The position numbers were made by a program, and so were the translations under genes. From the NCBI GenBank assembly GCA_002104935.1, contig MCGT01000002.1, positions 744,001-808,000 on the forward strand: 64,000 nt of DNA, given 5' to 3'. Below the pieces are notes generated by a model. That model did not search any database and was not told the DNA's origin. It saw only the letters and a program-made list of their open reading frames with translations. This DNA is from Hesseltinella vesiculosa. Its lineage: Eukaryota; Mucoromycota; Mucoromycetes; Mucorales; Cunninghamellaceae. How positions within the stretch are numbered: position 1 is the first letter of the stretch; each line of letters begins with the position of its first letter. Shown here piece by piece: positions 1 through 64,000 of the stretch.

Positions 1-2839
1 GATCACGCATCAGACCCTTCTTCATCACTTCAAAGTAGGCCATCTGTTCAGCCATGGATTTGCGCATCTTTTCCACATCTTTGTCCTTATCACCAACAAG
101 AGACACTTTGGATTTCTTTTGCGTTTCCAAGGTTGACTAATTAAAAAAAAACCTTGGCTTGAGCAAATGGAGTTTGAAATTCATTGGCGACAGACAAATA
201 CCTGCAATTTGTCATGTGTGATCTTGAGTTCCGCCAAGGTGGTATCCATTTCCTTGTATTGAAGATCCTTTTCTTCGAGCTGGCTACGTAATTCCTGAAT
301 CTCCTTTTGCTGGATTTCCTTTCGGGTGACGAATTCTTGTTCTAGTTTGGTCTGAAGGCATACGTCAAAAGAGTGAGGATCTCGGACGGTTGAAGAAGAC
401 AAACAAAGACTTACCTTGAGTTCGGATATGGTGCGGTGAATTTCTTCTGGCTGATCGTCCAGGGCCACTTCTTCGTCGGCAATAGCCTTTTCCAGCAGCT
501 CTTCGTATTCTACTTCGAGGAGGTTCAGTCGGGTTTCAAGGTTCTGCCGCTTGTCGGTCAGCTCGGTTTTGTCTTTTTGTAAGCTGTCGATCAGCGTTTC
601 TTGTTGTCCCAGTTGCAATTTGTATTGCTGCAGTTGTTTGCGCAGTTGCTGCACTTGGTCCTCCGTCAGCTCAAAGGAGCCTGTATTCAACTGATCCAGC
701 GTCTGTTTGGTTTCTTGTTCCAAAGCCAAAATGTCTTCATCCTAAACGTGGCGGACGAAAGAAGGTAAAGAGGCGAGACGAAAAAAAATTGGGTGATGGG
801 TTTTTACCGATAACACATCGATGCTGGGGGCGACGTTGTCAGCCTCGGTGGCGGGCGAGGCATCTTGTTGGACAGCAGAGGCTTTTTGGGCTTTGAGTTC
901 TTCGATTGTCTTTTTGAATTGTTCAAGTTCGGTGACGAGCTCGGCATTGGCTTCGCGGAGCGAGTCCACATTGATGTCGGATTCCTTGCGGTCGTACGAG
1001 GCCTTTTGGATTTGGAGTTTGACATCGTTCAGTTCCGAGGTGATGGACTGGTTGGTGGTGGCCATGGCTTTTTCGGACTCCTTGAGGGCCTGAAGCTCGG
1101 TCTGGAGCGTTTGGGCGGCCGTGTCCTTGTTAGCAAGCTCGGTTTCCTTTTCAGCCACTTGCTCGGAGAGCTCGGTTTCGCGGCGGAGGAATTCCTCACG
1201 CTCATCCTTTTCCAGGGCAAGGGCGGGGGTGGCTGGCCGGGAGTCGTCGGGCAAGGTAGGGCGGAAGGAGGATGGCGTGGGTGTGCGTGGTGATGGGAGT
1301 GTGCCTTTGCTGGCTTTATCCATGGACGCCCATTGACTATCCAGCACTTCGCCGCCTGCGCGCCAGATCAGCAGTTCATTTTCCAGGGCCTGGATATATT
1401 GCTGGAAAGTGACACTTTCGCCTTTGACGCGCTTGAGCAGTGCTTTGAGTTCGGCGGGAGACAGATCAGCATTGACCTTGGCCTTGTTCTTGATTGTCTT
1501 TGCACGCACACCGAAGCGTAAGGTCGAGATGGTTTCTGGTTCGTTGTAGGAGTTGGGCGAGCAGTTGATGATCAAGGTTGTGCGAGAGTTACCACCAAGG
1601 GACTCTTGCAGGATACGAGTCAACTTGGAATCACGGTAGGGAACATGGTTGGACTAGGATGAAGAGATCAGAAAGTGCGAAGCCTTTTTTTTTGGGGGGG
1701 GGGGCATAAGCTGGTTACCTTTCCATCCGTCAAAGAGTTGATCACCATACCCAGAGCGGTCAAGGACTTGTTGATTTTCTTGGCTTCTTCCAAAGTCTGG
1801 CCCGAGGCACCCGTCTTGCCAACCTTTTCAGAACCTGCCAAATCCACCAGGTACAGCTTGCCGCTCTTTGCCGCGCCAGTGTCCAGGTTCTTTTGCGTGA
1901 TGGTGACCAAAACAATGGAATGACTTCTTGAACTTTCAGCATTCATGCCTATCAAAGGGAGGATCAGGACGAGCGGGAGGGAGAGAAAGGGGATTTACCG
2001 GTGGAAGCGACAACACGATTGTTGTTGCCACTTTTCATTACTTCATAGACTTCTTCTGTGGATGACACATACACCTCTCTCAGACCCTTGACATAGATGC
2101 CTTTGGTCTTGTCTTCATGAATGGGCAGGTTATCAGCCGAAGCTGCAAATTAAAAAAAAAAAAAGGAATGTGTAAGGCGATGAAAAAGGAGGCAGTTTGA
2201 TAGAGAAGTGACTTACGGTTCAACAAATCGCGCACCTTTTCCATGTAGATTTCAAGGTAGGAGACTCTGACGGTGAATTCCAAATTGGCAGGCGCCTGCA
2301 TAATACTGTCAAAAATTTGCTCGACAATACGAGGAATAATGCCCTTCGCTTTGTCATCGTCAATATCAGACCCCTATGGCAAATGGCAATAATAAAAAAA
2401 AAAGGTCAGTGGTAAGTCTGTCACGGTCATGCATGTTACCATCATGGTATACGTCTTGCCACTGCCACTTTGGCCGTAACAAAAGATGGTGCCATTGTAA
2501 CCAGACAGAATATCTAGAAGAAAAAGACATCAACGGGCCTGATGTAAGGCGTGCAAAGGCACTCACCGAGAACAGTTGGCTTGATAGAATATTCAAACAC
2601 ATCCTTTTGAAGCGTGTCCATCCCAAACACTTTGTCGTAAGCAAATGTTTGCTGTGCTTCTTTGCCCTAGAATGCCAAAATATATGAGGATGGCATCTAG
2701 ATGGAGCGTACTGGCTTACATTGATCACGACCGATGTTCCATCCTCTAGCACATTGACGATGGGGACCCCACCTTCAGCAATTTCGGTTTTGTTGGAAGG
2801 TCGAAAACGACAAACAACGCGGATATTGTTGCCAGACAT
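1..2839 (-). CDS. Conventional kinesin heavy chain (kinesin-1), 3' end beyond window
   Basis: Plus-end-directed microtubule motor that carries vesicles and other cargo in hyphae. The start at 2839 gives [16 protein letters not shown], the usual kinesin-1 beginning. Conserved exons follow in order leftwards: P-loop [11 protein letters not shown] near 2460-2500, switch I with SSRSHSI near 1915-1950, switch II DLAGSEK near 1835, the [12 protein letters not shown] helix near 1590-1625, then the neck. After about residue 330 comes a Ser/Pro/Thr-rich hinge (about 1200-1300) and heptad-rich coiled-coil stalk to the window edge; the last exon seen (1-136) is still stalk. At least eight short introns interrupt it. 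The P-loop reads GQSGSGKT, whereas I recall GQTGAGKS or GQTGSGKT in most fungal kinesin-1. The autoinhibitory tail is not in the window, so completeness cannot be judged. Family call is secure. Confidence 0.95.
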
Positions 2840-4157
2840 CTAACAAAAGAGTAATCAACTTTTATTTAATGTACACTCTTTTAGCCCACACATTATGGCT
2901 CTCACGTTTTTTTTTTTTTTTTTCAAATCATCACTCACGTTCACCAAGAAAAAAAGTTACAGGGGAAAAAGGCACACAAAAAAAAGGGGGGGGAGAAGAG
3001 CCTTGCCTTTTTTATTTTTGCGGAGCTGATTTTGACGAAGCTTTTTTGAAAGAGGTTTGACACGGGGCATGCACGACAAAAGAGACTTTTTTTTTGCGCT
3101 TTTACCAAAACTATGTTCCAGTAACGACAAGGTTTATAGCAATGATCACGAATTTCAAATGACAAGTCGGTGACAAAAAGTGCCCGTTTCATGGTGGTAT
3201 GCCGGAGGCACACCCGACGCTTCAGCTGAAGAACCACTTCCACATAGAAATGCTGTTTATTGAGGTCGCATGAGTTCCAAACCTTACTTGCAGCCTCATG
3301 CACGTCCTCCAAAGAAACAACGACACTTTATTCAGCACCCAAAGCGAGCGAGCCTGGGTCAAACAGCCGTGTGCTTGGGTTTGGCCGACACGTGACCCAC
3401 CAGGACTGTCAACTTTTTCCTGGAGGTGGCTGGTGAAACCAACTCACTTTTGGCGTGCATGATGAAAAAGAGGGAGCACTTTGATGCCTACCTAAGGCTC
3501 GCTTTATTGCCTATGTCCGCTCAATAAAAATAAGCCAAACACCAAGACCATGACTTGGGTTGCGGTGAGCATCAAAGCCATTGCCAAAAAGCCGAGGGTG
3601 AGAAAGCCAGTTTAGATGGGCAAGCTCATAACGTATCTAATCCCTATTACATAGAAACAACTGGCTTTCTGACCAACTCATTCCTTTCCAGCGCCCATGT
3701 CAATAGCCACCCGTGCAGGTGAGGCCGCCCAAAAGCCATTGGTGATTCAAGAAATGAGAATTGAAACGACGCTGTAGGCAGTTGCCGCTCGGTTGGGTTC
3801 GGACGGCATCCCTAGGCGTAGTGGATGGATTTCGAAAAAACCACCGTTCAAAAAAGAGCATCGAAACTTTCCACTTTCTTGCGCCTGCGTATGGTTGCTC
3901 GTAAACAAAACGATAGGTCCAGTGTTGCACACCTTGGTTTCATCTAAGAATCAATCGGGAAAAAGATGTGACTAATAGTTATACACGCGAGATTTGATTG
4001 GTGCGATTTGGTATCCGCCTCCCGTTGGTCCCATCGTATTTTAACCCCCAAAATTTTTTTTTCTTCCTCACTTCTTTTTTTCTTCTTATCTTTCGATAGT
4101 TTATCGTCTCGCTCTACGCTTTTTTTCTTTCATTGTTACATCCTTGAAATTTTTCTT
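2840..4157. other. Intergenic region between kinesin and CPS small subunit
   Basis: This is the divergent promoter region of two unrelated genes. It holds several A and T homopolymers (for example 2909-2923) and a long pyrimidine-rich stretch at about 4051-4140 that looks like the transcription start zone of the CPS gene. Small open frames here (such as 2941-3312 on the minus strand) show no family features, and I do not call a gene. Confidence 0.6.
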
Positions 4158-4165
4158 TGACGTCA
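4158..4165 (+). promoter_or_regulatory. Perfect CRE-like palindrome TGACGTCA upstream of the uORF
   Basis: An exact TGACGTCA sits 13 bp before the uORF start codon. bZIP factors of the ATF/CREB class, and Gcn4/CPC1-type regulators of amino-acid genes in fungi, can bind this or the related TGACTCA. It lies just downstream of a pyrimidine-rich tract, so it may be inside the transcribed leader, which would weaken a promoter role. An 8-bp match can occur by chance. Confidence 0.35.
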
Positions 4166-4177
4166 AGTCATTACTTT

Positions 4178-4318
4178 ATGTATATTCACGCCTTTGAAAA
4201 GTGCTCAGCCGATTATATTTGCGATCAAAGTATGCTTTGAACAAACATTCGTTCTCGCCAGGTTTCTAACCATGCCTTTTTTCACGCTGTAGTCTGGAAA
4301 TCCTCTGGTAGTTTTTAA
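4178..4318 (+). CDS. Spliced leader uORF encoding an arginine attenuator-like peptide
   Basis: Exon 1 is 4178-4229 and exon 2 is 4293-4318. The 63-nt intron has donor GTATGC, branch TTCTAAC at 4264-4270 and acceptor TGTAG. The spliced reading is 25 codons: MYIHAFEKCSAD, then YICDQIWKSSGSF, then TAA. In Neurospora arg-2 and yeast CPA1 a leader peptide with core DY(L/I)SDH(L/I)W stalls ribosomes when arginine is high and so represses the small subunit. Here Ser10, Asp12, Tyr13, Ile14, Asp16, Ile18 and Trp19 fall in the same register as the Neurospora peptide, and length equals the 25 residues of the yeast peptide. The main start codon lies 83 nt downstream of the uORF stop. Too short for ordinary gene finding. 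The role in arginine attenuation is inferred from motif and position. Confidence 0.85.
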
Positions 4319-4401
4319 ATCTCTTTTGCCCCATCTCGTTTAGTATCCCTTTTTTATTTTATTTTTAACTTAGTTTCTCTCCCCTGCCTATTATTTTTAT
4401 T

Positions 4402-5640
4402 ATGAACTCCATCTTCAAAGCCGTCCAAGTCCTCAAGACTCCCTCTGCCGCTCTCATGCGTCGTGGCTTTGCCACGCATACCTCCGGTCTTGCCCCTGCA
4501 GCCCTCAAGCTGAAAACCGGTCAATCCTTCAAGGGTCAATCATTCGGCGCTGACCAATCATCCTTTGGCGAAGCTGTCTTCACCACCTCCCTCGTTGGCT
4601 ATCCCGAATCCATGACAGACCCTTCCTACACCGGCCAAATCCTCGTCTTCACCCAACCTTTGATTGGCAACTACGGTGTGCCTGGTCAAACGCTCGATGA
4701 ATTTGGCTTGTCCAAGTACTTTGAATCGGACAAGATCCAAGTGCAAGGAATTGTGGTCAACGACTATGCAACCCACTACTCCCATTGGACCGCCGTCGAG
4801 TCCCTCGGTCAATGGTGCCAACGCCAAAACATCCCTGCCATCACAGGTGTCGATACTCGTGCTCTGACACAATTGCTTCGTGACCAAGGCTCCACCTTGG
4901 CTCAATTGGCTGTCGGTGCCGATGCTGCCGAATCCGCCAAATTGTCCTTCCCTGACCCCAATGCTGAAAACCTCGTAGCCAAGGTCTCCACCAAAGTGCC
5001 CTTGCATTTCAACCCCGAAGGCGATGTCAAGATTGCCGTCATTGACTGTGGCGTCAAGCAAAACATCCTTCGCTGTCTGACCAAGCGTGGCGCCAATGTC
5101 ACTGTGCTGCCTTGGAACTATGACATCAACAAGGTCAAGGACCAATTCGATGGTCTCTTCATTTCCAACGGCCCCGGCTCGCCCTCCACCTGTACCGAAA
5201 CTGTCCAACACTTGCGCACTGCCATTGACACCTGGAACAAGCCCATCTTCGGCATCTGCATGGGCAACCTGCTGCTCGGTATGGCTGCCGGCCTGGATGT
5301 TTATAAATTACCCTTTGGCAACCGCGGCCACAATCAACCTGCTTTGAACGTCGACACTGGTCTGTGCTATATCACCTCGCAAAACCACGGTTATGCTCTC
5401 CAAGACGAAGCCATGCCTACCGGCTGGAAGAAACTCTTCGTCAATGCCAACGACGGCTCCAATGAAGGCATCCAGCACGAATCCAAGCCTATCTTCTCCG
5501 TGCAATTCCACCCTGAAGCCAAGGGCGGCCCTCAAGATACCGAGTATCTTTTTGACCAATTCTTGGAACAGGTGCGGGCCATCAAGTCCGTTTCCTTCCA
5601 ACCCGCCATCGAAGCCCAACAAGCCTCCGCTTATGCTTAA
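4402..5640 (+). CDS. CPA1: Carbamoyl-phosphate synthase, arginine-specific small (glutaminase) subunit, mitochondrial
   Basis: Hydrolyses glutamine and channels ammonia to the large subunit for carbamoyl phosphate in arginine synthesis. Single exon, 412 residues. Residues 1 to about 30 are basic and hydroxylated (RRGFATHTSG), a likely mitochondrial presequence. The CPSase small-subunit N domain follows (about 35-175), then a class-I glutamine amidotransferase domain. The nucleophile Cys is in FGICMGN, and the His-Glu pair in QFHPEA, so the triad is present; SQNHGYA and NRGHNQP are also family motifs. The residues after the Cys are GNL rather than the GHQ typical of active glutaminases; human CPS1, which lacks the Cys, also has GNL (from memory). 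Control by the upstream uORF is expected. A poly(A) signal candidate is at 5759. Confidence 0.96.
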   Translation: MNSIFKAVQVLKTPSAALMRRGFATHTSGLAPAALKLKTGQSFKGQSFGADQSSFGEAVFTTSLVGYPESMTDPSYTGQILVFTQPLIGNYGVPGQTLDEFGLSKYFESDKIQVQGIVVNDYATHYSHWTAVESLGQWCQRQNIPAITGVDTRALTQLLRDQGSTLAQLAVGADAAESAKLSFPDPNAENLVAKVSTKVPLHFNPEGDVKIAVIDCGVKQNILRCLTKRGANVTVLPWNYDINKVKDQFDGLFISNGPGSPSTCTETVQHLRTAIDTWNKPIFGICMGNLLLGMAAGLDVYKLPFGNRGHNQPALNVDTGLCYITSQNHGYALQDEAMPTGWKKLFVNANDGSNEGIQHESKPIFSVQFHPEAKGGPQDTEYLFDQFLEQVRAIKSVSFQPAIEAQQASAYA

Positions 5641-5758
5641 TCACCATCTCCCCTACCAGAGGATTTCCATATTTTTGATCGCAACTCCCATCGCTCTATC
5701 TACCGTTTTTCCTTTCTCGTCTATTTACCATTTGTGCATATCTCTTTTTGTTTGAAAA

Positions 5759-5764
5759 AATAAA
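5759..5764 (+). terminator. Candidate polyadenylation signal AATAAA for the CPS small subunit
   Basis: A canonical AATAAA lies 119 bp after the stop codon in AT-rich sequence with T-runs on both sides. Only the hexamer supports it. Confidence 0.45.
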
Positions 5765-6077
5765 CCTTCTCATTTTTTTGCTTTGCAAAATGATCTCAAT
5801 ACAGTCAGATTGGAGAAATTCACGCATTGCAGTAAAATCTATCCTATTTACGTGATCGTTGCAAACAGATGTGTATGTTATTCAGCGCTCCCCCATTAAA
5901 TTTTCAGCGGTTGCGTCTCTTTTTACTGTACAAGCATTGAGTGACCCATTTAGGCCAAACGGAGCAATCACTGACTTGAATTAAGAGTAGTTGATCAGCT
6001 TGCCGTGGGCTTAAATACTTTTCAAGCTACCATGTTTTAGTTTTCATTGTCGCCTCTTTTTTTCTCGTCTGTTCAAC
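5765..6077. other. Intergenic spacer before the F-box-like gene
   Basis: No gene is visible. The last 60 bp are pyrimidine-rich (TCGCCTCTTTTTTTCTCG), as expected for a fungal transcription start zone just before the ATG at 6078. Confidence 0.5.
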
Positions 6078-6644
6078 ATGAGCGAAATCCTTCCCGAAAA
6101 TATTATGGACATGGTGCTCGATCTATGCAAAATGAACGACTTGATCACGTTCAGCTTTACATCAAGACGCTATTTTGACAAAGTTTCTCGCGTGGGCGTC
6201 TGGAATGACATCATGGTGAACAACGGTTTCCCTGCCAGCTTATCTTCGGCCTCGGCAATGGCTCAAGTGATTCATTTACATAATGAAAATGGTCTTTGCG
6301 AGCGTTGCCAGCACTTTGGATCCAAACCGATCACGCCATACACCGGCTCAAAAGGGATTCTTCAGGTGAAGTTTTTCGATGGCAGTGAAAAGCGACTTTG
6401 CCTCGATTGCAGACAAACCTGGAAGCAAATGGAAAATGAGAAGACCATCTACCTCCCAAAGCCATTACCTGCAAAAGAAATTTCTGTGAAGCAGGCTCGA
6501 AAGATCTTGGCGTTCCCTCATGGCCACCCCTATGTCAACAATCCTGTCGCTATGCTTGCTGCTGCCCTCCGTTACCATGGTGGCTACGCTGGTATTGTTG
6601 CTGCTCTCCAGACCAGCGCTTACATGAGATTACATCATGGATAA
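6078..6644 (+). CDS. Hypothetical protein, F-box-like N-terminus with two CxxC zinc-ribbon-like pairs
   Basis: 188 residues, no intron. Residues 1 to about 45 (LPENIMDMVLDLCKMNDL, then FTSRRYFDKVS) resemble an F-box: a Leu-Pro start, an amphipathic helix, and a later aromatic/basic helix. The middle carries CERC (about residue 74) and CLDC (about residue 113), two CxxC pairs about 36 residues apart that could bind one zinc. The C-terminus is Ala/His-rich and ends YMRLHHG. If the F-box is real, the protein would bind Skp1 in an SCF ubiquitin ligase; that is inference. I do not recognise an orthologue. A coherent single frame with its own pyrimidine-rich leader and normal codon use supports a true gene. 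Confidence 0.75.
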   Translation: MSEILPENIMDMVLDLCKMNDLITFSFTSRRYFDKVSRVGVWNDIMVNNGFPASLSSASAMAQVIHLHNENGLCERCQHFGSKPITPYTGSKGILQVKFFDGSEKRLCLDCRQTWKQMENEKTIYLPKPLPAKEISVKQARKILAFPHGHPYVNNPVAMLAAALRYHGGYAGIVAALQTSAYMRLHHG

Positions 6645-7199
6645 ATGTTTTTTTATCAGTCACTCACGGCATCCTTTTAATCGATACAAGGAGGAGGAGG
6701 TGTTTAATTATTTAAGTTTTTTTTAAAAAGAAAACGCTGGTTGCAACAAAATTGCCGACAATCACTATTACTTTAACACAGCCATAGGTCAACCACAATC
6801 CAGATATCAGCGGCTTCTTGATTCGGCCGCAAGACGCGAGTACGTCCACCCTGCTGCAAGAAGGGGTGGTGCAAACCGTCAAAATAATCTAACGAGATTC
6901 CTTGCCGTCAAGGATTCCATTCATGGCATTGTCTCAAACCTAGCTGTCCTTGGACGTCTCCAGAGCTTGGTGTCGGTAGTTCAAAAGAACGTGGTGCGCG
7001 TGTCGCGCCATTATCAAAACGCCTTTTTTTTTTTTTTTTTTTGTTATTAGTTGCATGCGTTTGTCTTCCATTTCGATTTTAAGCGGAAAAAGATAAGCAA
7101 AAAAAAAAAGTGGAGCCAGCAAATTGGTTTGTTTTATTTTTTTTTTCACACCTTTGTTTTGCATTCATCCATCACCGCGTAAGTAGTTTATGTTGTTTG
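6645..7199. other. Gene-free spacer with poly(T) tracts
   Basis: Downstream of the F-box-like gene. Contains poly(T) at about 7024-7042 and 7136-7146 and poly(A) near 7100. No supported coding region or RNA gene. Confidence 0.5.
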
Positions 7200-7770
7200 G
7201 ATGCTCTTCGTGGAGAGATGCTTTGAGTCAGTAGTCCATAGCGATGTAACTCTCTCGATACCAACCCTTTGGAGTCCAATTATCTTGCTTTGGACATATT
7301 CGTCGGGCACTGGGTTCTCCTTGTAGAAGAGCTATTCATATTGACATTTGATGCACTAATTTTTTTTTTTTGTTTTACGCGTGAGGGTTTCTGCACCTTA
7401 ATGAAATTTGATTCTTCGATTTAACAACAAGCCAACCAACCGATATCCCTTGATGCCATTTTATCTTCCTTTGTCCAACGCAGATTTGGACAATCCCTTG
7501 GTTTCGGGGAAATCAAGCCTGATGATGACAGCATTACCAGCCACTCTCTTTGTATTGATACGCTCAAGCTTGCTGTTTTGTCGCGCAACAGCGTCTTGAA
7601 TCGTGGCATCCGATTCTCACATTTCAAGCCAATGGTTAGGAGAGAAAGATCAATAAAGTGTGTTCCGAGTCATTACCATTTTAAAATTTTCGATAGGGTG
7701 TCCATTGGTTTTCCAGGGTGTATTCATAGTCAATGGCCACAGGGCTGCCTCCAATCTTAAAAAAAAAGTG
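7200..7770 (-). pseudogene. Unresolved protein-like patches in several frames (decayed or intron-rich gene)
   Basis: On the minus strand, three patches read like protein but do not join cleanly: IGGSPVAIDYEYTLENQW near 7690-7755 ending in a stop; ATIQDAVARQNSKLERIN then TKRVAGNAVIIRLDF near 7480-7610 also ending in a stop; and KENPVPDEYVQSK with an overlapping shifted-frame NWTPKGWYRESYIAMDY near 7225-7335. A plausible acceptor (ATGAATAG) precedes the third patch. I could not find splice sites that keep one frame through all. It may be a small intron-rich gene, a gene with frameshifts, or chance. It lies downstream of the dynactin stop at 7859 and is not part of dynactin in my reading. No function assigned. 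Confidence 0.3.
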
Positions 7771-7858
7771 TTTATTCATTGTAGTCAGCAATGTGGAAAT
7801 AGAAGCAGTGGGTACTGTTAAAGAGGGAAATCATAATAAGCAGACGCGGATGGCTGGG

Positions 7859-10800
7859 TTACCGAGCAAACACGCTGTGGATCCGCTGGAAATCTTGAAG
7901 CTGAGGCAAGTGCAAAGCATGGTGGTGTTGTCCATGGCTAGCGATGTCGTTTGGCAGCCGAGGAATCTGGATTTTGGCCAAGGATTTAGGAGTGCCTTGA
8001 GTAGTCTAGAAAAAGAAATAGAAAATCGAGTGAGAGTTAGCAGCGGAGAGTATGTTTTTTTTTTTACCTTGATCAGGCGAGGGCTATTAGACGCAGCCTG
8101 CATTTGTCCCATTTTGAAGCGTAGAGTATCGGAACGCTGCTTCAGTGTATGGAGGTTGGAGATCTGGGTTTGATACTGATGAAGTGGTGCTGCCTGCCAT
8201 CGTTGCCATGACGGGCCAGAGCGTTCGGACAAACTGACAAGCTTGGGCTGTGAACCGACCGACCAAAGTTCCTTGACCAACTGGCGTGATTGAGCAACGT
8301 AACCTCGCAGCTGTGTGGTCTTATCATTGCAACTTTGCAAAGAACCGGCCGAGGGTAGAACGTCCATTCCCTTTAGTGACAGCATCATTTCGTTGGATTT
8401 CAGATGCGCATTTTCCGTGCGCAGATATCGGATGGCGGACCGCAATGCCTCCAGCTGTTCGTTAAAAAAAAAGGGGAATGGGTGGTTGACTTTCTTTTTT
8501 CTTTTCCTTTATGGTTACCTGTTGAGAGTATTCCAAACTCAGAGAGATGTCATCGTCGGCATCACCTAAAGCAAGTTTGCTGATGTTTCCATTGGCAGCT
8601 GTGCTGGTGGTGTTGCTGGGTGTGGAGGAAGCTGGATTGGCTAAAGCTGCGCCAACACCCCCTTCTTCGTATTCGGACGAAAGCTTCTTCAGTTGCTTAT
8701 GCTCCTTTTCCAGTCTATCATACTCTGCCTGCAAGCTGTCGAGCGCATCGGAATACATGGATTCTTGAGATTGGGATGCCTGCAGCGCCTTTTCTAACCC
8801 TTCGATTTGGTCAGCCTGCCTCTTGACATTGATCATACGCCGCTCCAGCAATTCTACTTTCACGTGCGATTCTTGCAACAATTGGTCCTGTATCGAAATA
8901 AAAAAAAATGAGGCGTCGCACTTTGTTCCCAAGTTTTACATGCCATACCTTGGATTTTAGATCCTTGATCAATTTGAAGATCTCTTCACTGTGCTGCTGA
9001 AGTTTGCGGTCCTTGTCATGGTCCATCACTGCTTCCGCCTTCATGTCTGAGGCACGTTGGATCCAAGGGGCCGTCCCAGTCACGACTGTAGTTCGAGAAA
9101 GAATCGTTTTAAGCAAAGGGAGCGTCGCTGTGATCCACACCCTGCAGTACTTACTCTTGTCAACCTTATTGTCTGTTTCCAGGCGACTCAGGGAGTTGGA
9201 CAGTTCGTTGGTCAGAGATTTCAATGTTTTGAGCGCACCTTCCCACATGGTACTTTCGGCAATTTCAAGGATTTCATCGGCCTTGTTGTAGATGGTTTGT
9301 TGCACCACAGCAAGCTTGATGTCCTCCTTGCTGCCCAACTTGGTTTGCACGTAGCTTGCAATTTGACGATACGACTGCATCAAAAAAAAAGTGAGATTCC
9401 GTCCGAGCGAGGTTCCTTTTTGCTTGCAACCTACATCAAAACAGAACCGACTCAACTTGGCACTGATGGCATACAGTGTCTTGAAAGAATGCAGGTAGTC
9501 AGCCTTGGGTGCCAATGCTTGCTCGGATAAATCCTCAAGTTGACGCAGCAGTTTTCTAAAAAAAAACAGAGGATGGCGAGATGGATCAGCCAATACATAG
9601 GATGATAAAAGCGGCAGGACTTACTTGGCGATGATCTTGCTACTCTTGGCTTGGACAATCAGTCGTGATAGAGGTTCCAAATAGTCATAGTCCAAACGCA
9701 CCAATCCTTCTGCGACTTGGATGCCTGGCGGAAAAAATAAATGTGAGTGTTGATCTAGATTTTCAAAGGCTTGCCTTCTTCTCGAGCGGATTTTTCCACA
9801 AGCTGGCGCACATAGGTGAATTCCACGATCATTTTGTCAGCATTAAATACAAGAGCACGGGTCAAGCCGAAGAATTGGTCAGCATAGTTGTTGAGCGTAT
9901 TTGGTACAAGGTAGACCTCGATCAAGTGTTCCAGCTGTGCAATGATTCTGAGAGCGTAATAATAAAGGGTCAATGGCTATACAGGATGCTTTTTGTACGT
10001 TTACCTCTGGACTTCGGACACACATTCCATCTCATTCATATCATCCGTTCGCAGCAACTCTACAATACCATTCATCCTGTGTAAAACAAAAAATTTAGGT
10101 CCGGGTCATGTGTGAGTGAAAGTTTTTTTTTTTTTCTTGTTACCTTCGCTCGGTGCCGATCAAATCATGATACACTTGACCGATGTTGATAAAAAGATCA
10201 GGAGCGCATTGCGTCAAGAAGTTTACAAATCGTTTCGCAAGATCGGCAAGCCATCCTGAGCATTGACGTAGCTGGATAACGGTGCAAAAATTCAGCTAGT
10301 GCAATATATTATAAATTTTTTTGCTCATCACCTACCTCACACACCGAGATCAAGCTTTCGCTAAAGGTGTCTGTGATTCGCTCGCTGATAGGGTGATTCT
10401 GGTCCAAATGCTTGATGATTAATTCTGCCTTGAAGACTAGCCGTTTGAACAGGAGTATGCAAGAAATAGCGTCGTTTTCAGTTTTGAAAAAGGTGTCCGG
10501 CAGGTATGGCTAGTGCAAAGGAAAAGGCCAAACAGATGAGCACACGCCGGTTTTTTTTCCTCTAAAAAAAAGAATACCTGAATATAGCTAAGCTTGTCGG
10601 AAGCTTGCATGGCATCCAGGCGTCGAAGCTCCAAATCGATGGTTTTGGCTTGAGCCTTGATGACGGTGGATTGCAGTTGTAAATTCAGAGACATCATGGC
10701 TTGCGACTGGCTAGAAAGGTGCTGGCCTTGGTTCTGCTGGCTTTCTCTCTGGCGGAGCTTTTCCAAATCACTTGGGAAAAAGAAGCAAATCAGCAACGAT

Positions 10801-13160
10801 AGCCTTTTGTCATTCGCCCTGTATTTACCTCTGTAAATGCAGCACCAGCTCTCTAAATTGCTGGATGGTAGATTCATAGTCCGCAGTTGTTTCTTCCGTA
10901 GACCGCAGACGCTCCATTTGTTCACGCAAGAGCATATCACGATGATCTACAGAGAAAAAAAGCGTCAGTTGACCGAGCCCATCAAGTCAATAGATTGTGT
11001 AGGTACCGATCTCGGCTTGCAGCTGCTTTTCTGTTTCGAGGTGGTTTTCTTCCAGTTCATCGGCCAGATCCTTGAGTGCCTCGAGGTCGTCTATGGTGCC
11101 GTGCATTTCGTCAATCTTCTCCGTCAGGGACAGGTTTTTTTCCGCCAGCTGCTCGACCATTTCCTCGGCACCCAAGGCATCATCCAGGCGTAACTTAAGT
11201 TCTTCGTTTTGCTGCTCCATAGCCATCAGGGCTTCCTTCACGCGAACGTGTTTGTCTAAGAAACGGAAATCAGGCACGGCCAAATGATTTGGTTTTTAAA
11301 ACGAACCTCGTAAATCTGCAAGCTCAAGTGCATCATGTTCGAGCTCTTTGATTCGCTTTGTCAATTCAGTTTCATGTTCTTTGGAGGCATCGCGCAGTCT
11401 GTAAGCAATGGCATCATGTCAGCCAATCTCCGTCTCAAAAAAAGAAAGGGGAGAAGCTTACCTCATCAGAGCATCTTTCAATCGTTCATTGTGTCGTTCC
11501 AGCTGGACGATTTCTAATGGCGTACGTCCATCACTTGCTGCTCTAGGGGGTTGATTCAAGATGTCTGGCGTGTGGAAAATAATAAAAAAATCCCAGGTGA
11601 GTACTTCACCGTGTGTTGATTTCACGAGCAAGCGACTCACCAGCATCTTTTTGTAGGATATCCAGGTCCACCTTGATTTCATCCATCTTGTCCTTGAGCA
11701 CATTGACTTCGTGTTGAAGCGTTTCGGACCGCTCCTCAGCCACCTCCTTGTCTAGCGTGGTCATTTCTAGCGATTCCAAAGTATCCATATACTTGGCTTC
11801 CATGATTTCCAAATCTGACCGGAAATCTTTGTTTTCCTTTTGCACATCGCGCACCTGCTTCTGCAACTCGGTCACTTTGTCTTTGACAAGGACAGAGATA
11901 ATAAAAAAAAAATAAGCAACATAGGTGATGGGCGGTATCAGTACCTTGGAGTTTGTTTCGCAACGTGAGGAATTGCTCAGCTTCTTCCTTGACCTTTTCC
12001 GACTCCAAGAACCGTTCACGGTCGTCTTGCCGCTTGTATTCCAAGACTTTCAGCTTCAGTCTCAGCTCTTCATAATCCTTCAAAGGAACCGTCTAGGTAA
12101 AGCGCAAGGTGAAAAAAAAGGTCAATGCTGACTGCTCCACTTTCCTGCAAGCCTAGCTGAATTTACCTGTTCAGCCTTGTTCAATATCGTATCCAATGCA
12201 CCGTACGAGCTTTTACTGTTGGTAGCCACTAATCCTGTCGCACCAAAATCAGGATCAAGGTTTGTCGATGGTGTAGCCCAAGTGTCTTGAGGCGTGTGCA
12301 GATCATCGACGTCCTGGTCGTCCGCCTGACCATCATTCACGCTAGCTTCATGCCGAGAGGCGAGCGGGGGTGGCGGGGATTGTTGCTGAGGCGGGGATGA
12401 CGGAATTGTCGCGGCACGAAGCTTGCGTAGTTGGGCTAGACGAAGCTCCTTGGTGGAAGGGCTTGAAGGAGATGAGCCAAGGGTGCCGGATCGAGGGCGT
12501 GTGCTGTGGCTGACCAAAGTGGAAGTCGATGACGCTGGCTTCGTCGGCACCATTGACCCGGGACGTTGGATGGTTTTGCTGCGACTTGGGTTCACAAGTG
12601 ACGACCGACTAGCAGCGGTAGGACTAGGCCGGCCTTTTCCGGTAGGGCTTGAAGGCATGCCCGACAGGCGAGAGCTGGACGAAGCGGACGAAGGTGATCC
12701 AATACGGGAAGGAAGGACGGAAGACATAGGCGATACGCTGGTTCGCGGGGATGCTGCTTTGTCATGGGGTGGTGCAAATCGACTGGTATGTGAACTAATG
12801 TTCGAATGGCTGTCCAGTGATCCCTTCATGGGAGCGTAAGTAAAAATAAAAATAGTAATTAGCAAAGTGACAACAAAATAACACGTGTGTTCAAGTGTCT
12901 CTTGCTACCTCGCTGCTGCTGATTGCTTCCATAGAGGTCGACATGGGTATGTCCCGAACTTGAGAAGGGCGTACAAACACACCGTGATTCATTCGACATT
13001 CAAAATAGCGTTTTCCTTGCACAACACCACTGTTCTTGCCCAAAGGCTCATCCAATTCGATGCCAATCCATTTTCCTGTTTGGAAACTCGTCGTGCCTAC
13101 ATAGCGAATGGTCCCAAGTTTTCCTTGCACCAGCACTCGTGTTCCTATTGATTCATCCAT
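7859..13160 (-). CDS. Dynactin large subunit p150Glued
   Basis: Largest dynactin subunit; links dynein to microtubules and cargo and is needed for nuclear migration and retrograde transport in hyphae. The start at 13160 begins MDESIGTRVLVQGKLG, directly entering a CAP-Gly domain with TGKWIGIELDEPLGKNSG (GKNSG-like core GKNDG variant) and YFEC. A Ser/Pro/Arg/Lys-rich segment follows (12150-12830), then coiled coil 1 (about 10990-12080), the Pfam dynactin domain (about 9000-10430), and a second coiled coil (8460-8930). The last exon ends LQDFQRIHSVFAR then TAA (7859-7861), which resembles the end of animal p150 as I recall it. More than 15 short introns, many rich in A/T homopolymers. Exon boundaries are not all resolved, but family and span are secure. 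Confidence 0.93.
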
Positions 13161-13495
13161 TGGTACTCCAGGAGGATGAATCTTTGTTGGCAAATTAACA
13201 AAAAAAAAAAAAAAAAAAAGGAGCGATAATCCGCGGCTGCCAGCTATTTTATTTGAAGCAGCGCTTATTCCGTATTCAGTGCAAAGAAATAAATGATAAG
13301 GCATATTTGCCAGCTTTCTAACTCTTCGCTCTGCGGTCTGAGAGAGTTGCCATTATAATCAACGTCATTTCTAAACATGTTGAACCTGTATGCAAAATCT
13401 GGCGTGAATTGATTAGAGCAATTTTGTGCTGTGGCTTTTGACCAGATCACCAGAGGATACCTCCAGCAAAATGGTCGATTTTTCATCTTTTTAAG
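13161..13495. other. Dynactin upstream region with part of dispersed repeat copy A
   Basis: Poly(A) of about 20 at 13200-13219 just upstream of the dynactin start; as read on the minus strand this is a T-tract in the likely leader. From about 13400 the sequence aligns with 40405-40500 (shared TGAATT, TTTTGA-CAGATC, and CGATTTTTCAT blocks), so repeat copy A begins here. No gene. Confidence 0.5.
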
Positions 13496-14388
13496 CTGGG
13501 GGATCGGAAGTATTAAAATGAAATCGATGAAAAGTTGGCTGGGCGACTTTCACCAATTGAACTTATTTTTACAGGATCATCATGATTCATGCACCTGAAC
13601 ACCCACACTAAATCTCACTTGGATCCTATCACTCAAAAGTGCTGGGCAGCTCGCGATTTATTTTTTCTCAAAACGATGAAAGAAGTTGGCCCGCCATATT
13701 CAGCCTCCGCACGTGCTGTAAAACGGCGGCAGAGTGATCCACGTCCTACCGAAAGCATGTGGCCAGCTAAAGCAGCTGTGGTGCGTGGCATTGCGAACGT
13801 GTGAGTATTAAATGCAGGTAGATTTGAGAGAGGGATAGGCAAGGAATTATGCTGACTTCTCTACCTACCCCTTTAATTTTAGCGTGGTCAAGCTCCCAAC
13901 ACGAGAAATTGTTGATTTGGATTCTCTTGGAGAACCTTACTTGCAGTCTCCTCTCCTCTCAAACGCCCAGAAAACGTCGTCTTACGCTGGGACCAATTAT
14001 CTACAAACCATTCCTACGTATATGTAGCCTTTTCTTCTTTCCGGGTCGTACCTAGTCCAGTGACGTCGATTTCCTGGTTCAGAGCAGCTACTAAATATTG
14101 ACGATTTGAAATGGTGCCACCATTTTTTTTCTGGAGACTGTACGCTCAAGACATTCTTTCGAGAGCACTAGATTTTACTTTCCCAGGCGCACAACAGTCA
14201 TGTTGTGATTCTCTCAAGCAACGTGCTGGGTTTACAAAAAAAACAAGCCCGAAGAAAAAGGAGGCAGAAAAAAAAAGAGAAATTGTGAAATGCATAGATG
14301 ATGATCGTACTCAAAAAGTATGGCCGATTGGTACAAGTCGCCCAGCCAACTTTTGATCACTTTCGTTTTGACACCTCCAATCCCCTAG
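13496..14388. mobile_element. 893-bp element bounded by inverted repeats (MITE-like), dispersed repeat family copies A and B
   Basis: The left end (13496-13561, plus) and right end (14388-14323, read on minus) align base for base over about 66 bp at roughly 80% identity without gaps, sharing AAAAGTTGGCTGGGCGACTT. Left end continues with ATCATCATGATTCATGCACC and the right end with a related ATCATCATCTATGCAT. The same core recurs at 30545-30672, 40405-40730, 44130-44290 and 52495-52640. No transposase is seen between the ends. It fits a non-autonomous inverted-repeat element, or two independent repeat insertions facing each other. It sits in the dynactin promoter gap, ending 49 bp from the 3' end of the HAD gene. 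No clear target-site duplication was found. Confidence 0.55.
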
Positions 14389-14436
14389 CAGAAAAATGGG
14401 AGCCAAATGCAAACCCACAAACAAAAATAGCCGCGT

Positions 14437-15698
14437 TTATTGTTTGAGCTGGCCAATGACATGATCAATGGCCTCGACCACAGAGTCAAAGACAAAGGTA
14501 TGATGTCCTTGCAACTTTTCTTCATCCCCAGGTCGGTATTTGCCTGTTCGCACTGCATTCCCGAAAGCATGATCCTGATTAGTTCTACCGTGTCATTTAC
14601 AAACGCCATTCCAGACCTCCTTACCTAACATTCGGCTCAAACCAAGCTCTTGCGCGCCTTCGCCTAGATCGTTCCAAACGTCATCTCCAATGATGGCAAC
14701 CTGTTCAGGAGCATGCTGGTATCCGCTGCAAGTAATAAAAAAAACCGGAGGAGGGTGTCCGAGTTATTGATGCTGCATATACTATTCCGTTTGTAAGCTT
14801 ACATTTGCTCTAGAGCCAGTTCAAAAAACCGCCTTGTAGGTTTACCGATCACGCTTGCTTTCTTGTCTGTGGCAAACTCGAGCGCTATTTAAACAGAGGA
14901 AAAGGTCAGCTTGCATGAAACAGACAAACCCTCTCTCTCTTTTATTTTGTTAACCTTGGACAAATCCGCCAGGTCCTAGAGAGAGTTGCTCATCTTTGTC
15001 TGCAAAATATTTGGCCTTGTGCACAGCAATCAGCGGGACATCTTCATTGCTCTTCATCAAGCGAAAAGCTTCGTTCAGCTAGATCAGCCCATCCAATTAA
15101 CGACAAAAAGTCAGTTTCAAGCATGCCAAATCTTATCGCTTGCGCTGCTTACCTTTGCATAATGGAACTGAGAGGGAGCCAGCCCAATGACAACTGCATT
15201 GGGATTTTGCTGGTTAGTATCTTTGAATTCCTCCATTGCGGTGTCCTCCATTAATAAAAATGGTCTAGTATAAAGAATCCCGTCAGCTCTTTTTTTTTCC
15301 TTTTCCTCGCCTTGATCATACTACCTGAGGTTTTTCTGGCGAATGAGGTCGCGGCAGGCTGACAGAGAGGTGAACACCTGCGAAAAAGCAAGAAGTCTTG
15401 AGCACATTCCCTATTTTTTTTTCATACCTCGTTATCATTAATTTGAAATCCGAGTCCATTCAACTTTTCAACCAACTTTCTTGACGATACTTTTGTGGTG
15501 TTGGTGGCGAACCTAGATCACAGAGCAAAATCAAATAAAATAAAATAAAATAACAGCGATAAGGGATATTGCATACCTGAACGGAATGTTGTGAGCGCGC
15601 AATCGCTCAATGGCCAAGATGGCACCTGGAATCACCTTGGCATCGATGTGAATCGTTCCACTGAGATCTATAAGTAATGCTTTAACGACAGGTGACAT
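14437..15698 (-). CDS. HAD-superfamily hydrolase, HDHD2/LHPP-like
   Basis: Small cytosolic phosphatase-type protein. The start at 15698 gives MSPVVKALLIDLSGTIH; the DLSGT motif has the nucleophile Asp with Ser two residues later, typical of the HDHD2/LHPP/NagD branch. Further blocks match human HDHD2 from memory: FATNTTK, NAVVIGLAPSQFHY, GPGGFV near the cap, VIGKP with KP before the acidic loop, and VAIIGDDVWND as the metal-binding motif. The end is DHVIGQLKQ then TAA. About 260 residues in roughly seven exons, close to the family length. Substrate is unknown; family members act on phosphoproteins, pyrophosphate or sugar phosphates. The short open frames here are fragmented by introns so no single long frame shows it. 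Confidence 0.9.
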
Positions 15699-16016
15699 CA
15701 ATGAACAGGCGACAAAACTTCAGAAAAATGGGGGAGAAAAAGCGGTGAAACAAGGTATCCAGTGCATTTGGTCGGAATATGAAAATAGCACTTGCCTGCC
15801 CCCCCTTTTTTTTGCCCACGTTCCTACAAAACCAAACAATGAGATCGTTTATTCGTCGAGGTTCAGCTAATGCAAAAATAAATTAAATAAAAAAAATGAA
15901 ATTGACGTGGTGGTGATTCAATAAGAGTGGTTGGAGTGGGGTCCCCCTTTTTTTACGTGAATTCTAAGCTGGGTAGGGAAGGAAGCAAAAGGATTGGGTG
16001 CGGTAGGAATAAGGAA
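15699..16016. other. Short spacer between the HAD gene start and NAA15 stop
   Basis: About 320 bp holding the promoter of the HAD gene and the 3' untranslated region of NAA15, both on the minus strand. Contains C-run plus T-run sequence at 15798-15812. Nothing else seen. Confidence 0.5.
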
Positions 16017-18901
16017 TTAAACTGCAATGCGACCAAGCTGAGCATCCACCAAAGTCTTGAGGCGAGGGTCCACAGGCGTCTTAGGGTTGGCAACTGCAAA
16101 AGGAAAAAGAGAGAGAGAATGAACGGGACACTTCGGGGCAGAATGAACGAAAAGGAGTGAGTCTTACCGGCGTTCTTGATGGCTTCCAGTTTTTCCTTGG
16201 CCAAGGACTTGTCCAGGGTGACCAGCTTGTTCAATGCTTTGAGAGCCAGCAGCCATTTTTCTTGGCGAACCAGGATGTCGAAAGCCAGGACTTGTGTGTC
16301 GATGCTCTCAGGAGACAGTGTCAGCAAAGGTTCGACAATTCGATACGCGTCTTCCAAGGGTTGAGCAGTCTTGAGATAGCTGTCGCCATTAGGATCTTGG
16401 TCAACCTTTTTCTTGCCACTGTCCTTCTTTTCGTTGGAGGCATCTTCCTTCTTGTCGTTGGCATTAGCGGCTTGGGTAGGATCGATATTTTCCTTGTTAG
16501 CCTTGTTAGCCTTGCGAACTTTGCTCTTGGCCTTTTTCTTTTCGGCAGCAGTCAGGTCAGCTTGGTCGATGGCCTCGAGAGCCGAGACAGTAGGCTGATC
16601 GGCCAGGGTCAGGTAGACAGCCACGGCACCCTTGGCGGCCTTGAGGTAGAAGGGATGGCTGCGCATTCTATCCTCGGATCGGAGCATGTCGACATAAGCG
16701 CGGAGGGTGGATTTGCCCAGGCAGTAGGCATGGAAGTCAAATTGGTCTTCGAAGAAGTCTTCATAAAATTTGACGACAGCATGGAATCGCTTCAAAGCCT
16801 TGCCATAGTTCTTCAATCGATAGTACGCATAGCCTTCTTCTGTCATGAACCATTGACATTGCATATCCATCATGTCCTGAAGAGAGTCCACATCTTTCTA
16901 TATTATCAAAAAAAAAAAAAAAAAATAGCAAGGAGGTCAGACTCTCGGTTTCCGCCCGTTTTTATCCCATGCGCCATCCTTTTCCACTCAACTTACGCGG
17001 GTGAACAAGCCAATTGTCTTTTCGGCATCTTCGATACGGTTGGCTCGCAGCATGTACTTGGCACACTTAGAGTTGATGAATCGATCCTGCAAATCCAATT
17101 GACGAGCTTCGTCCATGACTTCGCTGGCTTCTTGGATCTTGCCCATGTGCTATATAAAAAAAAAGGGCCTTCCATCACCACGAATTCACTTGCTTGCGAT
17201 TTGCTCCCGCTGTCAGCCGATGCTTACCTTTAAGATGCGTCCCTTGGTCATGTACAATTCCACCACGGTAGGAGAGTGAGCGATAGCCTTTTCGATGACA
17301 TCCATGGCCTTGTCATGCTGCTTATGGAAATCATAATGCTGGGCCAGATAGTACAGGCACCAAAGAAGAGCGGTAGGGGGTTCCTTAGTCCCGTTGGGCT
17401 CAAAGCTCCCTTCGGCTTCCAAGGTTGCGCCATAGCCTTCCACCAGGCCAGCGATCACAGCTTGTTTTTTGTTGTCACCATAGTACATTTTCATGCTGTT
17501 GAATAAGGAAGGCACGCCTTTGCGCAAGGCAGTCTGGATAGCAGCCGTCACCTTGACCTTGAAGGAATCGTCCTGAGCATAATGCAGCGACAGGTCTTGG
17601 ATGGCCTTGGAGCGGGGGTATTGCGAGAATAAATCCATCAGCAGTTGGTTGGCGTCGGATTGCTTGTCCACTGATCATCGCCAATAATAAAAAAAACAAT
17701 GCGTATGTCAGTGCTCTGTCTTTATCACCTGCGCCTCACTTCATTCCTCTCACTCTTTTACCTTGGTCATAGCCTTTGAGCGCCAAAAGCTGTTTGACGT
17801 AGCGACCATCGTAGGGATTTTCACTAATCAACAGGCGGTACATGGCTTCGGCCTCGGCTTCCTTGTCGAGCTTTGCCAAGAACAAAGCACGTTTTTCCTT
17901 GACGCAGCGCTTGTCAGTGACCTTGCTTTCAATCGTAGCCAAATGATCCAGTGCTGCTTGGCAGTCGCCAGTTTCCTCGATCAGCATGTTGTGATAGAGT
18001 TGAAGTTCCGATTGTTCGTAACTGACAGGCATGTCCTAAGGGAAGCAGACGATGAATGTCCTTGTCGCCCTACCAAAATTAGATGCACCTACCTTCAGGG
18101 CTTCTTCGTGTGATTTCAGCACGGTCAAGGCCTTGTCGGGTTTGCCAGCAAGTTGATAAGCAACGGTCAGGCCGAGCCAGTGAGGAGGGTGTGTAGGACG
18201 GTGCTGTACCAATTGTGATCGAGAATCCTAGAAAAAGGGGCTGGTGAGCAAAACGGAGGAGGAGCCGGCGTTTCACCCTACAATCACGCTGTCGTATTGA
18301 CGAAGTTGGGTTTGCAAAATGGCAAAGTCGCGAAGAATGTTAACGTCGTTCTTGTTGTATTTCAAGGCTTGTGTGTAGCACTTGGAGGCTTCAGCATAGT
18401 TCTTGTCAGCACGATGCATCAACCCGTACACATGCCAGCCTGAGGAGGAAAAAAAGTGAGCTTGCCGATGAGTCGTTGAAGAGGGTTGGTTCCTTACAAA
18501 TATGCGAAGTCAAATCGTTGCGAACGCCTTGCTTGACAAGTTCGTAGCCTTCTTGCTTTTTGTCCAAATTGTTCAAAAAGATCCCCTTCATGGCCAAGGT
18601 TTCTAATGTATACAAATATACAAAAAGCGATCAGTCTGGGGTGGCTGGCTGCACACGCAATCTTCCATCAAGCTACTTACCACCATGCTCAGGATACTTT
18701 TTTAGAATGGAATCGGCCAGCTTCAATCCTTTTTTGTATTGTCGAAGTTCATAGTTTTTCTACACAAAAGAAAACCGTCCTCGTTATTTTCAGTGAGCAA
18801 AGAACAGCTTGGAAGCATCCGCCGATGGCTGCTTCGGTCCCTACCAAAACGTTTCTAAAAGTGGCGGATTCTTTGGGCGGTAATTCTCGATTGCTGGACA
18901 T
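16017..18901 (-). CDS. NAA15: NatA N-terminal acetyltransferase auxiliary subunit NAA15/NARG1/Nat1
   Basis: TPR-superhelix scaffold that anchors the catalytic NAA10 subunit to the ribosome for co-translational N-terminal acetylation. The start at 18901 reads [19 protein letters not shown]; human NAA15 also has LPPKE at this place (from memory). Matching blocks follow: [46 protein letters not shown], then [18 protein letters not shown] and [39 protein letters not shown] Lys/Glu-rich linker (about 16390-16560) is the expected charged segment. The C-terminus is [10 protein letters not shown] then TAA. About nine exons. Head-to-head with the DUF1279 gene, 222 bp apart. Confidence 0.94.
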
Positions 18902-19123
18902 GATGCGTCACAAGGTGGATCCAATGTGGCCAAGGGATTTAGTAGAAGGAGAAAAGAAGAGAGAGAGAGAGAAAAAAAAAAAGAAAGTGTAAGCCTGTTT
19001 TCAGTCACAAACGCCTTTTTCGGACCTGGCCCAACGGCTTTTTTTTTTTTTTTTCCTGTTCTTGAAACTTGCTGACCTTTTTCTTTCCCACTTCGTTTAT
19101 CTGCATTTCTGACAACTTACATC

Positions 19124-19672
19124 ATGGCACAACCTCTGTTGCGGCTATCTCAAGTAGCCTTTCGACGCTCTCTTGCGCAACCACGTCAGCCAATTTATCG
19201 TTTAGGCCGAAACTACACTAGTGCTGACATCACCAAGATCAATGGCCCTACGCCAACACCTGCCAAACAAGAAGGAAAGCTAAAGGAACTCGTCAAGAAA
19301 TACGGTCCTGCCGGCGTGATTGTATACTTGGGTGTTGGTGCTGTGGATCTTGGCTTGACTTTTGCTTTTATCCAGGTCGCTGGCTCGGACAAGGTCAAGA
19401 AGGTGGAGCGCTATGCCCTGGACACCATGGACAGTGCCAAGGCCATGGTCGGCTGGCAAGTCGAAAAGCGTGACCACGAGACCGCTGCAGCTGAAGACGA
19501 TGAAAAGCCTTCTTTGACCTCGGTCTTCCTCTTGGCCTATGGTATCCACAAGACTTTGTTCTTGCCTGTGCGCTTGGCCGTCACCACCGCTATCACTCCT
19601 GCATTTGTCCGCAAGGTCCATTCCCTCGGCTGGGCCAAGTATGCTCCTCGCCTTTTCCCTGCCCCTAAATAG
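19124..19672 (+). CDS. DUF1279/FAM210-family mitochondrial membrane protein (yeast Nat2-like)
   Basis: 182 residues, no intron. Residues 1-30 (FRRSLAQPRQPIYRLGRNYTS) are Arg/Ser-rich and lack acids, a clear mitochondrial presequence. A DUF1279 core follows: LKELVKKYGPAGVIVYLGVGAVDLG (split by the membrane segment about residues 62-85), a charged stretch, then a second hydrophobic region near SVFLLAYGIHKTLFLPVRLAVT and the closing TPAFVRK. Animal FAM210A/B are inner-membrane proteins linked to mitochondrial translation and metabolism; yeast Nat2 is of unsettled function. Shares a short divergent promoter with NAA15. Confidence 0.88.
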   Translation: MAQPLLRLSQVAFRRSLAQPRQPIYRLGRNYTSADITKINGPTPTPAKQEGKLKELVKKYGPAGVIVYLGVGAVDLGLTFAFIQVAGSDKVKKVERYALDTMDSAKAMVGWQVEKRDHETAAAEDDEKPSLTSVFLLAYGIHKTLFLPVRLAVTTAITPAFVRKVHSLGWAKYAPRLFPAPK

Positions 19673-19805
19673 ATTTTATTTTCCCACTCATACCTCATAC
19701 CTAGATATTATCACACTAGACTCCTTTATTTATTGCTGACCCCACTCTTCATCTGTACTAAACCAATCATATCCACATGAAACTGGAGAGCCCCCGAGGC
19801 GGGCT

Positions 19806-21277
19806 TCATTGTTCCAAAGACTTGCACACTTTCAGCAAGGCATGGCCTACGTACTTGAAGTCGTCTAGGCCCGTATAAATCTGGGCACTCAAACGAGCAA
19901 ACCATTGGCCATGGTGGTAGTAAGGCGCAGCCATACAGTTTTCTTCGTACAGCAGCTTGTCAATTATCATGTTGGTCATGTCGCTTTCCGAAACCTGGCT
20001 GGACGGGTTGAAAGGCAACCGCACGTTGCTCATACACGCTGTCAGGCTCTTGTCTTCGTTTTCCAGCACTTCTGTGCCGAGGATCTCTGCCACGGCATGA
20101 CCACCTTCTATAGCAAGTCGATGACAATAATCTTGAATAGCTTGCTCGCCTCCTAATGATTCTCGGAAAGACAAGGCTAATTTTTTCGCCGGTAAAAAAA
20201 AAATGAGTCAAAATGCTTCCAAGCCCGCCGCTGGCTATTTTTTTTTTTTTTTTGCCTCACCATCGTCAATGCATAAATAAGGGCTGAAATCACTTGTGCC
20301 AGGCCAGGAAAATTCGGATTGGAAAGTTGAAGACGTGTCGTTGGGCTTGGTGTGATGCTTATAAGAGGCATTGATCAGTGCTGGATGGATCGTGTACTGC
20401 TGATCGCGACGCACGTACCTGATGCCACAAAATAAAAAAAAAGCGGTTGGCAACAGGTCGTCATTTTTTTTTTCATGCCCTGGTTTTTTTGTTTTGTTTT
20501 GTTTTTTTTTTTTTTTTTTACAAAATCGCAGCACCACGTGGAGTAAATAACCACTTGTGACAGTTGGTGACAAAGAAATCAGGGTCAGTCTCACGTAGGT
20601 TGACAGGGATTTGCCCAATGGCATGGGCACCATCGACCAGGGAGAGAATACCGCGTTCTCGGAGCAATGCACACACTCGCTCATACGGGAATACTACACC
20701 TGGCACAGAGGTAATCGCATCCATGACAGCCAGCTTGATCGGGCCGGGATTGGCTTGGAGCGTAGCCTCCAGTTTGGCAAGAATAGCATCATTGGACATT
20801 GGGTAGTTCAGCTCTACGGTGATAAGTTTCACTTTGTACTTGTCTTCCACATAAGCCAATGTGCGCTCCACTGCATTGTAAGCTGTACTGAACTATCAGA
20901 AAGAAGAAGAAGAAAAGGCCAGGTGGGTGGAAGTTTCAAAAAAAAAACACAGATTGCATTACGCAGATCAATTGAGCACCTTCCTCAGTCATCAAGCTGC
21001 GCACGACGGAATTCGTGCCAGCGGTGGCGTTTGTTACAAACACAAGGTCATCCGCATCGCAGTTCAACAATTTGGCCACACTTTTGCGGTTCTTATCGAG
21101 CAAAGGGAACATTTCTCGGCGGTAAAACCGGTCAGGGTTCTGCTCGGCCACCATCTGATAGTGATGAAGTTTGTCTCTGATCTGTTTAGGATAGGACCCG
21201 TACGACCCATGGTTTAATGGTACATAGCCATCCTTTAAAAAAAAATCCTCACGCAACGATTTACCAAAATTTGCCAT
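19806..21277 (-). CDS. Class-V PLP-dependent aminotransferase-fold enzyme, Egt2/isopenicillin N epimerase-like
   Basis: The start at 21277 gives MANFGKSLREDFFLKDG and LNHGSYGSYP, the usual opening of fungal isopenicillin-N-epimerase-like class-V enzymes. FVTNATAGTNSVVRS binds cofactor phosphate; ITSVPG and LVDGAHAIGQIP contain the PLP-ring Asp and His; the Schiff-base Lys is in TNCHKWLFTPRG. The C-terminal domain ends KVCKSLEQ then TGA. About 400 residues in roughly five exons. The S. pombe relative Egt2 is the hercynylcysteine sulfoxide C-S lyase of ergothioneine synthesis; that role here is inferred from family resemblance. One intron opens GT followed by an 18-A run (20502-20521). Confidence 0.85.
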
Positions 21278-22839
21278 CTGGTCTAGAAGCTCCACGAAAA
21301 AAAAAAAAAAAATAGCGAGAGAAAGGGATGAGAAAAAGGGGCACCAGTGGGCTCCAAATAAAAATAACTGCTCACTCGCACGCATTTAAAGTTCGAGACA
21401 CTATTTAACCAAAATGGAAAGATTCTTGCGCACGTTTTTCCTTGTAGCCGGAACCTCGGTGCCTCCTTGCCAGAAAACTTCCCAGGCACACGGCCCACCG
21501 AGAAAGTGAGATAAAACATCCCCGGGTATGTTTGCATACACCACGCAAAGCTCTTTTCTTTATTATATATTATCTCTGACCAACCATAATCACCTACATT
21601 GGACGCGTCTTGTTTGTAGCTGCAGGGTACATCACCATGCACTGATCAAACAAAGAACATATGAAACCCCGACGCCGACTAAACTTCAACCAGCGTTTCC
21701 ACGTCATCTCCCCAACTTTCTTTTTTACACCGCTGCTTTTTTAGCATCCATGACAGTGTTCTAGTACAAAAGTGATAGAAAGGCATGCGATGACCCGGAA
21801 GAGATCCGTTACTAACATAAGGGAAACAGGTGGAACCAAACATTTAATCGTGGTAAAAACAAGCAGCTGGCGACTTTCAACACCAGCCTAGTTTTCCTAG
21901 TTACCAATTTTGTCCTCGGGATTTTTTTTTTTTCATTTGGAAAAGTTACTGCCCAAAGCTTGGTAAAAAGGGATGTTGCGCGGAGGTTCAAAGCAGTAGA
22001 TGATATCTCACTTCCCACTCTGGATTTTTCCTTGGGTCCATCACAGGCCGGAAAAACAGCTTCAAGAGGTTGTGATCATGTCCCTGAGGCCTGGGACAAA
22101 TTGATTGTTATTAACCGGCCCTTGCATCCTCCGGCGGAGTCATTCTATCCAGATCGGTGTTCTGACATATGGAAACATGCGAACATGGAGATGCATTTGG
22201 ACGACCCCAGTCATTTGGAAAAACATATCTGGCAATGAAAGACGGGCATAGAGACGTTTGAGTGGAAGTGGGGTAAAAACTCATTTCTTTTTTTGACGCA
22301 AGTCCGTTGAAGATCAGAAAATGTGAAAAGACGTGAGCCCTGGCTCAAAAATTGGCTTTATGTCACACTCAGGTTGAATGAAAGGAGCGTTGATGGGATT
22401 TGTTGTTGGTTCACAGCTTTCCAAAACTGGCGATTCATGCAGTCATTAACTGCGTCGGTTACACCGACTTGGCATGCATGAGGAGCCTTCGGGCGCCTTG
22501 CCCATTTTTAAAAAGAAACCTGCATTCCAATAATATTCGCTTTCCTCCCAATCCACGTGGTTTTATGAAAAGGGAAGCCTAAAGTAATAGATCAATGCTA
22601 TAAAATAGAAAGTCGTAATAGCGTGAAAAGCTATCCTTGACCTTACACCCTTTGGATGGACGGGAATTTTTTTTCTGCCTCAAGGCCGCTCTCTCTCTTT
22701 TTCTTTTTTCCTTTCACCTTTTTCACTTTTTTTTTTTTAAAAAAAAAATTCTTGGTTCTGTTTCCACTGTCTCTTTTCCCTCGAGGCAAATCATCTTCCA
22801 GCCGTCACCTTTCATCAGCATCCCTACCAACCGTCCACC
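21278..22839. other. 1.5-kb intergenic region, no supported gene
   Basis: Divergent promoter space between the Egt2-like gene and the kinase. A 92-codon plus-strand frame at 21960-22238 is the only protein-like stretch (contains DDISLPTLDF and HPPAESFYPDRCSDIW) but it has no family match, promoter signal or splice support, so I leave it uncalled. Long poly(T)/(A) at 22722-22749 precedes the kinase leader. Confidence 0.5.
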
Positions 22840-24887
22840 ATGGTGATTCCCTATTTGCTAGAAGAATGGCAGCGAGAGAGAGACATCGTCACTCTTGATG
22901 ACCACGGCGTGGTCAAAGCCGTAGGCAACTATACCCTCAAACAAACACTAGGAAAAGGCTCCATGGGCAAAGTCAAACTCGGTGTTGATGATGCTGGTAT
23001 ACAGGTAAGTTGAGAGCGGGATGATAAAAAAAAAAAGAGCGGCGTTGGACATACCTTGTTTCATTCTTTGCTTATTTTATTCTTGGGCGGGCCCAACATC
23101 TATAGGTGGCTATTAAGATTGTACCAAGAGCAACTCGATCTCGTAAACTGACAGGCAAGGAAATGGCACGCGAAATCCGGGCTATTCGAGAAGGTCATTT
23201 GATGATGCTACTGCATCACCCCCACATTGTCCAGCTCAGTGACATGGTGGCGGGACGGCATTTTTATTATTTTTTGATGGAATACGTAGGCGGGGGCCAG
23301 CTACTGCACTACATTGTCAAACGGGAACGACTGTCAGAAAAACGGGCTCGCCGGTTTTGCCGCCAGATCGTCAGTGCCTTGGATTACTTGCACCGAAACA
23401 GCGTGGTGCATCGCGACCTCAAGATCGAGAACATCCTGGTGGACGAGACTGGCCGGAATATCAAGATCATCGACTTTGGTCTGAGCAACCTTTTTTGTCC
23501 CGAGCGCCAGCTGACCACATACTGTGGCTCGCTTTATTTTGCTGCACCCGAATTGCTGTGCGGGCGCCCATACCATGGTCCCGAGATTGACGTTTGGAGC
23601 CTTGGCGTGGTGCTGTATGTCATGGTAACCGGGTCTGTTCCCTTTGATGACAAGTCCCTGCCGGGATTACACGAAAAAATCAAGCGAGCCCAGGTGGCCT
23701 ATCCGGCCTACCTCTCCAGCACCTGTCACCACCTGCTATCGCACATCTTTGTCGCCGACCCGCACCAGCGCATCACTTTGGCCGACATTATCCTACACGA
23801 TTGGATAAATGAAGCCCGTCCGAGCCTAGTCAACAACTTCTTGCCCCTGCGCAAGCCCTTGACCCTCCCGCTGGATGACAACGTCATTCATCGCATGACA
23901 TTTGGCTTCAATCTTGGCTCCATGGAGGAAATAAAAAAAAAAATGCAAGTGATCCTCCAGTCGTCCGTCTACCAGGTCTCTGCGGCACACATCTGGGAGA
24001 TGCAGCGGCGTATCTCAAAAGGAGACAGCAGCACCAGCCAAGAAGCGCTCGTCAGCCATCCGGCCCCTTCCAACACCGAGGCCGACCCAGGCAAAAAAAA
24101 GAAAAACCGACTCAGCCAAGCCAGCTCGCTCTTGTCGTCGGGATCGCAAAGTGGTGCTATCAAGCACATGATCTGGGGCACCTACCACGATCCTCAGACC
24201 GTGCCAGCAGCCTATCACCCGTTGCTCTCCATCTATTACCTCACATTGGAACGTCTGCAGCGCATGCATGGTCTGGTACCCGACGTTCTCCCCAGTCAAG
24301 AAATCACGCATCAAGCCATGCAGGATTATATACCCCAGAGTGAACCGCCCCATCACCAGCGAGCTTTTGCCACTTCGACCCGGTCGTTGCCTGCGACTGC
24401 ATTCAGCCATTCGTCTCAGCACCATCGGCAACACCGCCATACCCATTCGCACCAGCAGCCTGAGATGGCACACAGCATGGACCCAACCAGCCAACAAAAG
24501 CCAAGCAAGCGATCTCTCTACATTTACGAAGCTAGTCACCATCGCCACCACCCCTCCGCCTCGTCGTCGCATGCGACCACCAAGTCATCGGGCTCATCGG
24601 GCACAACCTCTTTGCAGCAGCCCTCCCGATCTGGGCGCCGACCCTCGCTCCTATCCAAGCTTGGTAACATATTCCAGCGCCCACGTCATACCACTGATGC
24701 ATCCTATGATTACAATGACGACCACAAATCCTTGTATACAGACACCCTGAACTCGCTCTCAAACAAAGACGATGCCTTGTTCGAGGCCCAAAAATCACCC
24801 GCTCGGTCCCCTCGACAACGTTCTCATGCATGGTTTCCCAAAAAACTCACCTCCTGGATGCACCCTCCTACCACTCCCACTCATTAA
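22840..24887 (+). CDS. Ser/Thr protein kinase, Kin1/Kin2/MARK-like, without a KA1 tail
   Basis: Two exons, 22840-23004 and 23106-24887 (intron GTAAGT...TATAG), 648 residues. The start lies in CCACCATGG. Kinase domain about residues 30-300: glycine loop LGKGSMGKVK, VAIK lysine, HRDLKIEN catalytic loop, DFGLSN, the activation segment LTTYCGSLYFAAPE, and DVWSLGVVLY. This activation segment is typical of Kin1/MARK/Snf1 kinases, which are activated by phosphorylation there. The segment YHPLLSIYYLTLERLQ (about residue 470) resembles the post-kinase region of Kin1/Kin2. The rest is low-complexity (His-, Ser- and Gln-rich). The tail ends SWMHPPTTPTH with no KA1 domain, so it is shorter than the yeast proteins (near 1000 residues). 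Likely roles are polarity and exocytosis. Confidence 0.9.
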
Positions 24888-25061
24888 TCTGGTTTCACGC
24901 CATCCACTTTACTTCTTTTTTTTATTTTATTTTGGCCCTTTCTTTATAGCCATTCAATTAAAAAAAAAATACGCACTTCAGCTCGCTCGCTTTCACTCTT
25001 TCTTCTCATCGACGACATTTGGCAAGGAGGGGGGGGGAGGTCTCCCTGCTGGGTGTTTATT

Positions 25062-27321
25062 CTAAATGGTATTGTTGGATCTAAAGTCATCCCAGGCCTG
25101 ATTCAAGACGGTAAAAATGCCATTGGCAAGCAGGCGATGTTCTACAGAAGCGTCGGACGCCAGCTAAAAAAAAAAAAAAGGAAAAACGGCAACACGTTAG
25201 TGACCAATCTCGTTTTTTTTTTCTCGGACATACTTTGTCAGGATGGACCTTGGCAATGGCACGCATATAACAAACTTTGATCTTTTTAGGTTCCATGATC
25301 TCGTGGGCAGATACACTCTTCCAGTTAGCACCAGGCCAGAGAAGCACATCGACCGTGGCCAGGAGCGCCCGGATGTTTTTTTCCTTGCCGCGTTTCCAGG
25401 TATCGATACGGGCATTCACCATATCCTGCTTCAGAAGTCGTTCCTGGTCGTCCTTGGCCAGTTTTGCTTGGCGTTCACGCATGGCTCGCACAGCTTCACT
25501 CTTGGGAGGCTCTTGTTCTTTCTGTTGCTGTTCAAAGATGCTGTAATCCAGACCAGGAAAGGCAGTGGTGGAGTTGTTGGTAAACATGGACGTGGCAGAA
25601 GTACCAGGTCGAGGAGGCGGGGTTGGTGTGGGTTTGTTGAGATTCTTCTTGCACCGGGCAAGGCCTTCCGTTGCTTTGGTATTGCTGGGTTCCAGGGTGG
25701 CCAGTTCTTGATAGGCCTGGGACGCCTCGGCCAGACGGGCCATGGCTTCCAGCGCCTCGGCCTTGCGGGTCAAGGCCTTGACCAGCTGATCGCGCCATCG
25801 AATGTTGACTTCTTCACCGTCAAAAACCAGCTTCGTCGTCTGCGTGGCGGGTATTTCTATCTGGGCACGCGCCCAGTCAATGACAACGGCACAGTCCATG
25901 ACACATCGGCGATGCTGTTGGATCTTGAGAAGGGCGGCAGCGCGGTTGTTGCTGATGAGCGCCGTCAGATGGTGTGTAGGCGGCAGCATGGTCAGTGCTT
26001 GTGAGTAGGAGCCCTCAGCCTCCCGGTAATAGCCCAGCTTGAACAGGTCATTGCCTCGGTTGCGCAGCTTGGCCGCCTTGTCTAGTGCGGGATCGGTCTG
26101 AGACGATGAGAATTTGCTATTGAACATGCTGTTGAAAAAAGTCTTGGTTGGTTGTGCAGCTGTTGGAGACGCTGCCGAGGGGGCTGGGGTAGACGCTGCA
26201 GCTGGCTTGGCAGCTGGAATGGGTTTACTCGCTCCGGAGGTGGAGGAGCCATTGGTGCGAAGGGGAGGCCGGCCATTGGGTGCAGTCTGGGAATTCATAG
26301 CGTAATCAAACAGCGTTGATGAGCCTTGGCGAGGAGGCGTGGGTCTTGCAGAGGTCGGGCGTGGGGGAGGAGGAGGTTGCTGTTTGAGGGAGGCCAAGTA
26401 TTCCCTGCGCCGCTTTTCCTGCTCGCGTTCCCAGCTGGCATTGTCATCATCGGATGAATCAGGTGAAGGAGGTGTTGGCTGTTTCGGAGGTGGTGAGGGG
26501 GAGGCGTTAGCCGCTACGAGGATGTCCAATGCACCTTGCAAGGAATGGTCTGAGCTGGCAATGATGGCGTGCTTGGCACTGGAGGCTGTAAAGCCCATGT
26601 CAACGAGTTGTGAGATCAAGTCGTCATATTGAAGTTCAGCCGCAGGAGGGGGTGAGGGTTGTGCAAGTGGAGGCGACGTTGATTTGCTGGCTGGCGGTGT
26701 TCTTGCTTCCCATTGTGATGAAGAGGATAAGGATGACGCAACAGGTGTCTGCTTTCGAGCTTGGTTGCCCAAATATTTATCAGCAGGCATGGTGGGCTGA
26801 GAAGGTGATGACAGGGGTGCCTATAAAATAAGACAAGTGATAAAGGGAATAAGCATCTCTCGCAAACGGAGCAGGCAAAAGATGGCATTTATAGCGATCG
26901 AGATACCTACATTGAAGCCTTTGGATGGAGAGACAAAGTTGGCGCCTGGAGAGTGAGTAGCCTTTTCTGTGGCAGGAGATGGCTGGCGATTTGTTTGCGC
27001 CGGCTCTGGACGCCAAGCCGGTCTAAGCGACGAGGCAATGGAAAGAAGAAGCATAAAAAAAAAGAGTTTTTAGAATTTGGCAATGAGTACAACGCATTTA
27101 TTTCCCTGTGTCTAATCAACTTACATGGTATGAGAGGCTGATGCACCATTCGAAATAGAAGAAGGCACGGCAACCAAGTTGTGAGAAGAGGAAGAGGAAT
27201 AGAGATACAGATGCTGAATGGACAGTTCGGGTATAGGTCGCCTTTTTCTTCGTCGAATAGTGACTGATGCTGGTAGATCATCCATGCCTTTCTGTTGCGT
27301 TGATGCGCTAAGCGTAGGCAT
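25062..27321 (-). CDS. Auxilin/Swa2-like clathrin-uncoating cochaperone (UBA-TPR-J domain)
   Basis: Recruits Hsp70 to clathrin coats for uncoating. Order seen: an N-terminal Ser/Pro-rich part with a SPGANFVSPSKGF segment (probable clathrin/adaptor-binding region), a UBA domain (DLISQLVDMGFTASSAKHAI near 26570-26640), a proline-rich linker, TPR repeats (KAAKLRNRGNDLFKLGYYRE and following, about 25640-26080), and a C-terminal J domain with the HPD motif (AKVHPDK, 25245) and the closing exon LASDASVEHRLLANGIF, then NQAWDDFRSNNTI before TAG. Same architecture as yeast Swa2. Start at 27321 is the first Met of the first exon; a second Met (MDDLPAS) 12 codons later is equally possible. Ends 175 bp from the convergent kinase gene. 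Confidence 0.88.
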
Positions 27322-28139
27322 TATATGGATGACAGAAGAGAACGGAAAGAAAAAGAAAAAAGAAAAACGGACCAGACACTTGCGAAGCACCTTGTTGTGG
27401 TTTCAAACTCCGGTTTTTTATTGGCTGCACACGAGGCGCGTGGGGTAATGAACGAAAAGCACAACGCAGCCCGTTGCGTTATAACCGCCAGGCTTTTGGG
27501 TCCATCAGTAGCACCCTCTGAACGGAATGAAAGAAATCAGTGTCCTAGCTGTGGTACAAGCGGGTGGCTCGGTTCAAGTAGAGAATCACCCGCGCTTCAT
27601 TATTTTCCTCGACTGTGCTTCCCAGGATTTCTTCAGCACCTCGTCTAGTGAGCTGGAGTACAGCCAGGTATTGCGTCGTATAAAATACCGACTACCCTCA
27701 AAATTTGATATGATCTGGTAGAGACCATATAATGACACTTGTGTCAGCCTTCACCTGGTGCCTGACTGCGCTTTTTTGCATCCCTTCCAAGAGACATACC
27801 CTTCAGTTGTAGTTGCCAGTTTCTCTGGTTTTCTTGCAACCAAAGTGGTGCACCATTTTGCAAAGGCAGTTGGCTCTAAGATGAGCCCCAGAAATAAAAA
27901 TAGCCATCCCGTTTTAAAAGTGTTGGCGATGGCACTCAAAAGATCATTGAGAGCAAGTCATCAACACCATATGATTGACTGCACTCTACTCTATTACATG
28001 CTTGCAAACAGCCTCAGCTTTGAGCACATGTCCCTTGCATCATCCTCGCTTCATGGTTAAGCTTCATGTGCGAAAAGCACTTCAACAACTGGGCGATGCT
28101 TTTTCATCTCTTTTTTGGAAGCGAACGAGTTTATTACTT
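27322..28139. other. Spacer upstream of auxilin and left flank of the palindrome
   Basis: About 820 bp of apparently unique sequence containing the auxilin promoter on its left side. No coding region, RNA gene or repeat copy recognised. Confidence 0.5.
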
Positions 28140-28189
28140 GACATCTCTTTAGATATTGATCAACTCTTTCAAACAACTCTTTAGATGAT

Positions 28190-28545
28190 GAGCATCGCTT
28201 TTAAACATCTCTTTGGAGAGGATCTTTAAAACTTCTCCTTAGAGAGGATCTTTAAAACATCTCCTTAGAGAGGATCTGTAAAGCATCTCCTTAGAGAGGA
28301 TCTTATAAACATCTCTTTAGATAGGATCCTTTAAACAACTCTTTAGAAAGGATCTTATAAACATCTCTTTAGATAGGATCCTTTAAACAACTCTTTAGAA
28401 AGGATCTTATAAACATCTCTTTAGATAGGATCCTTTAAACAACTCTTTAGAAAGGATCTTATAAACATCTCTTTAGATAGGATCGTTTGAACAACTTTTT
28501 AGAAAGGATCCTTTAAGCATCTCTTCAGAAAGCATCTCTTTTAAG
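28190..28545. repeat. 26-bp tandem array in the left arm
   Basis: About a dozen units of a 26-bp sequence close to GGATCTTATAAACATCTC then TTTAGATA. In the inner part two unit variants alternate, giving a 52-bp higher period repeated four times (28301-28508). The same array occurs inverted in the right arm with the same copy number. Confidence 0.85.
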
Positions 28546-28597
28546 AGATTGAAAGGTAGTCTTTTTCATTTGTACTTTGTAATGGGGGTCAGTTAGA

Positions 28598-28822
28598 TTA
28601 GGTCGAGGCTGAGAAAGCAGTCTGTATGGAGATCCAGACAGTCAGGGACACAAACACGGCATAATCATGCGGCGAAGGGTATGGCTCGCCAACTAAAGAG
28701 CTTAAACCCGCCCAGGGACTTTCCTGTGTACGAGCCAAGATCGACATACAGCGCTGCTCCCTCAATGCTCCGTTTTCTTCGCTAAACCTTCGTATGGCAA
28801 ACATCTTAACTGACAAAAGCAT
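28598..28822 (-). CDS. 74-codon frame in left palindrome arm (hypothetical)
   Basis: Identical to the frame in the right arm (29838-30062). It begins MLLSVKMFAIRRFSEENG and ends ISIQTAFSAST. No family recognised; no signal peptide or membrane segment is convincing. Upstream at 28904-28910 (minus) lies TATAAAA with ATTGG about 12 bp further, and a CT-rich stretch between, so transcription outward from the palindrome centre is possible. An overlapping 8-codon frame starts 10 bp earlier. May be non-coding. Confidence 0.3.
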   Translation of the reverse strand: MLLSVKMFAIRRFSEENGALREQRCMSILARTQESPWAGLSSLVGEPYPSPHDYAVFVSLTVWISIQTAFSAST

Positions 28823-29733
28823 TGCGATACATTCGAGCTACTACGGTTACACCTGCCTCTGAAGAAAAAGAGAGAAAAAAGGAAAAAAACAATCCCAGTC
28901 CAATTTTATACTTTTTTTCAACCAATCAGAGCTACTCTTTGTGACGAGACAAAAAAGCATGAAAAAAAAGTCGAAGCAGTCAAGTAAAGAACATGGCAAG
29001 TTTGTAGACATCATGAAGACGATGTACCTTGTTTATGCAACCACTTTTTTTTAAACTCTCTGGGTATAAAAATAAGGAAGGAGCCACAATGTCTCGGGAA
29101 ATGTTGGTGCAAAAAGAAAACATAAAAGACAATGAGCATGCCGTTGCTTCGCTCCCATTTCTGCGTCCCTGCATCGATCTTCCCTGTTTCTTCGAGCAAA
29201 TGACTCATTTTTACATTATAAAAATCGGCACCATGGCTAGGAAAAAAGAAGTATAAGCTGACGGTCCATTCAAGCGCCACTATGAAACGTTGTGTGCAAG
29301 GTGCAACGGCGCACCAAAAAACCCCCCCCCCCACCTTGATTCTTGGTGCGCCGTTGCACCTTGCACACAACGTTTCATAGTGGCGCTTGAATGGACCGTC
29401 AGCTTATACTTCTTTTTTCCTAGCCATGGTGCCGATTTTTATAATGTAAAAATGAGTCATTTGCTCGAAGAAACAGGGAAGATCGATGCAGGGACGCAGA
29501 AATGGGAGCGAAGCAACGGCATGCTCATTGTCTTTTATGTTTTCTTTTTGCACCAACATTTCCCGAGACATTGTGGCTCCTTCCTTATTTTTATACCCAG
29601 AGAGTTTAAAAAAAAGTGGTTGCATAAACAAGGTACATCGTCTTCATGATGTCTACAAACTTGCCATGTTCTTTACTTGACTGCTTCGACTTTTTTTTCA
29701 TGCTTTTTTGTCTCGTCACAAAGAGTAGCTCTG

Positions 29734-29756
29734 ATTGGTTGAAAAAAAGTATAAAA
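29734..29756 (+). promoter_or_regulatory. CCAAT-box plus TATA-like promoter in the right palindrome arm
   Basis: ATTGG (CCAAT on the other strand) at 29734-29738 and TATAAAA at 29750-29756, followed by a pyrimidine tract (29768-29800) and then an ATG about 82 bp after the TATA. The mirror copy is in the left arm, so the palindrome has two identical outward-pointing promoter-like sites. Sequence pattern only. Confidence 0.45.
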
Positions 29757-29837
29757 TTGGACTGGGATTGTTTTTTTCCTTTTTTCTCTCTTTTTCTTCA
29801 GAGGCAGGTGTAACCGTAGTAGCTCGAATGTATCGCA

Positions 29838-30062
29838 ATGCTTTTGTCAGTTAAGATGTTTGCCATACGAAGGTTTAGCGAAGAAAACGGAGCATTGAGG
29901 GAGCAGCGCTGTATGTCGATCTTGGCTCGTACACAGGAAAGTCCCTGGGCGGGTTTAAGCTCTTTAGTTGGCGAGCCATACCCTTCGCCGCATGATTATG
30001 CCGTGTTTGTGTCCCTGACTGTCTGGATCTCCATACAGACTGCTTTCTCAGCCTCGACCTAA
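29838..30062 (+). CDS. 74-codon frame in right palindrome arm (hypothetical)
   Basis: Mirror copy of the left-arm frame with the same protein. It reads outward from the palindrome centre and ends just before the tandem array. Function unknown; identity of the two copies follows from the arm identity and is not evidence of selection. Confidence 0.3.
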   Translation: MLLSVKMFAIRRFSEENGALREQRCMSILARTQESPWAGLSSLVGEPYPSPHDYAVFVSLTVWISIQTAFSAST

Positions 30063-30119
30063 TCTAACTGACCCCCATTACAAAGTACAAATGAAAAAGA
30101 CTACCTTTCAATCTCTTAA

Positions 30120-30470
30120 AAGAGATGCTTTCTGAAGAGATGCTTAAAGGATCCTTTCTAAAAAGTTGTTCAAACGATCCTATCTAAAGAGATGTTTATA
30201 AGATCCTTTCTAAAGAGTTGTTTAAAGGATCCTATCTAAAGAGATGTTTATAAGATCCTTTCTAAAGAGTTGTTTAAAGGATCCTATCTAAAGAGATGTT
30301 TATAAGATCCTTTCTAAAGAGTTGTTTAAAGGATCCTATCTAAAGAGATGTTTATAAGATCCTCTCTAAGGAGATGCTTTACAGATCCTCTCTAAGGAGA
30401 TGCTTTACAGATCCTCTCTAAGGAGATGCTTTACAGATCCTCTCCAAAGAGATGTTTAAAAGCGATGCTC
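30120..30470. repeat. 26-bp tandem array in the right arm
   Basis: Inverted counterpart of the left-arm array. The three outer units are all of one type (GGATCTGTAAAGCATCTCC when read inverted), whereas the left arm has two diverged units at the same places. Confidence 0.85.
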
Positions 30471-30544
30471 ATCATCTAAAGAGTTGTTTGAAAGAGTTGA
30501 TCAATATCTCAAGAGATGTCTGTACTAAAACAAATTTCAGCTCA

Positions 30545-30672
30545 CCATTTTTTTTACCCGTATGCCAATGATTTGGTGAATCGATTTTTGATGATATTGC
30601 ACTTACGATGACACTGGCATAGGTAAACGCCCAGCCTGCGTGTCATCAGGTTCGTTTTGACACCTCTTTGCT
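30545..30672 (-). repeat. Diverged copy of the dispersed repeat family next to the palindrome
   Basis: Read on the minus strand it has AGAGGTGTCAAAACGAACC, then GGCTGGGCG and an ATATCATC block, in the order of the family at 13496, 40501 and 44136. It starts 25 bp outside the right palindrome arm and ends shortly before the 3' end of the phosphodiesterase gene. Confidence 0.45.
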
Positions 30673-30703
30673 TCAAACAAATAAGAAGCCGGCTTTTATT
30701 TTA

Positions 30704-32507
30704 TTAAATCACTGGGTCTGGCTGCCTGGACACAAAGTGACTGCATAGAGTGCAATTGGAGGGTGCAGGGGTCAGATTCAATATGTCGGCGACAAAGTGA
30801 TAGACCTCTGTGTTTTGGAAGGGGTTCAGCATGCTGCCTCGTCCGAGCAGTCGGTCGATGCGTGGTCCACGAGCCATGAAGATAGCTCGCATTTCCTCCG
30901 CCAGATTGTCGTAGCCGTGGATACCTTTTGGGAAGTAGCCACCCTTTTCAACGATGGCGTAACCAACGTCCGGCACCATGACAATAGGGGCAATGCGGTC
31001 GTTGTTGGAGTAGTGGTAGGCTTCAGGCACATTTTCGCGAAGGAAGACTCGGTAATGAGCGGTGTCAGGGTGTTGCTGTTGATACTGGAACAGCTCGTCG
31101 TACATTTGTTGGAGGGCATGTGGTGGGGCATCGCGCTTTGGTCGAATGTTGAGCAGTGGCCAGGCTTCGCGTTCCATCATGTAAGACAGGGACTCGGGTG
31201 ACAGGATTTCATCATAGTAAATTCCTTGCGTCTTGTTCGTGTCGGCCATGCCATGGTCGCTGACCTAAGCACACACACACACACACAATCCCAAAGTGAC
31301 ATTTTGTTACCAATCGTGTTATCTGGTGTCTTTGCTTCTTACGATAACCACATGGACAAATGAGTCCAGATGTCGTTGTACCAAGCCTTGCAAAAGATGA
31401 CCAATGGCATCATCTACGGTTTTCAGAACACCGTTCAATTGTGAACCACTTGGGCCACCTCCATGGCCCTTCTGATCCACTTGAGGCACATACACCGAGA
31501 TCATTTGAGGACGCTCTTCTAGAGGCAAATCTAACCAGTCCAATACTTTGTCCAGCTTAGCCTCTGCTGTGATGCCACGCTCATAATCCATCAGATAATC
31601 GGGTGCCATGGAGGTCACCGAGGAACCAGGCCACATCACGACGGCTGACTTTTTCCCTTGCTTGGTGGCAGTTTGCCATATCTACGATGCCAATAAGAAC
31701 GAGCGCATGAGTCCATGTTGCTCCTGGTAGGGTGCAAGGTGATATTACCGGCTCGCCTTTCCACCATTTAGGCTGGCTACTGATCTCGACCTTTTTGTGA
31801 ATAAATATTTCATCTAGAGCTGGATCATAAAATTCATTGCCCACAATCCCGTGTGCTTCAGGGTATAGACCAGTGACGAGTGTCCAATGGTTGGGAAACG
31901 TGATGGACTATTTCACCGACATTAAAAAAAAAAAAAAAAAGTAAATAAGCAGCAAGGTCGAGGACGTTGTCCAATGACTTGCTGGAAACGAGGGCGTCAA
32001 ATATTCAGCTTGGACACCTTGATTAGCTGAGGATAAAAAAAAAAACGATGCTCAGTATTAAACAAGAAGAGTTTAGTAAGGGCAATGAGATTTACCAAAC
32101 TCAATCAAATTGGGGGTGATGCCTCGTTGAAGATAGTCCTGCCGGAAGCCATCCAAAGATATCAGAATGACAGTAGGGCCAAAGTAGTGCGTGCCATTGT
32201 AAAACGTCATGTCTCGGGCAAGCGATTTCTCGCTAAACCATGTACGGAATGAGAACAGTTTCATCAACAAGTATACAGTGCCAAGCAGAAGAATCGTAAA
32301 AAGGAGTGGGATCTTTTTCGAAAACTACAAAGATGTCAGTTTCGAGCTGGCAAAAAAAAAAAAAAAGAGGTCACTTGCATGCCATTTTCTTTTTGGGAGT
32401 TTCATGTCTTCATAGGCAGCTTCTTCGTCGAAGTGCTGTGCTGTCTGTGGTATAGGAGTTGGGCCACGTTTCTGACGTTGTGACAATGAATCAAAGCGAG
32501 AGAGCAT
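30704..32507 (-). CDS. Type II membrane nucleotide pyrophosphatase/phosphodiesterase (NPP family)
   Basis: Cleaves extracellular or vacuolar nucleotide phosphodiester/pyrophosphate bonds for phosphate scavenging, like yeast Npp1/Npp2. The start at 32507 gives a cytosolic tail (MLSRFDSLSQRQKRGPTPI), then one membrane anchor (IPLLFTILLLGTVYLLMKLF, 32250-32310). The catalytic domain begins VILISLDGFRQDYL (metal Asp). The nucleophile Thr is in SITFPNHWT, which is assembled across an intron (31908-31982) whose donor is GC instead of GT. Later metal ligands are in VSDHGM (31243-31262) and IHGYDN near 30925. The C-terminus is SRQPDPVI then TGA. About 450 residues, usual for the fungal branch. Confidence 0.9.
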
Positions 32508-33280
32508 ACGTGCGTGGAAAAAAAAGGCGAAGAGGTATAAACCCGCCTGACAACGCTTGACTCCTTGAAAAAGCCATTTTTTGGACCTCCGCCGTCCTGT
32601 CCTGAAGCTGACGCCCTTTTTGAAAGCTTGACCCAGGCAGGCGTGGATGGTCAGGATGCTGAGGCAAAAGATCGGATCAAGCAAAGAGTAACCCTTCGGT
32701 CCGGTGGATATCTGCCCTGGCGAATGAAAACGGACCACTCCCTCTCTGTGCATTATGCTGACGGTTTTGGGCTTGTGAAGTAGCCATTTGTCCATGTGAC
32801 TTGAGAGAGGCTTAAAAAGGGAAATGGCGTTCTCAAGGATTGATCCTTTTTTTTCGCACGCAGCATGGTTGAATAAGCAAGATCCAGGAACCGTCGGACG
32901 TGGTAAACGAATAGCCATTGTTTGACAAGAGAGACAAAGTGATGACTGATCAAGAAAAGTAGCAGGAACCATCGGTGTTCCTGCAAGACACCCCTCCAGG
33001 CTTTGTCGCTGGATATCACACGAACAAGAAAGACGGGGAAGTGGAGAATGTATTGAAGACTTCAAAAAAAAAAAAATGCGGGGAAAAGAGGGCAAAACTT
33101 ATCTTGAATTTGAAATTGGTCATCAGAATCTGTGGCGAGTGGCAGTTCCCTTTTTCCGGCATGTGTCAGCATATTTATTTTAAAAATCACAGCTAAAAAA
33201 TCGCAGCGCTCCCCCATTTTTTTTTTTTTTATCCTTTTTCTTCTCCCGTCAGTTTTTTTTTTTTTCAATTCAACAATCGA
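32508..33280. other. Divergent promoter region, phosphodiesterase and carrier
   Basis: About 770 bp. Long plus- and minus-strand open frames here overlap each other and show no family features. Poly(A) at 33063-33075 and poly(T) at 33218-33230 and 33254-33265; the last lies in the carrier leader. No gene called. Confidence 0.5.
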
Positions 33281-34355
33281 ATGGCTGCTATCACTAAAGA
33301 ATCGTTACCACCAGTTGGTCATGCAATTGCTGGCTCTGCCGGCGCCATGTTTGCCTTGTCACTAGTGTATCCTCTTGATATGTAAGACAGTCAAATAAAA
33401 TTACCTAAAAGGAGACTCACCGGCGTTTTTTTCATTTCAGTATCAAGACTCGTATTCAAGTGCAAGCCAAGCATGATAAACTATCGGATGAAGAACAAGA
33501 GCACTATAAATCAGCCTGGGATGGGATCTGTCAAATTGTCGAAAAAGAAGGTGTGGCTGGACTGTATGCTGGCTTGGGAAGCTCACTGCTGGGCACCGCC
33601 TCGACCAACTTCACCTATTTCTACTGTTACTCCTTTATTCGTGAACGATACAACAAATACTCAAACAACACAGGTACACTATCGACAGGCATGGAATTAC
33701 TGCTGGGTGCTGCTGCTGGCGCTTTGACGACATTGATCACCACACCTGTCTCGGTTGTCACCACACGTCAACAAACCCTGCCTGTCAACGAGCGTCAAAA
33801 CGTTGTGGAGACTTGCAAGAGCATTGTAGATGAGGAAGGCATTGCCGGCCTGTGGCGCGGCATTCGACCCTCCTTGGTTCTGTGTGTCAACCCTGCTATC
33901 ACCTATGGCAGTTTTGAAAAGATCAAGGAAATCGTGCTGTCCACTTTCAATCTCAAACTCACCCCTGGCGTCGCTTTCTTCGTTGGCGCCCTCAGCAAAA
34001 CCTTGGCCACTATCATCACATACCCTTATATCATGGCCAAAGTCCGATTGCAATGGAAGCCCTCCAAAGAAATCCAAGGCAAGGTCCAAGCTTACAAAAG
34101 TGCTTATGATGTCTTGTCCCGTGTATTGCAACAGGAAGGCTTCTTTGGCTGGTACAAGGTAACTTTTTTTTTTCAGCAAGCGCTCGCATGTGAAAACGAA
34201 AGCCGTGCAAGCTCAACATTTTTATTTTTTAATAGGGCATGAGCACTCAAATCACAAAGGCTGTCTTATCACAAGCTCTTTTGTTCATGATGAAGGACAT
34301 TTTCACTAATTACACCATTCTTGCCTATGCCTTGTTGAAGAACTCTAAAAAGTAG
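33281..34355 (+). CDS. Mitochondrial-carrier-family protein, peroxisomal adenine nucleotide/CoA carrier-like
   Basis: Three exons: 33281-33381, 33441-34158, 34236-34355, total 312 residues, the normal carrier length. Three tandem modules are visible, with signature PxD/E motifs YPLDIIKTRIQ (module 1), TPVSVVTTRQQ (module 2, degenerate because Ser replaces the acid), and YPYIMAKVRLQW (module 3, also degenerate). The degenerate second and third signatures and the general pattern match peroxisomal carriers (yeast Ant1, animal PMP34), which import ATP for fatty-acid activation or exchange CoA/NAD. Substrate is inferred. Converges with RBM39, 197 bp between stops. Confidence 0.88.
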
Positions 34356-34552
34356 ATCAGCATCCGTTTTTTTTTTGTACCATTTTTTTAGAACCTCCTG
34401 ATACAGAGTTAAAAATAAAAAATTTGTTTTTATTGACATGCAGCAAGTGAACTAGAAAAAAGAAGATAAGAATATAAAACAAGGGCCAAGACCCGGCATT
34501 CATAACGATGATAAAAAAAACAAACTAACCCTGCGCTTTGCTGATCCTTTTT

Positions 34553-36663
34553 TTACAATGCAAATCGAGTGTTGTAGTCATGCTCGGGCATGAATTTGAC
34601 AACCACCTGGAAAAAAAAAAAAAAAAAAAGGATAGGCACTGGCTTGCCTTCTGTCTCATCCATTCATTTTACCTGTCTTCCACCAAACCAACGTCCATTC
34701 AAAGACATGGATGCTCGTTGACCAGCCTCGGCCGAGTCAAATTTGACATAAATGTCACCCTGTCAAAAAAAAGTTTAGAGCCTCACTCATTCATTGTTTC
34801 ACCAGGTATTACCATTGACATAGAATCCACATAGATGTGTTCCACCGGGCCATAGGATTCACATTCACCCTTGACGTCTACTTGAAGTTCATTGACCCAG
34901 TCAGGTTCGGTTTCTCTAACATGCCGAAGAGGGAAAGTGAGTTCAAGAATATCGGGAGGGCAGGTGTTCACTTACTCGTCAGGATTGAACATGTTGCTCA
35001 GCAACAACGTGCGAGTAGGCTGAGGAGCTGGAGCAGCAGCAGGTGGTGGAGCGGCAACAGGCTGGGTGGTCACTTGTTCCATCAATCCAGAATCACGGGC
35101 AGCCAGCTTCTTCATCAATTCAGCCCGAGACATCGAGTTCAATGTGATGCCGTTGCCATCCACTATTAAAAAAGAAAGGAGGACAGAGTGAACATGGCCG
35201 TCCAGAGTAAAAAAAACAAGATGAGCCTACCATCGTCCAAACCGCCTTCACCAGAAGTTGCTTGCATGGCATTAGTGCGTTCAGTAACCATGCCTACTTT
35301 CAACTGGTGAGAGAGAGAAATGAAGATCAGTCACCCATCATCACCTTTTTATTTTCACTTACTTGACGACCGCCTAACTCAAATCCATTCATCTTGTTCA
35401 AAGCTTCCTTGGCACTGTTCACGTCACGGAATCTAAAAAAGAAAACATGAAAACCCAGTGAGCACACCCTATCTCACAATCCCAACGAGCGATAACATAC
35501 TGGATAAATGCAAATCCTTTGGATCGGCCAGTAGCAGGATCACGATGAAGATCCACAAAGTCAATGACACCGTAGGGTAAAAACACTTGGCGCAAATCTT
35601 CTTCGGTGATGGTATAATTGATGGAGCCCACATAGAGGCGTTGGTCCAAGCTGGCTTGTGCATTAGGTTGAGCAACGGAAAGGGCAGGAGCAGGGACATC
35701 ACTACAAAGGAAAGAAGTGAGCAGCTTGATATCTCGTGAAATAACGAGCTAGCTTACGAGAAGGGCTGGTTTTCCAACAGAGCACGGCGGTTCTTTTCGG
35801 CTTCGGTCAATTGCACTAAAACGGGAATACCTGTTAAAATCTGGCCATTGAGTTCGAGCGCTTTAGTGACAGAGGATTCTTCGTAGTATTCCACGTAGCC
35901 AACACTATTAAAATGAGAGGCAGGGGGTGAGGATGACCTGTCATTGGCGGCAAAAAAAAACAAATAAAAACAACTTACCCTTTAGAGCGTCGGGTGTATT
36001 TATCAGTAATGATTCTTGCGTCACGAACTCGGCCAGCTTGAGAGAAGAAATCATGAAGTTCCCTGTTTTTCAAACGTTGAGCGAGTTGAGTAACAAAGAC
36101 GGTGCGCCTATCCCTTTCTTCTGGCGGTACCGGTGGTGACGCAGATCGATTTCGATAACTAAAAAAATATCCGTGAGCTTTTCAAGCCATTGTTCAAAGC
36201 CAACTGTTTGTTGTGCCTTACCGACGGTCTGGGGTACGGCTACGAGGACTACGGCTACGGTGTCTGTGATGGCGTTCACGGGATCTATAGCGACGGTCAT
36301 CCCTATAGCGTTCATCGTATCGAGAAGAGCGACGGCGGTCATACGAGGGACTTCTATGGCGACTTTTATGACGAGAATGAGACCGGTGAGAATCATATGA
36401 ATCATATCGCTCAGTTCTGTCAAACAAAGCAAGTAAAAAAAAAAATACCAACACTGTCAGTTCTACACATCTATTAGCAGCAAAACGTCCTACCTTTCCC
36501 TGTCTTCATGTGAGCGAGAGTGAGAATCTGTTGATTCATCAGAAGGCTACAGGCAGAAAAAAGAATGGTGAATCCACAACACAAAATGACCTACAAATAG
36601 CATCTTCATTCTTACCTTATCCTTGAAAGGAGCTTCTAGCATTGCTTCGACGTCTAAATCCAT
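34553..36663 (-). CDS. RBM39/CAPER-alpha-like splicing factor (RS domain, two RRMs, UHM)
   Basis: Spliceosome-associated factor related to U2AF65, known as RBM39 in animals and Rsd1 in S. pombe. The start at 36663 gives [20 protein letters not shown], followed by an Arg/Ser/Asp-rich segment (36200-36560; many SR, RDR and HRSR). RRM1 has RTVFVTQLA and KGVGYVEY; RRM2 has [18 protein letters not shown] and KGFAFIQF; then a Pro/Ala linker and a C-terminal UHM with [37 protein letters not shown] and RWFGGRQV (the RXF-type tryptophan-loop). The C-terminus is HDYNTRFAL then TAA. About ten exons. Confidence 0.93.
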
Positions 36664-37767
36664 AATGAAAATGTTTAAAAAGAAAGAGGAAAAAAACAAC
36701 ACAAAGCCAACAAAAAAGCTTTTTATTGGTTCTTCTTATTGGCTGTTTTCCAGTCACTTTTTCCAGCTCCTTCGGCTGGTCTGTACCTAAACCTACAATC
36801 TGCCTTTGCTGCCATCGTTATAGGTTCAGTCTCCTGATGAATGACCACACCGTCCAATCCTACCGATACGCTCAAGAGTAACCAGCTTCAGAAATCAATT
36901 GGGCAGATCAACCTTGCGGCAATGATTCGACACAATTTGGCCAATTTGCTTAGCTGGGCCGTTTTATGAAGGCAAACCTTTGCACATACTGTCTTCCGAC
37001 ATAAAGGGAACCACGTGCTCGGTTATATCCATGCGTCAAGAAAATCTAAAAAGAATCTATACCCAAGCAACTGTGATGGGCCCAGCATTGACAGTTTACT
37101 GTAATTACATCGTTTCAACGAGTTGAGTGTGGCCACCCATGGAAACTGTTTTAAAAGTATCGATTAATGATTGGTATGTTTCTTAATGCGATTATGATCG
37201 TGTTCAGTGATGCTAGCGTATTCTCAATGGCATCCAAACGCTGTAATATTTCTTGTTGTGTTTCACGTAACAAACGTATTTCATCGCGGTAATGTCCGCA
37301 TTTGCCTTGTACGTGCAGTGGGGACCTGTCGCTTTTGGTTCTCCATCTCGTTCTCTATGTTGTTGATTCATATATCCATCGAGTTACATGTTGCCTCTGC
37401 TTTAGCACCATGGGACTTGCACAGCCACGAACTGACCGAAGAAAAATAAATGCTGGAAAATTTTACTGCATTAGAAAGCTCAAGGAACAAAGAATAAATG
37501 ATCCAGATCCGGTTCAAACCAAATCATGCCTGCTGATGAGATTGACTTGACCAAAGTGACCAGTGGTGAAAGTCGCCCAGCATCCACCGCCAAAAAAAAA
37601 AAGAAAAAGAAACGAGGCGACCCAAAAAAGGCAATCACTTTCAGGCAGAAGAGAAAAAGGCCTCTTTTTTTTCCTTTTTTTTTTTATTTTTATTTTTTTG
37701 CGTCTAGTTGAAGCATCCTCACATCTTGTTCTAAAAAAAAGATACAAATTGAAAGAAACAGGTCGAT
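36664..37767. other. 1.1-kb spacer between RBM39 and the SH3 adaptor
   Basis: Divergent promoter region. A 61-codon plus-strand frame at 37526 starts MPADEIDLTKVTSGESRP, runs into poly-Lys from an A-tract and stops before the first SH3 exon; I could not find a donor linking it to the SH3 gene. No other gene or known repeat is recognised. Confidence 0.45.
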
Positions 37768-39957
37768 ATGCTTGGTACTATTTGAATGGCACGTTCCCAT
37801 TTTTTATTTGGTACTAACGGGACCTCCCCCCTTTTTTTATTTGAAACTAGACTACAAAGTGCTTTACGATTATGACGCTCAAGGTGCTGATGAAGTGAGT
37901 GTCAAGCAGGGCGATGACGTTCATGTTGTGCAAAAGGATAATGCTGATTGGTGGACCATTCAAACAAGTGATAACCAGCAAGGTTTGGCGCCAAGCAACG
38001 TAAGTCCCATTCATTGTTGTTATCGGTGACGTTGGAGTTCACGTGGTATGGCTTACCTTTTATTTCAACCCTCACCTGAACAGTACCTGGAAAAACTGGA
38101 AGGCAATGGCGGTCCTTCAGGTAAAATAAAAACAATGTCATCACAGACCGTCGTTCGTGTAACTTCTACTTTTTTTAGACGGGCCTGTCCTTGCCAGGGT
38201 GATTCAGGAGTATGAAGCGCAAGACTCTCAGCAGATATCACTTTGGAAAAATGGCATTGTCACCGTTCTGGAGCAAAACATAGGTGATGGTTGGTGGAAA
38301 GGTGACCTGAACGGCAAAACTGGTCTATTCCCATTGACGGTAAGAAACCTTTTCTTTGAGAGGATGCTGCGAAAGAAAAAAGCAGAATCGATCACTCATT
38401 TCTTAAAACTAGCACGTCAAAGTGATCGAAGCCAAAGAAGAGCCCGTGGAAGAAGACAAAACCAAGCGTCAGTCCTTCAAATTAGCTGCCTATGGTGTCA
38501 AACAGGGTGGCATCGGCAGTATCCTGTCTGGTGGCATCCTGCGAAAAAAGACCGCCCCCAAAAAAGAAGAAAGCCCCGCTCCTCAGCCTGAAGCATCCAA
38601 ATCTCCCGAAGTCAAGTCCACCCCTTCTCCTTCCGAACAACATGGTAAATGAGAACAAAACAAAATAGAAAGGAAATCGCTTACTTGTTTATCTTTAGAA
38701 AAAGCCATCGTGTTGAATGCCTATACACCTCAAAACGACGGTAGGTTGAAAAGGAACGGCGGGGAAAACAGAAATGCCGAAACTCATCTCTTCTTTTCAT
38801 TGGTAAAGACGAGCTGACCCTGTTGGCAGGCGCATACATTACCATCACCGACAAAATGGACGACAGTGGTTGGTGGAAAGGATGCAATGAAAAGAACGAA
38901 GAAGGTGTTTTCCCATCCAACTTTGTCCAATTGATTCCCTCGTCCGCCATGGCTCCCATTCGACCCCAGCGTGCTCGCCCGCCCACCATCAAAACCGACG
39001 CCGTCCCACCTCCTTCGGCCGCCTCGTCCGTGTCACCTACTTCTGTTGCGTCACCCACCTCCATGGCAAAACCACCTCCCGTTCCTGTGTCCACTCGCCC
39101 GACCTCGTTAAAGTCGGCCCCTCTCCGGCGTCCACCAACCAACCCTGAGGTTCAGTCCACGCCCCTCGTAGCGCCTCCTCGTCCCATCACCTCTCCTCCC
39201 GTCCCTGTCACATCGCCATCTGTTCCCTCTCGCCCTTCCCTCTCGCTGCATAGCGACCCAATCTCTCCTCCAGCTCGGCCACACAAACGCACGCCCTCCA
39301 TTCCCATGACCTCACCCGATCTGCCTCCACCAACGAACACGTCACAAGAACATCATCACCCCACACGCCCGTCTCGACCCATCCCTGTTCCTGGACCCAC
39401 CTCCAGCCCCTCCGCTGCCTCCCATGTCAGTCCAACACACGAAATGGCCAAACCTCCAAAGGTAATTGGTTATCACGTCGCAAGAACGGGTAACAACCCT
39501 TCCAGATCCTTACCTCACGTTTCCATTCTTGTTTCTACTCCAAATCATAGCCATTGGCAAGACCCCCATCGGTGCCAACCGGTAAGATAAGCATATCCTC
39601 TAAGCACATTGTGCCAAGACCTTATGATCTCATTCTTTCCTAGCATCTTCTCGGCCCACCAGCATCGACGAATCAGCTGCACCCCGCCCTCCAAAACGAT
39701 CCATGCCTCCTTTGCCCGCCAGTGTCGAGGAGAAAAAAGAAGAGTCCTCAGCTGCCACTCCTCCTGCCCCATCTCCCAGCTCTACGCCTCTGGATGCTGG
39801 CGATCCATTGGAAGCCCAGCTGCATAAATGGTTTGACGATGCTGTAGCCAAATTGCGAGATGAATTTGAATCCAAATTAGAAATCGAACGGACAGAACGA
39901 CTGCGACTTCAGGACGAATTGGACGAATTGAAACAACAGTTCTGCGATCGGCCTTGA
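37768..39957 (+). CDS. Adaptor with three SH3 domains, proline-rich region and C-terminal coiled coil (CIN85/CD2AP-like)
   Basis: SH3-1 at 37851-38100 (DYKVLYDYDAQGADEVSV, ADWW), SH3-2 at 38180-38420 (EYEAQDSQQISL, GDGWWKGDL), SH3-3 at 38698-38940 (LNAYTPQNDDELTL, SGWWKGC, VFPSNFVQLI), then a long Pro/Ser/Thr-rich region with many PxxP and RPxxP motifs, and a final coiled coil (AVAKLRDEFESKLEIERTER) ending FCDRP. This is the domain order of animal CIN85/CD2AP, endocytic adaptors at actin patches; fungal Sla1 also has three SH3 domains. The proposed start is a mini exon ATGCTTG (37768-37774) spliced over 37775-37850, giving MLDYKVLYDYD; the start is uncertain. Confidence 0.85.
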
Positions 39958-40404
39958 GCCCCTCCTTTTGTCACATCTCACCCTGCGTAAAATGCTGATC
40001 CTATTCTCACATATATTAATCGAAATAAAAAAAAGGGAATTTGTCAAAGCTAAAAAATAGAATGAATTGTTGCAGACCACAACTGCCTCTTCACCATCGC
40101 GATCGTGGTTTTTTTTTTTCAGTTTTGCGCACAATAAAACTGTGCCTATCACCCATCTGTAGGAGAAACTGATTTATTGTGCTCGCAAATTGGTTCCCAG
40201 TGCATGTAGAATGAATCCATATGGCTGTCAAGCCAACGCCTACTCATGATGTTAAAAGCTTTAGCTTCCTGTTGAGAAATCCCCTTGTTGCACCAAGCCC
40301 TTGAGAATGCATGTGAATTTAGCCATCGCTTTTTCTCACCGAAGGCTACTTCCACGCATTGTTTTGGACAAGGCTGGACTTTGGACATTTGCATTGGGTC
40401 AGTT
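39958..40404. other. Downstream region of the SH3 adaptor
   Basis: AATAAA at 40024 and again at 40132 could serve as polyadenylation signals. No gene. Confidence 0.4.
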
Positions 40405-40730
40405 CAAGTTTGGGATGAATTTATTTGGCACAATGATTTTTGATCAGATCGCCTGGTGGTCGGTCCCCTGTGGAAAACGGCCGATTTTTTCATTTTTTAG
40501 CTGGGAGGTTGGAGGTGTCAAAACGGAATTGATCAAAAGTCAGCTGGGCAATCCTGACCAATTGACCTTATTTTTCACCACCATCATCACTCATGCATCT
40601 TCGTACTCAAACAAATTATCAGATGGATCTGATCCTTCAAAAGTGCTGTGTAGCATCGGCTTTTTTTTTAAAAAAATAAAATGAAGGTTGGTCAAATTCA
40701 ATTTCCGCACAAGCAGGGCAGCTGTTTTCA
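40405..40730 (+). repeat. Dispersed repeat family, copy C
   Basis: Aligns with 13400-13740: shared CAGATCGCC, CGATTTTTTCATTTTTTAG, CTGGGAGGTTGGAGGTGTCA, GATCAAAAGT then CTGGGC, CACCATCATCACTCATGCAT, GGATCTGATC then CAAAAGTGCTG, and a final ATGAAGGTTGG...TTTCCGCAC block. This is the longest copy and shows the repeat is at least about 320 bp. Confidence 0.6.
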
Positions 40731-42030
40731 GCGAATACGTTCCTTGAAATTAAAACGTAATCCAGAAGACCAAAGTCCATGCCACCATTGACAAACTGCC
40801 CCAATGCTGGCATCCCCCTTGCGATACCTTGTCTGTTTCAAAGCCACTCTCCTCAGCTTGGCTTGACAAAAGCAGAGTGTTGGTCATTTGAGATGGCACA
40901 GCTTGTTTCCCCTTCACTGTTTGACGTGCATACGCAAGAAAATGGTTTGAGTGTACTGATTTTACTTTCGCGCGCACTAGAAAACAATTCGGTGGTTCAT
41001 CCAATTGCACACCAGCTAAAAAAAAATGATCCACGGATTAAATAACCACGATCCCTGCCAAATCCCAGGTTGAGCAATCAACTAGCCTCAGACCACCTCC
41101 TGATGAGACGGATCCATCGCATTATTTTGCAAATGGGGTATTTCTAAAATATAGGGTATAGGCATAGTCTTCGTCCTAGCCAGCAGCTGGGCCAGAGACG
41201 AAAGGACAATGGCTATATGTGGGCATTGAACCGATACTGTATGAGTTGCAAAAAAAAAAAAAAAAAAAAAAAAAGGTGCGATTGTGCTCACGAACTTTAT
41301 ACTGCAACAAAGGGGGGTGGCAAATGCGTCATCATATGAATAGAAGTGAAAAAAGAATATGTATATATATATATATATATATAACCATAAACATAAATAT
41401 AGAAGAGCAATGGAAAATTAAAATGTCCAACAAGCTGTCAGCGATACGATGAGAGAATCAAAAAAAAAAGCCAACGGCCATTCAGCCCAGCCTGCTATTT
41501 TTTCGCTGGTTGTTTCATTTTTTTTCTTTTTGCTCCTTCTCATCCCATACACCTCATTTCATAATCGATAAGCATTGCCATGACATTAGCTTCATATTGG
41601 TCATCTCTGGCTTTAAAGTTAGGAAAAGCAAAAGTACTGGTGAAAAAAAAAAAAAAAGCTGAGCAGCAAGAAAGCAAAACATGGCACGTCTCCTGGAGTA
41701 AGATAGCCCAGCTGTGGAACATAACCGATCAGCTGTAGATCTGCATCAACTCTTGTGAACCTTCAAATGGTAGTTTCTTATCAAACTGCCAGCTACATTC
41801 AATCGTAGGGTCGACGGGCATATGGTCGTGTTTTGCCTTAGTTTTTGTCTCATTCCAGCGAGCGATTGATACGTGCATGTAGGGGGGGGGGGGGACGTAT
41901 CACAATACTCTAGCTCTTCGTTACGATATCTGGGAGAGTATATGTTTACGGCGCAAGATTCAGGGCGAATCGCTTTTCAACTCAGTTTTTTTTTTTTTTA
42001 TCGGAGCGCCTTGCCGGTTCTCATGGAAAT
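40731..42030. other. Gene-free, low-complexity-rich region
   Basis: Contains a 24-A run at 41251-41274, a (TA)n microsatellite at about 41362-41382, poly(T) at 41985-41999 and a run of 14 G near 41882. No supported gene. Confidence 0.5.
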
Positions 42031-42039
42031 ATGAGCGAA

Positions 42040-42125
42040 CAGGGCATGCTTTTCTTAGAATCATCATTCATGAGCACCTGCCCGCATGCCAAATCTTACA
42101 TCGATTCAAAGGTGAACAGTGTTCT
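42040..42125 (+). repeat. Decayed copy of the dispersed repeat (3' half)
   Basis: AATCATCATTCATGAGCACC, CTTACATCGAT and AAAGGTGAACAGT match, in order, the second half of the copy at 44220-44290 and the start of the second half of copy A. The first half is not recognisable. Confidence 0.35.
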
Positions 42126-42597
42126 GCCACAAACGTTTTTTTTTCTTCAAAAAATGGGAAGCAGTGATAGTGAAAAAGTTACGCCGATTGGGGACGATCG
42201 TCCAACTTGCCCACACAGTGTCACCAGCATCGACATTGGAAGAAAATCACAAGATGTAGAAGCTACCCTTAAATAGGAGTACAAAAAAATGGACGTGCAC
42301 AAGCCATTTTCACCCAAAATAGCAAGATGAATGTCGTGCAATAACAAATCTGAGTGGCTAGGATTAACCTTAATCTAAATCGAGTTTCATTTAAACTTTC
42401 TGCCCCGCATTTTCTTTTTGAAGCGGCTACCTACATTTGCTGTCCTGCCTCGTAAAAAAAAAAAAGATACTTTCTTCATTTTCAACTTGTAGCCCCTGAT
42501 TGCCTTTCCAGGCAGTCACCTGGCGACCCACAATTTCGATGGGCTCCCGTCGGAGTGGTATAGTGATTTCGTGGGAAAAAAATTGGATTTCAAAAAG

Positions 42598-42824
42598 TAT
42601 AAATAGGGGGCCATTCTGTCGACTTTCTCGCTTTTTTTTTTTTTTTCAACGGTGGGGATTAGGGAAGAGAGATGGTACCTCTCTTTCGCTTTTCCTCATG
42701 GCGCGGCGTTTTCTCGTTGTGGAGAAATCCTCAACGGCTCCAGTGGGATGATCGACTAACCCCCGATCATCATATGGTGCTACTGGCCCTAGCCCTTAAC
42801 ACAAGGAGTGAACAGTCGACCTAA
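42598..42824 (+). other. TATA-box promoter followed by a 50-codon small frame
   Basis: A perfect TATAAATA at 42598-42605 precedes a pyrimidine-rich, T14-containing stretch and an ATG at 42672. The frame to 42824 encodes 50 residues beginning MVPLFRFSSWRGVFSLWRNP and ending NTRSEQST. It is Trp/Arg-rich with no family match. TATA-like context is stronger than at most genes here, so a transcript is plausible; whether it is translated is not known. The flanking 2 kb has no other gene. Confidence 0.3.
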
Positions 42825-43173
42825 GCGAGGGGCACCTTGACGGTCGATGTTCTTTTAGCTTGGCGTACTGGATTGACTGTTTGGTGCACACAAACGGGTT
42901 TTCCGACAACAAGTGATATAAAAATACAGGATAAATGAAAAAGGTCTCCCACTGAGACTTCATTGAGATCATGAGGATCGTCAATGGCAAGTTGGCACTT
43001 GATGTCCACTCTCCACTTTCCATTGCAAAAGGTCAATACAAAAGCCTTTGCATGGAAGCCCTTTCATTTCATTTTCTTAGGAGAACACATCTGTTTAGAT
43101 GTCAGTATTAGATTGAGAGTTCCCTTTCTGTGCTCACGGCACGTCGCTGCATTTTTTTTATGAAGGGTATGAC

Positions 43174-43440
43174 TTTCCACAGCATAACCACCAAGTACTG
43201 TGATTCTTCGAATTCATCGTGTTGGATGAGATTCACAAGGGAGATGCTTGTAGCAAGAAGCCGCCATTGTTTGATGGCGTGCTCCTCTTTTGTTCGATTT
43301 CTGTGCCCATGGTACCTTGTTCCTCTTTTTTTTTTCAAATGACATGGCTTTATATGACACAGCATAGCTACTAAGCAATGCGATTCTTTCGATTGTCTTC
43401 CTGTTGAATGAGATTGATTGACAAGGGAGATGCATGTAGA
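43174..43440 (+). repeat. Degenerate direct duplication, about 88 bp, period about 178 bp
   Basis: 43174-43262 and 43353-43440 share CACAGCATA, CGATT/TGATTCTT, GTTG(G/A)ATGAGATT, ACAAGGGAGATGC and TGTAGNA in order. Function unknown. Confidence 0.5.
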
Positions 43441-44129
43441 ATAATAGGCGTTCCTGGTTACTTTTTTTGCTATAACGATAACAATAAATTTAGAAAAAAA
43501 AATGCAGGCGTTGAAGACGCGATATCATCCCTTGGCAAAGAAAAGGTAGTGTACAACGAAAGTCAATAGACATTGTGACGACACACTGCAGGCCAATGGA
43601 AGTCATGAATACAACGCCCGTCCATCTGGCGGCAATCATATCTTGTCAGTGACAAACCAAATGCATATCACACGACGTCTTCTCACCCATTTCATAGCAG
43701 TTCACCGTTTTGACTTGAAAAGGCCGTGTCTTATTAACAGCCCATTTCGTTCTCTCATCCCCGCGATATCCTGGCATGCCATACCTCAAACCTTCGGGGG
43801 CTGCAGTTGATTGTGATACATCGTATGATAGATTACTGTGAAGAGGATGAAGCAGAAGGAGAAAAAAGGAGGAAAAGCAACAGGTCGGTGCGCAACTTTC
43901 AAAATAAATCAAACATCCAACATGAAGAGATAGTGTGTTATTGAAGGACAAGACATGAGATTTGTTCAGTGGCAAAGCAGAGTCATCATTACGAGAGAGA
44001 GAGAGCGAGCGAAACAATCTAAACGAATGAGAGAAAAAAGTAGATTGAGCGACGGCTTTTTTTAACCACACTTGCAAATTTGGCAATGTGGGAACAACTA
44101 CCATGAATAGATCGGACCCCCTGACGAAA

Positions 44130-44290
44130 ATGTCATTTTTAGCTGGTGAAGTGGTGGAGTCAAAACGAAACGGATCAAAAGTTGGCTGAGCGATCTTCAT
44201 CAATCGACGTGATTTTTCAGAATCATCATAGCTTACTGGTTTGGGTACTTTTGCATAACCTTACATCGATCTGATCACCCAAAAGTGAAC
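44130..44290 (+). repeat. Dispersed repeat family, copy D
   Basis: TCATTTTTAGCTGG, GTGGAGTCAAAACGAAACGG, ATCAAAAGTTGGCTGAGCGA, TTTTTCAGAATCATCAT, and ATCGATCTGATCACCCAAAA follow the order of copy C. A 185-codon minus-strand frame (43646-44203) starts inside this repeat and is therefore not called as a gene. Confidence 0.6.
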
Positions 44291-44637
44291 AGTTGCTTTT
44301 TTTTTATTTTTATTCTGTGCCTTGTCTTTTCCCATGGGCACCTAATCTACTGCGTTTTGTCTTTTCCGGCCGCTTCCAACGATCTGTGAAAAGGCACATG
44401 AAAAACCTCACTCACCAGCCATATCTCATTACTTTCACGAAGCCGCAACGACACCAGCGCCAAACGCAAGGGCGCACTCCAACCTTGGCTGGATTCTGGT
44501 GTTGAATTTATGCATAACAGTGTCATCGTTGACCTAATCTCCTACTCTCCATCACATAGAAAACAGAAGAGTAAAGCCATGTTATTTATATTATTACAAT
44601 TATTGGGCGTGGCGAACCTGGTTGAAAAAAAAAATAA
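44291..44637. other. Spacer downstream of the PHP gene
   Basis: Gene-free; only a short T/A-rich stretch and the likely 3' untranslated region of the minus-strand PHP gene. Confidence 0.4.
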
Positions 44638-46275
44638 TCAAGAAGCGTGGCAGGAGGCATCGGTTCGGTTTTGGGTACGTCGGCGATGACAATGAAGAAT
44701 CGCTTGGGCAGCCCAAGTGACAAACGCGCGCACCAGCTCATAGACCACCATCAGGATGATCAACCAAAAGATAAACCAGGCAATCACATTGTTCTGGATC
44801 TGAAATTGCTGAGGCTGGCAAAAGGTGCCTTGAAAGCTGTACATGCCCTTGTCAATGCTGTAAAACATGCCAAAATAGTCGCCTAATGATGTCAAAGGCA
44901 TCAATTGCTCATAGCCGCTCGAGGTATCTGGATAGACCCGCTGAGGAGTGCCAGTTGGATCGTACAAAAAGGAGGTCCGGCGCGCAGTGATTTCATTCAT
45001 GATGCTGGACTTGTTCATAGCTGGGCTGTTGACGGTCAACCACGCATTCACTGGGACGGAGGGATGGTGGACATCGGTGCCGATCATTTGAATCAGGTTG
45101 TGTGCCTGTGCTGCCTGCAGCGTCTGCCAGTCAAACGTGCCTTGGTTGATCACTTCAAATCCATCTACACCCCAGGCAATCAAGTCGGCCACGGATGGAT
45201 GGTTGGGCAGTCTTGGCAATTGATAGCCAGTCTCTAGAGTGAGGCAGGAAAGGAAGAAAAATAAATATCCATGTGTGCCGCCACTTGTCAGTTCTTTACC
45301 AATTGTGTTGCTCCAGGGGATATGGTTGACGATGACAATCCCGCCCATAGCATGTGTTTGATTGATGACGGCTTGTAGTTGCTCGTCGCTTGGCACGGGC
45401 GGACCAACAGGGATTGTATCATTGATGCCAATGAGGTTCATATGGATACGGCAGCAGCTAGCAGGCCATGATCGAGGAAGGGGTCAATCTCGAAAGGGTG
45501 TCTGTAGAAAAGCATTGTCTTTTACCTGTATTCCATACCAGGGATGACGACAATACGTTCACGATAGTAATTATCTGAAAGGGCGAGTTGCTCAGCGGCG
45601 AGGCCACCTTCCAATGTGTTATGATCCCTGTAGGACGACAAGGAAAATAGGAGAGTTAAAATGGTAAGAGTTTTCAGAAATACTTACGTAACCATGACAG
45701 CATTATATCCATTGGCTGAAGAGGAGAGAAGAAGAAAAGAAGGTGCGGATGAGTCCATGATTCAAATTAGCCCCGAAAAGTTTCCCAGTTTCTGGAAGGG
45801 TAAAACTGCTCTTACCAATGTGCCAGTCCAAGAGCTGCTTGACATTCATCTTGCCATCGCTGTAATTGGAGTGGGAATGGCCATCGAGAAGCACATTGTA
45901 CTGAAAGGATTGGTTCCAAGGTGTGAGATAGCTGGATGGATTGACTTGCCAGTCGAATTCGAGGTTTGAAAAATCCTCGGATGTAGGTAGGCCGTCCGTG
46001 TACTGAAGTCCAATGCCAAGGGCAATAATCACACCCAAGATCACAATGACAGTGATGATGCGGATGAAGAGGCCTCGGAGGTACTCTTTAGAAGGCGTCA
46101 GCAGACGTAGCCAAAAGCGCCAAGACCGTCGATCAGCGTTATTGTTGGATGGCCATAATGGTGTGGTCGATTCGTGTAGCGGCAAGGCGGGTTCGTGCAC
46201 ATTGCGCTTCTTGGTGGATGTCAGCGAATGCTGCTTGGAGGTGCTGGTTGACGTCACCGATGCGTTGTCGTCCAT
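44638..46275 (-). CDS. Membrane-anchored PHP-domain phosphoesterase-like protein
   Basis: The start at 46275 gives a Ser/Thr-rich cytosolic N-terminus (MDDNASVTSTSTSKQHS), then a membrane segment (IRIITVIVILGVIIALGIGL). The PHP metal-binding motif follows: DGHSHSNYSDG, then AVMVTDHNTLEGG, VIPGMEYS, VNHIPW, and GTDVHHP, which together supply the His/Asp ligands of the histidinol-phosphatase/polymerase fold. A second membrane segment near the end (VIAWFIFWLIILMVVYELV) precedes a basic tail (HCHRRRTQNRT). About five exons. Substrate is unknown; fungal relatives are usually annotated only as PHP-domain membrane proteins. The catalytic part lies between the two anchors. Confidence 0.85.
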
Positions 46276-46451
46276 GTGGGCATGCAGCGAAAGAAAAAGG
46301 GCAAAAAAAAAAAAAAAGTGCAGCGAAACATTTTTGTTTTAAATTTCAACTGGCGCGCAGCTGCAGGAATTGACGCAGATCGAGCTTCTTGCAAGGGTAA
46401 CGAGTTGTTTTGGAGTTCATAAGATGACACCAAGCTCAAAGATACGCCCAA

Positions 46452-46514
46452 CTGTTCCAACTGATCCAACTGATCCAACTGATCCAACTGATCCAACTGA
46501 TCCAACTGATCCAA
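46452..46514. repeat. 9-bp minisatellite, seven units of CTGATCCAA
   Basis: Six exact units and one variant (CTGTTCCAA) in tandem, followed by related CCAACTAAC sequence. Located about 180 bp upstream of the PHP gene start, between it and the ribosomal protein gene. Confidence 0.9.
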
Positions 46515-46838
46515 CCAACCCAACTAACCCAACTAACCGAACGGACTAGGCTGGGCAGATTGCCTTCCTTTCCTTGACACAGCTACAAGACATACTCCTG
46601 TTAAAAAGGAAGCGTTGGTTTTATTAAACTCTGCTAACGAGAACGTACTTTACTTTGGAGCTTTTTGACGTATTCTCTTAACCAAGATAGCTTTTGCTGG
46701 AGGCAACAAGACAAGTCGGCTTTTCGAGTTCAGGCGTCTATGATTGGCTGGAATGGAGGGGCAAAAAAAAATTAAAAAAAAAGAGGACGGACCCAGAGTT
46801 GAATTGTTCCTTCTCTTTCTCTTTCTACAAAGATTAAC

Positions 46839-47800
46839 ATGGTAAGTTGGAATGAACGACATTTTATTTCGCTTTCTAGACAACGATCACGATCTTTCGA
46901 TAACAGGAAGATGGATGGATGTTGCATAGAAAGGAAAAAGATGGATGGATGGAGAGACACGATGGATGTCACGGCTCAACTTTTTTTTTCTTTTGAATGG
47001 GAATGTAGGCTCCTGCTAAGAAGTCCACCGGCAAGAAGGTTGCTCCCGCTCCCTACCCTATCAAGTCCACCAAGCAAGCCAAGGGTCCCTCCAACCCTCT
47101 CTTGGAAGCCACCCCCAAGAACTTCGGTATTGGTCAAGATGTCCAACCCAAGCGTGACTTGTCCCGCTTCGTCAAGTGGCCCAAGTACGTCCGTCTTCAA
47201 CGCCAAAAGAAGATCTTGTACCAACGTTTGAAGGTCCCTCCTGCCATCAACCAATTCACTGAAGTGCTTGACAAGAACACCGCCACCCAATTGTTCAAGT
47301 TGGCCCACAAGTACCGCCCCGAAACCAAGGCTGAAAAGAAGGAACGTCTCCGCACCATCGCTGCTGCCAAGGCTGAAAAGAAGGAAGTTGCCAAGACTGA
47401 CAAGCCTGTTGTCATCAAGTACGGTATCAACCACATCACCGCCTTGATCGAAGCCAAGAAGGCCCAATTGGTTGTCATTGCTGACGATGTCGACCCTATT
47501 GAATTGGTCATTTTCTTGCCCGCTCTCTGCCGCAAGATGGGTGTGCCCTACTGCATTGTCAAGGGTAAGGCTCGTTTGGGTGCTTTGGTCCACAAGAAGA
47601 CTGCCACCGCTTTGGCCTTCACCGAAGTCAACGATGCCGACAAGGCTGAATTGGCCAACTTGGTCTCTGCTGTCCAATCCAACGACAAGTGGGAAGAATC
47701 CCGCCGTCACTGGGGTGGTGGTATCAACGGTCCCAAGTCCAACGCCCGCTTGGCCAAGCGTGCCGCCATTGCTGCCCGTGAAGTCGCTGCTCGTCAATAG
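46839..47800 (+). CDS. RPL8: 60S ribosomal protein eL8 (L7a/L8)
   Basis: Exon 1 is only the ATG (46839-46841); the intron is 46842-47008 (167 nt, GTAAGT...TGTAG), and exon 2 is 47009-47800. 264 residues. Starts [18 protein letters not shown] and contains [37 protein letters not shown], then the L7Ae/L30e fold with [20 protein letters not shown] and [15 protein letters not shown]. Strong use of a few codons (AAG, GTC, GCC, TTG) marks it as highly expressed. A start codon isolated before an intron is common in fungal ribosomal protein genes. AATAAA at 47903. Confidence 0.98.
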
Positions 47801-47902
47801 ATTTCTTTACCCTCTCCTTCATCCATCCTCTTGCCCACTCTCTATATTGAATAGCATGCTCTGTTCTTCCCTCCCCATTTTATAATTAGCCCATTTGTCT
47901 TC

Positions 47903-47908
47903 AATAAA
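47903..47908 (+). terminator. Candidate polyadenylation signal AATAAA of RPL8
   Basis: Canonical hexamer 103 bp after the RPL8 stop codon. Confidence 0.5.
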
Positions 47909-48073
47909 GCTAATGTAAAATAAAAATCACTTTTTGTAAAATCACCTGCCTTGCAAAAATACGTGTTTTGGCAGGAAGGAAAAAATATAAAAATCACAGG
48001 CGGAGACAAGTGCCTTTTTCTTTTTCCTTCCTTGCAACCTTTCATTTTCTTTTTTCTTTTTTCATTGACGACC

Positions 48074-48895
48074 ATGCAATCCCTCTACAATGATGAGCCG
48101 CAGTCGATATTTGTGATACGCAATCCCTTCCGATTCTTGACTCGTAAAGGACGTCAAATCGGCTCGTATTTGTCCGGAGCATTGGTAAGCTCCCACCATC
48201 CTTTTTACCTACCTTGCTCAACTTTTTTTTTTCTTACCGAATGTAGGTCGCCATGGGTTGGTGGGTATTTCTAGATGCCGTCATTCAATACAAAACTGCC
48301 GAGAACCCAGCCGTAGAGATGGGTTTTGAAGATTGGTTTTCAGGGATTCTTGCTACTCTTGGCATGTTGGTGTAAGACTGGACAAAGGAACTTTTTTTTC
48401 CCTCTGACGCTTTGTTCTTCTTCTTTAGGATTAATTTGATCGACAAGTCTCGGCTTCAAGGTGAAGCATTTTCCTATGCTGGCAGCGACCTGGTGTGGAA
48501 AGCTCGATTATTTTTATTTGTCGGATTTGCCCTCATTGGCTTTGGTTTTGCTGGCGCCTGTGTGCGTAGATCCATCTGCGGAGAAAGTGAGTGTTGGCTC
48601 ATTCTTTTTTTCTTGTTTATTAGAGTGTCATGATTATCAAATATATCGTTCGCCATGAAGGGGCCGATTTGTATTATGGTATTGCTGGTGTGGTGCAATG
48701 TGGTCTGATTATGTTGAGGTAAGATAAAAATATCATCTCTGACGTGGAGCCTGACGCTGGCTCTGAATTAGTACCGCTGTCCTTTGGATTGCACAAGGCA
48801 CACAAGAAGTAAGTCGCCTCCAGTGTTGCGAAATCAATGAAGAAGCTGACTTTATTTTTAATGGCAGGAATACGAGTACAGCTTAAGAATTTAAA
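48074..48895 (+). CDS. Vps68/TMEM50 family endosomal membrane protein
   Basis: Small tetraspan protein of the UPF0220 family; yeast Vps68 acts with Vps55 in endosome-to-vacuole sorting. Five or six exons. The start at 48074 reads MQSLYNDEPQSIF, followed by a soluble arginine-rich segment (RNPFRFLTRKGRQ), then four hydrophobic segments: YLSGALVAMGWWVFLDAVI, the GILATLGMLVINL stretch, LFLFVGFALIGFGFAGAC, and YYGIAGVVQCGLIMLSTAVL. The exon carrying GWWVFLDA and the one carrying LINLIDKSRL match the TMEM50 pattern. The C-terminus is EYEYSLRI. The repeat cluster begins about 310 bp downstream. Confidence 0.88.
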
Positions 48896-50014
48896 AGATA
48901 CCAAACTCCCACGAAGTACGATTGATGTAATAAAGACTGGTCAGGATGATTTGGTCGCTCAGCATACTATTTTCTTGAGTTTGGATGGATACCCCCGAGG
49001 CATTTTAGGCATAACCAAGAGAATTTGACAAAGACGTCATATCATATCGAGGCTGTTCGCAACACTGGCGCGGATTTACCTAGCCAACCGTAACTGCGGA
49101 TGCATCATTCTACAGTACCTCGCTATTGCGCAGCTGCCGCGGAAAAGATGACGGTACCATGCGATAAAAGCTCAAGTAAACATTATAGGAGGAAAAAAGA
49201 GAGAGACTAGAACAGCCAGGTAAGGAGGTTACATAGCAACCGATCTCTCTCAATGCACTTTCATTGCACGTTGCGTCCTAACGTTGCAAAAAAAAAGTTT
49301 ATTTCAAGCAAACGCTTCAAATTAAGTATGCAAAGCCAAAAAGACATCGAAAGGCTCAACAACCGAGATCTAGTCCGGCAAGCAATGCCCACCAGTAGAT
49401 TCCTTTGTCAAATTTTGCACATCTACAAAGATCCCACCACAGCAATGCTGGTGCTGCTGCACAATTCCAAAGGACATCGAAAGACAGATGCCAACATCTA
49501 GCATGCGCTAACAGTGCAAGGTCCTGCCACAGCAATGCCGGTGCATTTCCAAACTACCTCACTTAGGATGCTCAACAACCGAGCTCTAGTCCGGCAAGCA
49601 ATGCCCACCAGTAGATTCCTTTGCTAGTTGACGACGTCCATCTTCCACTTCCTTGCTTCACCACTAAAAAAAATAACCTCGCGCAAAAAAGAGAGTTTAG
49701 CTTGAGTTCATTGTCAATACAAAGCCACTTACAGCAACTGATCTCGCTTGTTGGCTATAAGACGTAAACAAAATCGACATGCGCTAACAGTGCAAGGTCC
49801 TGCCACAGCAATGCCGGTGCATTTCCAAACCACCTCACTTAGGATGCTCAACAACCGAGCTCTAGTCCGGCAAGCAATGCCCACCAGTAGATTCCTTTGT
49901 CAAATTTTGCACATCTGTAGCTTGTTTGGAAAGAGAAGTTCAATTCGAAAGACTCCGGCTTTTATTTTTTTTTTTTGCTCTCACGTTCTTTTTTTTTTTT
50001 ACCAGTGCTTTCAG
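48896..50014. repeat. Repeat cluster upstream of the PD-(D/E)XK-like gene
   Basis: Three copies of a block with CTCAACAACCGAG, CTAGTCCGGCAAGCAATGCC and CACCAGTAGATTCCTTTG occur at about 49351-49430, 49571-49625 and 49848-49917. The second and third are preceded by the same 75-bp leader (GTGCAAGGTCCTGCCACAGC and on). A separate segment at 49205-49248 recurs downstream at 52386-52429. No gene is called in the cluster. Confidence 0.75.
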
Positions 50015-52058
50015 ATGTCACAAGATCGTTTCCTAACAGAGTATATCAAAACGAATAACGATCCTAGCTTCGATGACTTTTTTATGGAACAATATGAAGC
50101 TATCCTTGCGGCATCCGTGAACCAAGTCAAGCTGAAGCCCGATGACATATTTTCCTTGTGGAAGACGCGATATGCAATGGAACTTAGAAAGCAGGGAAAG
50201 ACAGAGTTGATAGTACAGAAGTAAGTTGTTTCCCCTTTTATTATTTTATTTAACTTTTTCTTGCTCACATTCTAGAAAAACAGCTTTTGACAAAGCAAAG
50301 TGGACAGAATTCAAGAAATCACTTGAAGCTCTTGTAATGAGAGAAGACAAGCCGAGTCGAGGAAATGGACTGCTGGCATTATCTCATGCTTTACAATGAA
50401 TATTACATAGGTGATAGCACGATCGAGATACCAAACGGAAGGTCTGGTGTCCTTGGCAAATGTGGCCTCCTCCTCGAGCAGTATCTTGACAAATGCCCTG
50501 GCTGATTCAACCCCCACAGCTCACTCTGCGCCTCCAGCCTCCACCCCTGACATTGCACAAGAGCCATCTTCCTCCAGCACCCCAGGCTCCTTATTTGACC
50601 AAATCTTCGAAAGTCAAAATGACAATGGCATGCTACTCCCTGACTGTGTCCTCGGGTCGTCAGACCTGGATTATCAGCTTCATCACTGGGCATACAAAAA
50701 GGTAGCGTAAAAAAAAAAAAAAAAAAAAAAAAAACGCATTTCTCAGATGATACATATAGCTTGACGAAGGCCTGACAACCAAAGAGCTCAATTTGATCAA
50801 TCAGCTTACTTTTGATATGACAACCATGAAAGGGATGTTGCAAAATCTGGTTGCCCAAAAGCTCACTTCTGAATCTACTAATTACATTGATGAAGAAGCA
50901 ATCAAGTAAGACCACCTCTCTCCTCTTTTGTTCATGACTGTGTTCCACTGACTTTTTTTAACTTTCTGGCAAGACTCTGGGTATCTGGCATTGTGAATCT
51001 GATCCATCCAGATATGGCAAGCATGGTATTGACAACTGCCCCTGATCAATTGAAGCCACTCTTGGACTACAAGCATGACCTGGCCGATCTGGATGAAGAA
51101 ACGGTTGCGCACCTTGAACATATCATGGCTCTTGGCGACGCCATACCTGCAATCCTCAGATATCTCATGGTGGCAAAGATCAAGCTTATTGACGACGACA
51201 AGATCACGTCTCCTGCCTTTGTGAACTTGCGCATCATCGAGGAAATCGTCCAAAACATCGCTCTCTGGTCTCCCAAACATGACGAAAGCGAGGCATCGTA
51301 CTACCGACGTTTTGCAAGCATCCTCGATATCCTTTTGGCCGACCTTGACATTGCACTTGTTGACGGTGAGCCAGCCCTTGCTGCCTCAAAGACCCCCATT
51401 GAAGTAAACAAGGCTATATTTGGAACCAAGGAATCTGCACCAGCATATGGAAGAAAAATCGACCTTATCTTTCGATGCAACCGATCAGCAACCAAAGTTG
51501 ACCTCTCGTGTAATGAATGGAAAAAGACCAATGTTCGCCATGGTATCAAGCTTCACCAGCAATCAAAAAACCTGCGATCCAACACCTGCAACCTGCTGAA
51601 GCTCAACAACAGCTTTGGGCTGAAGTCGTCCATTGCCTTGGACTTTGTCGGGAACTCTGGTTACATGTACATCCTGCGACTCTTGGAAACCGAAGACCCT
51701 GATGATGCCATAACTGTCGCCCATTGCATCGGCGACCTCTCCATTGCCGAGGATGTCGCCTCACTCGACTCCTTGGGGAAAATGTTGCGTTGTCTGTGGA
51801 CTTTGAAGGTAATGCCCTGGTTTTATCGCTAAATACAGAGGGGTGCTAATGGTTTACTTCTAGGGCATTCTCGGCGCAATGACCAAGCAAGTGATGCGTG
51901 AGCTCGCTAAGGATCAACACGCCCGAAACATCTCAAGCATTTGCCAACTGCCGTCTACTCGTGGCCCCAGCAAACAACCTTTTACCCGCGACGATCAACC
52001 CAAAAGCGAGGCTATGCCGAAATCGACGAAGAATGACGCCTGCGCTCAAAAATTATGA
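50015..52058 (+). CDS. Repeat-flanked hypothetical protein with a PD-(D/E)XK-nuclease-like motif
   Basis: Multi-exon gene starting MSQDRFLTEYIKTNN, possibly preceded by a spliced leader because TGCTTTCAG directly abuts the ATG. A candidate intron is 50334-50410 (GTAATG...CATAG), which keeps the frame into VIARSRYQTEG and removes an in-frame stop. Later exons give an acidic/Ser-rich linker, LLDYKHDLADLDEETVA, and a core with YGRKIDLIFRCN, NEWKKTN, and HQQSKNLRSN. The Asp followed by Glu-x-Lys fits the PD-(D/E)XK nuclease superfamily. Similar GRKxDL...xxNEWK proteins form large families in Mucorales as I recall. The C-terminus is KNDACAQKL then TGA. Function is unknown; flanking repeats suggest a mobile origin. 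Confidence 0.7.
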
Positions 52059-52385
52059 ATATCACATACCCTACATCTGAATCTTATGCCCCATCCTATA
52101 TCAGAAAAATTAAAAAACCCCTCTTATTCTCATTGCAAACTTTATTCCTTGCCCTAAAGTAAAAAAATATGCCAATATGAAATGGCATCGATCATCGATC
52201 ACCTATCACCTATCGACAGTAAACTAGATCCAGAGACAAGCCAGCAAACTCCTCAACCGGCCTCCACATGATTTGCGTCGACGATGAGGGCCAAGCTGGT
52301 GCTGGGGTAGTTCTTCAAAAAAAATTGGAATAGGTGCCCATTCAATAAAAACTCGAGTAATATACTACTGTATGGAGGGAGGGGA

Positions 52386-52429
52386 AGTGATTAGAACAGC
52401 CACGGAAGGCTGCATAGCACCCGATCTCC
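52386..52429 (+). repeat. Direct repeat flanking the PD-(D/E)XK-like gene (right copy)
   Basis: TTAGAACAGCCACGGAAGG, TGCATAGCACCCGATCTC matches 49205-49248 (CTAGAACAGCCAGGTAAGGA, ACATAGCAACCGATCTC) in the same orientation, 3.18 kb apart. Confidence 0.6.
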
Positions 52430-52494
52430 GGCCCACCAGCTAAAAATTCGTCGAAAACGATAAAAACGATTAAAAAGCGAAATGGTAGCACCTC

Positions 52495-52640
52495 GAGAGA
52501 GGTTGTAAATCATGATCTTCAAACTTTGGCTGGGCAAACTTGCTCAATCGATGTGATTTTTTCACCATCATTAGTTAATGTCAGTATCTGTATGTGCAGA
52601 AAATATGAATTGGATCCATTTTTTTAAAGGGGATCCACAA
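52495..52640 (+). repeat. Dispersed repeat family, copy E
   Basis: Diverged copy with CTTTGGCTGGGCAAACTT, GCTCAATCGATGTGATTTTT, CACCATCATTAG and TTGGATCCA in the family order. Confidence 0.5.
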
Positions 52641-52782
52641 TGCTTTTTTGATTTTCAAAATCCCTGAGTGTGCCTTGCTAATTCTCGTTGCTGCGTTCGA
52701 AACATTTCAAATTCTTGGAAAATATAAAGCTGGCGTCATTTGAAGTGAACTTATCTTTCCAAACAAGCTACATGTGGAATCT

Positions 52783-52945
52783 ACTGGTGGGCATTGCTTG
52801 CCAGACTAGAGCTCGCTTCTTGAGCATCCTAAGGGAAGTGGTTTGGAAATGCGCCGGCATTTCTGTGGCAGGACCTTGCACTATTAGTGCATGCTAGATG
52901 TTGACATCTGTCTTTCCAGACCTTTTTGGCTTTGCACACTTATTT
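52783..52945 (-). repeat. Inverted copy of the upstream repeat block
   Basis: Reverse complement of the block at 49306-49500 plus 49500-49625: read on minus it has TATTTCAAGCAAATC, GCAAAGCCAAAAAGG, GAAAGACAGATGTCAACATC, GTGCAAGGTCCTGCCACAG, GATGCTCAAGAAGCGAGC and GGCAAGCAATGCCCACCAG. It therefore flanks the gene as an inverted repeat while the 49205/52386 pair flanks it as a direct repeat. Confidence 0.7.
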
Positions 52946-52979
52946 TGAAGGATTTGCTTGAAATAACCCCCCCATGCTT

Positions 52980-53560
52980 CCAGAAGTCAAAGGATCTGTT
53001 CCTAGCTGTCTATATCAAATCGAACGCCGACGCCGCCTTCGATGATTTTTTTTCTGGAATACAATGAAGCCATTCTTGCAGCATCCGTGAACCGATTCAA
53101 GCTAGAGCCGAACAGCCTTTATTCATTTTGGAAGTCGCGTTACGCATTGAACTAAGGAACCAAGGAAGACAGAATTGATGGTACCTTTTTTTTGACAAGC
53201 TTGTTTTTGTGATTCTAGGAAAAAACGCACATGACAATCAAGATGGATTCAGAAATCCCTTGAAGCTCTTGCAAAGAGGTCGAATCGAGGATATGGCGAT
53301 ACATAGGCTGCAGCGCGACTGAGGTACCAAACTGGATGCCTGGTATCACTGCACTCTCGCTGTGACTGAATCTAACCCCATGTTGCACCCCACGCCTCCG
53401 GCCCTCCACGTCTGCCCATGCACTCTCTTTATTTATCAAGTCTTCGAAGGTCCAACTGATCTTGGCATTTTACTCCGAGACTGTCTCTTCGCGCCACCAG
53501 AGCTCATTTATCAGCTTTATCTCGGTACTATCTTCTGGAAAAAAATACGTTACATCATTA
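52980..53560 (+). pseudogene. Decayed second copy of the PD-(D/E)XK-like gene (5' half)
   Basis: Aligns with the first three exons of the gene at 50015: GTCAAAGGATCTGTTCCTAG against GTCACAAGATCGTTTCCTAA, GAAGCCATTCTTGCAGCATC against GAAGCTATCCTTGCGGCATC, and FEGPTDLGILLRDC against FESQNDNGMLLPDC. The start codon is AAG instead of ATG, an extra T in the run after GATGAT shifts frame (about 53040-53055), and the donor GTAATG of intron 2 is changed to GCAAAG. The nuclease-like 3' half is absent. Broken copy; function not expected. Confidence 0.75.
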
Positions 53561-54216
53561 GAAAGAAATAAACGAATGATACAACGTGAAAAAAGGCGAA
53601 TAGGTAACTTGACAAAAAAAAAAAAAGAAATCTGCTCGTTTACTCATGTGAGAACGATAAAAAACGCATCATGCCTTTTATTTTTGTTTGACTAGAAAGT
53701 TGGGAAAAATAAGAATGGTAATGACTGCGGGGCAAAAAAAAAAGTTCAGGGCAAGGGCAATCTTACACTCGGTGTATTTCCAATGAACCCTTTTTCCCGT
53801 CAGAAAAGAGGGCTTCGGTCAATCGAGGCAGCGATTGGTTCTGGACCAACTGGAAAATCAAAAGGGAATGGAAAAATTGTGGCTATTCTTGCTTTGTTGA
53901 ACGTATAACAAAGGGAAATGGGCCGATTTAACAAGTGAAAAAAGAGGAATAGCACAGTAAAATAAGGTTTTTTCGGATTTGCTGCAAGAGGGCCCAAAGA
54001 GGTTCCAATGGAACCAGCCTGTGTCACATTGCATTTGTGATTTTTCCCCTCCTTTTTATGTTAAAACACCGACTCTTACCATCAAAAAAAAACCTTTTTT
54101 TTTTTTTTTTTGCTCCCCTTCCTTTTTCCTCCTTTTTTCCTTTTTCAAAGCTCTGCTCACTCTCTGCTTCTTTCCTCTCTTTCCTTTTTTTTATTGCTTC
54201 ATTGAATATACGACCA
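53561..54216. other. Spacer upstream of the RasGAP gene
   Basis: No gene. Pyrimidine-rich sequence at 54096-54205, including an 18-T run (54092-54110), forms the RasGAP leader. Confidence 0.5.
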
Positions 54217-57115
54217 ATGGCCGATCGACGTAGTGGCATGGTGCAATCGTTCGGCTACCCACATAATGGATCTATTGTCAGCCGAGCCGTCACCGCGGCA
54301 GCTGCCAATAATCATCATTCTAATCGACGTGGTGGCCGAAGCTCAAAACGTTATTCTGTATCTGCCTTTTATTCGATGGCAGCTGAACAAGATGTTGAAG
54401 TCGAAGATGACCTTGCAAGAGGTAAAAAAAAAAAAAAAAAAAAAAAAAAGCACCTAAAAAAAGAGATCACTCCAACTTCTTTGTGTAGCACAACGTGAAC
54501 TTCGACAACTGAAAACCATGATCTCATCTCAATCAAAAACCAACTTTATGCGTGAACGTGATGTACGATTCTTGGATGCTCGTATTGGTCTGTTGATTCA
54601 GAACCGTATGGCTTTGGACGAAGTAAGCTTATAAAAAGAAAGAATAAACCAACATACTCATTCTCATTTATTTGACTATAGCAAAACGAAGTAGCGTCCC
54701 GATTAGAAGAACACGACGAAGACAACGATGACCATTATCCAGACGATCGAAAAATGCAGCAATATGGCAACTTGTTCTACCTGTTACAGAGCGAACCTCG
54801 GTATGTCGCTACCCTCTGCCGTCTTGTTTCCTTGGCTGAAATCGACACTCTGCTGCAAACCGTCATGTTTACGTTGTATGGGAATCAATATGAAAGCCGT
54901 GAAGAACATTTGCTTTTGTCGATGTTTCAGGTGAGAAAAAAAAAAAGAGAAGGTGGATCACCAGGAGCTCATCCCCTTTTTTTGATTTGGTAGAACGTGC
55001 TATCATGGCAATTTGAAACGACCGCAGAATTCACCTCATTATTACGAGCCAACACTCCCGTCTCACGCATGATGACAACCTATACTCGTCGAGGTCCTGG
55101 GCAATCGTACTTGAAATCAGTCTTGGCCGATCGTATCAATGACCTGATCGATCAAAAGGATATGAATTTGCAGGTGAACCCATTAAAGGTAAATGACAAG
55201 CAAAAATCGCTGTGCCTGGGAAAAAAATATATATTGGGCGCCGATCACTCAAATGCTCGTAAAATGAACTTGTTAGGTGTACGAAGAACTGGTCCAAGCT
55301 GCCGAACAAGAACATGGCCAATTACCTGAAAACTTCCCCCGCAGCGTCACTGCCGAAGAGGCTGCCAATCACCCTCAGGTCCGAGCCATCATCCAGCCAC
55401 GTGTCTATGCCTTGATCGAAATTGCCAATCAATTCTTAACAACCATTGTGCAATCCTTGGATCAAGTGCCCTATGGCATCCGGTGGATCTGCAAACAAAT
55501 CCGCTCCTTGACCAAACGAAAATATCCTGACGCTACCGACCAAGCTATCTCCACCCTCATCGGCAGCTTCTTCTTCTTACGCTTCGTCAACCCCGCCATT
55601 GTCACCCCCCAAGCTTACATGTTAATCGACTCTGCCCCTGGCAACAACCCACGCACTGTGCTGACCTTGGTAAGCGACAGATCGGAAAGGAAGGGGGGGT
55701 GGCCAAATGCATTTTCTTTTTTACTCAACCGACTCCCTCCTTTTTTTATTGGTTTTAGATTGCCAAGATGATGCAAAACCTGGCCAACAAACCCTCTTAT
55801 GCCAAGGAACAGTATATGGTACCTACAAATCCATTTGTCGAGCAAAATAAGCTACGCACCAACAAATTCTTGAACGAGCTTTGCGAGGTGGGCGATTTTT
55901 ACGAGTCACTGGAAATGGATCAGTACATGGCCTTGACCAAACGTGACATCATGATCAGCATCACACCCAATGAAATTTACAACACACAAACGCTCCTGCA
56001 CCAACACTTGGAAGTCCTGGCCGCAAAACCTTCAGATCATCTACATATCCTGACCACCGAGCTCGGCCCTCCGCCTGCTCAAGTTCCAAGAAAACAGAAC
56101 AAACCTATTGATCTGCCCCTGTTCAGTCGCTGGGAAATGCCTATTCAAGGTAACAGAAGGGCGTGAATCACGACAGCCATTGACTAACCCCTTTTTCTTC
56201 AAAAGACCTAACTATGTCTCTGATGTCCGACAGCAACATTACCCAAAACGACATTTTGTATATGGAAGCCAAAGCGATCTTCGTGCAAATCATCCGTTCG
56301 CTGCCCCCATTATCACGACCGCCTTTGAAACTGTATCACATTGCTGAAACGGCTGGCACCGCCAAGGATGTGCAACTTGTGCGCAAAGGAATCAAGGTCA
56401 AAGAAATGCTGCGTGAACTGGAGGAAGCTGGCGTGGTGGATCAAGCCGACGGCCACCGATTGCTGGTGGAAGAAATCACTCAGGAGCTGGCTCATTTGGG
56501 TGATCTCAAGCTCAAGGTCATGGACGAACTGCGGTCGCTACAGAGCGTATACAAGACCATCCAGGACCACAACAACTATCTTATGAGCCAACTGGAAAGC
56601 TACAAGGCCTATCTACAAAACGTACGTATGCAAAGCGGCGGCGCCAGTGGCAAATCCAACAAAAAGCAAGTCGGTCTTGGTGTGGAAGTGACCGATGGCA
56701 AAGCCAAAAAGGGCGGCAACACAAAGGCGCACATTCAAGGCCCTTTCAAATTCACACATCAGCAACTCGAACGCGACGGCATCATTGCCGAAACCGAGGT
56801 GCCTGAAAACCGCCGCAACAACATCTATGTCACCATCACCTCGCCTATCCCTGGTACGTTTATCATTGAGCTGCATTACCGCGGTCGCGACAAGCCTATT
56901 CTCGAAATCGACCTTAAGCTCGACGACCTTTTGGAAAAACAGCAAGACAATGTCCAACTCTTGGATCTCGATTATATCAAGCTGAACGTCAACAAGACCC
57001 TCTCCCTGTTGAACAAAACGTTCATGTCCAAGAACAAGTAAGCCAACCGGAGACGTGCAATAGGGCGTGAACTTACTTTTTTCTTTTTTTCTGTAGGACT
57101 GGTTTCTTCTCTTAA
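54217..57115 (+). CDS. Ras GTPase-activating protein with IQGAP-type C-terminal domain (S. pombe Gap1-like)
   Basis: Stimulates GTP hydrolysis by Ras. The start at 54217 gives [19 protein letters not shown] short coiled segment ([15 protein letters not shown]) precedes the RasGAP domain (54750-55800): [24 protein letters not shown] segments, and [15 protein letters not shown] with the arginine-finger-bearing FLRFVNPA core; a further Arg near ANTPVSRMM is the probable catalytic finger region. The RasGAP C-terminal domain seen in IQGAP (56214-57040) follows. Calponin-homology and IQ motifs are absent, so it matches Gap1/GapA and not full IQGAP. Intron 1 begins GT then 26 A (54422-54449). A last intron (GTAAGC...TGTAG, 57040-57096) gives the end NKTGFFS; without splicing the stop is 57041. 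Confidence 0.9.
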
Positions 57116-57390
57116 TTGGCTTCTCCCTCCTCCCTTCCATCCACCTTTTTTTAAACCTCCAGTGTTCCCTATTACAGCATTTTGTTATTGGCAATCAGAA
57201 AATCAAAATCAAAAAAAAAAAAAATCCCATTCTTATCCCTCTCGCCCGCCTCGCCCCTTTTTATTGTTTCCTCTACTGTCTTACACTTGCACGTGCAAAC
57301 AAAATAATAATAATAAACACTTACGTTTTATTTTAACAAACACATGACCAACGTCCTTGTTTATTGTTTGAAAAAAAAAAAAAAAAAACA

Positions 57391-60250
57391 TTACAGCTTG
57401 AGGCGGCCCAATTCATCCACCAGACCATTGACCAGATCCACTGTGGGAATATAATACTGAGCCTCCGTTTGCTTCTTGCCAACCGTGCTGGTGATCGATT
57501 GAGGAAATTCATTGAGGTAGGAAAACACCACTTCGTCGGTCTTGCCGTCGCCAATGCAAATCATAAAATCAATAGACGACAACCCCAGATCCTTAATGAT
57601 GGCCCGCACTGCCGTAGCCTTATCCACCGAGGAAGGTCGCAGTTCCAAAGTTTTGTTGCCCAGCACAATCTAAAAAAAAAAAAAAAAAAGAGATCGAAAA
57701 AATGTAACTTGTCAGCCTCCCTGCAGGTCCACTGTTCTTTGAAAGGGAGTTTTTACCGAGAGTGCCATGTGGGATAGGAGTTTTTCTAAATTGACTTGCA
57801 GTTCTGTGGCCTGCCAGCTACCAAATTCAGGGTCAGCATTGCGATAGTGCCAGGTCAGGTTGATTTCCTTTTCTTCAATAAAGGAGCCAGGAGTGCGTTC
57901 GGTATAATGTTCAAACAAGGGTAAAATAGTCTCCTTCCAACTAGGATCGATCTGCTCCACCAAGCAATACCAATGACCATCTTCTGCCTTGACGATCTTG
58001 CCTTCAGTAGACGACGTCGGTTGGATCTCGTCTCGAATCTTGGCAGGGTGTTTGTAGAAGCAGCCATGTTCAGCACTAAGCAAGCGAAAGAAGATAAGTT
58101 CAGCTCTGCCGTACATTGGCGCCATGAGGTTCCTGATCGAGCCTGCTTACCTTAGACCCACGCCTGTGCTTTCAAACCAGGAGTCCAAGTGATGGCGGCC
58201 ACGGCCAGAGAGAATGTACACGTAAGTATCTTCCTGGTTGGCAAGGGCCTTGAGCTGCTCCAAGATCTTGGGCGAGGGCTTGGCAAATTCAGGCAGCTTG
58301 TGGGTGGTGGTCAACGTGCCGTCATAATCCAATAGTACCAATTTCTTAGTCTTCGACTGTTTGAATTTTTGCAACACTTGATCTGCATACAGCTGAGGCA
58401 TGGCCATTTGCTGTCCGAATTCTTCGCTCACGCGCTTTCAGAATTTAAAGAATAGAAAGTGTTTGAGTGTGGGGACGTGATGGTAAGGGAGGCTTTTTCT
58501 TCTTCCATGTCTTACGCGAAGCTCATTGACAAAACTGGCTCCCCAATAAGCAGCAGTGTACTTTGTGACATAACGGTAAAGTTTCTGGTGATTGGCTTTG
58601 CGCGTGTCTTCCGGCATGGTGACGGCTTCAAAGATGGCATTGGCCATTTCTTCGGTATTCCATGGGTTAACAATGATGGAACCATTCAAAGATTGGGCAG
58701 CTCCGGCGAACTCCGAGAGGATCAGCACACCATGATTGTTTTGTTGCGAGGAGATGTATTCGTATGAGACCAGGTTCATGCCATCACGGGTCGACGATAC
58801 CAAGCACACATCCGAGGCAGCATACAAGGCAACCAGTTCTTCAAAAGGAATGGATCGATGCATAAAGTGGATTGGTACAAACTCGACAGTCCCTATAAAA
58901 ATAATGAGTGTCCGAGGAAAGGTTCTCTTATGCGGTCATTACCATATTGGCCATTGATACGACCGACAAGCTCGTTGATAGTGCTTCGCAGTTGTTGATA
59001 TTCCTCGACGTCTTCACGTGACGGAATGGCCAGCTGCACCAGGACGACCTTGCCCACCCATTCGGGATGCTCGCTCAAAAAGACTTCAAGCGCATGCATC
59101 TTCTGGGGCACACCCTTGATGTAATCCAGTCGATCGACACCAACAATAAGTTTGCAATCGCCAAACCGGCTCTTCAACTGAGCAATACGGCCTTGAATCT
59201 TGGGATCCTTCAGCCCTTCCTATAAAAAATAAAACATAGAGGTGAGTTTTTTCCACATTGGCAGGTTTGCAAACAGGTTTATTACTGTGAAGTTGTGGGG
59301 ATCGATGCCAATGGGAAAAGTGCCTACTTGTACATAACGACCTTCATACTCGACACCGTTGGGCATGGTTGAAAGTCCGAGGATACGAGTGCATGATGAT
59401 AAGAAATGACGGGCATAGTCGTAGGTGTGGAAACCCAACAGATCACTTTCCAAAACTCCCAGCAAGATTTCCTTTCGAACCGGCAAAATCCTAATAACAT
59501 AAACAATCAGCAGTGCTTTTAAGCTTGTTTCGCTTTAATTTTATTTTTTGTTTTTTTTTTTTTTTTTTACCTGTAGATCTCACTGCTTGGAAAGGGTGTG
59601 TGCAAGAACCAACCAATCTTGATATCCTTTTTAGTCTTGTTGCGTAACATGGCAGGCAATAGCATCAAATGGTAATCTTGGATCCACACCAAGTCCCCGT
59701 CTTGCACGATCTCATCGATCTTGTTGGCAAATAATTGATTCACCTTTTGATAAGCTTCCCACCATTCTTCATTGAACGAGATTTCCCCTGGATGATAGTG
59801 GAACAAGGGCCACAGAATACTATAAAAAAAATAATAAGCATCATGTGTCAAAAAACATATAAAAAAGCTTACCTATTGGAGAAGCCATTGTAATGCAACT
59901 CGGCCAAATCGTTATCAACAAAGACGGGCAGGGTCGACGTTTCAGTCAGCAAACGTTCTTGAAGGTGGTTACGTTCATTCATGGGCACATCAATACCTAA
60001 CGCGCCAGAAGAATGAAGAAGAATGCTGTCAGTCATTGTTAGTCGTTTTCTTTTTATCTCTTTTACCTGGCCAACCAATCCAAGTGAAACTCATTTGTTT
60101 CTTCAATCCACTAAGAGCCGCGACCAAACCGCCTGACGACATTTTAAAGTCGTATTCGTTTGTTTCCGGGTTTTTCTTGACAGTGATAGGAAGACGATTG
60201 GAGATCACCAACAGGCGTAGGTTCTTACCGTCCTGCTTTGTCTCGGCCAT
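57391..60250 (-). CDS. Bifunctional trehalose-6-phosphate synthase/phosphatase
   Basis: Makes trehalose-6-phosphate from UDP-glucose and glucose-6-phosphate and dephosphorylates it. The start at 60250 gives MAETKQDGKNLRLLVISNRL. The GT20 synthase half keeps its hallmark motifs: SSGGLVAALSG, IGWPG, WIQDYHLMLLP, GVDRLDYIKGVPQK, and RDGMNLVSYEY, so it looks active, unlike the degenerate TPS half of yeast Tps2. The HAD phosphatase half has KLVLLDYDGTLT (nucleophile Asp), ILSGRGR, and IGDGKTDEVVF. The last reads GDG where many phosphatases have GDD; the metal-binding first Asp is kept. About 880 residues, ten or so exons. Ends 276 bp from the convergent RasGAP gene. Confidence 0.93.
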
Positions 60251-60786
60251 TTGAATAAAAGGTTCTTTTGCAAAAAAAAAAAAAAAAAAAAAATGAAAAG
60301 AGAAGAAAGGGGAATGCGGGCTTTTTTTTTATGTGTTTTTGAGCACAATCCCCCGGGTGTTTCTCAAACCTTGAATAGGCCAATTATGACGCACACCTCA
60401 CCCACTGTTGCATGGATTGGGGATCGATGGCTCTAACGCTACCTTGTCCCACCTACTCCAATCGATAGGAACAAAGTGTCACGCGCAATCGTTCCTTCCT
60501 CCATGACGACAATCTATCTGCAGCACTCAGTGCGTCACTGACATTTTAAATCACCGCCTGGGCATTGGGGTGGCCGCAATTTCCCTGTCGCTTTTCTTTT
60601 TTTTTTATTCTTTTTTCTCTCTTCATTGCAAAAAGGTGCCTTGATTGTCATATCGACATTCGTTTATACATGCCCAACAGTACAAATCGTGGCCGTGCTA
60701 ACTACGTATGCATCATGTTCGATCTATTCACCTATCATTATGGCAACGTTGAAACACCTGATCCTCACTCTCCCTTTTCTCGTTAG
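60251..60786. other. Divergent promoter of the trehalose and SUMO-protease genes
   Basis: Poly(A) tract at 60271-60292, i.e. a T-tract in the trehalose gene leader on the minus strand, and a T-rich tract at 60595-60620 in the SUMO-protease leader. TTCTCGTTAG directly abuts the ATG at 60787, so a leader intron is possible. Confidence 0.45.
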
Positions 60787-63502
60787 ATGCTTCCTCATGA
60801 TCAGCAACAACAACACCGACCTCTGACCATCGTAGGCCATGCTCTTTCCAAAAAGAATAAAGGTGTCCCTATCGACATTCCAAAGGTAACCAAAGGCTCC
60901 TACCACACCTCCGCACTCACTCCACTCTTTGGATTTTACAGCCGACCTCGTCAAGCGACCGCTTTTTTCACCCACATTATCAGAACTTGGCCGATCGGCC
61001 TTCCAGAATGAGCCCAAAGTTTGGTAGGCATTCTTGCAATCATAGTTCAATAGATCAAACAGCCGAATTTACCCTGCATATATTTTTTAAAAATGTAGCA
61101 CCCCATTCACAAGCACCTAAATCAAATGCACTTGGCAAATCAAGGACCAGGCGTAAGCTACTTGTACTTTTTCTCAATGCCTTGATGCTGATGTCTTCTT
61201 CATTGTTTTCTTTTTCACAGCTGTTTATACCCATCAGGTACACTGTTTCCCTTGTCAACTCCCCCAAACTCACCGACTTCTTTTTCCTCCACAGCACCGA
61301 TCACGGCCACCTGCTAGCTCCAAAGAAGTAACGAAGGAGAGCGTTCCTCACCTTGACAATGTATTCACACCCATTCTTCCTGGTATAGGCTATTGAAAAG
61401 TTTATGAGTATCAAAACTCTCGCTACGACAACTTCAACTGCTTGGGCGTCCGTGAGTACCAATGAAAAAAAGGAAAAGGCATGCGCTGACAATGCTTGTT
61501 TATCAGAGCTCAGCCCAAAACAGCACAGCCTTTGATGGACAAGACGACGATATCACCATAATCGGAGGGAAACCCTTCACTACTCAACCGGCCTCCAATG
61601 CCATCCAAGCTCCCGAGTATGTAGACAGTGACGACGTTTACTATCAAGCATCTCTGACTCGGCCTGGCCGCCAACTGACCATTCAACTTTCACGTAACCC
61701 AACGCATGAAAGGCCACCTCAGCACCGACCAACCATGTCCACGCGCCGTTTTTCAAAGACAGACGACAATACCAAGCTGACCTCCTCCCATCCACCTCCT
61801 TCAACCTCTCTCTTTCCACGCCCCCCGACCCCCGGCAAAACCCCCAGCCGCCTACCTCCTGCCACTGCCTCCCAGCCCTTCTCAATCATTGACGACTCTG
61901 ACGAAGATCCTGTTCAACTAACCTCCCACCCGACTGCGCCTCCACTACGCGCTGCTGCGCCTTCACCCCCTCTCCCTCTGTCACCATCACAGCCTCAACC
62001 TCCCTCGATCGTACGCTCACGGTCTCCCTCGATCGACTTTAGCGAACCGGACACGCAACCTTCGCTCATCATCCCTGCCCGGAAGCGCCCTTACACCAGC
62101 ATCTCACCCACCAAAAATCGCTCGCCACCAGTACACTTTGAAACTGTATCACCTCGCCGCAACCCGCCTCGAGCTGCTACCTCCAAGCGCAAAGATACCC
62201 TACCGAAAGAGTCCGAGTGGATCTCGCTGGATGATGATCCTCCTATCGACCCCTGTCTCCCTGGAGCCTCCAATGACTCTCCTTTGCATATTCACCACCC
62301 TCAAGACGTTGTGGAGGACGCCAGTGATACCTCTAGAGATATGTAAATCACAAGCCCATAGAGAATAACAAACCTCCTCAGCCAACCTTTTTTCTTTTTT
62401 TTCATCAGTCTGTTCACCTACCCCTTTGACCACCGAAAAGGCTCTGTTACAGTTTCACAAGATGACATGAAGCGCCTGGAACCTGAGCAATACCTCAATG
62501 ACACAATCATTGAAGCCTATTTGCGAATGTAAGAGACCACAAACATTAGACCACTGCCTATAACCTTTAATGTTTTCTGCAGAATTCACGAAAACAGCAT
62601 CAACAATACCAGTGAACCAAATATATCGCATACCGCTCAGGACACCCACATCTTTAGCCCCTTCTTTTATACAAGACTGACGCAAGGCGTTATCAACAAG
62701 TACATAGTGCCACCCCTCTCTTCATATTTGTTGCTGACGGGAGGTTTTTTTTTTTTTTAGTACCAACATTGACTACGACGGCGTACAGAAATGGACAACC
62801 GATATCAACTTGTTCGAAAAGAAATATGTCTTTATCCCTGTCTTAGAGCAGTAAGTTGCGTTGGTCATCAACAAAAAAAGCATTGCGTCGACATTTCCTT
62901 GGCTCATTATTGCTCTACCCTTCGTAGCTCCCATTGGTATCTTGTGCTCGTGTCCAACGTCCAACACTGCTTGCAAAACAAACGCTATCCCCCGGATAGC
63001 AGGTAAACGGGAGAAGAGCTTGCTATGTCTGATACTTATCACCCTCTTTTTTTACATATATCTACAGGCCCACCATCTTTGTGTTAGATTCTATTGGTGC
63101 TAGGCATCGGCAAACTGCAAAGAATGTCATGGCATATCTAGCAATGGAGGCCGAACAGCGTCTGCATATCGACATTGATGACTTTGAAAAACCGTCGATT
63201 GTGTCCACCGATGTACCTCAGCAGCCCAACTATTCGGATTGTGGTTTGTTTGTTCTGCATTTCGTGGAAGTGTTCTTCAAGGCCGCAGATGCGATTAACC
63301 GTGCTCTAAGGGTAGGCTATTTGCAGCCTTAAGCTTCTGCACCGGAAACTGATTTTTTTTTATTTTTTTATTTTTTTGCCAACAGGAAAAGGACAAGCGC
63401 AACAGGGCTTGGCAGGTGGATGAAATGAATGACAAGCGCCATTGTGTACGTGCTGTATTCTCAAGCATCAGCGATGAGTATTATGCTTTCAAAACACGCT
63501 AG
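60787..63502 (+). CDS. Ulp2/SENP6-7-type SUMO-deconjugating cysteine protease
   Basis: Removes SUMO chains. The catalytic C48 domain (about 62410-63500) starts LFTYPFDHRKGSVTVSQDD and EQYLNDTIIEAYL, with catalytic His in HSHWYLV (62925), Asp in FVLDSIG (63085), Gln in PQQPNYSDCGLF and the nucleophile Cys in that same block (63240). It ends SDEYYAFKTR then TAG. The long middle exon (61507-62340) is Pro/Ser-rich with an acidic IIDDSDEDP stretch and basic PRKRPYTS-like sequence, a candidate SUMO-interacting and nuclear-targeting region. First exon start 60787 (MLPHDQQQQHRPLTIVG) and the small exons up to 61500 are less certain. Confidence 0.85.
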
Positions 63503-63683
63503 GATAGGAATAAAAGAAACTCAGCCTGCCGATTTGGACGATTCTGGCAAGACCCTGGCGATTACCTAAGTTTGCCGTGAGAACACAGCCGGGGAAAAAA
63601 AGGGGAGGAGCCCGAAAAAAGGGTGCTGCTTTTCTGTTGTGTTTTTTGTTATTTTTTTTTTTATTTCTTAAAAACGAACAAAC

Positions 63684-64000
63684 ATGACTTTACGATGGGG
63701 TATTCTCGGTACCGGCAACATTGCCAAAACATTTGCTGCTGGTTTAAAGGCGGCCAAGCATGGTGCATTGGTTGCAGTAGGCAGCCGCTCCTTGGCAACA
63801 GCATTGGCTTTTGGTAAAGATCATGGCGACCTGCCAGCCAGCAAATGCTATGGTTCCTACGACGAAGTCTTGCAAGATCCAGACGTCGACATTGTCTACA
63901 TCTGCTCCCCTCACCCTCAGCACTACGCCATGGCGCTCCAAGCAGCTCAAGCCAAAAAGCACATGCTGGTCGAGAAGCCCATTGCCATGACCCTACGTCA
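63684..64000 (+). CDS. Gfo/Idh/MocA-family NAD(P)-dependent oxidoreductase, 5' part
   Basis: The start at 63684 gives MTLRWGILGTGNIAKTFAAG, a Rossmann GxGxxA nucleotide-binding motif, followed by VAVGSRSL, YGSYDEVLQDPDVDIVYICSPHPQHY and HMLVEKPIAM, where the EKP Lys is the family's conserved catalytic-site residue. The sequence is close to the dimeric dihydrodiol dehydrogenase/NADP-xylose dehydrogenase branch. It runs off the right edge of the window, so length and C-terminal domain are unknown. The leader has a T13-type tract just before the start. Confidence 0.9.
   Translation, partial: MTLRWGILGTGNIAKTFAAGLKAAKHGALVAVGSRSLATALAFGKDHGDLPASKCYGSYDEVLQDPDVDIVYICSPHPQHYAMALQAAQAKKHMLVEKPIAMTLR

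Follow-up and report, generated by a model that had tools for sequence, protein, structure and literature searches.

The window, that is the whole 64-kb stretch of DNA that was analysed, carries a gene for the small subunit of a glutamine-hydrolysing carbamoyl-phosphate synthetase (CPS) and, in the leader of this gene, a short uORF which is predicted to be interrupted by an intron (Table 1). A 25-residue uORF at 4178..4318 with an intron at 4230-4292 had been claimed in the preliminary description, and on re-translation both the coordinates and the peptide were exact. The main ORF starts 83 nt past the uORF stop. The CRE-like palindrome TGACGTCA, which has just two occurrences in the window, may act as a promoter site for a bZIP factor and tie the gene to it. 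As this site lies right before the uAUG, transcription could start below the uAUG, which would count against the uORF.

Table 1. Features of the CPS small-subunit locus, in positions of the window
Feature	Position	Strand	Remark
Perfect palindrome TGACGTCA, CRE-like	4158..4165	.	end 12 nt before uORF ATG
uORF exon 1	4178..4229	+	ATG 4178-4180; codons 1-17 and base 1 of codon 18 (MYIHAFEKCSADYICDQ)
Intron, predicted, phase 1, 63 nt	4230..4292	+	donor GTATGC, acceptor CTGTAG, inside codon 18
Branch-point-like CTAAC	4266..4270	+	within the predicted uORF intron
uORF exon 2	4293..4318	+	rest of Ile18, Trp19-Lys20 to Phe25, stop TAA 4316-4318
Main ORF, glutamine-hydrolysing CPS small subunit, putative arginine type	4402..5640	+	412 aa

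Removal of the intron yields a product of 25 residues, MYIHAFEKCSADYICDQIWKSSGSF, of which Asp12, Tyr13, Ile14 and Asp16 are encoded by exon 1. The Trp codon is present in exon 2 only, as had been stated before: without splicing, a stop codon closes the frame behind residue 20 (MYIHAFEKCSADYICDQSML), before any Trp is reached. The placement of the intron in the codon just before Trp was likewise found to be right, since it is a phase 1 intron inside codon 18. Because Trp19 lies in exon 2, together with two of the three bases of codon 18, an arrest-competent peptide would be made from spliced mRNA only. The unspliced mRNA contains two extra AUGs, at 4232 and 4272. The sequence context of the uAUG, where U occupies both -3 and +4, appears weak and would permit leaky scanning, a feature of leaders with an arginine attenuator peptide (AAP). 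At the main AUG, A is found at both -3 and +4.

The downstream gene and its host lineage

The main ORF matches TIGR01368 with 454 bits (cut-off 307) and contains the domains PF00988 and PF00117. Its closest relative apart from itself, among the best 120 of 7996 scored proteins, is a protein of Gongronella butleri with 87% identity. These matches bear out the CPS small-subunit gene that had been proposed downstream of the uORF. The N-terminus resembles that of the G. butleri protein and by eye looks like a mitochondrial presequence. In a tree of 30 rows, hand-picked from the best 120 of 7996 proteins, the window protein joins Gongronella with a support of 100/98, and both lie within a group of six together with Cunninghamella, Halteromyces and Chlamydoabsidia. 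Gongronella belongs to the Cunninghamellaceae (Mucorales, Mucoromycota), and the grouping with this genus supports the earlier proposal of a Mucoromycota genome. The first 150 residues of the best 120 of 7996 CPS proteins contain no AAP-like motif, so that a fusion of uORF and protein occurs in none of the listed gene models.

In the genome (27.05 Mb, 85 contigs), CPS small-chain matches elsewhere were confined to one place, on contig C34. At this locus, a CPS large-chain domain and a carbamoyltransferase domain, the latter part of a frame of 1285 codons, come next on the same strand within ~7 kb, which suggests a CAD-type gene of pyrimidine synthesis. Contig C6 encodes a second large subunit of CPS, the start of which resembles a presequence. 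From the separate CAD-type gene and this second large subunit, we infer that the window gene encodes the arginine-type small subunit. Beside the CAD-type gene, two more carbamoyltransferase genes, apparently split by introns, were noticed at C6:442346-442917 and C34:334103-334706; one of them should be the gene for ornithine carbamoyltransferase.

Splice signals and likeness to known attenuator peptides

Splice signals were scored with a matrix derived from nine introns of 50-74 nt, which were picked by eye from other window genes with recognisable frames. This choice was made because coding-bias intron finding in the window was too noisy, with decoy signals yielding as many candidates or more. 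A tenth intron (35757-35651) was left out before matrix building due to an ambiguous acceptor, and a branch of the form CT[AG]A[CT] is lacking in one of the nine. Leave-one-out was used for the donor and the acceptor, the branch matrix being excluded from it. With the peptide not used, 4230-4292 obtains the highest score among the 38 GT-AG pairs of 45-130 nt that the leader contains, which supports the intron predicted in the preliminary description. Its total score is 16.1, compared to 13.3 for the runner-up and 12.9-26.9 for the nine reference introns; the donor scores 7.1 (references 3.7-8.9) and the branch 6.3 (references 3.6-9.7). Scores at least as high are reached by 146 of the 6518 GTA..AG pairs in the window, so the splice signal of the uORF is good but no proof on its own. 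AUG depletion in the spliced leader was not significant, neither from 3969 (1 AUG compared to a mean of 3.3, P 0.12) nor from 4057 (P 0.40) or 4131 (P 0.26), and was therefore dropped as support for the uORF and its intron.

The references for the peptide match were the Neurospora crassa arg-2 AAP and the Saccharomyces cerevisiae CPA1 leader peptide. The yeast CPA1 uORF is not known to contain an intron. The AAP of N. crassa (24 aa, PDB 2xl1_A) belongs to the same gene class, has the same leader position and differs in length by one residue at most. It shares Met1, Ser10, Asp12, Tyr13, Asp16 and Trp19 with the window peptide in the same numbering, whereas Ile replaces Leu at positions 14 and 18 and the N-terminal part is unlike. 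The preliminary description had placed Ser10, Asp12, Tyr13, Ile14, Asp16, Ile18 and Trp19 in the Neurospora register; this is true for Ser10, Asp12, Tyr13, Asp16 and Trp19, but Ile14 and Ile18 are not Neurospora-like and match the yeast peptide instead. The latter has 25 aa like the window peptide, and DYI..D..IWK as well as a Ser are common to both. With the register shifted by one, Asp12, Tyr13, Ile14, Asp16, Ile18, Trp19, Lys20 and Ser22 are shared. The likeness to yeast that had been pointed out for IWK thus holds for Ile18, Trp19 and Lys20. The TCQ.YI part of the yeast sequence matches a primer quoted in PMC7969011, where a weak uAUG context and leaky scanning are also reported for the yeast uORF, similar to the seemingly weak uAUG context in the window.

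In an AAP review (PMC3130931), Asp12, Tyr13, residue 14 and Trp19 are named as critical; Lys14 is printed there, and the PDB chain 2xl1_A has Leu14. Only the spliced form of the window uORF combines the AAP length of ~24-25 residues with Asp12, Tyr13, Leu/Ile14 and Trp19 in register, and it lies, as AAPs do, in the leader of what appears to be an arginine-specific CPS small-subunit gene. Overall identity to the two references is 25% and 38%. The window peptide carries Ala11, Cys15 and Gln17 compared to Gln, Ser and His in the N. crassa AAP, thereby departing from Gln11 and His17, which are common to both references, and from Ser15. A PDB search with the window peptide alone gave chance matches only (best E 0.22). 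An alignment of the three peptides finds 2xl1_A in the PDB. Since this alignment contains the N. crassa peptide, the match confirms the N. crassa sequence that was used and provides no independent support for the window peptide.

Alternative explanations and proposed mechanism

Our data indicate that the uORF is very probably a genuine AAP of an arginine-type CPS small-subunit mRNA, with arginine-dependent stalling as in yeast and Neurospora. It could be argued that the resemblance arose by chance, from any short uORF that happens to contain a fortuitous GT-AG pair, in particular as two short references leave room for post hoc reading. The score of the peptide is defined here as the best ungapped BLOSUM62 score against the two reference AAPs. 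The spliced peptide scores 47, a value attained by 2 of 20000 residue shuffles of the peptide itself. Not one of 5000 dinucleotide shuffles of the leader (4057-4401, 345 nt) reached it (maximum 38), nor did any of 2534 overlapping segments of equal length taken from both strands of the rest of the window (maximum 33); in both sets, every ATG frame was considered with optional GT-AG introns of 45-120 nt carrying a CT[AG]A[CT] branch. The likeness to known AAPs is thus above chance in these tests. The unspliced peptide has an unremarkable score of 23, attained by 259/5000 shuffles and 269/2534 segments, and the AAP match therefore rests on the splice. A genome search for the 25-aa peptide gave the known exon as the sole match and no second copy, and in the 500 nt that precede the gene for the CPS large subunit and the CAD-type gene, the best AAP-like scores were only 13 and 16. 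The pattern DYxxD(H/Q) occurs at 4 places in the genomic DNA (2 for the reversed-pattern control), one of them being the window uORF; the other three are found in an 88-codon, a 520-codon and a 20-codon frame, the last without evident gene. Only the window uORF precedes a CPS gene, which is the exact gene class that bears an AAP in other fungi, and mere coincidence is highly improbable. A looser search, for DY[IL]xDx with the start of an [ILM]-type codon behind it, was discarded: it hits 19 genome places compared to 10 for the reversed control, and the window leader is missing among the 19 because the intron splits the motif.

Alternatively, the uORF could be a true AAP homologue whose arginine sensing was lost in this lineage, leaving a plain and weakly repressive uORF. 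The low overall identity and the changed residues 11, 15 and 17 speak for such a loss. On the other hand, residues 12, 13 and 19 and a conservative residue 14, which the review (PMC3130931) names as critical, are retained. Retention of Lys20, as in the yeast peptide, is likewise unexpected in a decaying peptide, and we regard the loss of sensing as unlikely. Regulated retention of the uORF intron is also possible judging from the sequence, and could switch arginine sensing off or route the mRNA to decay, as the unspliced mRNA has a reading frame that ends after codon 20 with no Trp and includes the extra AUGs at 4232 and 4272. However, donor and branch scores are ordinary, so that constitutive splicing is the simpler view, and an attenuator gated by splicing seems unlikely.

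The preferred reading as a genuine AAP rests on computation, namely on sequence, gene, register, splice signals and statistics, whereas in vivo splicing, translation of the uORF, stalling in response to arginine and mRNA decay are presumed by analogy with published work on fungal AAPs. As described for yeast and Neurospora, arginine and the nascent AAP together halt the ribosome at the stop codon of the uORF, so that less of the main ORF is translated; in yeast, the stall is linked to nonsense-mediated decay and the basal level is set by leaky scanning past the weak uAUG (PMC7969011 and PMC11550727). For the window gene, the 63-nt intron would be removed and some scanning ribosomes would initiate at the uAUG in its weak context, making the 25-residue peptide. 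With plentiful arginine, the nascent DYICDQIW in the exit tunnel would stall the ribosome at the uORF stop, the predicted stalling site. The stalled ribosome would block its followers from the main AUG at 4402 and would probably also lay the mRNA open to nonsense-mediated decay. Under arginine shortage, leaky scanning would allow the enzyme to be produced. The predicted anatomy fits known AAPs step by step: the same gene, a weak uAUG, the same core and a short spacer ahead of the main AUG.

Relation to known arginine-responsive uORFs and implications

The AAP family and its mechanism are established in Ascomycota and in a basidiomycete. In the Basidiomycota, the CPA1 homologue of Cryptococcus carries an AAP-type uORF before the same gene; this uORF shows high ribosome occupancy, and the mRNA is increased 5-fold in a upf1 mutant (PMC7049704). 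The peptide encoded by the ApiAT1 uORF of Toxoplasma gondii responds to arginine, resembles AAPs over a stretch and contains an Asp that is critical; convergent evolution is weighed by the authors (PMC8370653). ApiAT1 is an arginine transporter of an apicomplexan, whereas the window gene encodes a CPS. Among the papers listed in searches of the open literature, none was found to report an AAP in Mucoromycota, but Hood, Spevak and Sachs (2007), who surveyed fungi, may have included Rhizopus data or introns in uORFs. Our literature search likewise found neither the AAP core strings nor a paper joining an intron-bearing uORF with an arginine arrest peptide in fungi. The splitting of key codons by an intron may depart from the known AAP form.

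The gene, the place in the leader and the core speak for homology of the peptide to the known AAPs; if this is right, the device is at least as old as the ancestor of Mucoromycota and Dikarya. Nascent-peptide arginine sensing would then probably have been present in this common ancestor, making the AAP a very old metabolite-sensing arrest peptide. Given how far the sequence has diverged, the core that responds to arginine would likely be reduced to roughly DYI..D..IW and a basic residue, which would help structural work. A leader with two inputs, in which intron retention turns sensing on or off, combined with a peptide that predates the Mucoromycota-Dikarya split, would go further still, and we hold this combination to be improbable. 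The uORF intron would nevertheless offer a clean test of splicing gating an arrest peptide, and it would serve as a warning that uORF surveys of unspliced leaders can overlook intron-split peptides.

Some further observations concern other genes. In the leader/promoter of the CPS large-subunit gene on C6 (L062 reverse complement, 400 nt before 2916; G000 C6 upstream of 265085), TGAGTCATCA occurs twice; we take these to be Gcn4/CPC1-type sites. The same leader contains a 26-codon uORF, MNCGFYLITSGLLAFDKTYIDNILIK, which is not AAP-like (score 13). In the window, a small ORF of 188 aa at 6078-6641 has a weak F-box match (19.5 bits, Pfam cut-off 20.5 bits), and a kinesin heavy-chain-like gene with several short introns lies at 181-2839 on the minus strand, with PF00225 in one exon.
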